A DNA stretch of 64,000 bases from an uncultured Ruminococcus sp. (lineage in GTDB: Bacteria; Bacillota; Clostridia; Oscillospirales; Ruminococcaceae), in NCBI GenBank assembly GCA_947176415.1, contig CAMWQJ010000002.1, positions 26,339 to 90,338 of the forward strand. Reading direction: 5' to 3'. Positions 1-64,000 of this stretch are shown in pieces (the first letter of the stretch is position 1; each line of letters begins with the position of its first letter). The translations under genes and the position numbers were made by a program. The notes under the pieces were generated by a model. The model was not told the origin of the DNA, ran no database searches, and worked only from the letters and a program-made list of their open reading frames with translations.

Positions 1-2133
1 TTTTGTTTTTTTCGTGTATTTCCTTTTTACAGCGGTATTTTTTTCACTGTTCTTCTCACGGTTTTTTCTGAGTTGCTCCTGCCTTTTCTGCTTGTCCTCA
101 AGACGCTGATAAGCCTGTCTGTAAAATAATTCCTGAGAATTTACAATCTCCTCATTTTCTTTCGGAACTACGTGCATATACGTGCCGTCACTCATCATTG
201 CACGGGCTTTTACATTGTCTTTCATAAGTGTGCAGAACATCTCCCAGAGACGTTTTTTAAGCCTTTCGTCCTCAACAGGCACAGCCACTTCAACACGGCG
301 GACTGTATTTCTCGACATATAGTCAGCCGAGCCGATATAAATTTTCTGCTCCCTGTTTTCGCTTCCGAAAATATATATACGGCTGTGTTCAAGGAAACGC
401 CCTACAATACTACGTACTTTTATATTCTCCGTAAAGCCGTCAACATTCGCAATAAGACAGCATATGCCACGCACAACGAGTTCAATTTTAACGCCTGCCT
501 GCGAAGCCTCAACAAGTTTCTTCATTATAGTTCCGTCACAGAGGGCATTTACTTTTGCACCTATATAGCCCTGTCCGCCGTTGCGTGAAATTTCTATCTG
601 TTCGTCCATCATTTCAAGAATTTTATTCCTGAGACAATGCGGAGCAACAAGAAGCTTATTTGTCTCCTCGACAAGCGTATTATTCTGCAAACATTCAAAA
701 ACCTTTCCGGCGTCCTCCGCAATCTGTCTGTCACACGTCAGCAACATCAAATCAGTGTAGAGTGTTGAAGTTTTTTCATTGTAGTTGCCTGTGCCGACCT
801 GTGTCAGATAGTCAAAATTACCGCCCGTGGACTTGCGTGTAATGAGGAGAAGTTTAGAGTGTGCCTTATAATTTTTCGGACCGTATATAACCTTAACGCC
901 TGATTTCTGCAAAACTTTAGACCATTCTATATTATTAGCCTCGTCAAACCTCGCACGCAGTTCAATCATGACGAAAACTTCCTTGCCGTTTTCGGAGGCG
1001 GTGCAGAGAGCGTCAATAACCTTGCTTCCCTTTGCGAGACGGTATAGGGTTATTTTTATGGAAGTTACTTTAGGGTCGACTGCACATTCCTGTAAAAGCC
1101 TTATAAAAGACTGATTCATTGACTCAAAAGGATAGCTTAAAAGTACATCTTTCTGCTTGACCTGTGAAAATACGGACTTGTTGTCGGCGAGTGCAGAAGA
1201 TTTTCTTGGTGAGAGGTGCGGAAAATGCAGTTGTGCCTTGTCGGAAAGTTCCTGTAAAGCGAATAAATAAGACAAGTCGAGAGGTATTCTCGAAGTAAAC
1301 ACACGTACATTTTTTATTTTAATTTTTTTGCAGATATAGTCAAGGGCATCACGGCTGAAATCGTCGGAAATTTCAAGCCTTACGGGTGCGAGTTTTTTAC
1401 GCTTTGCCACAAGCTCTTCCATTCTGTCCCTGAAGTCCTCGCCCTTTCCCGAAACCATAATATCAGCGTTTCGTGTAACTCTTATAACAGCCCTGTCGAT
1501 TACTTTGTAGCCTTTAAACATAAGGTGTGCAAAATGAAGAATAACATCTTCCGAGAGAATAAAACGTTTACCGCCGTTTCCGAGTGGAATTATTCTCTCG
1601 CTGTGTTCATAGGAAACGGGCAGTATACCGATAGACACGCCTTTTTTTGCATTAAGCTGTACTACTGCATAAAGCTCCTTGTTTTTCAGAAAAGGAAACG
1701 GCAGTGAATTATTAACAACTATTCCCGAAATAAAAGGCTTTATTTCACGTCGGAAATATAATTCAAGAAAAGTCTGCTCTTTCTTTGTGGCGTTTTCAAA
1801 AGTAACCTGTTCAAAGCCGTATTCCGACAATTCGGACATGGTTTTTCTGTAGGACTCTTCAACCGACGGTTGCAGACGGCGTACAGCCGTAAAAACAGCG
1901 TCAAGTTTCTGTGAAGGGGTCATGCCTGATTTGCTGTCCTTTTTGTTTTTGTTGTTTTTTTCGTCTGCGGTGGCAGACCCTACACGCACCATGAAAAACT
2001 CATCAAGATTGCTTTGATATATAGCCGAAAACGAAAGACGTTCAAGCAGAGGATTGTTTTTGTCCGTTGCCTCCTCCAGAACACGTTTATTGAATTTCAG
2101 CCATGAAAGTTCCCTGTTTTCGAGATATTCCAT
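1..2133 (-). CDS. ppk1: Polyphosphate kinase 1, C-terminus cut by window edge
   Basis: Not in the ORF track because no stop lies inside the window. Minus-strand reading from the ATG at 2133 gives MEYLENRELSWLKFNKRVLEEATDKNNPLLERLSFSAIYQSNLDEFFMVRVG..., then ...SKLLLITRKSTGGNFDYLTQVGTGNYNEKT..., typical of PPK1; open to base 1. Confidence 0.93.
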   Translation of the reverse strand, partial: MEYLENRELSWLKFNKRVLEEATDKNNPLLERLSFSAIYQSNLDEFFMVRVGSATADEKNNKNKKDSKSGMTPSQKLDAVFTAVRRLQPSVEESYRKTMSELSEYGFEQVTFENATKKEQTFLELYFRREIKPFISGIVVNNSLPFPFLKNKELYAVVQLNAKKGVSIGILPVSYEHSERIIPLGNGGKRFILSEDVILHFAHLMFKGYKVIDRAVIRVTRNADIMVSGKGEDFRDRMEELVAKRKKLAPVRLEISDDFSRDALDYICKKIKIKNVRVFTSRIPLDLSYLFALQELSDKAQLHFPHLSPRKSSALADNKSVFSQVKQKDVLLSYPFESMNQSFIRLLQECAVDPKVTSIKITLYRLAKGSKVIDALCTASENGKEVFVMIELRARFDEANNIEWSKVLQKSGVKVIYGPKNYKAHSKLLLITRKSTGGNFDYLTQVGTGNYNEKTSTLYTDLMLLTCDRQIAEDAGKVFECLQNNTLVEETNKLLVAPHCLRNKILEMMDEQIEISRNGGQGYIGAKVNALCDGTIMKKLVEASQAGVKIELVVRGICCLIANVDGFTENIKVRSIVGRFLEHSRIYIFGSENREQKIYIGSADYMSRNTVRRVEVAVPVEDERLKKRLWEMFCTLMKDNVKARAMMSDGTYMHVVPKENEEIVNSQELFYRQAYQRLEDKQKRQEQLRKNREKNSEKNTAVKRKYTKKTK

Positions 2134-2221
2134 AAAAAATACTCCAATCTGCCCTGAGGCAAAGAAATCACATAATATATATACTTTAATTATATATTAT
2201 CGGCTTTTGTTTGTCAACACC

Positions 2222-2251
2222 AAAAAAAAGCGGACTCGCCACAGAATCCGC
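2222..2251 (-). terminator. Rho-independent terminator downstream of the GDPD gene
   Basis: Minus strand GCGGA-N12-TCCGC followed by a run of T. Confidence 0.6.
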
Positions 2252-2330
2252 CACAAAAAAAGAAATTGTCCGAGAAGCAATTGTAATTACTTTCATTTAT
2301 ATTATATTCAGTAGTGATAGAAAATATACA

Positions 2331-4151
2331 TCACGAGCCGAAAATAGTTTCAAGTATGGTAAGCACCGTTTCGCCCACGCTCTTTGAATAAACTATTTCT
2401 ATAGCATCGTCAGGGGCGTTTGTTATAATATTATCAACGCCGATAGCTATCATGTGTTGCATATCGGCAGGTCTGTCCACCGTCCAGACAAAAACCCGCT
2501 TGCCGTTCTGATGTGCCATATTTACAATACTCTGATTCACAAACAGATAATTCAGACTTACTGCGTCAATATATTTAAGCTGTGCAAATGAAGTTGAACT
2601 TGCAACGTTTGCGATAAGACCCGTTTTTATTTTCGGATTAAGTTTTTTAACGGTTTTCAGTGCCGAATATGAAAAAGACGTGACATAGCATGATTTTTCG
2701 AGATTGTACGCCTCAATCGTTTCAACGGTTTTTTCTGCGGTTTCAGAAACTTTGCCATGATTCTTTATCTCAATGTTAATCATAATGTTATTGCCGACCG
2801 TTTCAAGCACATCGGAAAGCAGAACTATTTTAGCATCGTCAAATTCACCGCTTTTATCAAACCAGCTTCCTGCGGAAAATTCCTGTAATTCCTCATAGGT
2901 ATAATCCGAAATTTTCCCCTCGCCGTCTGTGGTACGTTCTATAGTTCCGTCATGAAAGACAACAAGTTGTTTGTCTGCGGTAAGCTGTACATCAAGCTCT
3001 ATATAGTCCGCACCTGCCTTTACAGCCGATTCAAAAGCATACATCGTATTTTCAGGAGCAACAGCCGAAAATCCCCTGTGTGCCGTTATCTGCGTTCTGG
3101 TTATTATTCCCATGTTGAGATTTATATTTCCGTGATAGAGGGCTTTTATATATGTAAGATTTAAAAGTCCTCCTACGGCAACGAACATAACAATAATTAT
3201 TGCCTTTCTGACGGGCTTGATATTTGTGGACTTGCAGTCAGGAATTATTATTTTTTCGTCTGTGTCTTCAATCTCTATGAAAAAGTGGTGAGTTATACGG
3301 CATATAATTACAGGCACGGACAGAAAAGATGACATGATAGTCAGAACACGTATGGCATAATTCAGAACCTTAAGGGCTGTGCGAAACGCTTTTGCAGGCT
3401 CGGAAAAACCTTTTATTATGCAGGCAATCAGAAATCCGAGACCGAGGGTGAGGACTGCAATGACAGCAAGCATACACAGACTCCACAAGAGAAGTGAAAG
3501 AGTCATTTTCATTTTTTTGCCTGTGATAAGTGACTTGCTTTTTTTAATGCAGTCACTGAATTTATTATCCGTAAGCACGAGATAGTGCAGGCTGTAGCTT
3601 TTGTCAACTATCAGTATCACAAAAAGAATCTGCATGAGAATATAGGCAACAACACCTGCCGTACTGCTGACGGACTTAAAAATTGTCCGCACTATCGGCA
3701 TAAGCGGAGCAAGAAACTGACCGGAGGCAAATGTAAACTGAACCATAGGCATGAAAAGCATGAACATTAGGAATTTAGGTATTCCCGACCATCTGAATGC
3801 CTTGACAAATGCATTTATACCTGAAGAAAACATTCCGCCTATTGATATTTTTCTGTGATTTTCCGAACACGAAAAGCACATTACAAGGGCGGAGAGTTCG
3901 ACGAAAGTAAAGAATGCAACGAAAAATATAAGCAGTATAAAAGCGAATACAGTAGTAGGATTCTGAAGATATATAAGAAGATTTTCGTCGGAAAGATAAG
4001 TAACGCCTGAGGCTTTCATTGTGTATTTAAGAAGATATGCAAGTGCAGGAGCTCCTATTGACAGCAAAAAGAGCTTGAAAAGAAGTTCAAATATCACAAA
4101 ATACGGGACAGACCTGAAAAATGAAGACGCTGATTTAAAGAATTTTTTCAT
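2331..4151 (-). CDS. Membrane-anchored glycerophosphodiester phosphodiesterase
   Basis: Multi-TM N-terminal half; C-terminal GDPD motifs HRGFSAVAPENTMYAFESAVKAGADYIELDVQLTADKQLVVFHDGTIERTTDG. Confidence 0.9.
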   Translation of the reverse strand: MKKFFKSASSFFRSVPYFVIFELLFKLFLLSIGAPALAYLLKYTMKASGVTYLSDENLLIYLQNPTTVFAFILLIFFVAFFTFVELSALVMCFSCSENHRKISIGGMFSSGINAFVKAFRWSGIPKFLMFMLFMPMVQFTFASGQFLAPLMPIVRTIFKSVSSTAGVVAYILMQILFVILIVDKSYSLHYLVLTDNKFSDCIKKSKSLITGKKMKMTLSLLLWSLCMLAVIAVLTLGLGFLIACIIKGFSEPAKAFRTALKVLNYAIRVLTIMSSFLSVPVIICRITHHFFIEIEDTDEKIIIPDCKSTNIKPVRKAIIIVMFVAVGGLLNLTYIKALYHGNINLNMGIITRTQITAHRGFSAVAPENTMYAFESAVKAGADYIELDVQLTADKQLVVFHDGTIERTTDGEGKISDYTYEELQEFSAGSWFDKSGEFDDAKIVLLSDVLETVGNNIMINIEIKNHGKVSETAEKTVETIEAYNLEKSCYVTSFSYSALKTVKKLNPKIKTGLIANVASSTSFAQLKYIDAVSLNYLFVNQSIVNMAHQNGKRVFVWTVDRPADMQHMIAIGVDNIITNAPDDAIEIVYSKSVGETVLTILETIFGS

Positions 4152-4397
4152 TATATAATATGCTCCAAAAAATGATTATTAAAAAAATTATAACATATCC
4201 GATAAAAAAAGTCAATCATTATATTATACGGAGTTTTTACAGAACTGTCCGCCACTCACGTACAAGCGTATTCACCAAAAACACAAAAACAAAAGCCTTA
4301 AATTTGGATTATACATCAATTGATTTTTTCTGCAAAAAGGAATATAATTGTTATGATAAATAAAAATGCCTGTTAAAAGGCAATTTCAGATAAAGGA

Positions 4398-5747
4398 ATG
4401 ATTATTTTGAGTAATAAAGTAGTTAAATTCGGCGGAAGCAGTCTTGCAGATGCAAACCAGTTCAGAAAAGTAGCGGACATCATAAAGAGTGATAACAGGC
4501 GTAAATATGTTGTGCCGTCTGCCCCCGGAAAGCGTTTTTCAGACGATATAAAGATTACCGATATGCTTTATAAATGCTGTGAACTCGCAGGAAGCGGACT
4601 TGACTTTTCCGAAGAATTTCAGATTATAAAAGACAGATACAACGGTATAATCTCCGAACTCGGCATAGATATGTCCCTTGATGAAGAATTTGACTCGATA
4701 GCAAGAGAATTAAAGGCACGTCCCGCAAAGGATTTTTCCGCAAGCCGTGGTGAATATCTCAACGGCAAGGTGCTTGCCAGCTATCTCGGATTCAATTTCG
4801 TTGACGCAGGCGATGTTATTATTTTTGACAACAAGGGTACACTTATGCTTGACGATACTGTAAAGGCTGTCCGCAAAAGGCTTAAAAACCTTGACAATGC
4901 AGTAATCCCCGGATTCTATGGACGTACTACAGAGGGCTATATAAAGACATTCTCCCGTGGCGGTTCTGACGTTACAGGCTCTATTATAGCAAATGCCGTA
5001 AGAGCAGACATTTACGAAAACTGGACGGACGTTTCTGGTTTCCTTGTTGCCGACCCCCGTATAGTTGAAAATCCCGACGTTATCGAGGTAATTACCTACA
5101 GGGAACTCCGTGAGCTTGCATATATGGGTGCTTCTGTTCTCCATGAGGACGCTATTTTTCCTGTACGTTCCGCAGGTATTCCGATTAATATAAGAAATAC
5201 CAACCGCCCCGAAGATGATGGTACTATGATTGTCTCCGACGATTTCGATTTCAGTAAGGAGAGTATGCACCATACAATTACAGGCATAGCAGGACGTAAG
5301 GGATTCAGCACTATAAATATTGAAAAAGCCATGATGAACAGTGAGACAGGTTTCGGAATGAAAGTTCTTAAAGTCCTTTATGAAAACGGTATTTCTTTTG
5401 AACATATGCCGTCAGGTATCGATACAATGAGTATAACAGTTGACAGCACCAAACTGAATCCCGTGCGTGACAAGGTAATAGCAGAAATAAGAAAAGAAGT
5501 AAACCCCGACCACATAGAAATTGAGGACGGAATAGCACTTCTTGCCATAGTTGGTCGCCGTATGAAAAATACACGTGGTACTGTTGCACGCATCTTTGCA
5601 TCAATGGCACACGCCCGTATAAATGTCAAGATGATTGACCAAGGGTCGAGCGAACTTAATGTTATTATCGGTGTAAGCGAACATGATTTATCCGAGGCTA
5701 TCCGCCGTATCTATGATATGTTTATAAATTCCGAAAAATCTTTATAA
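4398..5747 (+). CDS. lysC: Aspartate kinase
   Basis: KFGGSSLADANQFRKVADII N-terminus and C-terminal ACT-like region (MAHARINVKMIDQGSSELNVIIGV). An in-frame TTG at 4407 (MSNKVVKFGGSS) is better spaced from AAAGGA than the ATG at 4398. Confidence 0.93.
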   Translation: MIILSNKVVKFGGSSLADANQFRKVADIIKSDNRRKYVVPSAPGKRFSDDIKITDMLYKCCELAGSGLDFSEEFQIIKDRYNGIISELGIDMSLDEEFDSIARELKARPAKDFSASRGEYLNGKVLASYLGFNFVDAGDVIIFDNKGTLMLDDTVKAVRKRLKNLDNAVIPGFYGRTTEGYIKTFSRGGSDVTGSIIANAVRADIYENWTDVSGFLVADPRIVENPDVIEVITYRELRELAYMGASVLHEDAIFPVRSAGIPINIRNTNRPEDDGTMIVSDDFDFSKESMHHTITGIAGRKGFSTINIEKAMMNSETGFGMKVLKVLYENGISFEHMPSGIDTMSITVDSTKLNPVRDKVIAEIRKEVNPDHIEIEDGIALLAIVGRRMKNTRGTVARIFASMAHARINVKMIDQGSSELNVIIGVSEHDLSEAIRRIYDMFINSEKSL

Positions 5748-5760
5748 TTATACAAAAATT

Positions 5761-5790
5761 TCCCCGTCTGAAAAAAGGCGGGGATTTTTT
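5761..5790 (+). terminator. Rho-independent terminator after lysC
   Basis: CCCCGTCTGAAAAAAGGCGGGGATTTTTT. Confidence 0.8.
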
Positions 5791-5859
5791 ATAAGTTATA
5801 TATGAATTTACATATTAAATATATTATTAAATTTGTATATACATACAAAAATGCAAATA

Positions 5860-5927
5860 AAACTTGTCAGGATATTGACAAGTTTACTTGGCTGTGTTAT
5901 AATATAGTTGACAACAAAACTTGTCAA
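5860..5927 (+). promoter_or_regulatory. Consensus sigma-A promoter bracketed by two inverted-repeat operators
   Basis: -35 TTGACA (5875-5880), 17-bp spacer, extended -10 TGT-TATAAT (5898-5903). AAACTTGTCA-N6-TGACAAGTTT (5860-5885) overlaps -35; TTGACAA-N6-TTGTCAA (5908-5927) covers the start-site region. Confidence 0.8.
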
Positions 5928-5949
5928 TAATTCAACGGAGGTATTTATT

Positions 5950-6255
5950 ATGAACAGAGAAGAAATTCTGCAAAAAAGCAGAAATGAAAGTTTTGATGAA
6001 ATGGAAATGCAGGTACATGACAAGTCTATGAAATGGACTTATATTGCTCTTGTGCTTAGTGCCGTGGTTTTTGCATTTATCCGTGCAAATGACGGACTTC
6101 CAGTAATGGACCTGTGTGCAACAGTCAGCCTTTCAGTTTTTACAGGTAATATATATCGTTTTGTCAGAACAAAGTATACTTACAATCTCATCATAGCAGT
6201 TATAATGTTGCTGATTTTTGTTTTTGCAACAATAAGATTTTTTATGGGGCATTAA
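5950..6255 (+). CDS. Small membrane protein (DUF6442-like) paired with XRE regulator
   Basis: ORF extends from 5908, but the start with an RBS (GGAGG) is ATG 5950: MNREEILQKSRNESFDEMEMQ..., followed by about three hydrophobic segments. Confidence 0.7.
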   Translation: MNREEILQKSRNESFDEMEMQVHDKSMKWTYIALVLSAVVFAFIRANDGLPVMDLCATVSLSVFTGNIYRFVRTKYTYNLIIAVIMLLIFVFATIRFFMGH

Positions 6256-6257
6256 TT

Positions 6258-6464
6258 ATGGACGATAAACTTATATTAAAAAACCGTCTGAAAGAAGCCC
6301 GTGCCGAAAAGAAGCTTTCACAGAATGCTCTTGCTGAAATGATAGGTGTTTCACGAAATACAATAAGTTCCATTGAAACAGGTCAGTTTAACCCTACTGC
6401 AAAGCTTGCACTTATACTCTGTATTGCTCTTGATAAAAAATTTGAGGATTTATTCTTCTTTTAA
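6258..6464 (+). CDS. Small XRE/Cro-CI family helix-turn-helix regulator
   Basis: 68 aa; LKEARAEKKLSQNALAEMIGVSRNTISSIETGQFNPTAKLALILCIALDKKFEDLF is a typical HTH_3. Confidence 0.93.
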   Translation: MDDKLILKNRLKEARAEKKLSQNALAEMIGVSRNTISSIETGQFNPTAKLALILCIALDKKFEDLFFF

Positions 6465-6476
6465 TAAACCCATCAA

Positions 6477-6513
6477 AAAAGGAACGGAATAAAAAACCGT
6501 TCCTTTTATTTTT
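6477..6513. terminator. Bidirectional terminator between the XRE gene and thrS
   Basis: AAAAGGAACGG-N9-CCGTTCCTTTT followed by T-rich tract. Confidence 0.75.
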
Positions 6514-8459
6514 TATCTTACCTTTTTGGCTATATCATCAGCAAGTTTCAGAATTAAATTATTCCGCGACATCGTGCCTAAATCGCCCTCGCGTCTTGAA
6601 CGCACCGAAACAGTACCGTTTTCAACTTCCTTGTCGCCGACAGTAAGCATAATCGGGAGTTTTTCGACCGTAGCCGAACGAATTTTATAGCCTACCTTTT
6701 CTGCCCTGTCATCGATAGTAGCACGGATTCCGACAGATTCGAGCTTGCCAAGTACCTCATTGCAGTAGTCAAGATGTCTGTCCGCAACGGGAATAATTCT
6801 CACCTGTTCGGGAGCAATCCACAAAGGCATTGCACCTGCATACTTTTCAATCATATATGCAAGAGTTCTCTCATAGCAACCGAGTGACGTTCTGTGAATG
6901 ATGTACGGGCGTTTTTTAGTGCCGTCTGCGTCAATGTATTCCATACCGAACTTCTCGGCAAGAAGCATATCAATCTGAATTGTAACCAGCGTATCTTCCT
7001 TGCCGTAGACATTCTTATACTGAATATCAAGTTTAGGACCATAAAAAGCAGCCTCGTCAATGCCTATTTCGTATTCAACGCCGAGGTGTTCAAGAATTTT
7101 AGCCATTACAGACTGTGCTTCTTCCCACTGTTCAGCAGTACCCTCATACTTGTTTTTAGGATTTGCAGGGTCCCACTGTGAGAATCTGAAAGTACAGTCC
7201 TCAAGAAGTCCCACAGTGCCGAGCATTTCTTTAGCAAGTTCGAGACAGTCTTTAAATTCCTCTTCCAGCTGGTCGGGACGGAGTACAAGATGTCCCTCAG
7301 AAATTGTAAACTGCCTTACACGGATAAGACCATGCATTTCTCCCGAGTCTTCTTTTCTGAAGAGTGTAGAAGTTTCGCCCAGTCTCATAGGCAAATCACG
7401 ATATGAACGCTGTCTGTTTAAAAATACCTGATACTGAAACGGACAGGTCATCGGACGGAGTGCGAAACATTCCTTAGTTTCGTCGTGAGGGTCGCCGAGA
7501 ATAAACATTCCGTCAAGATAGTGGTCCCAGTGACCTGAAATTTTATAAAGTTCTCTCTTTGCAAGATAAGGCGTTTTGGTGAGAAGATAGCCGTGTTTCT
7601 GCTCAACGTCTTCAACCCAACGCTGTAAAAGCTGTATAACTCTTGCACCCTTGGGAAGAATAACGGGAAGTCCCTGACCTATGCAGTCAACAGTTGTAAA
7701 GTATTCAAGTTCCCTGCCGAGCTTGTTGTGGTCACGGAGCTTTGCCTCTTCACGCTGTTTGATATCTGCTTCCAGTTCTGCATTTTTCGGGTACGCCACG
7801 GCATATACACGTGAAAGCATCTTGTTTTTTTCCGAGCCACGCCAGTAAGCACCCGTACACGAAAGAAGTTTGAAAGCCTTTACAGGAGCAGTTGTCATGA
7901 GGTGCGGACCTGCACAGAGGTCAATAAATTCCCCCTGCTTATAGAAAGAAATCGGCTCTCCCTTTTCGGCGTGTTCCTCGCAGAGTTCAACCTTGTAAGG
8001 CTCATTCATTTCCCTGAGTTTAGAAACAGCCTTTTCAGGTGGAAGTTCAAACTGTTCAAGCGGTAAACCCTCCTTGACAATCTTTTTCATTTCCGCCTCA
8101 ATCTTTTCAAGTTCTTCCTGTGTGAAAGGCTTTTCCAAATCAAAGTCATAATAAAAACCGTTGTCAATAGCAGGACCAATAGCCAGCTTTGCTTCAGGAT
8201 AAAGTCGCTTTACAGCCTGTGCAAGTATATGTGAAGCTGTGTGCCAGAAAGTCTTTTTTCCCTCAACGCTGTCAAAAGTGCATACTTCAAAATCGCAGTC
8301 GCCGTCTATAACGGTTCTGAGGTCTTTAACATCGCCGTTGATTTTCACGCAACATGAAGCCTTGTAAAGTCCCATACCTATACCCTTTATAATTTCGTAT
8401 GCGGGCATAGCTGACTCGATTTCACGGATACTTCCGTCCTTTAAAGTTAATCTTATCAT
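6513..8459 (-). CDS. thrS: Threonyl-tRNA synthetase
   Basis: TGS domain; FWHTASHILAQAVKRLYPEAKLAIGPAIDNGFYYDF; class II core; RMTCPFQYQ. Confidence 0.97.
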   Translation of the reverse strand: MIRLTLKDGSIREIESAMPAYEIIKGIGMGLYKASCCVKINGDVKDLRTVIDGDCDFEVCTFDSVEGKKTFWHTASHILAQAVKRLYPEAKLAIGPAIDNGFYYDFDLEKPFTQEELEKIEAEMKKIVKEGLPLEQFELPPEKAVSKLREMNEPYKVELCEEHAEKGEPISFYKQGEFIDLCAGPHLMTTAPVKAFKLLSCTGAYWRGSEKNKMLSRVYAVAYPKNAELEADIKQREEAKLRDHNKLGRELEYFTTVDCIGQGLPVILPKGARVIQLLQRWVEDVEQKHGYLLTKTPYLAKRELYKISGHWDHYLDGMFILGDPHDETKECFALRPMTCPFQYQVFLNRQRSYRDLPMRLGETSTLFRKEDSGEMHGLIRVRQFTISEGHLVLRPDQLEEEFKDCLELAKEMLGTVGLLEDCTFRFSQWDPANPKNKYEGTAEQWEEAQSVMAKILEHLGVEYEIGIDEAAFYGPKLDIQYKNVYGKEDTLVTIQIDMLLAEKFGMEYIDADGTKKRPYIIHRTSLGCYERTLAYMIEKYAGAMPLWIAPEQVRIIPVADRHLDYCNEVLGKLESVGIRATIDDRAEKVGYKIRSATVEKLPIMLTVGDKEVENGTVSVRSRREGDLGTMSRNNLILKLADDIAKKVR

Positions 8460-8481
8460 TCTTTATTACTCCTTTTCTGTT

Positions 8482-8862
8482 TTATATTGTGTCATAACCG
8501 ACCGTTTCTATTCCGTTATCTGTACTTAGTTCCATTGCAAGAGGTCTTAGATAGCCGTCGAGACTGTCAACCGTAAAGCAGACTACAACGCCGTCCTCGT
8601 CGATATCCACATATGCTTTTGTTATCTGCATATTCTCGGACAAAGTTTCAACCGCACCGCCGTAATAACCGTTATCGGCTATAATCTCGGCTATTTTTTT
8701 CCTGTTGCGGTTAAGCTTGTCAAGTTTCTGTGCTATCTCGGAAAAATTATCCATAATCTCCTTTTCTTCTTCTACGTAAAACCTCACTGTAATTGGATTT
8801 TCCCACAGCTTATAAGTTATCTCATAAGCCTCTTCCTTTTCGTTGTACTTAATCTGTGACAT
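8482..8862 (-). CDS. Hypothetical protein, 126 aa, between T-box leader and thrS
   Basis: Intact ORF with ribosome-binding site (GGAGGTG), co-oriented with and 22 bp upstream of thrS; no family recognised. Confidence 0.75.
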   Translation of the reverse strand: MSQIKYNEKEEAYEITYKLWENPITVRFYVEEEKEIMDNFSEIAQKLDKLNRNRKKIAEIIADNGYYGGAVETLSENMQITKAYVDIDEDGVVVCFTVDSLDGYLRPLAMELSTDNGIETVGYDTI

Positions 8863-8890
8863 ATTTTTTCACCTCCGTAATTAAGCGGAA

Positions 8891-9144
8891 ACAAAAAGCC
8901 CCTCATGCCGAAAGACAGCACAAGGGACGATTTTTCAAAAAACCGTGTTTCCACCCTGATTCACACAGAAATATATATATTCTGTATCTCATTAAGTCCG
9001 GTAACGGCGGACAAACCGTTGCTTATTAGGCACTCTCCGAGGCGGTGTGTCTTATCCTGCCGTTTATTTTCCTCACAGCCACGGGAAAAACTCTCTGCAA
9101 ACAGCACAATGAAAAGACCTTCCTCATCAACGATTTTTCCTATT
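8891..9144 (-). ncRNA. T-box leader (tRNA-responsive riboswitch), presumably tRNA-Thr
   Basis: Minus strand carries T-box motif AGGGTGGAAACACGG (8943-8957), upstream ...ACTTAATGAG... and AGAGAG stem I-like elements, then a terminator hairpin CCCTTGTGCT-N7-GGCATGAGGG-CTTTTTG (8891-8926). Promoter TTGACA (9174-9179)-N17-TAGTAT (9151-9156) lies just upstream. Confidence 0.9.
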
Positions 9145-9175
9145 AAGATAATACTACCATAAAATTTTCGGCTTG

Positions 9176-9802
9176 TCAAGTATCATTTTCAAAAAAACTC
9201 CGCCTTGCAAGCATGGCAAGACTTATCGGTATATTCTCGTTATGTACCCTTACACCTCTCGGCACGTTCAGATGTACGGAAGCAAAATTGAGTATATAGA
9301 CTATACCTGAATCCGTCATCATGTCGCAAACCTCCTGTGCCGAATTTTCGGGTACTGTTATAATGCCTATCTTGATATTTCTTTCACGGCAGAAATTTTT
9401 CAGCTCGCTTATATGTAAAATCGGCTTGCTGTTTATTTTTTCGCCTACTATACTTTCGTTGCAGTCAAAACCGCATACAACATCAAAGCCATATTCCGAA
9501 AAGCCGTCAAATCCGAGCATGGATTTTCCGAAATTTCCCATTCCTGCAACAACAACGCCGTCGTGATTCTGAAATCCGAGAAAACGCCCTATATCGCTTA
9601 TAAGTTCGAAAGTAACATACCCCGTCCGTGGTCGTCCGCCACGGCTTACGGAAGCGAGGTCTTTTCTGACCTGAACGTCATTGAGTCCGAGAGCCTCGGC
9701 AATTGCGGTTGCGGAGATATTACCCGATTTTTCAAGCGACATAAGATAACTTAAATAAAGAGGGAGACGCTGTAAAGTCTGTGAAGTTATATTTTTAGCC
9801 AT
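9176..9802 (-). CDS. rex: Redox-sensing transcriptional repressor Rex
   Basis: TLQRLPLYLSYLMSL..., AEALGLNDVQVRKDLASVS, VVVAGMGNFGKSMLGF nucleotide-binding loop. Confidence 0.95.
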   Translation of the reverse strand: MAKNITSQTLQRLPLYLSYLMSLEKSGNISATAIAEALGLNDVQVRKDLASVSRGGRPRTGYVTFELISDIGRFLGFQNHDGVVVAGMGNFGKSMLGFDGFSEYGFDVVCGFDCNESIVGEKINSKPILHISELKNFCRERNIKIGIITVPENSAQEVCDMMTDSGIVYILNFASVHLNVPRGVRVHNENIPISLAMLARRSFFENDT

Positions 9803-9826
9803 TGTGCCGTCCCCCTTGAAACAAAA

Positions 9827-11212
9827 TCATTTATTCTGAATATATTCGTCAATAGCCTGTGCGGAAGTCTTTCCTGCACCCATTGCGAGAATAACCGTTG
9901 CAGCTCCTGTAACTGCGTCTCCGCCTGCATAAACGCCATCTTTTGATGTAAGACCCTTTTCGTCAGCGATTATTCCGCCCCATTTCTGAGTTTCGAGACC
10001 CTCGGTCGTCGACTTTATAAGCGGATTCGGAGAAGTTCCGATTGACATTATAACGCTGTCTGCTTCTATTTCAAAAAATGCATCAGGCACTGGCACAGGT
10101 CTTGCACGACCTGAGGCATCAGGCTCTGAAAGACGCTGTTCCTGACATACTATGCTCTTTACCCAGCCTTTTTCGTCCGCCTTTATCTCAACGGGATTCG
10201 TCAGGAATTTAAAAATAATTCCCTCTTCCTTGGCGTGTTCAATTTCTTCGGCACGTGCAGGAAGTTCATTTTCGGTACGCCTGTAGACAATATATACCTC
10301 TGCACCCATTCTCCTTGCACATCTCGCAGCGTCCATAGCAACATTGCCACCGCCGACGATTACTGCCCTTTTTCCTGTCTGTACAGGAGTTGAACTGTCG
10401 GATTTATATGCTTTCATGAGATTGATTCTTGTGAGAAACTCATTTGCCGAATAAACGCCGTTAAGGTTTTCGCCCTTGATGTTCATGAATCTCGGCAGTC
10501 CCGCACCTGAGCCGATAAACACGCTCTCAAAACCGTATTCGTCCATAAGTTCGTCAACGGATACAGTTTTTCCGACTACGGTATTAGTTTCGATTTTAAC
10601 GCCGAGTTCTTTAAGTCCGTCAATTTCTTTCTGCACGATAGATTTAGGAAGTCTGAACTCGGGAATGCCGTATGACAGAACACCGCCGGCAATATGCAGT
10701 GCTTCAAATATTGTAACGTCATAGCCTTTCTTTGCGAGGTCGCCGGCACAGGCAAGTCCCGACGGACCAGAGCCGATAACGGCAACCTTGTGACCGTTTG
10801 CAACGGGCTTTTCAACTTCTGCCTGTTCCTTTGCGTTGTGCCTGTCGGCAACATATCTTTCGAGCCGCCCGATAGCCACAGGCTCGCCCTTTATGCCACG
10901 CACGCATTTTGCTTCACACTGCGTTTCCTGCGGACATACTCTTCCGCACACGGCAGGAAGCGAGCTTGACTTTGTGATTATTTTATAAGCCTCTTCAAAA
11001 TTCCCCTCCGCAACTTCTGCAATAAATGCAGGTATGTCAATCTGTACGGGACAGCCCTTTGTACAGGGCTTGTTTTTGCATTGCAGACACCTTTTTGCTT
11101 CGTCTATTGCCTGTTCTTCCGTATATCCGAGTGCGACTTCCCCGAAATTCTTGCTTCGTATTTCGGAATTCTGCACGGGCATTTCGTTTTTCTTCAGTGA
11201 CATATTAGCCAT
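9827..11212 (-). CDS. nfnB: NfnB-type / glutamate synthase small-subunit-like FAD/NAD(P) oxidoreductase
   Basis: CKNKPCTKGCPVQIDIPAFI, VIGSGPSGLACAGDLAKKGYDVTIFEALHIAGGVLSYGIPEFRLPK. Pairing with the upstream FNR-like subunit supports NfnB rather than GltD. Confidence 0.85.
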   Translation of the reverse strand: MANMSLKKNEMPVQNSEIRSKNFGEVALGYTEEQAIDEAKRCLQCKNKPCTKGCPVQIDIPAFIAEVAEGNFEEAYKIITKSSSLPAVCGRVCPQETQCEAKCVRGIKGEPVAIGRLERYVADRHNAKEQAEVEKPVANGHKVAVIGSGPSGLACAGDLAKKGYDVTIFEALHIAGGVLSYGIPEFRLPKSIVQKEIDGLKELGVKIETNTVVGKTVSVDELMDEYGFESVFIGSGAGLPRFMNIKGENLNGVYSANEFLTRINLMKAYKSDSSTPVQTGKRAVIVGGGNVAMDAARCARRMGAEVYIVYRRTENELPARAEEIEHAKEEGIIFKFLTNPVEIKADEKGWVKSIVCQEQRLSEPDASGRARPVPVPDAFFEIEADSVIMSIGTSPNPLIKSTTEGLETQKWGGIIADEKGLTSKDGVYAGGDAVTGAATVILAMGAGKTSAQAIDEYIQNK

Positions 11213-11214
11213 AA

Positions 11215-12057
11215 TTACTTTACCTCCTGACTGAAAAGATTACAGGTTGCCTCATGTGACTTTCTTTCAAATGGCTTGTACATTGCACCTCTCGCCATAG
11301 CCTCGTCAAAATCTATAAGATGTCCGTCAAATTCAGGACCGTCAACACAGGCGAATTTAATTTCTCCGCCGACGGTAAGGCGACAGCCTCCGCACATACC
11401 CGTGCCGTCAATCATTATGGGATTCATTGAAGCAACAGTCGGTATATTATAATTTTTTGTAAGCTGACAGACAAATTTCATCATAATCAGCGGACCGATA
11501 GTAATAACACGGTCATATTTTTCTCCGCTCTCAATGAGTTTTTTTAGTGCGTCGGTTACAAGACCCTTTTCGCCAACCGAGCCGTCATCGGACATAAGCA
11601 CGTATTTGTCACTTGCATTCCTGAATTCATCTTCGAGAATTACTAAATCCTTGTTTCTGAAACCCACTACAGAATGAACTTCAACGCCTGTTTCATGAAG
11701 TTTCTTTGCCACGGGATAAGCAATTGCACAGCCAACGCCACCGCCGACCACCGCAACTTTCTTGAGACCCTCCGTCTCTGTTGCACGTCCAAGAGGACCT
11801 ACAAAATCTTTGAGACAGTCGCCTGTATTCATATGATTTAACTTTTCTGTCGTTGCTCCGACAATCTGAAAAATAATAGTAACACTTCCGTTTTCACGGT
11901 CAAAATCAGCTATAGTCAGCGGAATCCTCTCGCCTTCCTCATCTGTCCTGAGGATAATAAACTGCCCTGGTTCGCCTTTTGATGCAACTTTCGGAGCGTA
12001 AATTTTCATAAGCGTAACAGTCGGATTAAGACTTCTCTTTTCTAAAATCTCAAACAT
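11215..12057 (-). CDS. nfnA: NfnA-type ferredoxin-NADP+ reductase subunit (SudB-like)
   Basis: FAD/NAD-binding fold, C-terminal Fe-S cysteines GTGMCGGCRLTVGGEIKFACVDGPEFDGHLIDF. Confidence 0.85.
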   Translation of the reverse strand: MFEILEKRSLNPTVTLMKIYAPKVASKGEPGQFIILRTDEEGERIPLTIADFDRENGSVTIIFQIVGATTEKLNHMNTGDCLKDFVGPLGRATETEGLKKVAVVGGGVGCAIAYPVAKKLHETGVEVHSVVGFRNKDLVILEDEFRNASDKYVLMSDDGSVGEKGLVTDALKKLIESGEKYDRVITIGPLIMMKFVCQLTKNYNIPTVASMNPIMIDGTGMCGGCRLTVGGEIKFACVDGPEFDGHLIDFDEAMARGAMYKPFERKSHEATCNLFSQEVK

Positions 12058-12165
12058 TGTCCTTGCCTTCCTTTCACAAAAATGTGCCGTCGCAGAAAAC
12101 GGACGGCAACGGTATTATATATATTATATCACAATAATTATCTCAGGTGAAATATAATATTTTAA

Positions 12166-12187
12166 TATCGATATTCTGTTATCGATA
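12166..12187 (-). promoter_or_regulatory. Candidate LysR-type operator upstream of nfnA
   Basis: Two copies of the palindrome TATCGATA (12166-12173 and 12180-12187) separated by 6 bp, about 110 bp upstream of nfnA and downstream of a LysR gene. Confidence 0.4.
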
Positions 12188-12308
12188 AAAAAAGTGCATA
12201 ATAAAAAATGCTGTAATATGCGGTTTGCACAAAAAAACGTAGTCAACGGCACAAATCCGACCCCTCATATATAAATAACAGGAATAATTATATTCTGTTT
12301 TATATATA

Positions 12309-13259
12309 TCATTTATAATCGGCAAACGCCATTTTGTTGCGTATCTCAGACAATTTATTTACAAGTTCAAGCTCCATGTCCGAAAGCCTATGACCAGAAG
12401 AATAAATCAGTACGTCACGGAAGTTATTGTCAGGAAACGTGCATTTCCGCTGGACAAGATTATATTTACTGCAAAGACTGCCAGGCACAGGCGAATCAAG
12501 CATAAATGAATCAGGTACAGTAAGCAGAAAATCCAATGCACTTCCTCGGTCGTACATACATATTTTCCTCACGGGAATATCGGCAGGGCGGTTTGCAAGG
12601 AAAAGTTTTTCAACCGCTCCCGACACATAGGGAATATCATCATCGCCCTGTGTGAGTTCTATATATTTGCATGACAAATCGGAATAGCTGAGATTTTCGA
12701 CAAGTGCGAGGGGGTGTTCAGCGGACATCACCGCAAGCATTCCGAAATTCCAGAGCATCTCACTGCTTAAACTTTTTTCCTTGAGAAAATCCGCAAAATA
12801 TTTTTCGTGTGCGATATTGAATCTTATTATTCCGAAATCATAGCCGTTTTCACGGACATTCTCGATAGTACGCAAGGAATTTGTCTCACAGAAATAAACT
12901 TCCATATCCTCCGCATTTTCGGAAGAAGCTATATATTCAGAAAATGCCTTTGATACATAGGCAGTTCTCGGAACTGATATTCTCAGCCTGTTGTTGCTGA
13001 ATTTTTCAGGCGAATGTATAGCCTCCATTTTTTCTATCTGCATTAAAACCTGTCTGGCATATCCGAGAAATTTAAGTCCTTGGTCTGTCGGAATAACCCC
13101 TTTTGACGTACGCCTGAAAATAGTTATTCCGAGCGTGTTTTCAAGTTCTTTTATAGCCTTGCTGAGATTAGGCTGAGCCATGTAGAGATTTTCCGCCGCC
13201 TGAGTTATCGAGCAGGTCTTTTCTATTTCGACCGCATATTTGAAATGTAGAGTGTTCAC
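12309..13259 (-). CDS. LysR-family transcriptional regulator
   Basis: N-terminal HTH: FKYAVEIEKTCSITQAAENLYMAQPNLSKAIKELENTLGITIFRRTSKGVIPTDQG. Confidence 0.95.
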   Translation of the reverse strand: MNTLHFKYAVEIEKTCSITQAAENLYMAQPNLSKAIKELENTLGITIFRRTSKGVIPTDQGLKFLGYARQVLMQIEKMEAIHSPEKFSNNRLRISVPRTAYVSKAFSEYIASSENAEDMEVYFCETNSLRTIENVRENGYDFGIIRFNIAHEKYFADFLKEKSLSSEMLWNFGMLAVMSAEHPLALVENLSYSDLSCKYIELTQGDDDIPYVSGAVEKLFLANRPADIPVRKICMYDRGSALDFLLTVPDSFMLDSPVPGSLCSKYNLVQRKCTFPDNNFRDVLIYSSGHRLSDMELELVNKLSEIRNKMAFADYK

Positions 13260-13283
13260 AGCCTCTGCCTCCTTCTGTTAAGG

Positions 13284-13958
13284 TTATTTCCTTCTGACTT
13301 CTTCAACTGTCCATTGTTTAACTTTCTTCGGCTGTTCATGTGCTGGCTCTTCAGATTTTTCCTCTGTTTTTTCTTCCGTTTTTTCCTCAGGAATAAAATC
13401 ACTCTCAGGAATTTCCTTTACAGGTTTGCAGGGGTTTCCGACCGCCACGACTCCCGACGGAATATCTTTTGTCACGACACTGCCACCGCCTATAACGACG
13501 TTATCCCCTATTGTAACGCCGGGCATTACACATACGTTTCCGCCTATCCACACATTGCTTCCGACTTTAATCGGCTTTGCATATTCAAGACCTGTATTCC
13601 GCACCTTATAATCAAGAGGGTGTCCTGCGGTATAGAATCCGCAGTTAGGACCTATAAAAACATTGTCGCCGAAAACAACTTCCGCACAGTCGAGAATTAC
13701 AAGATTGTGATTCGAATAGAAATTATCACCGATAATTATATTATAACCATAGTCGCAGAAAAAATTTGATTCAATCCATGTATTCTCGCCTTTGAAAGCA
13801 AGCAGTCTGTCGAGCAGGCGTTCTCTTTTCTGAAAGTCATTGTACGTTGAAGAGTTATACTCCGCACATAATTTCTTTGCGGTTATTCTCTCCGTAACAA
13901 GCTCCTTGTCGTTGCCGTTATAAAGTTCGCCTGCCTGTTGTTTTTCCTTTTCAGTCAT
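13284..13958 (-). CDS. Maltose/galactoside O-acetyltransferase-family protein with charged C-terminal tail
   Basis: Left-handed beta-helix acetyltransferase motifs (YNIIIGDNFYSNHNLVILDCAEVVFGDNVFIGPNCGFYTAGHPLD, GVTIGDNVVIGGGSVVTKDIPSGVVAVGNPCK); tail EEKTEEKTEEKSEEP. Confidence 0.92.
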   Translation of the reverse strand: MTEKEKQQAGELYNGNDKELVTERITAKKLCAEYNSSTYNDFQKRERLLDRLLAFKGENTWIESNFFCDYGYNIIIGDNFYSNHNLVILDCAEVVFGDNVFIGPNCGFYTAGHPLDYKVRNTGLEYAKPIKVGSNVWIGGNVCVMPGVTIGDNVVIGGGSVVTKDIPSGVVAVGNPCKPVKEIPESDFIPEEKTEEKTEEKSEEPAHEQPKKVKQWTVEEVRRK

Positions 13959-13973
13959 ATAAAAGACCTCCTG

Positions 13974-15149
13974 TTACATTTTACTTCCTTTGCTTCCCTT
14001 TGCTCCGAAACTTCCTCCCATAGCGAGAATATTGGTATCAAAGGAATAATTTATCTTTTCGCTCATTCTGTAGCGTTTGAGTGAAAGCTGTATCATTCTT
14101 TCGAGAAGTTCGGAATATTTAACGCCTTTTGCTTCCCAGAGATAAAAAGCAAGCGAGCCGGGAATTGTGTTTATTTCGTTTATGTATACTTTATCAGTAT
14201 CCATATCAATCATGAAATCTATACGTGTAACACCGCCACAACCGAGATAACGGAAAGCCTCAACGGCGGTTTTTCTGATAAACTCTTCCTGTTCTTTGGT
14301 TATGTCGGCTGGAATCTTTCTTTTCAGTGACGCCATGCCCTTGCTACCGCCTACGTATTTATCTTTATAGCTTAAAATTTCGTCCTGCTGTACAGGCTGT
14401 TCGCATACAGAAGCCTCCGCACTCTCACTGTCTCCGACTACAGAGCAGTTTATTTCCTTGAGATGTACAACGGCAGGCTCTACTAAAATCCTGTCGGAAA
14501 ACTCAAAAGCATTATCCATTGAATCAATAAGCGACTGTCTGTCATGTGCCTTTGAAATTCCAACGCTCGAGCCAAGGTTTATGGGCTTTACGATTACGGG
14601 ATAACTGAATTTTGATTCAACCTTATCCGCGCATTCTTCTATCCTGTCAGTCTCAAATGATGAGAAACGACAACAGTCAAGCACAGGGAATCCCGCATCT
14701 TTAAGTAAGATTTTCATGACGAATTTATCCATTCCGACAGCCGACGAAAGAACATCACAACCGACATATGGAATATCAAGGGTCTGTAAATAGCCCTGTA
14801 AAGCACCGTCCTCAACGTTAGTGCCGTGTACTATCGGAAAAGCTATGTCAACGTCCGAAATATGATTAGAGCCGAATTTCTTCATTTTCTGGCGGATAAG
14901 CTGTACTTTTCCCTCACTCCTCACAAATACACATGATGTGCATTCTTTCAGCATTTCAGGAATATCCTTAAAAGAATTTATGTCAAAAAGTTTTTCGCCT
15001 GTCCAAAATTCATTTTGTTTCGTCATGTAGACAGGAATAATATTATACTTTTCCTTGTTCATGCTTGCCATAGCCTGAACGGCAGAGATTACAGAAACCT
15101 CATGTTCAACGCTTTTTCCGCCGAAAATAACAGCCATATTAATCTTCAT
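13974..15149 (-). CDS. ddl: D-alanine--D-alanine ligase family protein
   Basis: VIFGGKSVEHEVSVISAVQAM; PVIVKPINLGSSVGISKAHD; GVTRIDFMIDMDTDKVYINEINTIPGSLAFYLWEAKG. Confidence 0.93.
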   Translation of the reverse strand: MKINMAVIFGGKSVEHEVSVISAVQAMASMNKEKYNIIPVYMTKQNEFWTGEKLFDINSFKDIPEMLKECTSCVFVRSEGKVQLIRQKMKKFGSNHISDVDIAFPIVHGTNVEDGALQGYLQTLDIPYVGCDVLSSAVGMDKFVMKILLKDAGFPVLDCCRFSSFETDRIEECADKVESKFSYPVIVKPINLGSSVGISKAHDRQSLIDSMDNAFEFSDRILVEPAVVHLKEINCSVVGDSESAEASVCEQPVQQDEILSYKDKYVGGSKGMASLKRKIPADITKEQEEFIRKTAVEAFRYLGCGGVTRIDFMIDMDTDKVYINEINTIPGSLAFYLWEAKGVKYSELLERMIQLSLKRYRMSEKINYSFDTNILAMGGSFGAKGSKGSKM

Positions 15150-15168
15150 AAATATCTACTCCTTATTA

Positions 15169-16773
15169 TCAATAATTGTCGGGAAGGTCGTTTTCAAGAA
15201 GTACAATCTTCTTTTTGTCCGTCCTGTATTCGTTTACCTTTGCTATTGCCTCGTTGAGACCGTCCGCCACATAAACGTTTTCCATGTTGTAGCCTGTTGA
15301 CTTTATGCCGTTATATATGGGTAAAGTCTGATTTTTTCCAACAAGCACAATATAGTCACAGGCTTCTGACGCTTCAACGCCAAATTCATAATTTAATTCT
15401 TCCTGTTTTGCACCGAGTTCAACCATTCCTGGAGTTACAAGGATTCGACAGGCATCGAAAAGACCGAGTACACGCAATGCACATCTGCAACCGTTAGGAT
15501 TTGAATTATAAGCGTCGTCAATATAAGTGAGATTACCGCCCCTGTCAAGCAACTGAAGTCTGTGCGGTACGGGAGAAATTCTCTTTACAGGAAGCACAAG
15601 TTTTTCAAGCGGAATGCCTGTTCCGTGACTGTATGCTATAGCACCGAGAACATTCTGTACATTGTGTTCGCCAAGTAATTTCATGTTAAATCTGCAATTT
15701 TCACCATTCGGAGCAGTAACGGTAAATTCCGTTCCTCTGTCCGATACGGAAATATCTGTTGCACGGTAGCCATTATGTTCCCTGAGACCGTAAAGCACAG
15801 CGTTTTTATATTGAGGGGCTTTTTTCATAATTAAATCATTGTCGCCGTTCAGATAGATTTTTCCGCCCACTGCCTGAACGCTGTCAGCAAGTTCAAACTT
15901 TGTATTTAAAATATTATCTATCGAGCCGAAAGTTTCTAAATGCTGTTCACCAACAGACGTAATTATAGCATCGTGCGGATTGGCTATCTCGCAAAGTTCC
16001 TTTATTTCGTGTACACGTCTTGCACCCATTTCACATATGAAATACTCGTGTGTAGGTTTCAAATGCTGACGGACTGTAATAGTCACGCCCATAGGCGTAT
16101 TGAAACTTTCGGGAGTTTTCAGCGTGTTATACTGCGAACTCAGCAACTCGCTGAGATAGAATTTCATACTTGTCTTGCCGTAACTGCCTGTAATTCCTAT
16201 TTTGTGGAGGTCGGGCATTTCAGACAAAATTCTTTTAGCGTCATTGATATACCAGTGCTGTATATATGTTTCCAGTGGCTTGTTTATAAGGTTTGACAAT
16301 GGTACAAGTATAGGAGTAAGCCATACTACAGTATTCATAATAAAATGCGGTTTATATATACCAAACGGAATATATTTCTCTGCTCCGACTTCACCTTTTT
16401 TGGCAATCAGAAAAGCCCATATAAAGCATACTGCAACTATTATAAAAAAAGTAGTCATCATACGCTTAACACGTGCCGTATATTTGAGTGGCTTTTTGAA
16501 TTTTTTTGAAGGCTTATTCAGTATGGCAATTATTATATAAGCTATGCAGAATATCGGAATAAAATAAGTCCATGCGTCAAAAGCAAAGGGCAGACCGCCA
16601 AAAAGCAACATAATTACAGGAAAAATATATCTCCTGAAATTCTTTTTCATCCACCACGAATGCTCAGGGGTTTTGTAGCCGTTCAACTGCAACATATGAA
16701 ACTCTCTCAGACTGAAAAATACAATTCCGATAAGTGCTATAACAGCGTATATACAGAAAAATATCGTATACAT
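15169..16773 (-). CDS. MurF-like Mur ligase fused to N-terminal multi-TM domain
   Basis: N-terminal about 170 aa hydrophobic; Mur ligase P-loop KIGITGSYGKTSMK; FICEMGARRVHEIKELCEIANPHDAIITSVGEQHLETFGS; YIDDAYNSNPNGC. Confidence 0.9.
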   Translation of the reverse strand: MYTIFFCIYAVIALIGIVFFSLREFHMLQLNGYKTPEHSWWMKKNFRRYIFPVIMLLFGGLPFAFDAWTYFIPIFCIAYIIIAILNKPSKKFKKPLKYTARVKRMMTTFFIIVAVCFIWAFLIAKKGEVGAEKYIPFGIYKPHFIMNTVVWLTPILVPLSNLINKPLETYIQHWYINDAKRILSEMPDLHKIGITGSYGKTSMKFYLSELLSSQYNTLKTPESFNTPMGVTITVRQHLKPTHEYFICEMGARRVHEIKELCEIANPHDAIITSVGEQHLETFGSIDNILNTKFELADSVQAVGGKIYLNGDNDLIMKKAPQYKNAVLYGLREHNGYRATDISVSDRGTEFTVTAPNGENCRFNMKLLGEHNVQNVLGAIAYSHGTGIPLEKLVLPVKRISPVPHRLQLLDRGGNLTYIDDAYNSNPNGCRCALRVLGLFDACRILVTPGMVELGAKQEELNYEFGVEASEACDYIVLVGKNQTLPIYNGIKSTGYNMENVYVADGLNEAIAKVNEYRTDKKKIVLLENDLPDNY

Positions 16774-17354
16774 TAAGTAACCTCCTTATATTTTTTGATT
16801 GAATAGAAAGGTTTGTTGAGTATGCCGGAAAGACAGACAAGCAGAGGTGTTAAATACAATGCAAAATTTACAATCATAAACGGTATGATGCTGGCAAACC
16901 AATATTTTTGTGAGTGCATACCGCATTTGCACCACATTTCGTCGCAACTCCAAAAAAAGCTTATTCTGAATATTATGGCAGTCAGAATAAAGAAAATAAT
17001 CATTATTCTTTTTGTACGCATATCACTTTTAAGCAGTTTACGGAAAGGTCTGTTTAAAAGTGATATAATAATGTTGCATATCTGAAATACTATAAGTAAC
17101 TCTCCATGCCAGTAAATCTTTTTATAGCTTGTTGCAAGCATAACAAACTGTACCGCACAAAGTGCAAACGGAAAAATATATCTCCTGTAATTTTTTCTGA
17201 TATTACGTGCATATTCAGAAATATTGTAATTGCCGTTCTGAAAAACATATAACTCTCTCTTTAAATACGAAACAATACTTAAAAGTGTTATAAAGGCGTA
17301 TATACAGAAAATTGTTACACCCACTATAAACTCTTGTTTTTCTAATGATGTCAT
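16773..17354 (-). CDS. Stand-alone paralogue of the Mur ligase N-terminal membrane domain
   Basis: 193 aa; shares RKNYRRYIFP, LLNRPFRKLLKSDMRTKRIMIIFFIL and LYLTPLLVCLSGILNKP with the neighbouring protein. Stop TAA overlaps the next ATG (TAATG). Confidence 0.85.
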   Translation of the reverse strand: MTSLEKQEFIVGVTIFCIYAFITLLSIVSYLKRELYVFQNGNYNISEYARNIRKNYRRYIFPFALCAVQFVMLATSYKKIYWHGELLIVFQICNIIISLLNRPFRKLLKSDMRTKRIMIIFFILTAIIFRISFFWSCDEMWCKCGMHSQKYWFASIIPFMIVNFALYLTPLLVCLSGILNKPFYSIKKYKEVT

Positions 17355-17359
17355 TTAGT

Positions 17360-18133
17360 TTACTCCTCGATTTTCAGGAAAGAACACATTACACGATTGA
17401 AAGTGAACTGCTGTTCAAGAAATGAATAATGCCCTGCATTTTCGAGCTTTACAAGTCCTGAATCCTTTATCAGCTTTTCCATTTTCTCGCCGTCTGATAA
17501 GGGAGTTGCCGTATCGTTTACACCCCATACCAGAAGAGTGGGACATTTTATATTCGGAATTAACGGCTCTAAATCCTCGTTTACAACCTTTACAAGCACC
17601 TGTCTCATAAGCGGAGTTGCACTCGCATAGTCCGCACTGCCGTATTTAACACGGAGTTTTTCGAGTGCGTCGGGAGCGATTTTCTGCATAATACCAGTTG
17701 AAAGTATCTTGCGGAAAAATTTATACTTACGTGTGCGGAAACTCTTTTTATTCGATTTAGGGGGCATTATTCCCGCACTGTCCACAAGAATAACATGGCT
17801 TATCTTAAACGGCAGATTCTTACGGCTGTTGAGTTTTATAATCACACGTCCGCCGAAAGAGTGACCGAGAAACATTATTTCCTTGTTGCCATAGTCCTTG
17901 ATGAAGTCAAGAACGAAATCTACATAGTCATCAACGCACCACGCCGACGGCGGTTCTTGACTTTCGCCGAATCCTGGCATATCCATAGCCACAACGGTAT
18001 ATTTTTTAGAAAGCAGGTCAATTAGATTTGCGAATAGCTTTATGTTGCTCCCCCAGCCGTGAAGCAGTACAATCAAATCTCCGTTGCCTTTCTGTTCATA
18101 GTTTATCTTGATATTATTAACTGTTTTATACAT
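17360..18133 (-). CDS. Alpha/beta hydrolase
   Basis: LIVLLHGWGSNIKLFANLIDLLSKKYTVVAMDMPGFGESQEPP; nucleophile elbow GHSFGG; NAGHYSFLEQ. Confidence 0.93.
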   Translation of the reverse strand: MYKTVNNIKINYEQKGNGDLIVLLHGWGSNIKLFANLIDLLSKKYTVVAMDMPGFGESQEPPSAWCVDDYVDFVLDFIKDYGNKEIMFLGHSFGGRVIIKLNSRKNLPFKISHVILVDSAGIMPPKSNKKSFRTRKYKFFRKILSTGIMQKIAPDALEKLRVKYGSADYASATPLMRQVLVKVVNEDLEPLIPNIKCPTLLVWGVNDTATPLSDGEKMEKLIKDSGLVKLENAGHYSFLEQQFTFNRVMCSFLKIEE

Positions 18134-18236
18134 TGATTATCTCCATAAATTAATATTAGGGCATTCAGTATATTCTATACAGACATATATACATAATATG
18201 CCGGCATTTTAATTATATCATGCAGTTGGGACAATG

Positions 18237-19742
18237 TCAATTATTAAATGTGTTGGAATTTCCGCCCTGACTGTTGATTTTTTCAATAAAAATTTTCTTT
18301 TTACCGCTGTCATAGTACATTGCAACAACAGGTTTTGAAAAATCAATCTGACTTTTTTCGTTTGTAAAAGTCACGTCCGCACCTATGAAAACCTCAGCAT
18401 AATAGGCAGTAAGTTCCATATCGTTATGAATACCCGAAAAGTCAGGAATATAAATAACAGTGCCGTCAGTAACATCATCGAAAAAATCCGAAGATACAGC
18501 TTCTTCAAAAGCCTTATACTTTTCAAGATTCTTATTAAAATAAGTATTCCATGCGGTGTTGCTGAACGAACATACAAGAGTTATTGCCGATACGGCGAGG
18601 CTAAGAATAATCATTACTCTTTTTGTCGGATTTCTGAATATTTTAATCAGAACAACAACCGCAAGCATTATCATAAAAAAATAGCTGTAGAATGACGGTA
18701 CATAGCTGTATGCGTTCTGTAATGCCCAGTCGGTATACTTCTCCGTCAGGCTGATTAAAACATTCGGAAAAAGCATTCCCGCAAGACAGAAAACAACCGC
18801 CTCCGAGGTATTCACGGAAATTTTTATTTTCGGAAAAACCCTGTAAAAAGCCATACCCGAAATTACTGGGGCTGTAAAATTCCACACGCTTATTGACTTT
18901 AAAAATTCGCTGAACGTTATATATTTTTTCAGAATCATCGCCACCGCAGGCAACATCGGAAAAGTACCGACAGAAAACTTGACAAGGGCGGTTAAACTCA
19001 ATAAAATATTACCGAAATAAAACCTCGTTCCGTCATAATAAGAGGGGTGAAAATACCGCCACGCACAGTAAATAATAAGATATACGAAAAGTAAAGTCCC
19101 GTGAAAAAACAGGTCTTTTATTAAAATAACGAAACGTTCACGGAAAATTTTTCCCTTGCTGAAATAAAGCGACAGTCCAATAAACATTAGCAGAAAAACC
19201 GTCACCGACTCATACATGAAACACGCAACAAAAAACAGTACAGCACTTTTTATCCTGTACGACTTTTTGCCGATTTTGAGATATTTTATAAACAGGTCGA
19301 GCGAAAAGAGAATAACCCCTATTGGAAATTGATGTGCGAATGTATAGGCTGTAAAAAGGCTGTGCTGATTTGAAATGCAGGCAAATGAAATAAACAGCAG
19401 ACAGACAAGACAAGCGGTATTTTTTGTAGAATTATTCTTTACGAGGAAAAAAAGTCCGCACATATCGAAAGCCACAGCCATAGCCGATAATATCCTGACA
19501 GCCGTAACGGAGTTGAAATAATACGGAATCCATAATAATACAGTCATAGGTATATGATTTATTCTGCCGTTTTCCGCATAGTCCGTAACCGTTTTAAGCA
19601 AATCCCCGTGGCGTACTTCCGCATATGTCAGTATATCGTCATGCACTGTCAGTACACTTTCGGACGTTGTAAAAAAATAAGCAAGAAAAACAATCAGGAC
19701 GGACGAAATAATAAAAGTTTTTTCAGAAACCGAATGCCTCAT
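18237..19742 (-). CDS. Polytopic membrane protein (GT-C-like topology, function unknown)
   Basis: 501 aa with many hydrophobic segments; 20-bp overlap with the upstream gene. Confidence 0.7.
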   Translation of the reverse strand: MRHSVSEKTFIISSVLIVFLAYFFTTSESVLTVHDDILTYAEVRHGDLLKTVTDYAENGRINHIPMTVLLWIPYYFNSVTAVRILSAMAVAFDMCGLFFLVKNNSTKNTACLVCLLFISFACISNQHSLFTAYTFAHQFPIGVILFSLDLFIKYLKIGKKSYRIKSAVLFFVACFMYESVTVFLLMFIGLSLYFSKGKIFRERFVILIKDLFFHGTLLFVYLIIYCAWRYFHPSYYDGTRFYFGNILLSLTALVKFSVGTFPMLPAVAMILKKYITFSEFLKSISVWNFTAPVISGMAFYRVFPKIKISVNTSEAVVFCLAGMLFPNVLISLTEKYTDWALQNAYSYVPSFYSYFFMIMLAVVVLIKIFRNPTKRVMIILSLAVSAITLVCSFSNTAWNTYFNKNLEKYKAFEEAVSSDFFDDVTDGTVIYIPDFSGIHNDMELTAYYAEVFIGADVTFTNEKSQIDFSKPVVAMYYDSGKKKIFIEKINSQGGNSNTFNN

Positions 19743-20268
19743 AGTCCTCCCTTATAAAGCGGTGATATGTTATGTGGGTACTGCCGTCTATTTCCTCCTC
19801 CAAAGAAATGCAGTATAAATATTCGTCAGGCACGCCGTCTTCAAAGAAAACAAGATAGTCAAACTCGTCATTGTGCTTTTCAACTACTTTCACGCTGTCG
19901 GAATATTTCCTGAAAATCCTTATAACGTCCTCGTACGTTCTGCCGTGACTTCTCACCGTCTCAACGAGTTCCTCAATAAAACCCGAGCCGTTGGAGTTGT
20001 GTATATATTCCGTACCCTCCGCAGAAACAGTAATGCAGAATCCGCCTTTAATTTCACGGAAAGAAAGTTTTCTGAGCCTTTCGGAAACGCTGTCCGAAAA
20101 GTCCGCAAGAGCATTTTTCATATCGCACGAATTAAAGTCCGTATCAAGAAGACTATTCAGCGAGCCGAGCATATAATTAAGACTGACCGCCCTTTTTTCA
20201 AAACCGAGCTTTGCGTGTGCTTCACGGATATTGTCTGTTATATTTTTTTCAAGCCTTGTATAATCCAT
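19723..20268 (-). CDS. DUF3877-like protein
   Basis: MDYTRLEKNITDNIREAHAKLGFEKRAVSLNYMLGSLNSLLD resembles DUF3877 from memory; not verified. Confidence 0.55.
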   Translation of the reverse strand: MDYTRLEKNITDNIREAHAKLGFEKRAVSLNYMLGSLNSLLDTDFNSCDMKNALADFSDSVSERLRKLSFREIKGGFCITVSAEGTEYIHNSNGSGFIEELVETVRSHGRTYEDVIRIFRKYSDSVKVVEKHNDEFDYLVFFEDGVPDEYLYCISLEEEIDGSTHITYHRFIREDYEAFGF

Positions 20269-20395
20269 AAATAAAACGCCTCCTTTTATACTGATATTAT
20301 ATCACAGTCACGAATTTTATTCAAGACCCTTTTGTGTAAAATTACCAAATAATATATATAAAATTTGTACATAGCGTTTATGGCAGATTTCATAA

Positions 20396-20430
20396 ATAAT
20401 ATTGACTTTTATTCAATATTATGATAATAT
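20396..20430 (+). promoter_or_regulatory. Promoter and candidate operator of the GH5 cellulase gene
   Basis: TTGACT (20402-20407)-N17-TAATAT (20425-20430), overlapped by perfect inverted repeat ATAATATTG-N9-CAATATTAT (20396-20422). Confidence 0.65.
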
Positions 20431-20509
20431 TAAAGTATACGAATATGAAAGGCGGTTTTTTCAGCACTGATTTTTCCGCCGTAAATAAACCACATGGGAG
20501 GGCATAGAA

Positions 20510-22816
20510 ATGTCAAATAAAAACAAGGGTTTCAGACGAATCATAAGCATTTCGGCTGCTGCTGTATGCATGATGTCTGCACTCAATTTTGCACCGCTTA
20601 ACGACAATATGACTGTTGACGCTGCTGATGTCATGACAGCTTTTGAGATAACACAGGATATGAAAATAGGCTGGAACTACGGCAACTCGCTTGACGCAAG
20701 CGGTAAACTTTATAAAGACAATCCCGAAAGAAATATTTTTTCTACGGGCAATGAGGGTCTTGATGTCGAAATGTCATGGAACAATCCACGCTGTACTCAG
20801 GAAACTATGGACGCTGTAAAAGCTAAAGGCTTCAATACAGTTCGTCTTCCTACTACATGGACTCCACATATGGACGAAAACAACAAAATTGATGCTGACT
20901 GGATGGCTCGTGTTCATGAAGTTGTTGATTATTGCTACAAGAATGATATGTATGTTATTCTTAACATTCACCATGAAGAATGGATTAACCGTCCTGACTT
21001 TGATACAGCTTATGAGGAAATATCCGTCAAGTTAAAGGCTGTATGGAAACAGATTGCCGAGGAATTCAAGGACTACGACCAGCACCTTATATTTGAGGGC
21101 ATGAACGAACCCCGTGCCGCAGGACAGGAATATGAATGGTGGTTAGCTCCGTCAGCTCCTAAGGAAAAACTTTTTGAAGTTATAAACAAACTCAATCAGG
21201 ATTTCGTTGATACTGTAAGAAGCGTTGAGTCTCCTTATCAGAAAACGAGACTTCTTTCCTGTCCGCCTTACTGTGCATCGGGCAGTGATATAAACATGAT
21301 GTCAGCCCTTGAACTTCCCGACGACCCGTACGTTGCAGCGTCTGTCCATGCTTATTCGCCTTATAATTTCTGTATGGGCGACGGCGAACACAATACTTTC
21401 TCCGAAACATATGCTACTGAACTTGAGGGCATTTTAAAGAATATCCGCAAGACTTTTATCGATAATAATATACCTGTTATCCTCGGCGAATTCAGTGCCT
21501 CAAACTATAACAACACAGAGGCAAGATGTGAATGGGCTACAACATACATTTCGCTTGCGAAGAGCTATGGCTTCCCGTGTGTTCTATGGGACAACGATGC
21601 AAGAGGAAACAGCGACCAGTCCGAAGCACATGACTACCTCAACAGAGTAACTAACACATGGTATGAGGATTCAGGTCAGGTTATTGACGCAATGATGGCT
21701 GTACACGCTGACGACTCCATTGTATGGGGTGCTAGTGATTTCACAACACAGAAACAGTATAAACATGATGATATTTCAACAGGCAAGGAAATTGCCAATA
21801 CAGCAGGTGCTTATGACAGCAACGTTGACGGCAAGGAAGGCTCTCCTGCACAGATTATAAAGTTCTCCGAATTTGACGGCAAGGAAATAGCTGTAAAATA
21901 TACAGGCGGAGACCCTGAACTTGCTTTCATGGACTCCGATTGGGGTGGCTGGACAACTGTGAAGCCTTACTATATTGACGAAAAGAACGGTATTGCTTAC
22001 TTCTCATCTGATGATATAAAAACAGCGTGGGAAGCTAATAACGGCAATGTTTCAAGCCTCAACAGCGTTATCATAAGAGCAAACGGCAAGACAACAGTTG
22101 AAAAAGCTGTTATCATGAATAAGGGTACTCTTGTTGACACGCCCGACAAGCCGAAGCCTGAAACAACTACTACAACGTCTTCACAGGGCGGAAATACCAC
22201 AACCACTACCACAACAACAACCACAGAAATTCCCGATGATTTTAAATTTGAGGTTGTAAAACTTCCTGTAAAACTCAACGGCGAAAAGACATTGAAATTC
22301 ACAATTGAGGGTTCACCTTCTGCATCTGTCGGCGGTGGTATCTGCTATGACGCTGGAGAGTGGGCTTCTGTTGAATGGAGCGGTAATGTAGGAGCAAACG
22401 GCAAACTTGAAATGACTGTTGACATCTCTGATATTCCGTCATCTGTAAAAGATGCTGAAATTCAGATTTGGTGGTCTAACGTATGGGACTCAAAGACAGA
22501 AACGGGAATCGACCAGCCCGCAAAAGTTACTGTAGATTCTTCTTCTGAATCAACTAAACCAGACGGCAAGGTTTCTTACGGCGACGTTGACGAAGACGGC
22601 AGTGTAGGCATAAACGACTGTGTACTTATCATGCAGTCAATGGCAAATCCCGATAAATACACACTTTCCGAACAGGGCAGAAAGAATGCAGACGTTGTAG
22701 ACGGCGACGGCGTAACAAACTCCGATGCCCTCGCTATACAGTTCGTTGAATCGAGAACAATAACAACCGACATTTTCCCGATAACATCTGTTCAGCTTGA
22801 TGCACTCAGCAAATAA
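20510..22816 (+). CDS. Secreted GH5 endoglucanase (GH5_4-like) with two CBM-like modules and a type I dockerin
   Basis: Signal peptide; MKIGWNYGNSLDA, WNNPRCTQETMDAVKAKGFNTVRLPTTW, LIFEGMNEPR, VILGEFSAS; Thr-rich linker; dockerin repeats GDVDEDGSVGINDCVLIMQSM and NADVVDGDGVTNSDALAIQFV. Confidence 0.95.
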   Translation: MSNKNKGFRRIISISAAAVCMMSALNFAPLNDNMTVDAADVMTAFEITQDMKIGWNYGNSLDASGKLYKDNPERNIFSTGNEGLDVEMSWNNPRCTQETMDAVKAKGFNTVRLPTTWTPHMDENNKIDADWMARVHEVVDYCYKNDMYVILNIHHEEWINRPDFDTAYEEISVKLKAVWKQIAEEFKDYDQHLIFEGMNEPRAAGQEYEWWLAPSAPKEKLFEVINKLNQDFVDTVRSVESPYQKTRLLSCPPYCASGSDINMMSALELPDDPYVAASVHAYSPYNFCMGDGEHNTFSETYATELEGILKNIRKTFIDNNIPVILGEFSASNYNNTEARCEWATTYISLAKSYGFPCVLWDNDARGNSDQSEAHDYLNRVTNTWYEDSGQVIDAMMAVHADDSIVWGASDFTTQKQYKHDDISTGKEIANTAGAYDSNVDGKEGSPAQIIKFSEFDGKEIAVKYTGGDPELAFMDSDWGGWTTVKPYYIDEKNGIAYFSSDDIKTAWEANNGNVSSLNSVIIRANGKTTVEKAVIMNKGTLVDTPDKPKPETTTTTSSQGGNTTTTTTTTTTEIPDDFKFEVVKLPVKLNGEKTLKFTIEGSPSASVGGGICYDAGEWASVEWSGNVGANGKLEMTVDISDIPSSVKDAEIQIWWSNVWDSKTETGIDQPAKVTVDSSSESTKPDGKVSYGDVDEDGSVGINDCVLIMQSMANPDKYTLSEQGRKNADVVDGDGVTNSDALAIQFVESRTITTDIFPITSVQLDALSK

Positions 22817-22827
22817 TAAAAAAATAT

Positions 22828-22866
22828 AAGGACGTACTCTTATAAAAAGGTACGTCCTTTTTTTTA
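22828..22866. terminator. Rho-independent terminator after the GH5 gene
   Basis: AAGGACGTAC-N12-GTACGTCCTT followed by T run. Confidence 0.85.
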
Positions 22867-23373
22867 TTCTTTTGAATATACTGCCGTTATCTCAGATATA
22901 TAAGCTCTGTGATAAGGGTCAGTTGAAAAGAATTTTTCGGGAATGCCGTCATCTGTGAGAAATCCGCTTTCCTGCAAATCATAGCTGTAGAGTTTACGGC
23001 ACACAAAGACGAGTTCTGCCTCTTCAAAAGCCATACAGCCGTCAAGCTCGCACGGAGTAAGACCTGTTTCTTTCACCTTGTCGCAGTCTCTTCCTGAGTG
23101 CGAACCGCAGAAAGATAGAGCCTTTCTGCACTCTCCGCCGAAAAACGAACAGGTGAAAAAGTCTCCGTTTTCGATAAATTCATAAGTATAGCGGTTGGGT
23201 CTGATATAGCAGGTAAGAACGTTTTTATTCCAGAGAACGCCAAGCTGTCCCCATGAAGCCGTCATGGTATTGAATTTCTCTGCATTTCCGCCTGTAATGA
23301 GCGTCCATTCCTTGCCGATTTTCTCAAACGGATTAAAAGAAAGTCCGTCAAGAGAGATTTTTTTAAAAGCCAA
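22864..23373 (-). CDS. Flavin reductase-like (FMN-binding split barrel) protein
   Basis: NTMTASWGQLGVLWNKNVLTCYIRPNRYTYEFIENGDFFTCSFF. Likely TTG start at 23373 with AAGGAGG upstream; ORF track start is 23400. Confidence 0.85.
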   Translation of the reverse strand: MAFKKISLDGLSFNPFEKIGKEWTLITGGNAEKFNTMTASWGQLGVLWNKNVLTCYIRPNRYTYEFIENGDFFTCSFFGGECRKALSFCGSHSGRDCDKVKETGLTPCELDGCMAFEEAELVFVCRKLYSYDLQESGFLTDDGIPEKFFSTDPYHRAYISEITAVYSKE

Positions 23374-23423
23374 AATAAATTCCTCCTTATGTATAATCAA
23401 ATCCGCAGATACCGCCTTTTATT

Positions 23424-24185
23424 TCAGCTTCTCACACGCCTGAGAGCCGACTTGTAACGCAGACGTAGCTTGTCTGTAATAAGGGCGATAAATTCGGAAT
23501 TTGTAGGTTTGCCCTTGTCCGTGTCCACGGTGTAGCCGAAAAACGAGTTAAGAGTATCAACGTTTCCTCTGTCCCACGCAATTTCGATAGCGTGACGGAT
23601 AGCACGTTCCACCCTTGATGATGTTGTGTCATAAATGCTTGCAACTGTCGGATAAAGAAGTTTTGTAACACTGTCGAGCAGTGACTTGTCTTCTATTGAA
23701 TAGAGAATAGCCGTTCGGAGATAATAATATCCCTTTATGTGTGCAGGCACGCCGAGCTGATGTATAATGTCAGTAACAACAACTTCCATATCGTCGCTCA
23801 GACTGTTTACCCTGTCTCCGAGTGCTGAATTAATCGCACTGCATAAATCCCCCGCATCGTAAGGCTTGAGAAGAAACTTTGAAGCACCGTTATCCATAAC
23901 CTGTCTTTCTATAAATTCGTTGTCATAAGCCGAAGTCACGATAAAAACAGGGAACTTCACACCCATTTCCCTGACGTTCTTCATTATAGAAACAACATCG
24001 CCGTTTTGTGCGGTTATGTCAACCACAACAACGTCCGGCGGGTCGTTCCTTATCGAATCGAGAATCACGCCACAGTCCTTTCTTCTGGTGTAGGCGTACA
24101 TTCCTCTTTCCCTCAGCTTGTTGGCAATGCTTACGCCCGTTTCGGCAGAATCGTCACCAATCAGCACTCTTATCTTGTTATTCAT
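23424..24185 (-). CDS. spo0A: Spo0A-family response regulator
   Basis: Receiver domain followed by Spo0[26 protein letters not shown]...[22 protein letters not shown]...[18 protein letters not shown]. Start MNNKIRVLI at 24185 with AGGAGG. Confidence 0.94.
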
Positions 24186-24322
24186 TGTTTTATACCTCCT
24201 TTTGTTCTGTAAATATATTTTAGCACACAGCAACAAAAGAATGCAACGGATTATTTTTTGTTTTAATGCAGATAAAACACTTTAAAAGGGGAATATCGTC
24301 GGACGTGAAAAAAATTGTCAAA

Positions 24323-25588
24323 TCAGCGGTGCGATTTTGCAAGAATGCCGTCGGCAATTGTCCGCACTTTTGTCCCGTGCGGAAATAGTTTGTCGGCAAA
24401 CTTTGAAAGAGCGTTCTTTTTGACAGCCCTTGAATAAACGGGTGCTAAGTCAGGTTCTGTAACCGTCTCGGCAAGTTTTTTTGATATATCGCCGAGCATA
24501 AGCCTGTCGGACGGTGCGGAGTGGTTTACGAGAAAAGCAAACGGCAGACTGAATCCCCTGAAACTGAAAATATCTTCAAACTCCCCGAAACACTCGGAAA
24601 ACATCTTTATAAAATCATCTCGTCCGCCTGATATACGGGAATTTTTTTCCATTGCGGAAATAACTTCTCTTTCAATAGCATTTTGAGGTTGAAAATTATC
24701 GTCAAGAGAGAGCAAACCTAAAACCATAAAGCCGAGCATATACGGGTCGTTGCAGAAGTCTGATTTAGGGACTTTATTCTGCGGAAAATCAAACCCGTAA
24801 AGTGCATACAGACCAAAAGCACAGCGGAGTGCGAGAAAATCAGGAGAATCGATTTCAAGAATATTTTCTGCCTCTGCAAACCCTCTGAGTCTGCCCGACT
24901 TAACCATCATCGGCACGACAGGCGAAACGAGCATAGCCTGAATGCCCTTTAAAACAGGCACTTCGACATCATATTCAACATTACTTCCTATATGTATAAG
25001 AGACTTCGGCGGTGCGGATATTTTTTCAAAAACAGCATCAAATATACCGCCCTTGCTTGTATTCTGCGGAATCATCAGCCACTTGTAATCAGTATAACCG
25101 CATTTTTCGAGAATCCCCCTGACTACTTCTTTCGGATACAGAGAACCTGCAATAATTATAATTTGCCTGTTTTTCCTTACCGCTTCCGTGTAGAGACTTT
25201 TTCCGCACTGCCTCGGAAAAGAAAATCTTTTTATAAGCTCGCATTCTCTTTTCATGAGAAATTCCGTATCTTTTTCGGAGATTTTAGCGGTTTTTCCGAT
25301 AACGGCATAAACCTTTTCAAGCGTCACGCACTCCACGGCACTGCATTTTTTTTCGGCTGTTTTGTAAGCCTCTGTGCGAATTTCAGCAAAAGTTTTTCTC
25401 GACCTGCTTATTTTTCGGAAATCCTCTTCCATGAACATAAATAAATCACAGTCAGCCGAAAAAGGCGTTACGACAAGCGAGCCTTCGAGCCTGAAACTCA
25501 CTGCCTTGATATCATTTCCCGAAATCTTCTCCGTCATTGTTTTAATTAATGCTTTCTGTTTTTCCGAAAGCGGTCGTGCTGTTTCCAT
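24323..25588 (-). CDS. HAD-like protein with degenerate catalytic motifs
   Basis: Layout resembles the HAD family beginning 'ISFDIFDTLLVRPF': here VSFRLEGSLVVTPF, DLFMFMEEDF, IRTEAYKTAEKK, KRFSFPRQCGKSLYTEAV, SLIHIGSNVEYDVEVPVLKGIQAM. Confidence 0.65.
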   Translation of the reverse strand: METARPLSEKQKALIKTMTEKISGNDIKAVSFRLEGSLVVTPFSADCDLFMFMEEDFRKISRSRKTFAEIRTEAYKTAEKKCSAVECVTLEKVYAVIGKTAKISEKDTEFLMKRECELIKRFSFPRQCGKSLYTEAVRKNRQIIIIAGSLYPKEVVRGILEKCGYTDYKWLMIPQNTSKGGIFDAVFEKISAPPKSLIHIGSNVEYDVEVPVLKGIQAMLVSPVVPMMVKSGRLRGFAEAENILEIDSPDFLALRCAFGLYALYGFDFPQNKVPKSDFCNDPYMLGFMVLGLLSLDDNFQPQNAIEREVISAMEKNSRISGGRDDFIKMFSECFGEFEDIFSFRGFSLPFAFLVNHSAPSDRLMLGDISKKLAETVTEPDLAPVYSRAVKKNALSKFADKLFPHGTKVRTIADGILAKSHR

Positions 25589-25612
25589 TAAACACCTCCC
25601 ATAAAGGAAATA

Positions 25613-27475
25613 TTATTCATCTCCGTAATAGTAGTCGTCAGGATATTCATTTTCATAGTCATCATAATCATCTTCATAGTCGTAATCCTGATAATCGTCT
25701 TCATAGTCATAGTCTTCATTGTCTTCATAGTCTTCAACATCTGTGTTACCTGTCGTAACAGCTTCTGTTGGCGGTGTATACTCTTCCGCAAGGTCCTTTG
25801 AAAAATTCCTCTTTCCGACTGAAAGCTGACCGCCGGAAAGTATAGTGCGGTACTTGTCGAGAGTAAGCACCCCTTCGGAATTGTAGGCTTGTATAAACTC
25901 ATCTTTTGTGGTGTATTTTTCAGAAAGTTCACCGTTTTCCATAACGTAATCACCGCCCCACAGACCAAAGAAAGACCACACGGCGTTATCCCTGAACTCT
26001 GCGTTGATATCGGGAATATTGTCGCACTCGCTGACGGCTATCAGCTTGCCGTCTATGTATCTTTGCGACGCCATAAGCTGTTCGACACGACTTCCGAACT
26101 TATTACCCTCGCCTACATATAAATCATAAGACGCTATATCATAAAGTGAGGAGTCAATTGTATATACATCACTCATGCCGTTCCAGACCCATATAAGATT
26201 ATTGATTTTCAGATAATTTGTGTAACGCTTGTACATGAGTTCCCATAGCCATTGGTAAGCCTCCACACCGCTTGCTCCCCACCAGTAGACTGCACCCTCG
26301 TCGCTGTCATAGCCGAGTGAAGCATCGTACATGGGTCGCCAGAGTACAGGAATATCCTTTTCCTGAAGCGGAATAAGTATTCTTCTTGCAAACTCGTCCA
26401 TTGAGGCAATCAGCTTGTAACACTCTTCGGAAATATAGTTCTGCGTATAAAGGTCGTAAACCTGTTCAAGCGAATAATTCCATATTTCCGTATCGGTAAA
26501 AGCGTTTATTATAGAAAAATTGCAGTCCTGCATATATACGGAAGAAGCGAGGTCTGGCGACTTCCAGTCCCACGTTATAGAATTTATACCGCCTTTTTCG
26601 TGCCAGTCGATACAAGCCTGCACATCAGGAAGAATATTATCGGTTGCTGGAATATCCCCTATTGAAACGCACCGTATAACAGGATATTTCCCTGTTGTTT
26701 TGTGTATAAGTTCTATTTCGGCGTTGTCAGTTCCCGAAACATACTGCCCCGTAAGCGTGTAGTTGCCGAAATTGTCCGCGAGGAATTTCATAAGCTCCTT
26801 TGCTGATTCCGATGCATTGGAATTTACAGGCGTATCGGAAACATTATAATTTATGCTGTTTACGGAAACGCTGTTTTCTATGTCAAGATAATCAAGCATA
26901 ATTTCGCCCTCAGGAAGTATTTCTATTTCGTTCATACCCTTTTCAAGAAATAAGCCATAATGAGTTATTTTCTGAAAATTCCCGTCATCTGTTGTAGTAA
27001 AGCGGTAAAGCTCCGCACCGTCAACGGAAACAATGCAGTTTACGGGCTTGTCAGAAGCAACACCGAAAGATATATCATAATGCTGTGTTGCAGGTGCATC
27101 AAACTTGAATTTAAAAGCCACTGTACCGTAGTCGCCGAATCCCGTGACATAACCGCCACCGCTGTAGCCGTCTCTTTCATTTGAGGCTTTGAGACCGTTT
27201 TTAAGGCGTTCCCTTTCTGCCTCATAGATATCAGAGGCATAAGAGTGTTCGGGGGTCGGATAGGAAACAGGATACTCCGGATAAGTATCTACAGGTGCTT
27301 CCGTAGTTATTTCCTGCGTTACTATCGGCTCTGTTGTAATCTCCTCCGTAACCTCTTCTGTCGGCTGTACGTCCTCCGAGGACTGCTCGGCTGGTTTTTT
27401 TGAACTGCACGCCGTGACAGCAGACAGACAGACCGCCGTTGCGGTAACAGCAGAAATATATTTTAAAATCTTCAT
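25613..27475 (-). CDS. GH26 (beta-mannanase-like) lipoprotein with CBM35-like module and acidic Tyr/Asp tail
   Basis: Lipobox SAVTACSS; CBM-like FKFDAPATQHYDISFGVAS; GH26-like NYTLTGQYVSGTDNAEIE, SITWDWKSPD, PVLWRPMYDASLGYDSDEGAVYWWGA, NLIWVWNGM; tail DYEDNEDYDYEDDYQDYDYEDDYDDYENEYPDDYYYGDE. Confidence 0.85.
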   Translation of the reverse strand: MKILKYISAVTATAVCLSAVTACSSKKPAEQSSEDVQPTEEVTEEITTEPIVTQEITTEAPVDTYPEYPVSYPTPEHSYASDIYEAERERLKNGLKASNERDGYSGGGYVTGFGDYGTVAFKFKFDAPATQHYDISFGVASDKPVNCIVSVDGAELYRFTTTDDGNFQKITHYGLFLEKGMNEIEILPEGEIMLDYLDIENSVSVNSINYNVSDTPVNSNASESAKELMKFLADNFGNYTLTGQYVSGTDNAEIELIHKTTGKYPVIRCVSIGDIPATDNILPDVQACIDWHEKGGINSITWDWKSPDLASSVYMQDCNFSIINAFTDTEIWNYSLEQVYDLYTQNYISEECYKLIASMDEFARRILIPLQEKDIPVLWRPMYDASLGYDSDEGAVYWWGASGVEAYQWLWELMYKRYTNYLKINNLIWVWNGMSDVYTIDSSLYDIASYDLYVGEGNKFGSRVEQLMASQRYIDGKLIAVSECDNIPDINAEFRDNAVWSFFGLWGGDYVMENGELSEKYTTKDEFIQAYNSEGVLTLDKYRTILSGGQLSVGKRNFSKDLAEEYTPPTEAVTTGNTDVEDYEDNEDYDYEDDYQDYDYEDDYDDYENEYPDDYYYGDE

Positions 27476-27503
27476 ATTATTCCTCCAAAATAAAAGCATT
27501 CAG

Positions 27504-29825
27504 TCATGTCTTTACATTGTACTTTCGTCCTGCCGTCGCATTGAATATTATAATTCCGTCCTCAATTCTTGAACTTACCGTTTCGCCGTCGCATACTATG
27601 CTGACAATGCAGTTTGCACGGAGACGGCATTCACCGTCAGAATCAGCCGTTATAACAGCAGACTCCAGCTTTCCGCTTTCCCAGTATATGTCAACGCCGT
27701 AACCGCCTTTTGCACGCAGACCGCATATATGTCCGTTTTTCCATTCATCAGGAAGTGCGGGGAGAAGATTTATTTCACCCTCGCAACTTTGCATTATTGC
27801 TTCCGTAATTGCCGAAACACCGCCGAAATTTCCGTCTATTCTGAAAGGCGGACAATTATTAAGCATATTCGGGCTTGTTGAATAGGCAAGAAGATTTTTT
27901 ATATTTTCGTAAACCATTCTGCCGTCATAGAGCCTTGCCCACATATTAGCAATCCAGGCACAGCTCCAGCCCGTGTGACCGCCACCGTGGATAAGTCTGC
28001 GTATAAGCGTTGCACGACCTGCGTCTGCCAGTTTAGGCGTTCTGTGCGGAGATATAAGACTTGCTGGGTGGAGTGCAAAAAGCTGTGATATATGCCTGTG
28101 ACCTATTTCCACCTCGTCATAGTCAACTGCCCACTCCTTAATCTGTCCGTACTTTCCTATTTCGACATCGGGAAGTTTTTCAAGAAGTTTCTTAAGTTTT
28201 CTGACAAAAACCTTGTCTTTGCCAAGAATCTCAGCCGATTTTATAACGTTCTGAAAAAGCACGGTTATTATCTGCGAATCCATGGAAGCACCCATGCAGA
28301 GACAGCCTTTCACACCGTCCGCCGTCAGATATGTATTTTCAGGAGAAACTGACGGACACGTCACAAGTTTTCCGTCCTCGTTTTCTATGAGATATTCAGC
28401 GAAAAACTCCGCCGATTCTTTCATTATGTGATATTTTTCTGCGAGAAAATCCCTGTCGAGTGTATATTCATAGTGTTCAAAAATGTGTAGAGAAAGCCAC
28501 GCACCGCCTGTAACCCATATAGTCGACGGAAGAAACATATCCTGTGGTGCGGTATCACCCCATATATCTGTATTGTGGTGACAGACAAAACCCTTGTTTA
28601 TGCCGTACATTTCCTTGGCGGTTGTGCGACCGTTCTTGCAGACACGTTCAAGCAAATCGAAAAGCGGTAAATGGCATTCGGAGAGATTACAGCTTTCGGC
28701 AATCCAGTAATTCATCTCCGTGCTTACATTCACGGAATAACGGCTTCCGAGTGAAGCCATCATATCTTCATTCCATATACCCTGAATATTCATGGGCTGT
28801 GTATTTTCACGGCTTGCGGAAATCATCAGATAGCGACCATAGTTGAAATACAGTTCAATAAGCCTGTTGTCGTGAATAAGCCTCTGACACTCCTTGTTGT
28901 CAAGTTCATTTCCCCTGAGCCTTGCAATTCTCTTGTCCGTCGTCAGCGACGATATATTGTCACTGCCCGAATTGTCCTCAAGCGAAAACTCAACACGCCT
29001 GAAAAGCTCCTTATAGTCGTTCGCATGGCGGTAATAGAGTTCGTCATATTCGCACTTTAAAGCCATTTCAACATCAACTTCCGCCGATTCCTGATAAAGT
29101 TTTGTATAAAAACTTGTCTTTACGGAAAACAAAATCATAACTTCGTCGGCATTTTTTACAGAAATTTTTCCGCCGAGAGTTCTTAATGTACCGCCGTGAG
29201 CCTTTGCACCGAGAACGCCGGCAAAAAATATGCCGTCCCTGCTACCCGTACCGCCTGTGTATAAAATCATGTTGTCCGCACATGGACGATTTTCGTCATA
29301 ATAATCTTCCCGACCGTCTATATAGCATGACAGCGAGACAGCCGAGGACTCCGAAGCCGAAATGCGTATAACCATTACGTCGTCAGGAGCAGAGACAAAA
29401 ATCTGCCTTGTGTACACAATGCCGTTTACGGAAAAAGAGACTTCCGCACAGGCATCGGAGATGTCAAGAATACGGCTGTATTCTCTTACCTTTCCTTTGT
29501 TTTCCATATCTATGTATAAATTTCCGAGGGGCATATACCTCCGCATATTCGGAGTCACGCCCTGCATTTTCTCAAAAGCCGTTTTTTCCGCCTGCGGAAT
29601 ATCCCCCGACTTTATAAGCCTCCTCACTTCCTCCAGACCCTCTCTGGCATCGGGATTTATGCGGTGTCTCAGTCCGCCAGACCAAACGGAATCTTCATTA
29701 AGGCTGATAACCTCGTCAAGCGGACGACCATAAATCATACCGCCCAGTCTGCCGTTGCCTACTGGCAGGGCTTCGTTGAAATTCTCCGCAGGTTTATCAT
29801 ATTTTAATATTGTCTCTGTTTCCAT
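27504..29825 (-). CDS. GH95-family alpha-L-fucosidase/galactosidase, no signal peptide
   Basis: NEALPVGNGRLGGMIYGRPLDEVISLNEDSVWSGG; QGIWNEDM...NVSTEMNYWIAESCNLSECHLPL; GHTGWSCAWIANMWARLYDG; RIDGNFGGVSAITEAIMQS. Confidence 0.95.
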   Translation of the reverse strand: METETILKYDKPAENFNEALPVGNGRLGGMIYGRPLDEVISLNEDSVWSGGLRHRINPDAREGLEEVRRLIKSGDIPQAEKTAFEKMQGVTPNMRRYMPLGNLYIDMENKGKVREYSRILDISDACAEVSFSVNGIVYTRQIFVSAPDDVMVIRISASESSAVSLSCYIDGREDYYDENRPCADNMILYTGGTGSRDGIFFAGVLGAKAHGGTLRTLGGKISVKNADEVMILFSVKTSFYTKLYQESAEVDVEMALKCEYDELYYRHANDYKELFRRVEFSLEDNSGSDNISSLTTDKRIARLRGNELDNKECQRLIHDNRLIELYFNYGRYLMISASRENTQPMNIQGIWNEDMMASLGSRYSVNVSTEMNYWIAESCNLSECHLPLFDLLERVCKNGRTTAKEMYGINKGFVCHHNTDIWGDTAPQDMFLPSTIWVTGGAWLSLHIFEHYEYTLDRDFLAEKYHIMKESAEFFAEYLIENEDGKLVTCPSVSPENTYLTADGVKGCLCMGASMDSQIITVLFQNVIKSAEILGKDKVFVRKLKKLLEKLPDVEIGKYGQIKEWAVDYDEVEIGHRHISQLFALHPASLISPHRTPKLADAGRATLIRRLIHGGGHTGWSCAWIANMWARLYDGRMVYENIKNLLAYSTSPNMLNNCPPFRIDGNFGGVSAITEAIMQSCEGEINLLPALPDEWKNGHICGLRAKGGYGVDIYWESGKLESAVITADSDGECRLRANCIVSIVCDGETVSSRIEDGIIIFNATAGRKYNVKT

Positions 29826-30135
29826 ATATTACTTGCTCCTGTTCAATGTTGTGGTTGTCTTTATTACATCTTTACATTATAACATACTTTTTCGGCATTT
29901 GCAAATTTACTTGTAACTTCGCTTTCAATTCTGAAAAAAATGATAAATAAAGGCTTTAAATATAACTCCCTTTTGGAGAAATGCACAATAATTTTTCTCA
30001 CAGGACGGGAAATGACGGAAAATGTCATAATCAATTTATTCTCTTATTTAAAAAATTCCAAAACTAATGACAACCGTTGAAAAATATGGTATAATAGTAT
30101 CGTATAACATAAAAACAGCGGAGTGTGAAGAACAT

Positions 30136-31572
30136 ATGAATAAATATAAAAAATTAGCCATGAATACGATAGTATTTGCAATAGGAAATTTCGGCTCAAA
30201 GATTCTTGTAATACTTCTTACAAGACTCTACACAAAAAATATAAGCCCTGCGGACAGCAGTACAAAAGAACTTCTCGAAATAACCGCAAATTTTCTTCTT
30301 CCGATTTTCACTTTTTCCATGACAGAAGCCATTATCAGATACGGACTTGACAGGAAATATAAAAAACACGAAGTATTTACGACAGCCACCGTCCTGAACT
30401 GTATGGGACTTCTGCTTATGTTCATTGTCGTACCGATACTTAAATTAATTCCGTTCCTCAGATTCATAGACAATTATACTATCATGTTGCTTGTATACGT
30501 CTGTACGTCCTCCCTGCGTTCTCTCTGCTCCCAGTTTGTCCGTGCCAAAGGCTATGTAGGACTATATTCATTCGACGGCATATTTGCCACATTCCTGCTC
30601 TTCGTCTTCAATATAATCTTCATATCAAAGCTCCAATGGGGCGTAAACGGCTTTATGATGTCCGTTATTGCGTCGGATTTCCTTTCCGCACTGTTTTTAT
30701 TCGTGATAGCAGGACTCAAAAACTACCTCAGCATAAAATATTACAATAAAAGACTTGCAACAAGCATGATGAGATTTGCTGTACCGCTTATCCCAACTGT
30801 TGTCATGTGGGTTATAACAGGATTTTCCGACAGACTTTTCATAAGATATATGCATAGTGACGTTGTACAGCTCGGCGAAGATTCGGCAGGAATTTACGGC
30901 TACGCCTCAAAAATCCCTAATCTTATTTCAATGGTTTCAACTATATTCTTTCAGGCGTGGAATATGTCCGCCATTATGGAGAACGACTCAAAAGACAGAA
31001 GCAATTTTTACGAAAAAGTCTATAACGCATACGAGGCAATACTTGTCATAGCCTCGGCATTTATGATAGCGGGTGTAAATATAATCTCGCCGTTTTTCAT
31101 AAGCACAAAGAATTTCAAGGAATACGGCGACGTTTATAAATATACTCCTGTTCTTGTTGTGGCGGTGCTTTTCATGTGCCTTGACCAGTTTTTAAGCAGT
31201 ATATATACAGCAACAAAACACACAAAAAACTCATTCTGGACGAGCTTTGTGGCAAGCATAACAAATATTATCCTTAACTATTTTCTGATTCCCGTCTGGG
31301 GCATTCAGGGAGCTTCTGTTGCAACGTTCCTCAGCTATTATGTATGTTTCTGGACAAGAATAATAGACGCAAGATATTATATTCCCTTTAAATTCAACGG
31401 ATTCCGTTCCGTCATAAATACAACCGCACTTCTCGTCATGTGCCGTCTGATGATTTCAAAGCCGAAACTCTATGGACTGTTTAATTTCATACTGCTTTTG
31501 TTTGTGGTAGTAAGTAACTATAATGCACTTATGCTTACCGCAAGAAAATTATTAAGGAAAAGAGGAAAATAA
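30136..31572 (+). CDS. Polysaccharide flippase / MOP-superfamily exporter (Wzx-like)
   Basis: Multi-TM; MNKYKKLAMNTIVFAIGNFGSKILVILLTRLYT. Track start 30067 overlaps a promoter-like TATAAT, so 30136 is preferred. Confidence 0.88.
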   Translation: MNKYKKLAMNTIVFAIGNFGSKILVILLTRLYTKNISPADSSTKELLEITANFLLPIFTFSMTEAIIRYGLDRKYKKHEVFTTATVLNCMGLLLMFIVVPILKLIPFLRFIDNYTIMLLVYVCTSSLRSLCSQFVRAKGYVGLYSFDGIFATFLLFVFNIIFISKLQWGVNGFMMSVIASDFLSALFLFVIAGLKNYLSIKYYNKRLATSMMRFAVPLIPTVVMWVITGFSDRLFIRYMHSDVVQLGEDSAGIYGYASKIPNLISMVSTIFFQAWNMSAIMENDSKDRSNFYEKVYNAYEAILVIASAFMIAGVNIISPFFISTKNFKEYGDVYKYTPVLVVAVLFMCLDQFLSSIYTATKHTKNSFWTSFVASITNIILNYFLIPVWGIQGASVATFLSYYVCFWTRIIDARYYIPFKFNGFRSVINTTALLVMCRLMISKPKLYGLFNFILLLFVVVSNYNALMLTARKLLRKRGK

Positions 31573-31574
31573 CT

Positions 31575-32282
31575 ATGCCAACACCACACAACAACGCCGA
31601 AAAAGGCGATATAGCCGAAACTGTCATAATGCCCGGAGACCCCTTGCGAGCAAAATTCATAGCTGAAAATTATCTTGATAATCCTGTATGCTATAATCAG
31701 GTAAGAGGAATGTACGGCTACACAGGCACATACAAGGGAAAGAGAATATCCGTGCAGGGTAGCGGAATGGGTATGCCCTCAATGGCTATATACTCGTGGG
31801 AACTCTTCAATATTTACGGTGTCAGAAACATTATCCGCACAGGCACGGCAGGAGCTATAGCCGACAACGTAAATCTGAGGGATATTATTATTGCGATGTC
31901 CGCAAGTACCAACTCCGCATACGCAAGCCAGTATAATCTAAATGGAACTTATGCCCCTACTGCCTCATGGTGTCTTGTCTCGGAGGCTGTAAAGGCAACC
32001 GAAAAAAACGGCTGTAAATACCATGTCGGGAATATCCTTTCAAGCGATACATTCTATGATGACTCGGAAAGCCTTTCATCATGGCAGAAAATGGGAGTTC
32101 TCGGAATAGAAATGGAAACAGCCTCACTATATATGAATGCCTCACGGAGCGGTAAAAATGCCCTTACAATACTCACCGTTTCGGACTGTCCGCTGAAAAA
32201 CCTTTCAACTTCTGCGGAGGAGAGACAGAACAGTTTTCGTGACATGATGGAAATTTCCCTTGAAACAGCCTTGAATATTTAA
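31575..32282 (+). CDS. deoD: Purine-nucleoside phosphorylase, DeoD type
   Basis: ETVIMPGDPLRAKFIAENYL; VQGSGMGMPSMAIYSWELF; IRTGTAGAI; LGIEMETASLYMNA. Confidence 0.96.
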   Translation: MPTPHNNAEKGDIAETVIMPGDPLRAKFIAENYLDNPVCYNQVRGMYGYTGTYKGKRISVQGSGMGMPSMAIYSWELFNIYGVRNIIRTGTAGAIADNVNLRDIIIAMSASTNSAYASQYNLNGTYAPTASWCLVSEAVKATEKNGCKYHVGNILSSDTFYDDSESLSSWQKMGVLGIEMETASLYMNASRSGKNALTILTVSDCPLKNLSTSAEERQNSFRDMMEISLETALNI

Positions 32283-32363
32283 GACTATTTTAAGCAATAC
32301 AATATATAATAATAAACGGATTAAGCAATCCCCCAATTCCCATACTATATATATTTTTTCTTA

Positions 32364-32394
32364 CTGCCGTATATTTTTTGTACGGCTGTTTTTT
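32364..32394 (+). terminator. Rho-independent terminator after deoD
   Basis: GCCGTA...GTACGGCTGTTTTTTT. Confidence 0.75.
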
Positions 32395-32477
32395 TAGTGT
32401 ATAATTTATACTTGACATTTAGTGCAATATGGATTAAAATATAATAGATGAATCAAAAAAGAAAAGAGGTATAAAAA

Positions 32478-33884
32478 ATGCTTAAAAACAGCGAAAAAGT
32501 TATGGACAGAATCGTCGACCTCTGCAAATCAAAGGGCTATGTATACCCTGGCTCAGAGATTTACGGCGGACTTGCGAATACATGGGACTATGGTCCTCTG
32601 GGTGTCGAACTCAAGAACAACATCAAGAAAGCATGGCTCAAGAAGTTTGTACAGGAAAACAAATATAATGTAGGACTTGACAGTGCTATCCTTATGAATC
32701 CGCAGACATGGGTTGCTTCGGGACATATAGGCGGATTTTCCGACCCTCTCATGGATTGCAAGGAGTGCCATACACGCCACCGTGCTGACAATCTTATTGA
32801 AGACTTTGACGGTACTAACGTTGCAGGCTGGACAAACGAGCAGATGTCCGACTACATAAAGGAGCATGAAATTCCATGTCCCGACTGTGGAAAGCACAAC
32901 TTCACCGATATAAGACAGTTTAATCTCATGTTCAAGACTTTTCAGGGAGTAACGGAAGACAGCAAGTCAGAACTTTATCTCCGTCCCGAAACGGCACAGG
33001 GTATATTTGTAAACTTCGCAAACATTCAGAGAACGACGAGAAAAAAAGTACCTTTCGGCGTTGCACAGGTAGGAAAGTCTTTCAGAAACGAAATAACCCC
33101 CGGTAATTTCATTTTCCGTGTACGAGAGTTTGAGCAGATGGAACTTGAATTTTTCTGCAAACCCGGTACAGACCTCGAATGGTTCAGCTACTGGAGAAGC
33201 TATTGTAAGGATTTTCTCCTTAGTCTCGGACTCAAAGAAGAGAATATCCGTCTGAGAGACCACTCGCCCGAAGAACTTTGTTTCTACTCAAAAGCCACAA
33301 CAGACTTTGAATATCTCTTCCCGTTCGGCTGGGGCGAACTCTGGGGCGTTGCCGACAGAACGGATTACGACCTTACACAGCACATAAAGACAAGCGGAAA
33401 GTCCCTTGAATATTTCGACCCCGAAACGAATGAAAAATATATCCCCTATGTCATTGAGCCGTCTCTCGGCGTTGAACGCCTTTTCCTCTCAATTGTAACC
33501 GAGGCTTACGACGAGGAGGAACTTGTAACCGTCGACAAGAACGGCAAGGAAAAGAAAGAAGTCCGCACAGTAATGCACCTTCACCCCGCACTTGCCCCTT
33601 TTAAATGTGCAGTTCTTCCGCTCGTAAAGAAACTTACTCCGAAAGCAGAGGAAGTATTTGAAATGCTCTCAAAGAAGTTCATGTGCGAATTTGACGAGAC
33701 GGGTACTATTGGCAAAAGGTATCGCCGTCAGGACGAAATCGGCACACCTTTCTGCATAACATATGATTTCGACACCCTCGAAAAAGACAACTGCGTTACA
33801 GTCAGAGACCGTGACACAATGGAGCAGGAGCGTGTAAACATCAACGACCTTGTGAAATATCTTGAAAATAAAATTGCATTCTGA
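32478..33884 (+). CDS. glyS: Glycyl-tRNA synthetase (homodimeric class II)
   Basis: [94 protein letters not shown]. Promoter TTGACA-N17-TAAAAT upstream; no T-box seen. Confidence 0.97.
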
Positions 33885-33891
33885 ATATATT

Positions 33892-33920
33892 AAGGGGGAC
33901 GGTTTTTTTCCGTCCCTTTT
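33892..33920 (+). terminator. Rho-independent terminator after glyS
   Basis: AAGGGGGACGG-T7-CCGTCCCTTTT. Confidence 0.75.
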
Positions 33921-34024
33921 GATATGGAAACTTTTTTTTGAAAATCAGAATTTTCCGCTTTATTTTTTCGGAGAAATATAGTATAATAGTAGATAAGAGA
34001 AATTGAGAAACGGAGAATAATTAA

Positions 34025-36955
34025 ATGAACAAAAAACTCTCTCTTGGAATAGACGTAGGTTCTACAACGGTAAAGACCGTTATAACGGACGGCGACGGAA
34101 ATATACTCTACACAAAATATCAGAGACATTTTTCAAAGGTAAAAGAAACCGTCACTGACCAGTTGAAAATTATACGTTCAGACTATCCCGACGAAAGATT
34201 TACAGTATGTATGACAGGCTCGGCAGGTCTCGGACTTGCGGACTCCGCAGGTATACCGTTTATACAGGAAGTGCATTCTGCATTTCTTGCCGTCCGAAAA
34301 AAATACCCCGATGCCGACGCAGTAATTGAACTTGGCGGAGAAGATGCAAAAATAATCTTCCTCACGGGCGGAGTTGAGCAGAGAATGAACGGCTCTTGTG
34401 CAGGCGGTACAGGTGCATTTATAGACCAGATGGCTACACTCCTCGGCATAACGGCGGACGAACTTGACGAATTATCCCAGCACGCAAAGAAAATATATCC
34501 GATTGCCTCACGGTGCGGAGTTTTCGCAAAATCCGACATACAACCGCTTTTAAATCAGGGTGCAGGACGGGAAGATATTTCCGCAAGTATATTTCAGGCG
34601 GTTGTCGACCAGACAGTCTCAGGGCTTGCACAGGGACGTACAATAGAGGGAAAAATTCTTTTCCTCGGCGGACCGCTTTTCTTTCTGAAAGGTCTTAAAA
34701 AAGCGTTTGTCCGTACACTCGGACTTGATTCTGAAAATGCGATATTTCCCGAAGAAGCCCCCGTATTTGTTGCATACGGCTGTTCGCTGTGTGCCTCGTC
34801 ACAGGAAGATACTTTCACGACAGCGGAATTGATAGAAAAAATCAGCACCGCAAGAGCTTTTGACAACATTGTTACAAGTGAACCGCTGTTTGCCTCACAG
34901 GCGGAATATGACGACTTCATAGACCGTCACCGCAAGCACGATTTAGGCTATGCGGATATACATAAATATAAAGGTAACGCCTACCTCGGTATAGACGCAG
35001 GGTCTACAACTACCAAACTCGTTCTCATCACGGAGGACGGAAAAATCCTCTATCATCACTATTCTTCAAACCTCGGACAGCCTCTTGACAAAGTAGCCAC
35101 ACAGGTTAAAAGAATCTATGAAGAAATGAATCCCGATATAACAATCAGAGGTTCAGCGGTCACAGGTTACGGCGAAGACCTTATAAAAGCAGGACTTTCC
35201 ATAGATTTCGGCATTGTTGAGACTTCTGCCCATTTCAAGTCCGCACAATATTTTTGTCCCGATGTTGACTTTATCATAGATATAGGCGGACAGGATATAA
35301 AGTGTTTCAAAATCAAGAACAGTGCCATAGACGGCATAATGTTAAATGAAGCCTGCTCATCGGGTTGCGGTTCATTCATTCAGACATTTGCCATGGCACT
35401 CGGTTATGAAATTTCCGAATTTTCTCGACTGGGACTTTTTGCGGAACATCCTGTTGACTTAGGCTCAAGATGTACGGTCTTTATGAACAGTTCCGTAAAA
35501 CAGGCACAAAAAGACGGTGCGACGGTTGAGGACATTTCCGCAGGACTTTCAATGTCAATAATCAAGAATGCGATTTATAAAGTAATCCGTGCAAACTCCC
35601 CCGACGAACTCGGAAAGAATATAGTAGTACAGGGCGGTACTTTTCTGAATGACGCTGTACTGCGGTCTTTTGAAAAGGAAATGGGCAGAAATGTAATACG
35701 CCCCGCTATTTCGGGACTTATGGGTGCATTTGGCTGTGCATTGTACGCAAGGGAAAAAGCAACAGGCGAGAAATCCGCCCTCATATCAGAAGACGAACTT
35801 TCCGCCTTTGCGTATACTTCACGCTCCGCACAGTGCAAAGGCTGTACCGCACATTGTCAGCTTAATATAATAAACTTCGGCAAGGGACGGAGATTTATTT
35901 CAGGCAACCGCTGTGAAAAAGGCGGAGGAGTTGCGGTAAAGAACAGAATCCCGAATCTTTACGAATATAAATATAACAGCATAGTAAATACAGTAAAATT
36001 CCACCAACCTAAAAGACCCGTCGGCACGGTAGGATTCCCTCTTTCCCTTAGCTTCTATGAACAGTTGCCTTTCTGGCATATGCTTTTTTCTGAACTCGGT
36101 TTCCGCACGGTAGTATCGGACGAAAGCTCACGTAAAATGTACTACCTCGGACAGCACACAATCCCGTCCGATACGGTGTGCTATCCTGCAAAACTCGCAC
36201 ACGGACACATTGAAAATCTGCTTGACAAGGGCGTAGACTTTATCTTTTATCCCTGCATGAGTTATAATATTGACGAAGGACACAGCGACAATCACTTTAA
36301 CTGCCCTGTTGTAGCCTATTATCCGGAATTGCTTCTTGCGAATAATCCACGACTTAACGAAAAAAATTTCATTCACCCGTATATAGACCTTAATATCAGG
36401 AAAAACGTTGTAAAAACGCTTACAAAGTACCTGAGAGGATATAACCTGAGGTGCAGGATTCCCGAGGCGGTCGAAAAGGCATATAAAGCAATGGAACGAT
36501 ACAAGGCTGATATTTCACGCAATGCGGAAGAAATAATCCGTCAGGCACGAGCCGAAAAGCGAAAAATAATCGTGCTTGCGGGCAGACCGTATCATATAGA
36601 CAAGGAAATAAATCACGGCATACACAAACTGATTACAAGTCTCGGAATGGCAGTTATTACGGAAGACAGTATTTCCGCACTTGTCGAAACTCCGCAACTG
36701 AACGTACTTAACCAGTGGACTTATCATTCAAGAATCTACCGTTCGGCACAGTACGTCACAACACAGCCTGATATGCAACTTGTACAGCTTGTTTCATTCG
36801 GCTGTGGAATAGATGCCGTAACGTGCGACGAGGTAAGGCATATCCTCGAAAGCCATGGAAAACTTTATACACAGCTGAAAATAGACGAAATAAACAATCT
36901 CGGAGCGGTAAAGATAAGACTGAGAAGTCTTCTCACCGCCATGGAACAGAAATGA
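34025..36955 (+). CDS. 2-hydroxyacyl-CoA dehydratase activase (two BadF/BcrA-type ATPase domains plus DUF2229-like domain)
   Basis: LGIDVGSTTVKTVI and second LGIDAGSTTTKLVLI; NGSCAGGTGAFIDQMA and NEACSSGCGSFIQTFA; C-terminal cysteine-containing region. Confidence 0.93.
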   Translation: MNKKLSLGIDVGSTTVKTVITDGDGNILYTKYQRHFSKVKETVTDQLKIIRSDYPDERFTVCMTGSAGLGLADSAGIPFIQEVHSAFLAVRKKYPDADAVIELGGEDAKIIFLTGGVEQRMNGSCAGGTGAFIDQMATLLGITADELDELSQHAKKIYPIASRCGVFAKSDIQPLLNQGAGREDISASIFQAVVDQTVSGLAQGRTIEGKILFLGGPLFFLKGLKKAFVRTLGLDSENAIFPEEAPVFVAYGCSLCASSQEDTFTTAELIEKISTARAFDNIVTSEPLFASQAEYDDFIDRHRKHDLGYADIHKYKGNAYLGIDAGSTTTKLVLITEDGKILYHHYSSNLGQPLDKVATQVKRIYEEMNPDITIRGSAVTGYGEDLIKAGLSIDFGIVETSAHFKSAQYFCPDVDFIIDIGGQDIKCFKIKNSAIDGIMLNEACSSGCGSFIQTFAMALGYEISEFSRLGLFAEHPVDLGSRCTVFMNSSVKQAQKDGATVEDISAGLSMSIIKNAIYKVIRANSPDELGKNIVVQGGTFLNDAVLRSFEKEMGRNVIRPAISGLMGAFGCALYAREKATGEKSALISEDELSAFAYTSRSAQCKGCTAHCQLNIINFGKGRRFISGNRCEKGGGVAVKNRIPNLYEYKYNSIVNTVKFHQPKRPVGTVGFPLSLSFYEQLPFWHMLFSELGFRTVVSDESSRKMYYLGQHTIPSDTVCYPAKLAHGHIENLLDKGVDFIFYPCMSYNIDEGHSDNHFNCPVVAYYPELLLANNPRLNEKNFIHPYIDLNIRKNVVKTLTKYLRGYNLRCRIPEAVEKAYKAMERYKADISRNAEEIIRQARAEKRKIIVLAGRPYHIDKEINHGIHKLITSLGMAVITEDSISALVETPQLNVLNQWTYHSRIYRSAQYVTTQPDMQLVQLVSFGCGIDAVTCDEVRHILESHGKLYTQLKIDEINNLGAVKIRLRSLLTAMEQK

Positions 36956-36965
36956 GGTATAAATT

Positions 36966-38195
36966 ATGTCAGAATACGCAAAATTTACAGAAGACATGAT
37001 AAAAACCCACACAATACTTGTCCCCGATATGTTGCCGATACATTTTAAACTTATCATAAGCATTTTCGAGGCAGAGGGCTATAAAATGGAACTTCTCCGC
37101 AACGATTCACGTGCAGTCGTTGACGAGGGACTGAAAAACGTCCATAATGATTCCTGTTATCCTGCACTGCTCGTTATAGGACAGTTCATGGACGCACTTA
37201 AAAGCGGTAAATACGACCTTGACAGGACAGCACTTTTAATAACGCAGACAGGCGGAGGTTGCCGTGCCTCGAACTACATACACCTTCTGAGAAAAGCCGT
37301 TGACAGAAATTTTCCGCAGATACCCGTTGTTTCACTCAATTTCAGCGGACTTGAAAAGGATAGTGCATTCAGGATAACAATGCCGATGTTTCTTAAATTG
37401 ATATACGCCGTGATGTACGGTGACTTGCTGATGACGTGCTATAATAAGTGCCGTGCATACGAGACAAACAAGGGACAGTCTGAAAAACTGCTTGAAAAAT
37501 GGGAAAGACGCATAGGGAATATGTTTATAAAGAAGAGCAGATTTTTCCTTAAACTCGAAAAGATAGCGACGGATATCCTGAACGACTTCGGAGCGATTCC
37601 CATGTCAGATGAGAAAAAAATCCGAGTGGGCATAGTCGGCGAAATATATGTAAAGTATTCACCGCTTGCAAATAATCATCTGGAAGATTTTCTCATATCG
37701 GAGGGTTGCGAACCTGTAGTTCCCGGACTGCTCGAATTTATAATGTATACAGCTTCTGCCAGCTTCAACAATGCCAAAATTTACGACAATGCCAATTCAC
37801 GCTCAAGAATTTTCAGACTCGGATATGAAATCATATACAGACAGCAGAAAAAGCTGATTAAGATAATGGAAAAACAAGGCATTTTCGAGCCTTTCCACGA
37901 CTTTGAACACCTCCGCAGTCTTGCGGATAAATATATAAGTCAGGGCGTTGTAATGGGCGAGGGGTGGCTGATTCCTGCCGAAATGGCGTCGCTTGTGCAA
38001 TCGGGAACAGAAAATATAATCTGTACCCAGCCTTTCGGCTGTCTGCCGAATCACATAGTTGCAAAAGGAATGTCAAGAGCGATAAAGGAGGACAATCCAA
38101 ATGCAAATATAGTTGCCATAGACTACGACCCAGGAGCAACACGTGTAAATCAGGAAAACAGGATAAAACTAATGCTCGCAAACGCACGCAGGTAA
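36966..38195 (+). CDS. 2-hydroxyacyl-CoA dehydratase-like protein
   Basis: NDSCYPALLVIGQFMDALKSGKYDLDRTALLITQTGGGCRASNY; ENIICTQPFGCLPNHIVAKGM; starts 11 bp after the activase. Confidence 0.9.
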   Translation: MSEYAKFTEDMIKTHTILVPDMLPIHFKLIISIFEAEGYKMELLRNDSRAVVDEGLKNVHNDSCYPALLVIGQFMDALKSGKYDLDRTALLITQTGGGCRASNYIHLLRKAVDRNFPQIPVVSLNFSGLEKDSAFRITMPMFLKLIYAVMYGDLLMTCYNKCRAYETNKGQSEKLLEKWERRIGNMFIKKSRFFLKLEKIATDILNDFGAIPMSDEKKIRVGIVGEIYVKYSPLANNHLEDFLISEGCEPVVPGLLEFIMYTASASFNNAKIYDNANSRSRIFRLGYEIIYRQQKKLIKIMEKQGIFEPFHDFEHLRSLADKYISQGVVMGEGWLIPAEMASLVQSGTENIICTQPFGCLPNHIVAKGMSRAIKEDNPNANIVAIDYDPGATRVNQENRIKLMLANARR

Positions 38196-38196
38196 A

Positions 38197-39063
38197 TTGA
38201 TTATGATAAAAAAAAGAAACGGCGAAATAGTCGCCGTAAACGAGAAACAAAACAGGATACTTGAAAGACTTTATAACACTCTCACGGGGCGGATTATACT
38301 TAAATTTCTCACTGCTCCGCCCGTATCGGAAATTGTCGGATTTTATATGGACTCTCCTTTTTCAATACCGCTTATAAAGCCTTTTGTCCGAAACAACAAT
38401 ATCGATATGTCTGAATATAAAGAAAAATTCTTCATATCCTACAATGATTTTTTCACAAGAAAAATCAAGACCGAAAGTCGTCCGATAGACTATATAAACA
38501 CTCACCTTATAAGCCCGTGCGACTCAAAGCTTACCGCCTATAAAATACGGCAGAACAGCATATTTAAAATAAAAAACTCTCTCTACAGGATATCAGATAT
38601 GCTGAAAAATGAGTTTCTTTCAAGACGGTATGAGGGGGGATATTGCCTTATATACCGCTTGGAAGTCAGCGACTATCACCGCTATTGCTACATAGACGAC
38701 GGCATAAAGACAGGCAATACATATATAAAAGGCGAATTCCACACCGTCAATCCGATTGCACTGAAAAAATATAATGTCTATAAAAGAAACAGCAGGGAGT
38801 ATACAATAATGCACACGGACAATTTCGGCGATGTGGTACAGATAGAAGTCGGGGCTATGATGGTGGGAAAAATCCACAACCACCACGGAGAATATAACTT
38901 TGCAAAGGGCGAAGAAAAAGGAATGTTCATGTTTGGCGGTTCTACTGTAATACAGCTTTTTGAGAAAAACAGAATACGTCCGGATAGCGACATTTTAAGA
39001 AACACCCGTGACGGCTTTGAAACCATAGTACATTACGGCGAAAAAATCGGAGAAGCCCTTTAA
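38197..39063 (+). CDS. psd: Phosphatidylserine decarboxylase
   Basis: FFTRKIKTESRPID; LISPCDSKLTAYKI; HRYCYIDDG; C-terminal GSTVIQLFEKNRI (FGGSTV cleavage/pyruvoyl region). Confidence 0.9.
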   Translation: MIMIKKRNGEIVAVNEKQNRILERLYNTLTGRIILKFLTAPPVSEIVGFYMDSPFSIPLIKPFVRNNNIDMSEYKEKFFISYNDFFTRKIKTESRPIDYINTHLISPCDSKLTAYKIRQNSIFKIKNSLYRISDMLKNEFLSRRYEGGYCLIYRLEVSDYHRYCYIDDGIKTGNTYIKGEFHTVNPIALKKYNVYKRNSREYTIMHTDNFGDVVQIEVGAMMVGKIHNHHGEYNFAKGEEKGMFMFGGSTVIQLFEKNRIRPDSDILRNTRDGFETIVHYGEKIGEAL

Positions 39064-39084
39064 AAAAAACTTATACAAAAAATC

Positions 39085-39117
39085 GGCGGAGTTTTTTTTA
39101 AAAAAACTCCGTCTTTT
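39085..39117. terminator. Bidirectional terminator between psd and murA
   Basis: CGGAG-T8...A-rich-CTCCG-TCTTTTT. Confidence 0.75.
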
Positions 39118-39134
39118 TACTAATATATCCGTTT

Positions 39135-40469
39135 TCAGACTGCCTCGGCATCGTCATTTATATCATTTCTGCTTACTGTTTTCTGTTCTGATTCCTTGTC
39201 GTCGTTCTCGTCAGGAAGAGAAACTTTCCGTATATCCGCACCCATCTGACGAAGTTTTACTTCCATGCCGTCATATCCTCTTTCGATATGATAGATGTCT
39301 TCAATCTCCGTAATACCGCTTGCCGAAAGACCAGCAATGATAAGTGCCGCACCTGCACGGAGGTCGCAAGCCTTTACAGGAGCACCCATAAGATTGCCTT
39401 TGCCCTCAATAAGTGCCACAGTACCGTTTACGGTAATATCCGCCCCCATACGCCTTAATTCTTCGACATAGCGGAAACGCTGGTCCCAGATACCCTCGGT
39501 TATAATGCTTGTACCGCTTGCAAGAGTGAGGAGAGTAGCAATCTGCGGTTGCATATCCGTCGGAAACCCAGGGTGTGGCGACGTTTTAATATTCGCCTTG
39601 ACAAGCGGACCGTCAACCCATACTCTTATGCTGTCATCAAAAGACTCTATATTAACACCTATCTTTTCGAGCTTCTTTGTTATGGACTCAAGATGTTTCG
39701 GAATAACATTCTTTACAAGAACGTCACCGCCAGTTGCCGCAGCGGCAATCATAAAAGTGCCTGCTTCTATCTGGTCGGGAATAACCGAGTAGGTCGTACC
39801 ATGGAGATGCTTGACGCCTCTTATCTTGATATAGTCAGTACCCGCTCCCATGATATTAGCCCCCATAGAGTTCAGGAAATTGGCGAGGTCAACAATATGT
39901 GGCTCTTTTGCGGCGTTCTCAATAATCGTCAGCCCCTCCGCCTTTACGCCTGCGAGCATGGCATTCATCGTTGCACCGACCGTCACAACATCAAAGAAAA
40001 TCTGTCCGCCTACGAGTTTTTCGGCAGTCAGGTCTATCATTCCCTGACTCAGAGAATGATTTGCCCCGAGAACTTTAAAAGCCTTAAGATGCTGGTCGAT
40101 AGGTCTGTCACCGAGAGAACATCCCCCCGGCATAGAAACCCTCGCCTTGTTGAACTTGCCGAGAAGTGCTCCGAGAAAATAGTAGGACGCACGCATTTTC
40201 CTTGCGGTCTCGTAAGGCACACAATAGTTGTTTACGGTTGTAGGGTCTATTCTGTAGGTGTCCTTGCCGATTGGTGTAACCTCCGCCCCCATTTCCCTTA
40301 GAATCGTCAGACTTATCTTAACATCGCTTATTGACGGCACATTTTCGATAATACATGGTTCGTCCGAAAGAAGAACTGCCGGCAGAATAGCCACGACGGC
40401 ATTTTTAGCACCGCTGATATTCACTTCACCTGTAAGACGGCGACCACCCTTAATAACAAATTTATCCAA
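39135..40469 (-). CDS. murA: UDP-N-acetylglucosamine 1-carboxyvinyltransferase
   Basis: LDKFVIKGGRRLTGEVNISGAKNAVVAILPAVLLSDEPCIIENVPSISDV; start likely TTG at 40469 with AAGGAG 8 nt upstream. The longer track ORF (to 40769) has a non-homologous N-terminus. Confidence 0.95.
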   Translation of the reverse strand: MDKFVIKGGRRLTGEVNISGAKNAVVAILPAVLLSDEPCIIENVPSISDVKISLTILREMGAEVTPIGKDTYRIDPTTVNNYCVPYETARKMRASYYFLGALLGKFNKARVSMPGGCSLGDRPIDQHLKAFKVLGANHSLSQGMIDLTAEKLVGGQIFFDVVTVGATMNAMLAGVKAEGLTIIENAAKEPHIVDLANFLNSMGANIMGAGTDYIKIRGVKHLHGTTYSVIPDQIEAGTFMIAAAATGGDVLVKNVIPKHLESITKKLEKIGVNIESFDDSIRVWVDGPLVKANIKTSPHPGFPTDMQPQIATLLTLASGTSIITEGIWDQRFRYVEELRRMGADITVNGTVALIEGKGNLMGAPVKACDLRAGAALIIAGLSASGITEIEDIYHIERGYDGMEVKLRQMGADIRKVSLPDENDDKESEQKTVSRNDINDDAEAV

Positions 40470-40599
40470 ATATACTCTCTCCTTATTTTTCAGGAAATTT
40501 TTCTCTGCTCCTGAGTGTCTTTTATTCGGAACGCATAACCCAATGCGTTCTGCATACAAGCCTTTGCAGGCAGGATATATATAAATTAAATAATATATC

Positions 40600-42186
40600 T
40601 TATACGGGTGATTCCTCAGACGATTCATCTGAGGTATCGTCTGCGACTGTTTCTGAAACTTCCTCTTCTGTCTGCTGTGTCTCGTCTGTTTCCTGTGTAT
40701 CCTGTGTCTCATTTGTCTTTGCCGAGCCGTCATAATCGGAAATAAACCAGTGTATTGCACTTCCGTCATATTCGCCTATCTTTATTGAATTTATAACAAC
40801 GTCGTCAAGCGGTTTGTCATTGCGGTCTGTTTCAGTGTTCTGAATCTCAAATACAATATCGAGACCGTCATATACCTGTCCGAAAATCGTGTAAGCACCG
40901 TCGAGCCACGGAGTACCTCCGATTGTTGAATAGAGCTTCATAGCTTCGTCCGAAATGATTTGACCGTAATTTTTAAGCTGTTCGAGGTCCTCTTCCGAGT
41001 AAACTTCACCTGTCACGATATAAAACTGACTTCCGTCTGTTGCTGTGCTTCCACTGTTTGCATAGGCAACCGCCCCTGATGTATGAATAAGATGTGGGTC
41101 TGTGCCACCGTCAAAATCTCCGCCCCACATGGACTCACCGCCCGTGCCGTTGCCGTCAGGGTCTCCGCCCTGAATCATAAAGTCCTTTATAACTCTGTGG
41201 AAAGTAAGACCGTCATAATAGCCTTTTTCCGCAAGACCTATGAAATTTTCAACGCCCTTTTCCGCATATTCGGGGAAAAATCTTAACTTGACTTCTCCAT
41301 AGCCCTCTATATCCATGACAGCTATTTTATCTCCCTCTTTGAGAACTGAATAATTTTCTATCTTAACTTCTTCAGCAGGAAGTGTTTCTTCTTCGGAAGG
41401 TGCTTCATATCCGTCATAATCGGAAATATACCACTTGAGTTCCTCGCCGTTGTACTTTTCGACCTTTACGGACTCAATTATAACATCTTTCATAGGCTTG
41501 TCATTGCCCGTATCGGTTGATACATTCTGTATCTGGAAAATTATATCAAGACCCTGATAGACCTGTCCGAAAACCGTGTAGCTTCCGTCAAGCCAAGGAG
41601 CACCGCCCGCCGTCATGTAGATATTCTTTGCGTCTTCGGATATGTCATAACCCATATCTATATAATTTTGTATTGCACTTTCTGAACAGACTTGACCGGT
41701 AACGATATAAAATTGACTTCCGTCTGTTGAGGTTGCACCGCTGTTTGCATAAGCCAGAGCCCCTGCTGTATGGATAAGATGGGGGTCTGTGCCTCCGTCA
41801 AATTTTCCGCCCCATATAGACTCACCGCCCGTGCCGTTGCCGTTAGGGTCTCCGCCCTGAATCATGAAATCCTTTATAACCCTGTGAAAAGTAAGCCCGT
41901 CATAATATCCCTTTTCCGCAAGACCTATGAAATTTTCGACGCCCTTGTCTGCGTATTCAGGGAAAAGTCGCATTCTTACTTCTCCGTAGTCCTTTATGTT
42001 CATTATAATAATAGTATCGCCGTTTTGCGGTGCTGTAAAATTCATTGCCTTGACGCTTGCCTTTAATGACTCGTCAACGGTTTCCTTGTTTGAATTTTCG
42101 ACTATTTCAGCTTCCTTTCCGCATGAGGAAAAAACAGTTGCCAGTGTAAACGTACACACAAGCACAGCGAGAACTCTTTTCAACAT
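40600..42186 (-). CDS. Lipoprotein with two tandem cyclophilin-type peptidyl-prolyl isomerase domains
   Basis: Lipobox TVFSSCG; two copies of FIGLAEKGYYDGLTFHRVIKDFMIQGGDP(N/D)GNGTGGES(I/M)WGG; acidic/Thr C-terminal tail. Confidence 0.95.
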   Translation of the reverse strand: MLKRVLAVLVCTFTLATVFSSCGKEAEIVENSNKETVDESLKASVKAMNFTAPQNGDTIIIMNIKDYGEVRMRLFPEYADKGVENFIGLAEKGYYDGLTFHRVIKDFMIQGGDPNGNGTGGESIWGGKFDGGTDPHLIHTAGALAYANSGATSTDGSQFYIVTGQVCSESAIQNYIDMGYDISEDAKNIYMTAGGAPWLDGSYTVFGQVYQGLDIIFQIQNVSTDTGNDKPMKDVIIESVKVEKYNGEELKWYISDYDGYEAPSEEETLPAEEVKIENYSVLKEGDKIAVMDIEGYGEVKLRFFPEYAEKGVENFIGLAEKGYYDGLTFHRVIKDFMIQGGDPDGNGTGGESMWGGDFDGGTDPHLIHTSGAVAYANSGSTATDGSQFYIVTGEVYSEEDLEQLKNYGQIISDEAMKLYSTIGGTPWLDGAYTIFGQVYDGLDIVFEIQNTETDRNDKPLDDVVINSIKIGEYDGSAIHWFISDYDGSAKTNETQDTQETDETQQTEEEVSETVADDTSDESSEESPV

Positions 42187-42347
42187 ATATATTACGCTCC
42201 TTAAAAAATTTTTATATTTACGTGATTTGAATAACAGATTTATCCTGACTTAAAACATTATACTACATAATTATGGATTTGTAAATACTTTCCCGTTAAA
42301 TTTGTGACAAACGGTAAAACAAAGCGGATAAATAAAGAATATTTATT

Positions 42348-43175
42348 CTAAAATGCCGTATTATTATTTTTTTCCTCTTTTTTATATGAATCAATTTTCA
42401 CGGAAATAATCATTATATCATCGTCAGGGACTTTATAATAACCGTTTTCTGTTGTTTTAAGTGAGGCGAGTTCTTCGACAATATCAAGCCCCTGATAAAC
42501 CTGACCGATAACTGTCATCTGCTGTGCAAAATTAGGAACACCGCCTTTTTCGATAAAAGCCTCAACGAGTTCCTCGCTTGTGTCGGTTGCTCTGAACTGT
42601 TCTTTTAATTCGTCTGTAAAATCTATGCTGTTTATAAAATTCAGACGGCTTCCGCAGTAATAAGTGCCACCGCCCGTAATTTTCTGAATAAAAGTCCTGT
42701 CCCTGTCAGTCTGCACACAGCAGACTGCTCCCCTGAAAGTCCATAAATCCTGACTTAATTCTCTCTCTATCCTTTCACTTGCATTTCCATGGATAAAATC
42801 ACCGTTTTTTTCTTTCGAGCCGGCGGAGGAATAAACACCGCTGTCGGAATGATAGAAATAAGTTTTGTCATAATAACCGCTCTCCGCAAGGTCTTTAAAA
42901 TTCTTCACCGCATTCGGCGACTTGTCGGGATAAAGTACAAACCTTATTTCCCCGAGTGTCGTTTCAACTATCGCTATCGGGGCATTCTCTTTCGGCTCTT
43001 CGAGCTGTACCAGTTCCATTGAATCAACGTCTATAGTAATGTAAGTATCATTGTTTTCCCTCACGTTCTGCATAAGCATAAAACCCAGCGTCAGCAGACC
43101 CATAGCCACCATAAGAATAATAAGCGTCCTCATGAAATTTTTGTTGCCTGACTTTTTCATTTTTCTACCTCGCAA
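42348..43175 (-). CDS. Membrane-anchored divergent cyclophilin-like protein
   Basis: N-terminal TM; IAIVETTLGEIRFVLYPDKSPNAVKNFKDLAESGYYDKTYFY; MTVIGQVYQGLDIVEELASLKT; catalytic loop not conserved. Confidence 0.8.
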   Translation of the reverse strand: MRGRKMKKSGNKNFMRTLIILMVAMGLLTLGFMLMQNVRENNDTYITIDVDSMELVQLEEPKENAPIAIVETTLGEIRFVLYPDKSPNAVKNFKDLAESGYYDKTYFYHSDSGVYSSAGSKEKNGDFIHGNASERIERELSQDLWTFRGAVCCVQTDRDRTFIQKITGGGTYYCGSRLNFINSIDFTDELKEQFRATDTSEELVEAFIEKGGVPNFAQQMTVIGQVYQGLDIVEELASLKTTENGYYKVPDDDIMIISVKIDSYKKEEKNNNTAF

Positions 43176-43327
43176 AAACAGTTATATAGTAACACTATTA
43201 TACATAATAAGGCATAATTTGTCAAGAGTGTGCGGAATTATATTGCGGTATAATAAATTATCTGCTTTTTGCCTGACAATATACATGACAAAAAAGGACT
43301 GCGAATATAACAGCCCTTTATGTTTTT

Positions 43328-44533
43328 TTAAAGTTTTTTCTTTTCTTCCTCAATGATTTTCAGCAAATCATCAACAGACATATCAGAAGCATTCCTTTTT
43401 CTTCTGCTTACTTCCGAACGGCTGAGTATGTCGGAAATATCAGGTGAACTGCTTTTCTGGCTGATATAGGATTCCTTTATTTCGGATATTGTATTTCTTT
43501 TTATTTCAGGATTATTTGCTTTTTCGGCAACTTGCGATGCGGAAATTATTACCGTATTATCATCTGCGAACTCTTCACGCCTTACAGGTTTAAGAGGTTT
43601 TGCGGTATTTTCCGAAAAGCTGTTTATATCTTCGGATTTCTTAATATGCGAAACCTCGTATTCATTCTTTCGGCGAATATCTTCCCTTATGTCATCTGCA
43701 TTCGGTGCAGGCGAAACACTGCCTCTTATTTTTGCAACATTTGTTCTGTTTGCTGCCTTAAACTGCATTGTACGTGTTTTTTCTTTCTGATAAGGCGAAT
43801 CAGGATTAACTTTTTTCTGACTGAAATTCTCGGCAATTGACATTTTTTTTCTTTCGAGTTCGTCACTTGCCTGTGTTGGTTCAAAAAGCGGTGTTACATT
43901 TTTTCCGTCTGTCTTTTTAACTGACTGACTCTGAGTATTTTTATTCTTGTCTGAAAAATCAGCATTTTCTTCTTCTTCTGCCTTTGCTTCTGCTTCCTCC
44001 TCTTCCTTTGCGGAAAGCCTTGAAATAAAGAACACAAGCAGGATTATACAGGGAATAATCAGCTCTGCAACAATCCCAGGGACTTTTCTTGTAAATGCTA
44101 TAAAACTTCCGAGTTCCATACTCTGCGGATATCCTGTACAGACAGCTTTTATATCTTCCTTTGTTATCAGATTTTCGTTGTCCTCGTGACCGTCATAATA
44201 AATCTGATATTTTTCCGTTCCGTCCTCAGTCTGTATAATGTCAAAAATTCCGCAAAGTCTTAAATCATTTTCGTCCCCTGACGGACAGCACAGCACAAGG
44301 TCTTTCTGTGCAATGCTTATTCCTGAAGCCTCCATTGCGATAATCGTCGCACCCTGCGTCACGTCTATGCCGTTTGTATCTCTTTCGGTGATAGTATATA
44401 AATATCTCCCGAAAAAATTAGGCGTGTTCGTCTGCGAATATATTATATTTATGCCGACAGAAACGACGATAAACAAAACGCATATAATCGAAACAAAACA
44501 CCTCAGTATCGAAAATCTTTTTTTCTTTTTCAT
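43328..44533 (-). CDS. Membrane protein with SipW/signal peptidase I-like ectodomain and long cytoplasmic tail
   Basis: N-terminal TM, about 110-aa ectodomain (NFFGRYLYTITERDTNGIDVTQGATIIAMEASGISIAQKDLVLCC...), second TM (VAELIIPCIILLVFFI), charged tail of about 220 aa. Confidence 0.5.
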   Translation of the reverse strand: MKKKKRFSILRCFVSIICVLFIVVSVGINIIYSQTNTPNFFGRYLYTITERDTNGIDVTQGATIIAMEASGISIAQKDLVLCCPSGDENDLRLCGIFDIIQTEDGTEKYQIYYDGHEDNENLITKEDIKAVCTGYPQSMELGSFIAFTRKVPGIVAELIIPCIILLVFFISRLSAKEEEEAEAKAEEEENADFSDKNKNTQSQSVKKTDGKNVTPLFEPTQASDELERKKMSIAENFSQKKVNPDSPYQKEKTRTMQFKAANRTNVAKIRGSVSPAPNADDIREDIRRKNEYEVSHIKKSEDINSFSENTAKPLKPVRREEFADDNTVIISASQVAEKANNPEIKRNTISEIKESYISQKSSSPDISDILSRSEVSRRKRNASDMSVDDLLKIIEEEKKKL

Positions 44534-44836
44534 AATATAGACCCGTCCTTTTTCAGTTTTTTTCCGTTCAGATATGTGATATTTTCATTATACCACATAT
44601 TTACACAAATTTCAAATATTTCTGATATTTTTTAATATTTTACTTATTTTTCTTAATCCCCCCTCTTATTGTGTATTATGTAAACTGATAAATTATGTTA
44701 TTTATTATCCGTTTAAAGCATTAAAGTCGTTTTTATAGGGATTTTTCGGAATATGTATATTTAGTTGAAAAATATTTGTTGAAATATTACAATTGCAAAA
44801 AATATAAAAACATGATAAAATATTAAGTATACCGAT

Positions 44837-44933
44837 TGTAAAGTTATTTCCGCTTAATGAATAAAATCATTCAGCAGATTATAACAATAACTTTACATCA
44901 GATAATACAGCCGTTCATAAAAATAATAACGGC
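44837..44933 (+). promoter_or_regulatory. Structured leader of glgP
   Basis: TGTAAAGTTATT (44837-44848) pairs with AATAACTTTACA (44886-44897), enclosing TGAAT-AAAATC-ATTCA; second hairpin GCCGTT (44910-44915)/AACGGC (44928-44933) just before the RBS. Confidence 0.45.
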
Positions 44934-44949
44934 AGATTGGAGATTAGAT

Positions 44950-47358
44950 ATGTCAAACAAAAAGGTAAATCCTCTTATGGAAAAAATCAGTCTGGAATTT
45001 CCTAAAAGACTTCAGGCTCTCTACAGCGTATCTCCCGAAGAGGCATCAGACAAACAGGTCTATCATGTTCTTTCGGCTATAATCGTGGAAATCCTCGGTG
45101 CGAAGAGACAGAGTTTTATAAATCATACTCATTCCATGGGAGGAAAACAGATTTATTATCTCTCTATGGAATTTCTCATGGGTCGCTCGCTTAAAACAAG
45201 CCTCTATAATCTTGAACTTGCCGACGACGTAAAGGCTATGCTCAAACAGTATGACATAACACTTGACAAGATTTATGAACATGAACCCGACGCAGGTCTT
45301 GGAAACGGCGGTCTCGGCAGACTCGCAGCTTGTTACCTCGACGGACTCGCTACAACAGGATTCCCCGCAATGGGTTATTCGCTCTGCTATGAGTACGGAA
45401 TTTTCCAGCAGAAACTTGAAGACGGCTGGCAGACTGAACTTCCTGACAACTGGCTTCCGGGCGGTTCGGTATGGCTCGTACCAAAGCCCGAACTTTCGAT
45501 AGATGTACATTTTGAGGGCGATTTGCAGGAATACTGGGACAGCCAGTACCACTACATTTCGCACGTAAACTACAATACAGTAGTTGCAACTCCCTATGAT
45601 ATGTACGTTTCAGGCTATGGCTCGGAGGGCGTTTCGGTACTTCGTCTTTGGTCTGCAAAAGCTCCTAACTTCGATATGGAGATGTTCAATAAGGGCAATT
45701 ATGATAAAGCACTTGCACAGAACTCAATCGCAAATGCTATTTCAAAGATTCTGTATCCTAACGACAACCACCTTGAAGGAAAGTCGCTCCGTCTCCGTCA
45801 GCAGTATTTCCTTTGTGCTGCATCTGTCGGCGATATCGTAAACAATCATATGAATGTTTACGGCACGCTTGAAAATCTCGCCGACAAGGTATCAATCCAC
45901 ATCAACGACACCCACCCGACGCTTGCAATTCCCGAACTCATGCGTATACTCCTCGACGACTGCGGTTATACATGGGATAAAGCATGGGACATCGTTACAA
46001 GAACATTCGCATATACAAACCATACTGTTATGGCTGAAGCTCTTGAAAAATGGGACGTTAATCTCATAAGGACAGTTATTCCGAGAATTTTCGCTATCAT
46101 TGTTGAAATAAACAACAGATACTGCCAGTCACTCATGGAGAGAAACGGACACGACAGTGCAAAGACAACAAGAATGTCAATTATAAAGGACAATCAGATT
46201 CACATGGCTACACTCTGTGTTGTTGCTTCGCACAGTGTAAACGGCGTTTCCAAACTTCACTCAGAGATTATCAAGGAATCAGTGTTCCATGACGAATACT
46301 GCAACACACCCGAAAAGTTCAAGAACGTAACAAACGGCATTGCATACAGAAGATGGCTGTACCAGTCAAATCAGGGACTTACCGACCTCCTCAGAGAGAC
46401 TATAGGCGACAAGTTCATAAAAGACGGTGCAGAACTTGAAAAGTTCCGTGCATTCGAGAATGACGAGACCGTCCTTAAAAAGCTCTTGGACGTAAAACAG
46501 GCAAACAAGCAGAGATTTGCAAAACAGGTTAAGCGTGAATCGGGAATAGTCCTCAATCCTGATAATATATTTGACGTACAGGTTAAACGTCTCCACGAAT
46601 ACAAGAGACAGCACCTTAATGTCATGAATATCCTTGCTGATTATTCTTATCTCCTCAATAATCCTGACGCAGACTTTACGCCGAAGACATATATTTTCGC
46701 AGCAAAGGCAGCCCCAGGATATTATCTTGCAAAGCAGATAATCAAGATGATATGGGCAATTTCCGAAGAAATAAGGAAAAACCCGAAAATCAGCAAGAAA
46801 TTGCAGGTTGTTTTCCTTGAGAACTACTGTGTAACGCTTTCCGAAATGCTTATGCCCGCATCTGAGATTTCGGAACAGATTTCTCTTGCAGGTACTGAAG
46901 CATCAGGCACAGGAAATATGAAGTTTATGCTGAACGGTGCAATTACACTCGGAACACTCGACGGTGCAAACATTGAGATTAACGAGAGTGCAGGCGAGGG
47001 CAATAACATAATCTTCGGCATGAAAACGCCTGAGGTTAACGCACTCAAGGCAAGAGGATACAGACCTGAGGAGTATTTCCACAACAATCCGCTTATCCAC
47101 GAGGCTATAGAGCGTATGTATCACGGCATAAACGGCTGTACTTTCAATGACGTTGCCAACTCGCTCAAGGACCGTGACCCGTACATGGTGCTTGCAGACT
47201 TCGACGACTACAGAAGAGCACAGAAGTTCACCACAGAGTGCTATAATAACCGCATGAAATGGGCTAAGATGTCACTTAACAACATAGCAGGAGCAGGCAT
47301 ATTCTCTGCCGACCGTGCTGTTACTGAATACGCTGACAACATCTGGCATTTAAGATAA
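44950..47358 (+). CDS. glgP: Glycogen/alpha-glucan phosphorylase
   Basis: YLSMEFLMGRSLKTSLYNL; EPDAGLGNGGLGRLAACYLDG; QVKRLHEYKRQHLNVM; EASGTGNMKFMLNGAITLGTLDGANIEI. Start at 44950 preferred over track start 44857. Confidence 0.97.
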   Translation: MSNKKVNPLMEKISLEFPKRLQALYSVSPEEASDKQVYHVLSAIIVEILGAKRQSFINHTHSMGGKQIYYLSMEFLMGRSLKTSLYNLELADDVKAMLKQYDITLDKIYEHEPDAGLGNGGLGRLAACYLDGLATTGFPAMGYSLCYEYGIFQQKLEDGWQTELPDNWLPGGSVWLVPKPELSIDVHFEGDLQEYWDSQYHYISHVNYNTVVATPYDMYVSGYGSEGVSVLRLWSAKAPNFDMEMFNKGNYDKALAQNSIANAISKILYPNDNHLEGKSLRLRQQYFLCAASVGDIVNNHMNVYGTLENLADKVSIHINDTHPTLAIPELMRILLDDCGYTWDKAWDIVTRTFAYTNHTVMAEALEKWDVNLIRTVIPRIFAIIVEINNRYCQSLMERNGHDSAKTTRMSIIKDNQIHMATLCVVASHSVNGVSKLHSEIIKESVFHDEYCNTPEKFKNVTNGIAYRRWLYQSNQGLTDLLRETIGDKFIKDGAELEKFRAFENDETVLKKLLDVKQANKQRFAKQVKRESGIVLNPDNIFDVQVKRLHEYKRQHLNVMNILADYSYLLNNPDADFTPKTYIFAAKAAPGYYLAKQIIKMIWAISEEIRKNPKISKKLQVVFLENYCVTLSEMLMPASEISEQISLAGTEASGTGNMKFMLNGAITLGTLDGANIEINESAGEGNNIIFGMKTPEVNALKARGYRPEEYFHNNPLIHEAIERMYHGINGCTFNDVANSLKDRDPYMVLADFDDYRRAQKFTTECYNNRMKWAKMSLNNIAGAGIFSADRAVTEYADNIWHLR

Positions 47359-47376
47359 TATCTGCCCGAATTTTCC

Positions 47377-47406
47377 AAGGGGACTGAATTAATTTTCCGT
47401 CCCCTT
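47377..47406 (+). terminator. Rho-independent terminator after glgP
   Basis: AAGGGGAC...GTCCCCTTTT. Confidence 0.75.
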
Positions 47407-47436
47407 TTATTTTGATAATACAGGAGTGATTTTTTA

Positions 47437-49317
47437 ATGAGACCTATTTATGACACATGGAATTTAAGCTATAAATCAATTTTCGGAGCTGTCAGACAAG
47501 GCGAAACCTGCAATTTTTCAATAAGACTTCCGAAAAGCATAACGCCCGACTTTCCGCCCGTACTGGTATTTTTCCGCACGGGATTCAAGGAACGGTTTCT
47601 TAATATGTACCTCATGGAAGAAACGGAAGAAGACCGTGTTTATTCCACGAGCTACACGGCGAGATACAGCGACGTGCATTATTACTACTTCGCATACACA
47701 AGCGGAGGAATCCGCCATTATATAAAAAAGATAAACTGCCACGAGGGAAATATTGACCACGGCGACTTATTCCAGCTTACAATCTACTCAAAGGACTATA
47801 AAACGCCCGATTTTCTGAAAGGCGGAATAATGTACCAGATTTTTCCAGACCGTTTCTGTAAAAGCGGAAAACCGCATGAAAACGTTCCCACAGACAGAGT
47901 AATGAGGGAATGGGGAGAAACGCCGTATTACAAGCCCGACCATAACGGACACGTATGGAATAACGACTATTTCGGCGGAGACTTTGCAGGAATACAGTCA
48001 AAACTTGGCTACCTGAAAGATTTAGGAGTTACGTGTATATATCTGAATCCGATTTTCGAGTCACACGAAAACCACCGCTATAACACAGCGGACTACATGA
48101 AAGCCGACCCGCTTTTAGGCACGAATGAAGAATTTGAAGAACTCTGTACCGAGGCGAAAAAATACGGTATATCGATAATCCTTGACGGCGTATTCTCGCA
48201 TACGGGAGCAGACAGCGTATACTTCAACAAATTCAACCGCTACGAAACGTCGGGAGCATTCAATTCGACAGAAAGCCCCTATTATGAGTGGTACAGCTTT
48301 ATACACTATCCGAATGTATACGAAGCATGGTGGGGAATTGACACACTCCCGAATGTATGGGAAAACAACGAGAGCTATACAAAATTCATATGCGGTGAAG
48401 AAGGCGTGCTTAACTACTGGCTGTCAAAAGGCGTTGCAGGATATCGGCTTGACGTTGCCGATGAACTCCCCGACCGTTTTCTTGACAATCTCCGTAAGTG
48501 CGTAAAGAAGTACGGCGAGGATAAGATAGTAATAGGCGAGGTATGGGAAGATGCTTCAAACAAGGAGAGCTATGGCGTAAAGAGGCGTTACCTTCTCGGC
48601 GACCAGCTTGATTCTGTAATGAACTATCCGTTTAGGGAGGCAATAATAAACTACGTAAAGGGCGGACACGTAAAAGACTTTATTTACTCAATAATGACGA
48701 TTATTGAAAACTATCCGAAGCCGACCGTTGACGTTCTTATGAACTTTGTTTCCACACACGATATAGAGAGGGCAATAAACCGTCTCGGCGGTGAGAACTG
48801 CGACGGCAGAGACAAAGAGTGGATGGCTGAGAAGTACCTCAACGAACATCAGTATAATCACGGAAAGAATCTTCTTAAATCCGCAATGGCACTACAGTTT
48901 TTCCTCCCTGGCGTTCCGAGCATATACTATGGTGACGAAGCAGGTTTGCAGGGCTATAAAGACCCGTTCAACCGCCGTTGCTACCCGTGGGGCAATGAGG
49001 ATAAAGAACTTATCGAGTATGTTTCACAGTTAAGCCGTATAAGAAAGACGATTCCGAACTTCAGGGACGGACGAACGTATTTTGTGCTTAACGACAATGA
49101 TATTGTTGACGAGCGTGTAATAGCATTTGCGAGACAGGGCGATATTGACGCAATTGTCTTTGTAAACAGAAGCGGAGACGATATAGTCCTTGAAAACATC
49201 ACAAAACTTATACCGAGATTCAGAAATTTCAGAGCGATGTACGGAGAGTTTGAAAACGACACGCTCAGAATCAGCCCTTACGGCTATTCAATAATCTCTG
49301 CCGAATTTATCGGATAA
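47437..49317 (+). CDS. GH13 alpha-glucan hydrolase (neopullulanase/maltogenic amylase-like)
   Basis: GGIMYQIFPDRFCKSG; YLNPIFESHENHRYNTADY; GYRLDVADELPDRFL; VIGEVWEDAS; NFVSTHDIERA. Confidence 0.93.
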   Translation: MRPIYDTWNLSYKSIFGAVRQGETCNFSIRLPKSITPDFPPVLVFFRTGFKERFLNMYLMEETEEDRVYSTSYTARYSDVHYYYFAYTSGGIRHYIKKINCHEGNIDHGDLFQLTIYSKDYKTPDFLKGGIMYQIFPDRFCKSGKPHENVPTDRVMREWGETPYYKPDHNGHVWNNDYFGGDFAGIQSKLGYLKDLGVTCIYLNPIFESHENHRYNTADYMKADPLLGTNEEFEELCTEAKKYGISIILDGVFSHTGADSVYFNKFNRYETSGAFNSTESPYYEWYSFIHYPNVYEAWWGIDTLPNVWENNESYTKFICGEEGVLNYWLSKGVAGYRLDVADELPDRFLDNLRKCVKKYGEDKIVIGEVWEDASNKESYGVKRRYLLGDQLDSVMNYPFREAIINYVKGGHVKDFIYSIMTIIENYPKPTVDVLMNFVSTHDIERAINRLGGENCDGRDKEWMAEKYLNEHQYNHGKNLLKSAMALQFFLPGVPSIYYGDEAGLQGYKDPFNRRCYPWGNEDKELIEYVSQLSRIRKTIPNFRDGRTYFVLNDNDIVDERVIAFARQGDIDAIVFVNRSGDDIVLENITKLIPRFRNFRAMYGEFENDTLRISPYGYSIISAEFIG

Positions 49318-49325
49318 AAAATATC

Positions 49326-49357
49326 ATAACGGTTCTGTAAAAAGAGCCGTTATTTTT
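49326..49357 (+). terminator. Rho-independent terminator after GH13
   Basis: ATAACGGTTCT...AGAGCCGTTATTTTT. Confidence 0.7.
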
Positions 49358-49537
49358 GTGCATAAGTGAGAGAAAGGAGCTGTGTATACGTCCAATAAAG
49401 TGAAAAAAGCTGTAATTATTTTAAAATTAAGATAATTCACTTGCAATCTCAGAAAAACTATAGTATAATAGTTATGAATTTATAATCGGGGATTATGGCT
49501 TTTTGCCGTCCGCCGAAAGAAAAGGAGGAAAAAAACT

Positions 49538-52500
49538 TTGTCACAATCAAAAGCCAAGCAGAGAAATTCACCGCCTGCAATAACGGCAATGGATATAATA
49601 AAGGCAAAAACAGAAGTAAAGTATAAACCGCTTTACTATGTCGCTGCTTTTCTTATACCTGCTCTGCTTACACTAATCGCCTATGCCTTTTTCGGCATAT
49701 ACCCATTCAACGAGCGTTCCGTTCTCGCCCTCGACCTCAACGGTCAGTATATTTACTACTTTGAGGCTATTCGTGACGCATTCCGAGGAGACGGCAGTAT
49801 CTTCTACAACTGGAGCCGTAATCTTTCGGGCGAATTTATGGGCATAACGGGATATTACCTTGCAAGCCCCTTTACGCTGATAATCATTCTTATGCCGAGA
49901 AAATACCTTCTTGAAGCCATGCTTATCATGCAGTTGTGCAAAGTCGGTACGGCAGGACTTACATTCTGTATTTACGCACAGAAGTCCAAAAACGTAAAAC
50001 CCTTGCAGTCAATAATGTTCTCAACCATGTATGCACTCATGAGTTATGTTGCAATACAGCTTATAGACCCCATGTGGATTGACGGTCCTGTATTCTTACC
50101 GCTTATAATACTGGGTGTTGAATATCTCATTGACGACGGAAGAAAAATAAACTATATAATTCCGCTTGCCGTGATGTTTGTGGCTGAATTTTATATCGGC
50201 TATATGATAGCAATATTTGTAGCTATATATTTCTTCTGCTATCTGTTTTTCGGCACAAAGAGGAAATTTAAGAATGTCGGGGAATATTTCAAGACATTCT
50301 GCACAATGGCGGTATCAACAATAGTCGTCCTCATGTGCAGTATATTCATGATACTTCCCGTTTATAACGGACTTTCAAACGGTAAATTCGACTTTTCCGA
50401 ACCTGATTTTAGCTTCAAGAAAATGTTTGAACTAATCGAACTTCTCCCCGCAATGTTGCCGAACCAGTATTATTCGGTAAACGTCGACGAAGGCACAAGA
50501 ATGTACGGCAGACCCGAAATATACTGCGGTGTCATGACACTTGTGCTTATTCCGCTTTATTTCATTAATAATAAAATCAAAGTCAAGAACAAGATAGGCT
50601 ACGGAATAGTAACACTCGCCATGATTGTAAGTATGTATATCAAGCCGATAAATATGCTTTGGCACGGCGGACAAGACCCTAACTGGCTTCCCTACAGATA
50701 TTCATTTTTACTGTCATTCGTATTCGTATCAATGGCATCTGAGGTATTCGCAAAACTCGACGGATATAAAATCTCATTCAAGAGTGCAGGCGGGGTCTTT
50801 GCGGTTATTGCAGTGCTTGTTGCATTCTTCAATGAAAGAATGCCTAAATATGAATATAATCAGGATAAATATAAATACGTTGCAACAGTGCCGTACAAAA
50901 CAACGGAAACATATCATTCCGACACTCACGAAGAACTTTGGCTCGGCACTCTCGTCATAGGCGTAATGCTGTGTGCGGTGTATCTTATATATATTTATTT
51001 TTACAGCAATTCCAAAAACAAAAAGACACGCAATATAATGACCATAGCGGTAGCGTGTGTAGTATTCTTTGAGGCTGGCTATAACGCCTATGACACATTC
51101 AAGAAAGTAAATAAAGAGGTGGCATATTCCGACCGTTCCACATATCAGGAAATAATGGACGCACCTGCGGTTGTCAATGCACTCGAGGAATACGACAACA
51201 GCTTTTACCGTGCCGAAAAGACGTATCAGCGTTGTGTAAACGACAACTTAGCATACGGTCTCAAAGGCGTATCGCACTCAAGTTCGGTAATGAACGCAAA
51301 GGCAATAACATTTGTTGAGGCACTCGGATATTTCACGCAAAGTTATGAAACGCAGTACAGCAAGGGAAATAACATTGTTGCGGACTCACTTCTCGGTATA
51401 AAATACATCATAGACGACCCCAACAGAAATACCGCAAAACGTACAAAACCCGAAACAAGATATAATAAGATACTCGAAACAACCTATACAAATAACTCAG
51501 GCAACGAAACAAACCTTGACATTTACGAAAACCCCGACGCACTTTCTGTTGCATACGGAGCAAGTAAAGACCTTCTCATGCTCGGACATCTCGGAAACGA
51601 CAACCAGTTCAACAGTATGAATATATTTCTCAGTACGCTGACAGGAAACACAAACTTCGAGACAGACGAAAACGGAAATATTTCAATAGGCGAATTTAAA
51701 GAATATTTCAAACGCCTTGAACCCGAGGCATACGAAGGCGAGTCAGTTTTTGACTCAAATCAGGTACGCCATAGTATGTATACCCCGACAGATGCAGAAG
51801 GAAACGTAATTCAGAAAAAAGTCCATCACGCTTACGACGCACTGCCGAATGCAATAGACCCTGTTGTGAATATGCACGTCACAACGCTTACTGACGACGC
51901 TGTATATCTCCATATAGACAGCGACTATTATAAGGGCGTAAATGTATGGGTATCAAGTGAAAAAGACGAAAACGGCAATTTCATAAATCATCAGGAGTAC
52001 GGAAATTATCTCAAAGACCATATCCGCCCCGTTATCCGTCTCGGCACATATCCCGCAGGCACTGAACTTGAAGTTCGATTCACAATCACGAAAACCGAAG
52101 GAAGCACTACCTATACAGGCTCTAACGAGCATTTCATGTTTAAGGAAAACGGCGGACTCCAGATTTATAATCTCGACTATGATATGTTCCATAATGACAT
52201 AGAACAGCTTAAACAGCACCAGTTTGAAGTTGACACAAAGAAATCAAACGACAGGTATCTTGAAGGCACAGTAAACCTCACCGACGACCAGATTTTATTT
52301 ACAACAATACCCTATGAAGACGGCTGGACTGTAAAGATAGACGGTAAGAAAGTTGAAAATCTCGTTACGGCTGATACCTCCGACACGGGACGTATTTATT
52401 ACAAGAATGCCGATAAGGACACAGGCGTAGCAATTTCACTTGAATCAACAATTGCCGTAAAAGTACCGGCAGGTGAACACAAAATTACCATGAAATATAC

Positions 52501-52873
52501 TCCCCCTGGATTCAATATAGGTATATTTACATTGATTCTCGGAATTGCCGTTATTGTGATGTTCTATCTGTACGACAGGAAAAACAATGTTATCATGATA
52601 GAGACACGCAAGGCCAACGAGATGATTAAAAGCGGAAATATCCCAGAAGAATCCGCAGAAAACAAGGGAAAGAAAGTTGATATCATAAAGACAAAAGGGG
52701 CAGTTTCGGAAAAGGAGCTTGCACCGCATAAAGCCAATAAAACGTATGAAGAGGACGAGAAGTCGGAAGAAACAGAAACACCCGAAGAAACGTCCGAAAA
52801 GCCTGAAATCCCTGAAAAAAAGCCTGACAGTAAGAATAATTCAGACAAAAACAAAAAGAAAAATAAAAAGTAA
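49538..52873 (+). CDS. YfhO-family membrane protein
   Basis: FFGIYPFNERSVLALDLNGQYIYYFEAIRDAFRGDGSIFYNWSRNLSGEFMGITGYYLASPF; many TMs; TTG start; Lys/Glu-rich C-terminus. Confidence 0.92.
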   Translation: MSQSKAKQRNSPPAITAMDIIKAKTEVKYKPLYYVAAFLIPALLTLIAYAFFGIYPFNERSVLALDLNGQYIYYFEAIRDAFRGDGSIFYNWSRNLSGEFMGITGYYLASPFTLIIILMPRKYLLEAMLIMQLCKVGTAGLTFCIYAQKSKNVKPLQSIMFSTMYALMSYVAIQLIDPMWIDGPVFLPLIILGVEYLIDDGRKINYIIPLAVMFVAEFYIGYMIAIFVAIYFFCYLFFGTKRKFKNVGEYFKTFCTMAVSTIVVLMCSIFMILPVYNGLSNGKFDFSEPDFSFKKMFELIELLPAMLPNQYYSVNVDEGTRMYGRPEIYCGVMTLVLIPLYFINNKIKVKNKIGYGIVTLAMIVSMYIKPINMLWHGGQDPNWLPYRYSFLLSFVFVSMASEVFAKLDGYKISFKSAGGVFAVIAVLVAFFNERMPKYEYNQDKYKYVATVPYKTTETYHSDTHEELWLGTLVIGVMLCAVYLIYIYFYSNSKNKKTRNIMTIAVACVVFFEAGYNAYDTFKKVNKEVAYSDRSTYQEIMDAPAVVNALEEYDNSFYRAEKTYQRCVNDNLAYGLKGVSHSSSVMNAKAITFVEALGYFTQSYETQYSKGNNIVADSLLGIKYIIDDPNRNTAKRTKPETRYNKILETTYTNNSGNETNLDIYENPDALSVAYGASKDLLMLGHLGNDNQFNSMNIFLSTLTGNTNFETDENGNISIGEFKEYFKRLEPEAYEGESVFDSNQVRHSMYTPTDAEGNVIQKKVHHAYDALPNAIDPVVNMHVTTLTDDAVYLHIDSDYYKGVNVWVSSEKDENGNFINHQEYGNYLKDHIRPVIRLGTYPAGTELEVRFTITKTEGSTTYTGSNEHFMFKENGGLQIYNLDYDMFHNDIEQLKQHQFEVDTKKSNDRYLEGTVNLTDDQILFTTIPYEDGWTVKIDGKKVENLVTADTSDTGRIYYKNADKDTGVAISLESTIAVKVPAGEHKITMKYTPPGFNIGIFTLILGIAVIVMFYLYDRKNNVIMIETRKANEMIKSGNIPEESAENKGKKVDIIKTKGAVSEKELAPHKANKTYEEDEKSEETETPEETSEKPEIPEKKPDSKNNSDKNKKKNKK

Positions 52874-52880
52874 TACTACT

Positions 52881-52912
52881 TGTCCCCGTACGCAATGACG
52901 GGGACATTTTTC
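52881..52912 (+). terminator. Rho-independent terminator after yfhO
   Basis: TGTCCCCGT-N8-ACGGGGACATTTTT. Confidence 0.8.
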
Positions 52913-53020
52913 TGCAATATGCACATATCTGCGTATATTTTTTTTGTGACTAATGCCCATGACATTTTTCATAGAAATATGTTATAATTATTATATATAA
53001 ACAACAGGAGGTTAGATAAA

Positions 53021-53515
53021 ATGTACAATGTAAACGATGCGGTGATATATGCGACATATGGCGTGTGCGTGATAAGTGCGATTGAGGAACGCAATTTCAG
53101 CGGAGAGAATATAGAATATTATATCCTCCGACCCGTAGGCGACAGCCGTAACACTTTTTACGTACCGACTTCAAATTCCGCCCTCAGAAACAAAATGCGG
53201 GACGTATGCAACGCAGACGACGTTAATAATTTAATAGGAACGATGTCGGAACAGAACTGCATATGGATTGACAATGCTGTCAGAAGAAAAGAAGAGTACA
53301 GAAAAATCATTGACAAAGGCGACAGAAAAGAACTTATCAGGCTTATAAAAACGCTCTACACAAAAGGCGAAGAACTTACCGCACAGCACAAAAAGCTCTA
53401 CTCCGCAGATGAAAAATTCCTCCATGATGCCGAAAATATGCTTTATAACGAATTTGCCTATGCTCTGAACATTCCACGTGAAGAAGTAATCACCTATATA
53501 AAACAGCATATATAA
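53021..53515 (+). CDS. CarD family RNA polymerase-interacting regulator
   Basis: MYNVNDAVIYATYGVCVISAIEERNFSGENIEYYILRPVGDSRNTFYVPTSN. Confidence 0.93.
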   Translation: MYNVNDAVIYATYGVCVISAIEERNFSGENIEYYILRPVGDSRNTFYVPTSNSALRNKMRDVCNADDVNNLIGTMSEQNCIWIDNAVRRKEEYRKIIDKGDRKELIRLIKTLYTKGEELTAQHKKLYSADEKFLHDAENMLYNEFAYALNIPREEVITYIKQHI

Positions 53516-53524
53516 CCATGAGAC

Positions 53525-53552
53525 GACGGATTTTTCTTAATCCGTCTTTTTT
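53525..53552 (+). terminator. Rho-independent terminator after carD-like gene
   Basis: GACGGATT-N6-AATCCGTC-TTTTTT. Confidence 0.85.
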
Positions 53553-53668
53553 GTAAATTTATCTTGCATTTCTTTTTATTTTGTGGTATTATATAAAATA
53601 AGAATGTCATGATATATGACAAATAATATTACGTACAGTTTTTTTTCTGTACGGGTTGGGAGAATGTT

Positions 53669-56600
53669 ATGCCAAAAAGACAAGATATAAACAAAATCAT
53701 GATTATCGGCTCAGGACCTATCATCATCGGTCAGGCTTGCGAGTTCGACTATTCAGGAACTCAGGCTTGTAAGGCGTTAAAAAATTTAGGCTATGAGATA
53801 GTGCTTGTAAACTCTAACCCTGCAACAATAATGACAGACCCCGACGTTGCGGACATCACCTACATTGAACCCCTCAACGTTTCGAGACTGACACAGATTA
53901 TCGAAAAAGAACGACCCGACGCTCTTCTTCCTAATCTCGGCGGACAGTCAGGACTTAACCTCTGTTCAGAACTCGACAAGGCGGGCGTACTGAAAGAATA
54001 CGGCGTACAGGTAATAGGCGTACAGGTTGATGCTATTGAACGAGGAGAAGACAGAATAGAATTTAAGCATACAATGGACAAACTCGGCATAGAAATGGCG
54101 AGAAGTGAAGTTGCCTATTCGGTAGACGAGGCGGTAAAGATAGCCGAACAGCTTAAATACCCTGTTGTACTCCGTCCAGCCTATACAATGGGCGGTGCAG
54201 GCGGAGGCATGGTTTACAACGTCGACGAATTAAAAATAGTCTGTGCAAGAGGCTTGCAGGCATCACTTGTCGGACAGGTTCTTGTCGAGGAATGCGTAAG
54301 CGGTTGGGAAGAGCTTGAACTTGAAGTTGTGCGGGACGCTGAAAATAATATAATAACAGTATGTTTCATTGAGAATATCGACCCGATAGGCGTACACACG
54401 GGCGATTCGTTCTGTTCTGCACCTATGCTGACAATTCCCGAGAACGTGCAGAAAGAACTTGAGAGACAGGCATACAGCATAGTTGAGTCAATCGAAGTAA
54501 TAGGCGGTTGTAACTGCCAGTTTGCGAGAGACCCCGAAACAGGCAGAATAATAGTCATCGAGATTAACCCCCGAACTTCACGTTCTTCCGCCCTCGCCTC
54601 AAAGGCAACAGGTTTTCCGATAGCCCTTGTTTCCGCAATGCTTGCGTGCGGTCTGACACTCAAGGACATTCCGTGCGGAAAGTATGGCACACTTGACAAA
54701 TACACCCCCGACGGCGATTATATAGTTATAAAATTTGCGAGATGGGCATTTGAAAAATTCAAGGGTGCGGAGGACAAACTCGGCACACAGATGAGGGCAG
54801 TAGGCGAAGTAATGAGTATAGGCAAGACCTATAAAGAGGCGTTCCAGAAAGCAATAAGAAGCCTTGAAACAGGACGTTACGGACTTGGATTTGCGAAGAA
54901 TTTCCATGAGCAGACAAAGGAAGAACTCTTGAATCAGTTAAGATACCCGACAAGCGAAAGACAGTTTATTATATACGAGGCACTCCGCAAAGGTGCAACA
55001 ATAGAAGAGATTTACGACCTGACAAAAATCAAGCACTATTTCCTCGAACAGATGCTTGAACTCGTTCAGGAGGAAGAAGAACTCATAAAATTAAAGGGAA
55101 ATATTCCCGAAAAAGAAACATTGAGACAGGCAAAGCTCGACGGATTTTCAGACAGATATTTGAGTACACTTATTGCCGTTCCCGAAGAGGATATAAGGAA
55201 TAAGCGTATTGAATACGGCATAACAGAGTCATGGGAGGGCGTACACGTAAGTGGTACAGAAAACTCATGCTACTACTATTCGACTTATCACCTCGACAAA
55301 GACCCCAGCCCGACGAGCGACAGGAAGAAAATAATGATTCTCGGTGGCGGACCGAACAGAATCGGACAGGGCATAGAGTTTGACTATTGTTGCGTACACA
55401 CAGCCCTTGCACTTAAAAAACTCGGATTTGAATCAATAATTGTAAACTGCAACCCTGAGACCGTTTCTACAGACTATGATACTTCCGACAAACTTTATTT
55501 TGAACCGCTTACACTTGAGGACGTTTTAAGCATTCACGAAAAGGAAAAGCCCCTCGGAGTAATTGCACAGTTCGGCGGACAAACTCCGCTTAACCTTGCA
55601 AACGACCTTAAAAAATACGGCGTTAATATTCTTGGAACGACCCCCGAAACGATAGACCTTGCGGAAGACAGAGACCATTTCCGAGCAATGATGGACAGGC
55701 TGGGAATACCCATGCCCGAATCTGGAATGGCGGTAACGGTTGACGAAGCCCTTGAAATAGCGAATAAAATCGGCTATCCTGTAATGGTTCGTCCGTCATA
55801 CGTACTTGGCGGACGTGGAATGGAGATAGTTCACGACGACGAGATGATGAAATTTTATATGGCAAACGCTATCGGCGTAACACCCGACCGTCCGATTTTG
55901 ATAGACAGATTCCTGCACCATGCAACAGAGTGCGAGGCAGACGCAATTTCAGACGGAACAGACTGCTTTGTGCCTGCCGTAATGGAGCATATCGAGCTTG
56001 CAGGCGTTCACTCAGGTGACTCGGCTTGTATACTTCCTGCAAAGAACCTGACGCAGAAACAGATAGAAACAATCAAGGAATATACAAGGAAAATAGCGGT
56101 TGAAATGAACGTTTGCGGACTAATGAATATGCAGTATGCAATTGAGGACGACACTGTATACGTTCTTGAAGCAAATCCCCGTGCATCACGAACAGTCCCA
56201 CTTGTTTCAAAGGTATGCAGTATAAACATGGTACAGATAGCAACAGAAATAATCACGTCCACACTCACGGGAAAGCCTTCGCCCGTACCGTCTCTCAAAG
56301 ACAGGACAATCACGCACTATGGCGTAAAAGAAGCGGTTTTCCCGTTCAATATGTTTCAGGAGGTAGACCCCGTTCTTGGACCTGAAATGCGTTCTACAGG
56401 CGAGGTACTCGGCATATCCGATTCATTCGGAGAGGCTTATTATAAGGCACAGGAGGCAACACAGACACGTCTGCCCGAAAGCGGAACGGTACTTCTCAGC
56501 GTGTGCGACCGTGACAAGCCCGAACTTGCCGAGATTGCGAAGTCATTCCATGAACTCGGATTCCGTATTGTTGCGACAGGCAATAGTTATAAGATGATTA

Positions 56601-56887
56601 AGGAATCGGGAATCCCTGCGGAGAAGATTTACAAGATTTACGAGGGCAGACCTAATATAGCGGACGAAATCGCAAATGGCGAAATACAGCTTATCATAAA
56701 CACACCGGCAGGCAAGACAAGCGTTCATGACGACAGCTACATCAGGAAATCGGCTATAAAGCACCGTATTCCGTATATCACGACCATGGCAGGAGCAAAA
56801 GCGAGTGCCGAGGGAATCAAGGCAATAAAGAAAGATAAGAATTTCGGCGTAAAATCACTTCAGGCACACCACGCAGATATAAAGTAA
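53669..56887 (+). CDS. carB: Carbamoyl-phosphate synthase large subunit
   Basis: KIMIIGSGPIIIGQACEFDYSGTQACKALKNLGYEIVLVNSNPATIMTDP; second half KIMILGGGPNRIGQGIEFDYCCVHTALALKKLGFESIIVNCNPETVSTDYD. Confidence 0.98.
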   Translation: MPKRQDINKIMIIGSGPIIIGQACEFDYSGTQACKALKNLGYEIVLVNSNPATIMTDPDVADITYIEPLNVSRLTQIIEKERPDALLPNLGGQSGLNLCSELDKAGVLKEYGVQVIGVQVDAIERGEDRIEFKHTMDKLGIEMARSEVAYSVDEAVKIAEQLKYPVVLRPAYTMGGAGGGMVYNVDELKIVCARGLQASLVGQVLVEECVSGWEELELEVVRDAENNIITVCFIENIDPIGVHTGDSFCSAPMLTIPENVQKELERQAYSIVESIEVIGGCNCQFARDPETGRIIVIEINPRTSRSSALASKATGFPIALVSAMLACGLTLKDIPCGKYGTLDKYTPDGDYIVIKFARWAFEKFKGAEDKLGTQMRAVGEVMSIGKTYKEAFQKAIRSLETGRYGLGFAKNFHEQTKEELLNQLRYPTSERQFIIYEALRKGATIEEIYDLTKIKHYFLEQMLELVQEEEELIKLKGNIPEKETLRQAKLDGFSDRYLSTLIAVPEEDIRNKRIEYGITESWEGVHVSGTENSCYYYSTYHLDKDPSPTSDRKKIMILGGGPNRIGQGIEFDYCCVHTALALKKLGFESIIVNCNPETVSTDYDTSDKLYFEPLTLEDVLSIHEKEKPLGVIAQFGGQTPLNLANDLKKYGVNILGTTPETIDLAEDRDHFRAMMDRLGIPMPESGMAVTVDEALEIANKIGYPVMVRPSYVLGGRGMEIVHDDEMMKFYMANAIGVTPDRPILIDRFLHHATECEADAISDGTDCFVPAVMEHIELAGVHSGDSACILPAKNLTQKQIETIKEYTRKIAVEMNVCGLMNMQYAIEDDTVYVLEANPRASRTVPLVSKVCSINMVQIATEIITSTLTGKPSPVPSLKDRTITHYGVKEAVFPFNMFQEVDPVLGPEMRSTGEVLGISDSFGEAYYKAQEATQTRLPESGTVLLSVCDRDKPELAEIAKSFHELGFRIVATGNSYKMIKESGIPAEKIYKIYEGRPNIADEIANGEIQLIINTPAGKTSVHDDSYIRKSAIKHRIPYITTMAGAKASAEGIKAIKKDKNFGVKSLQAHHADIK

Positions 56888-56897
56888 AAAAATCAAA

Positions 56898-56930
56898 TCT
56901 CCCTGTTGGAATACGGCAGGGAGATAGTTT
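56898..56930 (+). terminator. Terminator after carB
   Basis: TCTCCCTG (56898-56905) / CAGGGAGA (56917-56924) followed by TAGTTTT. Confidence 0.55.
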
Positions 56931-56964
56931 TCAACAGTGTGTTGAAAACTATGTTGAAAACTTT
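56924..56964. repeat. Perfect 13-bp inverted repeat plus overlapping direct copy
   Basis: ATAGTTTTCAACA-GTG-TGTTGAAAACTAT (56924-56952), followed by a further TGTTGAAAACTTT (56952-56964 approx). Confidence 0.85.
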
Positions 56965-57001
56965 ACCATAAAAAAATCTTATCGGTTTCAAAGGAAAAAT
57001 A

Positions 57002-57484
57002 ATGGATAGTTTTATAAATTTCACTGACGACAAAAAAACAGCATTTCTTCTGGGACTGTCAATGAAAACAGTTTCATTACTCAGTCAATCCGAACTCAAA
57101 GCCACAGCGGAAAAATCTATTGAATACTGCTGGAAATGGCTTTATAACGGCAGTCCTGACGGTGATTTCCTTTATGAATTATTAGTGAACGAACAGAACG
57201 GAATCACAATTTTTGCCGAAAATACAGACGATATTTCAGAACAGACAGTTTTGAACTGTATCATTGATGCAGTGGCATTTACAAGCAGAAAAGCATACGA
57301 ATCTGAAAATTTAAAATGGTATCCCGAACCTATCGAATTAGTTTCAGACGAATTAATACATCATTTTATGGAATGTTACAATTACTGTTTTTCGGACGAC
57401 AATTATATAAAAAATATTACGGAGTATCTTAATTCTTCTGAAAACAAATCGGAGTGGAAAAACTATTTTAAAAAAATAATCTGA
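57002..57484 (+). CDS. Imm6-like (putative immunity) protein
   Basis: 160 aa, helical and acidic; SIEYCWKWLYNGSPDGDFLYELLVNEQNG resembles the Imm6 pattern from memory; no toxin partner in the window. Confidence 0.45.
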   Translation: MDSFINFTDDKKTAFLLGLSMKTVSLLSQSELKATAEKSIEYCWKWLYNGSPDGDFLYELLVNEQNGITIFAENTDDISEQTVLNCIIDAVAFTSRKAYESENLKWYPEPIELVSDELIHHFMECYNYCFSDDNYIKNITEYLNSSENKSEWKNYFKKII

Positions 57485-57619
57485 CACAAATTTCAAATCT
57501 TTCAACTTTTCAGCATTAAAAAGTTGAAAACTATGTGGATAATCAGTGAAAATCAGTAAACAATAAAAACACGTTGCGGAAAACCACGGCGTAATAATAA
57601 GTAAAGGACTGATTTTTTC

Positions 57620-58066
57620 ATGAAAAGACTTTTAACGATGTCTTGCGTGTTGCTGACGGTCTGCACAGCATTTGTCTCATGCGGAAACGATAATAATTCC
57701 TACACGTCAGACGGCGATATGTCCGCCACCGAATACGTCACAACAGAGGAAAAAAAGCGTGATGACGACAAAAAGCAGAATAAAAAAGACAAAAACGACC
57801 GTTATTATGACGATGACCATTATGAAACCGACGATGACGGCATGATAGAAGACGACACAGGGAGTAATGATACCGTTAAAGACCACGCTGACGATGCAAT
57901 AGACGGTGCGGAGAACGCAGGCGAAGAAGTGATTGACGGTGTAGGCGATGCAGGAAAAAGCATTATAGATGGCGTTGGAGAAGCAGGAAAAGACATAATC
58001 GACGGACTCGACGGCGAGAAAAACACAGAAGATGAGACTGCCGAAACAACTGAAAATCAGGATTAA
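57620..58066 (+). CDS. Acidic lipoprotein with C-terminal 11-residue repeats
   Basis: Lipobox CTAFVSCG; Asp/Lys-rich middle; repeats AIDGAENAGEE/VIDGVGDAGKS/IIDGVGEAGKD/IIDGLDGE. Confidence 0.85.
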   Translation: MKRLLTMSCVLLTVCTAFVSCGNDNNSYTSDGDMSATEYVTTEEKKRDDDKKQNKKDKNDRYYDDDHYETDDDGMIEDDTGSNDTVKDHADDAIDGAENAGEEVIDGVGDAGKSIIDGVGEAGKDIIDGLDGEKNTEDETAETTENQD

Positions 58067-58076
58067 TAGACAATAC

Positions 58077-58117
58077 AGGGACTCTATGCGAGGTGCATAA
58101 GTCCCTTATTTTTTTGT
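58077..58117 (+). terminator. Terminator after the repeat lipoprotein
   Basis: AGGGACT...AAGTCCCTTATTTTTTT. Confidence 0.65.
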
Positions 58118-58133
58118 TATAATATCTCAGATT

Positions 58134-58184
58134 CCGTATAGTTTTCAACATTTTAACGTTGAGATGTTGAAAAACTGCCGTATA
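58134..58184. repeat. Inverted repeat flanked by 7-bp direct repeats
   Basis: CCGTATA-GTTTTCAACAT-N12-ATGTTGAAAAAC-TG-CCGTATA. Confidence 0.7.
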
Positions 58185-58210
58185 TTATAAAATTCACACC
58201 GTTTCAGACA

Positions 58211-58242
58211 CAAAAAACCGCAGTTGCAGTAACTGCGGTTTC
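58211..58242. terminator. Hairpin terminator downstream of the msmK-like gene
   Basis: AAACCGCAGTT-GCAGT-AACTGCGGTTT. Confidence 0.65.
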
Positions 58243-58285
58243 CTGTATACAAATCTCACATGAGAAAAAACGAAGTCAGAAAAAA

Positions 58286-59416
58286 TCAGTTGACAATAGT
58301 CTTTTCAGTTTCCTTGTCAAAGATGTGGATTCTGTTCGGGTCGATAGCAACTCTAATTTCATCTCCGGGTCTGATTGTAGACCTTGAGTTTACTCTTCCT
58401 GTCATAGGAATACCACTGCATATGAGATACAGATAAATTTCAGCACCCATCATTTCAGTAATTTCAACCTGACAGTCAATGACGCCTGTTGTAGCATTTG
58501 AGATGTACATTTCTTCCTCGTGAATGCTTTCAGGACGCACGCCGAGAATAATTTCCTTGCCGACATAGGACTGAAGTTCAGAAGTAACCTTTGATTCAGG
58601 AACGATAATTTCAAAAGTCTTTCCTCTCTCCTTGCCGAACTCAACGATAAACTGGTCGTATTCTCTTTCATACTTGAGTGTAGCGTCAATGAAGTTCATC
58701 ATAGGCGAGCCAAGGAATCCAGCAACGAACTTGTTTACAGGCTCATTGTAGAGATTCTGCGGTGTATCAATCTGCTGAATGAAGCCGTCCTTCATGCAGA
58801 CGATTCTGTCAGCCATTGTCATAGCTTCTGTCTGGTCGTGAGTTACGTAGATAAAAGTTGTACCGAGCTTCTTGTGAATCTTTGAAATCTCAGTTCTCAT
58901 CTGGGCACGGAGCTTTGCGTCGAGGTTTGAGAGAGGCTCGTCAAGGAGGAATACCTTAGGCGAACGGACGATAGCACGACCGAGAGCCACACGCTGACAC
59001 TGACCACCCGACATAGCCCTCGGCTTTCTGTCGAGAAGATGCGAAAGGTCAAGAATCTTTGCAGCCTCGTTTACTTTTCTTTCGATTTCGTCCTTAGGAA
59101 CTTTTCTCAGCTTGAGACCGAAAGCCATGTTTTCAAAAACCGTCATATGCGGATAAAGAGCATAGTTCTGGAAAACCATTGCTATATCTCTGTCCTTCGG
59201 GGCAATATCATTTACAAGGCGGTCGCCTATGTAAAGTTCGCCCTCAGAGATTTCCTCAAGACCTGCAATCATACGGAGAGTTGTAGACTTTCCGCAGCCT
59301 GACGGTCCTACAAAAACGATAAATTCCTTGTCTCTAATTTCCAAATTAAAATCTGTAACGGCAACAACACCGCCGGGATATTTCTTATAGATGTGTTTAA
59401 GATTTAAACCTGCCAT
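58286..59416 (-). CDS. msmK: Sugar ABC transporter ATP-binding protein (MsmK/UgpC type)
   Basis: [42 protein letters not shown] variant [37 protein letters not shown]-terminal TOBE-like domain. Confidence 0.92.
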
Positions 59417-59528
59417 TTAATCCAGTCCTCCAGTTCAAAAATTTCTTGCCGATATAAACAGACAATATCAGCTATAATAATATAATACCAAACTTTGAAA
59501 AATTTTTCAAGATACTAAATTGACAAAG

Positions 59529-60314
59529 TTACGGTTGATTGTTTATTAGAAATGCCGAAAAATCACCGCCGTAATCACGGCAGAAATCATCAAAATCAGG
59601 CTCTTTAAATAAGTTTTCAACATCTTTGTGCAATAATTCCATACACTGACCAAATCCCAGTTTTTCGGGAAGAATCAGCCCTCCGAGTGAAATTCTCATC
59701 AGGACTTCAACATGATTTCCGACAGCGGAAAACATTCTTTTAACCTGATGATATTTCCCTTCACGAAGCCTTACAAACGCCAGTTTTTCGGACAGTTCGC
59801 ACCCCCTGACATCAGCAGGCAAACAGACCTGACCGTCAGCCAGTTGTAAATTTCCCTTGAATAAATTAATATATTTAGTTTGGAATGGTCTGTCAAGTTT
59901 CACAATATAGATTTTTGAGATATGTTTTTTAGGTGACGTAATGCGGTGTGCAAGACCGCCGTCATCGGTAATGATAACCGCCCCGAGCGAATCCTTGTCG
60001 AGCCGACCGGCAGGGAACATATTCTTGTTCCTTAGCTCAGACGGAATAAGCCTCATAATGTTTTCGCCGTCATGCTCCGAAGTTGAACAGACATAGCCCG
60101 CAGGCTTGTTAAGAAGAATATACCTGTATTTTTCCTTGCATATTTCTCTGCCGTTTATCCTGACAACAGCCGTTTCAGTATCTGTTTTCACGTCAGCCGA
60201 CTTAACTGTTTCTCCGTTGACTGTCACACATTTTTTTGCCACAAGCCTTTTTATCTCGCTTCTCGAATACTCCGTGCGTTCTGAAATAAACTTGTCAAGA
60301 CGAATAAAAGACAT
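59529..60314 (-). CDS. Pseudouridine synthase, RsuA family
   Basis: S4-like N-terminus RLDKFISERTEYSRSEIKRLVAKKCVTVNGETV; NKPAGYVCSTSEHDGENIMRLIPSEL; FPAGRLDKDSLGAVIITDDGGLAHRITSPKKHISKIYIV. Confidence 0.95.
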   Translation of the reverse strand: MSFIRLDKFISERTEYSRSEIKRLVAKKCVTVNGETVKSADVKTDTETAVVRINGREICKEKYRYILLNKPAGYVCSTSEHDGENIMRLIPSELRNKNMFPAGRLDKDSLGAVIITDDGGLAHRITSPKKHISKIYIVKLDRPFQTKYINLFKGNLQLADGQVCLPADVRGCELSEKLAFVRLREGKYHQVKRMFSAVGNHVEVLMRISLGGLILPEKLGFGQCMELLHKDVENLFKEPDFDDFCRDYGGDFSAFLINNQP

Positions 60315-60400
60315 ATTTTTCTCCTTTCGGAATAAATCACATAGAGGGAATAATATTATTTAACATCACGGACAAATTCAGAAAAAACGGAGGTTATCCC

Positions 60401-60832
60401 ATGAGTAGAAGAAAAACGCTGATTTTGATTTTCATTGCCCTTGTCGTCTGCACTGCAATAATCCTTATTCCGACTAAAAAGCCCGAAACTGAAAAACCCG
60501 AGCGACAGACTGTCACCGCCACGACCACAGCCGAAAGGATAGAATATTTCGCCTTGCATGGCTGGGAAGTCGAAGAGATAGCAGGAAAAGACATAACCGT
60601 GCCTGAAGACTTCTCCGAAGCGTATGAAGAATATGCAGTTTTGCAGGACAGACAGGGACTTCCGCTGAGGGATTACGCAGGAAAGAACGCCCGTATTTAC
60701 GTCTATGATGTCAGGAATTACAGCCCCGAAGACAGAAAGATGTCCGCCGAGCTTCTCGTATGCGAGGGTACAGCCATAGCCTCAATGATTTACAGCGAGG
60801 ACGGCGGAAGTATAAGACTTGCCGTCAGTTAA
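60401..60832 (+). CDS. Membrane-anchored DUF4830-like protein
   Basis: N-terminal TM; ERIEYFALHGWEVEEIAGKDITVPEDFSEAYEEYAVLQDRQGLPLRDYAGKNARIYVYDVRNY. Confidence 0.7.
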   Translation: MSRRKTLILIFIALVVCTAIILIPTKKPETEKPERQTVTATTTAERIEYFALHGWEVEEIAGKDITVPEDFSEAYEEYAVLQDRQGLPLRDYAGKNARIYVYDVRNYSPEDRKMSAELLVCEGTAIASMIYSEDGGSIRLAVS

Positions 60833-61209
60833 AATATTTTTATCAGGTCGCCGACGAAAGGAAGTTTTAAAGCCATACCCTGTGAAGCACCGTACATAAG
60901 TCCGAATGCTATCAATAATTCTGAAATTTCAATAACAACTCTTACAAGCCAGCCAATCAGCGGAATAATTCCGATAATGCTTTTAACTACTCCGATAACA
61001 AGAATTACCAGAAGCCATGTAAGCTGTTGGTTGGCGTGAAACCTGTTGAATTCCGAATCCTTAGTTCCTGAAACAATCGGAAGAAAAAACAGAATCGGAA
61101 TAAGATAAGGCAAAATAGCCTGTACTCTGTTCTGTTCTATTTCTGACGTTCTGAAACTGTTTGAAACGCTCTTGTCGTCAAATTGTTCAAGAATACTTCT
61201 GAAATCCAA
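60829..61209 (-). CDS. Small membrane protein (DUF4870/Tic20-like)
   Basis: FNRFHANQQLTWLLVILVIGVVKSIIGIIPLIGWLVRVVIEISELLIAFGLMYGA. Confidence 0.65.
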   Translation of the reverse strand: MDFRSILEQFDDKSVSNSFRTSEIEQNRVQAILPYLIPILFFLPIVSGTKDSEFNRFHANQQLTWLLVILVIGVVKSIIGIIPLIGWLVRVVIEISELLIAFGLMYGASQGMALKLPFVGDLIKIF

Positions 61210-61211
61210 AA

Positions 61212-61661
61212 TTACTCCTCCTGTTCAAGTTCGCCTATAGTCGCCATAAAGCTCTTTATGTCGGTAAAATCATTGTAGACCGATGCAAAACGTATATAGG
61301 ATATCGGGTCTATAGCCCTTAATTTTTCAAGCACAATCGCACCTATCTCCCTTGACTTCGCAACGGTTTTAAGTTGATTTGCATAGTAATCCTCGACAAA
61401 ATCAGCTATTTCCGAAACCTGACCGATAGTCACGGGACGTTTTTTTATTGCCGTAAAAATTCCCTTTATCAGCTTGTTTCTGTCAAAATTTTCAAAAGTC
61501 CCGTCTCTCTTCTCAACCATAAGCAACGGTATTTCAACAACTTCATAAGTCGTGAATCTTCCACCGCACTTGATACACTCTCTCCGCCGTCTAATTTTCT
61601 CGTCCGTGTGGCGTGAATCAACTACCTTTGAATCATCGAAACTGCAAAAAGGACATTTCAT
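61212..61661 (-). CDS. nrdR: Transcriptional repressor NrdR
   Basis: MKCPFCSFDDSKVVDSRHTDEKIRRRRECIKCGGRFTTYEVVE zinc ribbon plus ATP-cone. Confidence 0.97.
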   Translation of the reverse strand: MKCPFCSFDDSKVVDSRHTDEKIRRRRECIKCGGRFTTYEVVEIPLLMVEKRDGTFENFDRNKLIKGIFTAIKKRPVTIGQVSEIADFVEDYYANQLKTVAKSREIGAIVLEKLRAIDPISYIRFASVYNDFTDIKSFMATIGELEQEE

Positions 61662-62455
61662 GTTTTAACCCTCCTGCCGTAAGGCTCAACCATTTTTTCA
61701 AGTGCATTGTAACTTGAAATCAGTTCGCTTATCGCCCCGAAACTGCTTCTGTAGAGTTCAAGAATAATATTGCAGTCAGGACTTGACTTACTGAGTTTTT
61801 TTAAAAAATCCCTGAATTTGAATCTTCCTCTTCCCACAGGCAGACAGTCGCCGAACTCTCCTGAGTCGCTTATATGCACATGGATAAGACTTTTGCCAGC
61901 CGAGTCAATAAAGCTGAAAGGATTTTCCCCCGCCCGTACTGCCTGTTTGGTATCAAGCACAAAAGCAAACTCACTTCCGAGCATACTGTAAACATCACGT
62001 ATAAACGACGGAGACGAACTCTGACAGCGTGAGACATTTTCAAGTGCAACCTTTACGCCGTACTCTTTTCCGAGCCTCCAGAGCCTGTTGTAGCGTTCAC
62101 AGTAGAATTCCATGTTTCTTCCGGCTTTTCCGCCATGAAAAACAAACACCTCCGCCCCCACAGTATTCATGAAATCAAAATAATTCCTGTAATATTCCAG
62201 CATATCGTCAGCACGCCTTTCATATTCGGAAAAAAGCATCATCGTTTCCATTTCCGAAGTAAAGGGGTGTACTGATACACATTTTACGTCAAATCTTTTC
62301 AAAAGATGTGCCGTACTTTCGGCAAAACTTTTTTTCAGTTCAGAATGTGTATTTATAAAAATCTCCGTACACTCAACACCGTTTACAGCGAGGTCGTAAA
62401 GACTTTCCTTCAGCGGTTTAGGATAAAGACAAGCCGTTGAAACACCTGCAACCAC
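61658..62455 (-). CDS. Sugar phosphate isomerase/epimerase-like TIM barrel
   Basis: VSTACLYPKPLKESLYDLAVNGVECTEIFINTHSE; VFVFHGGK; VALENVSRCQSS; LIHVHISDSGEFGDCLPVGRGRFKF. Confidence 0.85.
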   Translation of the reverse strand: MVAGVSTACLYPKPLKESLYDLAVNGVECTEIFINTHSELKKSFAESTAHLLKRFDVKCVSVHPFTSEMETMMLFSEYERRADDMLEYYRNYFDFMNTVGAEVFVFHGGKAGRNMEFYCERYNRLWRLGKEYGVKVALENVSRCQSSSPSFIRDVYSMLGSEFAFVLDTKQAVRAGENPFSFIDSAGKSLIHVHISDSGEFGDCLPVGRGRFKFRDFLKKLSKSSPDCNIILELYRSSFGAISELISSYNALEKMVEPYGRRVKT

Positions 62456-62624
62456 AATCAGCCCCCCTTTTTGAAAAAATAAGCCTGTCCGTTATGAAAA
62501 GCCGTGATTTTATTATAACATATTTTCGGAAAAAGTCAACAGATTTTCCGATTTTTATTTTACTTTTTGCAATCATGTATTTTGTCAACAAAACGCCTTT
62601 CCGCATATCATAGAGACGGGAGGT

Positions 62625-63248
62625 GTGAAAAAAATGCGTGAAGAAATTTTCCTTGCGGTAATAGTAAGCCTTGACACATATCTGACGGCGGTTGCATACT
62701 GCAATAGCGGAATAAAAATTCCTGTTATTTCGGCGTTTGTAATAAGCCTTGTAAGTGCCTCAATGCTCGGTTTGTCGCTTGAATTTTCGGACTTTCTGAG
62801 TAATTATATACCTGTAAATATTTGCCGTATAGTCGGCACATCTATAATAACAGCCATAGGAATAATAACGGTTTTCAAAAGCATAGTCCGCAGTCTGATA
62901 AGGCATATTTCCGAAAAAGGCGAGCTTTCTGTGCGTTCATGTAAATATGGCATAGTTTTCAAGATGTACCTTGACGAAACGTGTGCGGACTTTGATAATT
63001 CAAAAACCCTTTCGATAGCCGAAGCCTCGGCACTTGCACTGGCGAGTTCGCTTGATTCGGTCGCCACAGGTCTAAGCAGTGGATTTTCAGGAATAAGCCC
63101 CCCGTCAGCTTTTTTGTATACATTTCTTGCGGGATTTCTTGCAATCGCCCTTGGAAACGCAACAGGACACAGAATTTCATCATTACGCCATGACTTTTCG
63201 TGGGTAGGCGGAATACTCTTGATTATATTCGCATTTTTCGGCATTTAG
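62625..63248 (+). CDS. YtaF/MntP-like membrane protein
   Basis: Six hydrophobic segments; VSLDTYLTAVAYCNSGIKIP and ALASSLDSVATGLSSGFSG repeats typical of the MntP/YtaF family. Confidence 0.85.
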   Translation: MKKMREEIFLAVIVSLDTYLTAVAYCNSGIKIPVISAFVISLVSASMLGLSLEFSDFLSNYIPVNICRIVGTSIITAIGIITVFKSIVRSLIRHISEKGELSVRSCKYGIVFKMYLDETCADFDNSKTLSIAEASALALASSLDSVATGLSSGFSGISPPSAFLYTFLAGFLAIALGNATGHRISSLRHDFSWVGGILLIIFAFFGI

Positions 63249-63249
63249 A

Positions 63250-64000
63250 CTAAATTTCGTATATAACAACCTCAGGCGGATTGAAAAGCCTTAATTTGCC
63301 TATACCGCCAGAAACGCAAAGCCTCATGCGGTTTACACTGTAAATTCCCCGTGAATATTGAGGAAATACTTTTCTTTCGGGAGAAAAAACCCCCTTGCCA
63401 AAAATTCTGATTATTCCGCCGTGAACGTGACCGCAGAATGTATAGTCCGCCCCCCATTCCGCATAGACCTCCGCCCATTTCGGATTATGTGCCAGCAGAA
63501 AAATTTTCCCGTCTTTTTTTGCGTCACCGACTGCCGACCTCATGTCACTTAATGTAAATCTGTCCAGATTTTTATAACCGCCGTTTTTCTTGTAAGTTGA
63601 ATATTTCTGAATAACGCCGTATATATGTAAAATCTTTTCGTTTACGGTAACAGACTTAAATTCATTTTCAAGCAGTATAACGCCTGTATCTGTAATCATA
63701 TTTTTAAATAAAACCCCCTGTTTTTCGGGAAGGCTCTGCTCGTGATTGCCGTAAACCATATACGTTGGTGCAATACTGCAAAGCCTTTTCAGGAGGGATT
63801 CCGCCATTGAAAAATCCGTCTCGTCACGGGAAATCAGGTCTCCTGTTATGAAGATGACATCAGGAATATTTTCCTCTGCAATTTTTATTATCTGAGAATT
63901 TTTCTCCGCCCTGTGAATATCGGAAACGTGCATAACCCTGACATCTCCGCCGGATTTTTCACGGCGGAGAAACAGGATAAATTTACTTTCAATTATTGTT
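63250..64000 (-). CDS. Metallophosphoesterase, N-terminus cut by window edge
   Basis: VMHVSDIHRAEK, DVIFITGDLISRDETDF, YMVYGNHE, FLLAHNPKW, FCGHVHGG. The frame stays open upstream of the track ATG at 63933 to base 64000 (TIIESKFILFLRREKSGGDVRVMHVSDIH). Confidence 0.92.
   Translation of the reverse strand, partial: TIIESKFILFLRREKSGGDVRVMHVSDIHRAEKNSQIIKIAEENIPDVIFITGDLISRDETDFSMAESLLKRLCSIAPTYMVYGNHEQSLPEKQGVLFKNMITDTGVILLENEFKSVTVNEKILHIYGVIQKYSTYKKNGGYKNLDRFTLSDMRSAVGDAKKDGKIFLLAHNPKWAEVYAEWGADYTFCGHVHGGIIRIFGKGVFSPERKVFPQYSRGIYSVNRMRLCVSGGIGKLRLFNPPEVVIYEI

Follow-up and report, generated by a model that had tools for sequence, protein, structure and literature searches.

A free-standing copy of a ligase membrane domain, encoded beside a membrane-type MurF in a group of rumen Ruminococcus, is probably a membrane partner of the enzyme

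Results

Gene Organization at the Locus

The window, that is, the whole stretch of 64,000 nucleotides analyzed here and to which all positions refer unless a locus is named, contains a tightly coupled operon in the order hydrolase, short gene, Mur ligase and D-alanine--D-alanine ligase (Ddl), with the following features.

17360..18133, minus strand: alpha/beta hydrolase, which opens the conserved block (Pfam Abhydrolase_1, 3.6e-29)
17363..17368, minus strand: Shine-Dalgarno sequence GAGGAG of the short gene, within the end of the hydrolase gene (sequence)
16773..17354, minus strand: short gene with an ATG start, a stand-alone five-helix membrane-domain paralogue of 193 aa (BLASTP, AlphaFold model, orthologues, dN/dS)
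16781..16787, minus strand: Shine-Dalgarno sequence AAGGAGG of the ligase, within the final codons (..KYKEVT*) of the short gene (sequence)
16771-16775, minus strand: stop/start overlap TAATG of the short gene and the ligase (sequence; junctions compared between genomes)
15169..16773, minus strand: membrane-type MurF of 534 aa, with Mur ligase M and C domains after an N-terminal membrane domain (Pfam Mur_ligase_M, Mur_ligase_C)
16258..16773, minus strand: ligase membrane domain, residues 1-172 (per-segment entropy, AlphaFold model)
15169..16209, minus strand: ligase catalytic part of MurF type, residues 189-534, with GSYGKTS, EMGA, QHLETFGS, TKFE, DDAYNSNP and MVELG (alignment with 1gg4 and 4cvk; Foldseek to MurF)
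13974..15149, minus strand: Ddl (Pfam Dala_Dala_lig_N and _C; NF002528, 324.5 bits against a cut-off of 262)

Both open reading frames of the preliminary description were found in place (16773-17354 and 15169-16773, minus strand). As it had noted, the short gene is intact, diverged and translationally coupled, with the TAATG overlap and the ligase Shine-Dalgarno sequence in its last codons. When junctions were compared between genomes, the same TAATG junction, with the ligase Shine-Dalgarno sequence in the preceding coding end, was seen in all intact cases. Among the compared genomes, which are mostly metagenome assemblies, the order hydrolase, ligase, Ddl is kept in three other families and, within the genus, in nearly every locus examined. 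The hydrolase adjoins in nearly all relatives with a complete locus, and the adjacency of Ddl, the product of which is the dipeptide added by MurF, is also conserved.

Several observations concern the surroundings of the operon. Upstream of the hydrolase, a 501-aa membrane protein (18237-19742, minus strand) is found in G002, G003, G083, G110 and G141 and is missing at the same place in G027, G117, G140, G122, G125 and G123, representing further gain or loss at the locus. In most genomes of the short-gene clade, a well-conserved gene on the plus strand (20510-22816) lies beside the operon; judged by eye, it encodes a cellulase-like, secreted protein whose linker is rich in threonine and whose C-terminus resembles a dockerin. 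Two loci labelled Alistipes, L142 and L174 (JAMPEF010000001.1 and JAMPAJ010000001.1), are of the Ruminococcus type, and their organism names look wrong.

The Short Protein Is a Paralogue of the Ligase Membrane Domain

We found that the short protein shares 36% identity over 177 aa with the 534-aa ligase (BLASTP, E 2e-25), in an alignment spanning the entire N-terminal membrane part of the ligase. AlphaFold predicted the same layout for both proteins, with five membrane-length helices each (pLDDT 90.6 for the short model). The paralogy proposed in the preliminary description from three hand-aligned blocks is thus borne out, and the extent of the similarity indicates that the blocks do not match by chance but all lie within one end-to-end alignment (residues 16-185 against 6-169). 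The 193-aa protein matched no Pfam or NCBIfam family, Mur domains included; its reading frame stops after the fifth helix, and neither an ATPase domain nor a P-loop is present. Of the two origins that had been considered, the data agree with a partial tandem duplication, in which the membrane domain alone was duplicated. The short protein has the homology and the five-helix layout of the membrane-domain family and does not match its invariant cytosolic-loop residues (HMxQ...Y; KKP...TxRVKR).

The Ligase Is the MurF of the Lineage

MurF (UDP-N-acetylmuramoyl-tripeptide--D-alanyl-D-alanine ligase), which completes the building block of the cell wall, is essential, is described in textbooks as a soluble enzyme and serves as a drug target. 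In the ligase examined here, the Pfam domains Mur_ligase_M and Mur_ligase_C are present and the Mur N domain is absent. Its match to the MurF profile TIGR01143 covers positions 75-392 only, with 215.9 bits, under the NCBI cut-off of 288.6. Since this match begins at position 75, the UDP-binding N domain is absent, and AlphaFold placed membrane-length helices where that domain would be; in 108 same-genus genomes, the match starts at profile positions 66-82. The best PDB matches of the catalytic part were MurF enzymes, both by sequence and by fold (Foldseek), its signature residues align with those of Escherichia coli MurF 1gg4 and Pseudomonas aeruginosa MurF 4cvk, and the MurF catalytic motifs are invariant across 63 relatives. 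The membrane type therefore shares with canonical MurF (TIGR01143; 1gg4, 4cvk) the central ATPase and C-terminal domains, with GSxGKT, EMGA/ELGA, DD[AS]YN[SA]N and M.ELG, as well as the adjacent Ddl and the occurrence of one gene per genome, and it occurs where canonical MurF is absent. In contrast to canonical MurF, it lacks the UDP-binding N domain, with at least profile positions 1-65 left without a match; it has a membrane domain of five helices there, and its score of 216 bits falls short of the NCBI cut-off of 288.6.

The genome under study contains one murF-profile match at E<=1e-50. A canonical MurF elsewhere in the genome was looked for and rejected, the remaining Mur matches being weaker and of other Mur kinds. 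Among 125 same-genus genomes, 110 have the membrane type, seven have canonical MurF, eight have neither and none has both. Exactly one gene matched the murF profile at E<=1e-50 in 115 of the 125 (108 of membrane type and seven canonical), and the count of 110 adds to the 108 two genomes with pieces of the membrane type. In G033 (L088), the ligase gene is spread over several frames and preceded by a membrane-domain fragment, owing to either decay or an assembly error. Canonical MurF was found in 314 of 392 genomes of other Clostridia and only a sub-cut-off match in 70; the membrane type was present in 36 of 40 tested genomes of these 70, and both types were present in two of 27 chosen canonical-MurF genomes having an extra match, these 40 and 27 being hand-picked rather than random, so that mutual exclusion is judged from profile scores and from this chosen subset. 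The membrane type recurs in many other families of Clostridia, and when named genomes were scanned, Ruminococcus flavefaciens and its relatives came up first, followed by other Clostridia. We found no description of a membrane-anchored MurF in the open-access literature. From the MurF-like catalytic part, the presence of only one such gene and the conserved locus adjacent to Ddl, we conclude that the 534-aa protein is the MurF of these organisms, with an enzyme activity that would be that of MurF. The preliminary description had missed that this ligase stands in for canonical MurF in the lineage.

Conservation of the Membrane Domain and Partial Loss of Its Loop Signature in Stand-Alone Copies

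Among 53 close relatives, the two cytosolic loops of the ligase membrane domain (residues 23-47 and 86-106) showed entropies of 0.30 and 0.34 bits, below the 0.45 bits of the catalytic part, and the outer loops (61-67 and 127-140) were hypervariable (2.4 and 3.1 bits) and held nearly all indels. Residues H26, M27, Q29, K93, T99, R101 and R104 are invariant even across families; Y33 is invariant in the between-family set and reaches 90% or more in the larger set. The membrane domain had no sequence match in the PDB, and a Foldseek search with the short-protein model returned nothing below E 1.6 and no known membrane fold. From the helix count in the models, and because the catalytic domain has to be cytosolic, we infer a topology with the N-terminus outside, five helices and the catalytic part inside.

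The short genes deviate from MurF in the residues that are invariant in its loops. H26 is changed in seven of the eight short genes, M27, N31, H38, W41 and P95 are changed in all eight, and K90-K91 are deleted, while Q29, Y33, K44, N45, Y49, N86, P88, T153, P154, N164 and P166 are kept. Conservation among the short genes is higher in TM1 (0.81) and TM4 (0.87) than in the cytosolic loops (0.72 and 0.75), a reversal of the pattern in MurF, where these loops are conserved at 0.93-0.97, so that constraint has shifted to the helices. Two further stand-alone copies, in G088 and G013 (described below), have diverged in the loops as well: that of G088 is without H38, W41 and K93-P95, and that of G013 is changed at H38, W41, K93, P95, T99 and R104. 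Much of the conserved cytosolic-loop signature is therefore lost in all stand-alone copies, and the loops accordingly seem to be needed only jointly with the catalytic domain. This loss points to a membrane partner or modulator rather than to a second substrate site, and the short protein most likely acts through the helices and partners MurF in the membrane.

Distribution, Origin and Selection of the Short Gene

The short gene is intact at the same place in eight of 125 same-genus genomes, namely G000 (the source genome), G117, G027, G140, G088, G122, G125 and G123. The seven other orthologues share 65-78% identity with the G000 short protein, and their slot is always the gap between hydrolase and ligase. 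In G002, the gene keeps its start and its end but has lost about 270 nt between them and carries a frameshift; in G139 the gene is absent, though this genome lies inside the same clade. The eight short genes group together with full support (100/100), on a long branch nested among the membrane domains of the local species group. On the locus tree, their distribution agrees with a single gain in a clade of ten, followed by loss in G139 and decay in G002. The pair is thus conserved in other genomes and kept by selection in the clade, and the outcome that would have spoken against the preliminary description, absence or disruption in all close relatives, did not occur.

Pairwise dN/dS of the short gene, a check that had been proposed earlier, ranged from 0.11 to 0.45 at dS of 0.20-1.28, which favours a functional gene; these Nei-Gojobori values are approximate at high dS, and recombination blurs the pairs. 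The catalytic part of the ligase gave clearly lower values (0.02-0.07). In simulations, an unconstrained frame of the same length stayed open in 0.9% of cases at 0.2 substitutions per site and in none of 2000 at 0.6. Judged from the low dN/dS and from a frame that would be unlikely to stay open neutrally, the short protein is evidently under selection, weaker than that on MurF, and eight intact orthologues with dN/dS of 0.11-0.45 argue against a pseudogene, only the G002 copy being broken. The gene is nevertheless dispensable: about 100 genomes have the same MurF but not the gene, G002 has a broken copy and G139 has none.

Other origins were considered and rejected. A phage or viral origin found no relative in viral contigs or phage records, with PHROGs giving only 0.078, and no defence family was matched by PADLOC. 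A search for stand-alone-domain remnants in the hydrolase-ligase gaps of 75 named-collection loci returned only the known cases; in several of these loci, the gap is 315-415 bp long and unexplained.

Exchange of the Membrane Domain and Further Stand-Alone Copies

The ligase membrane domain falls into two deep types in the clade, A and B, which are scattered over the locus tree with five changes. Between G117 and G027, identity is 91% in the hydrolase, 88% in the short protein, 66% in the membrane domain, 90% in the catalytic part and 92% in Ddl; between G117 and G140, the membrane domains are 93% identical and the catalytic parts 82%. The short gene occurs with both types and tracks neither. 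Two other stand-alone copies were found.

L124:5069-5563, minus strand: second stand-alone domain of G088, 164 aa, between the short gene and the ligase, with both conserved loops partly deleted
L074:5640-6266 and L181:2709-3335, plus strand: stand-alone paralogue of G013, 208 aa, in the same slot

The second G088 copy is a mosaic: its nt 1-90 match the start of the ligase of the same genome at 93-100%, and its nt 136-450 match the other type, A, at 78-96%. The G013 copy lies outside the short-gene clade and is apparently of independent origin, and its closest matches are domains from other species (G035 and G001, 40%); G021, a close relative of G013, has no stand-alone copy. By these comparisons, the ligase membrane domain is exchanged between species as a cassette, and this exchange together with the G088 mosaic marks the locus as a recombination hot spot. 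Stand-alone copies plausibly first arise as by-products of such exchange.

Discussion

We favour, with a probability of about 45%, the hypothesis that the 534-aa protein is the MurF of the lineage at the membrane and that the short protein modulates or spaces it. The five-helix membrane domain replaces the UDP-binding domain of MurF, and its two basic cytosolic loops would adjoin the catalytic part, so that the enzyme would add D-Ala-D-Ala at the surface of the membrane. The 193-aa protein would have arisen when the membrane domain alone was duplicated in tandem and, with its helices kept and much of the loop signature lost, would offer no second substrate site. Translational coupling would cause it to be made together with MurF, and it would most likely pack on the MurF membrane domain, possibly as a dimer, or take its place in a MurF assembly, and so modulate or space the enzyme. 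A general class of stand-alone domain paralogues (pseudo-subunits) is encoded next to the parent enzyme. The short gene resembles them in being a partial, translationally coupled duplicate without the catalytic part and with signature residues lost, and differs in that the duplicated part is an unclassified membrane domain without a solved relative.

The heteromeric membrane complex favoured in the preliminary description is plausible as a proposal. An obligatory subunit is rejected, because about 100 same-genus genomes carry the ligase without the short gene. The two types of ligase membrane domain with which the short gene pairs differ strongly from each other, which speaks against an interface on the variable faces that is finely co-evolved. 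The conserved C-terminal tail of the short gene may be conserved only for its ribosome-binding site.

This tail bears on the view that the protein has no role at all. Membrane-domain swaps would leave duplicate frames that are kept for a time as carriers of the ribosome-binding site of an essential gene and are now being lost. The tail reads through a leader sequence also found in G139, which has no gene, the G088 chimera is clearly a recombination product, and the deletion with frameshift in G002 and the absence in G139 would be the expected losses. However, eight intact orthologues with dN/dS well under 1 at dS of up to 1.28, in a clade of single origin in which neutral frames would carry stops, make this explanation rather unlikely. 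The short gene might instead be a cassette store, silent itself but donating sequence to the MurF membrane domain by gene conversion, since exchange at the locus is real and the second G088 copy is a mosaic, but the short genes form one divergent clade, are not clearly closer to their own ligase (that of G000 is 36% identical to its own domain and 45% to those of G003 and G027), and no compared ligase has a short-type loop. Conversion from the short gene to its own ligase was not seen in this identity comparison, and we regard such a store as very improbable.

Exchange is also central to a decoy or resistance hypothesis, in which the outer face of the membrane MurF would be the target or docking site of an external agent (a bacteriocin, phage or antibiotic), cassette swaps would allow escape, and the stand-alone copy would soak up the agent or mask the target. 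The disparity between outer and cytosolic loops (2.4 and 3.1 versus 0.30 and 0.34 bits), the exchange of the membrane domain alone (66% versus 88-92% in the other parts between G117 and G027; 93% versus 82% between G117 and G140), the five changes of types A and B on the locus tree, and the separate rise of copies in the same slot of G088 and G013 agree with it. Relaxed constraint alone, however, explains variable outer loops, types A and B are the only deep types in the clade, and no such agent is known; searches found neither phage or viral relatives of the domain nor a defence-family match, and we therefore think that a decoy is unlikely. Constraint on the helices and loss of the loop signature lead us to prefer a membrane partner of MurF.

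In the textbook order of peptidoglycan synthesis, MurF acts before MraY. A bolder possibility, which we find doubtful though worth stating, is that D-Ala-D-Ala addition has moved to the membrane in a large part of the Clostridia, where MurF without an N domain would grip a lipid-linked muramyl-tripeptide (lipid I/II) via its membrane domain and reverse this order, the stand-alone domain having evolved recently as a modulator of the enzyme or a decoy for it. The lipid II amidase MurT/GatD uses lipid I and II as substrates and no soluble UDP precursor, and the uridine missing from these substrates is the part normally held by the Mur ligase N domain (PMC6085368). MurT resembles the membrane MurF in being a Mur ligase relative whose substrate has no N-domain-bound uridine; it differs in that it amidates D-Glu with GatD, whereas the catalytic part here is MurF-like and matches MurT much more weakly. 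Since MurT/GatD acts without uridine, it provides a precedent by which, on analogy, the membrane MurF may use a lipid-linked substrate.

In this group of rumen Ruminococcus, a free-standing, fast-evolving copy of the membrane domain is encoded beside the membrane MurF, probably as its membrane partner. The stand-alone domain is a natural handle on the function of the membrane part, and because several separately derived copies have lost much of the loop signature, they point to loops that act in cis with the catalytic domain. The exchange of the membrane domain across species and the variability of the outer face, on an enzyme that is essential, suggest some external pressure in the rumen. A lineage with an integral-membrane MurF without the UDP-binding domain raises a question on the order of peptidoglycan assembly, and a MurF of this type would alter which inhibitors could work in the lineage.
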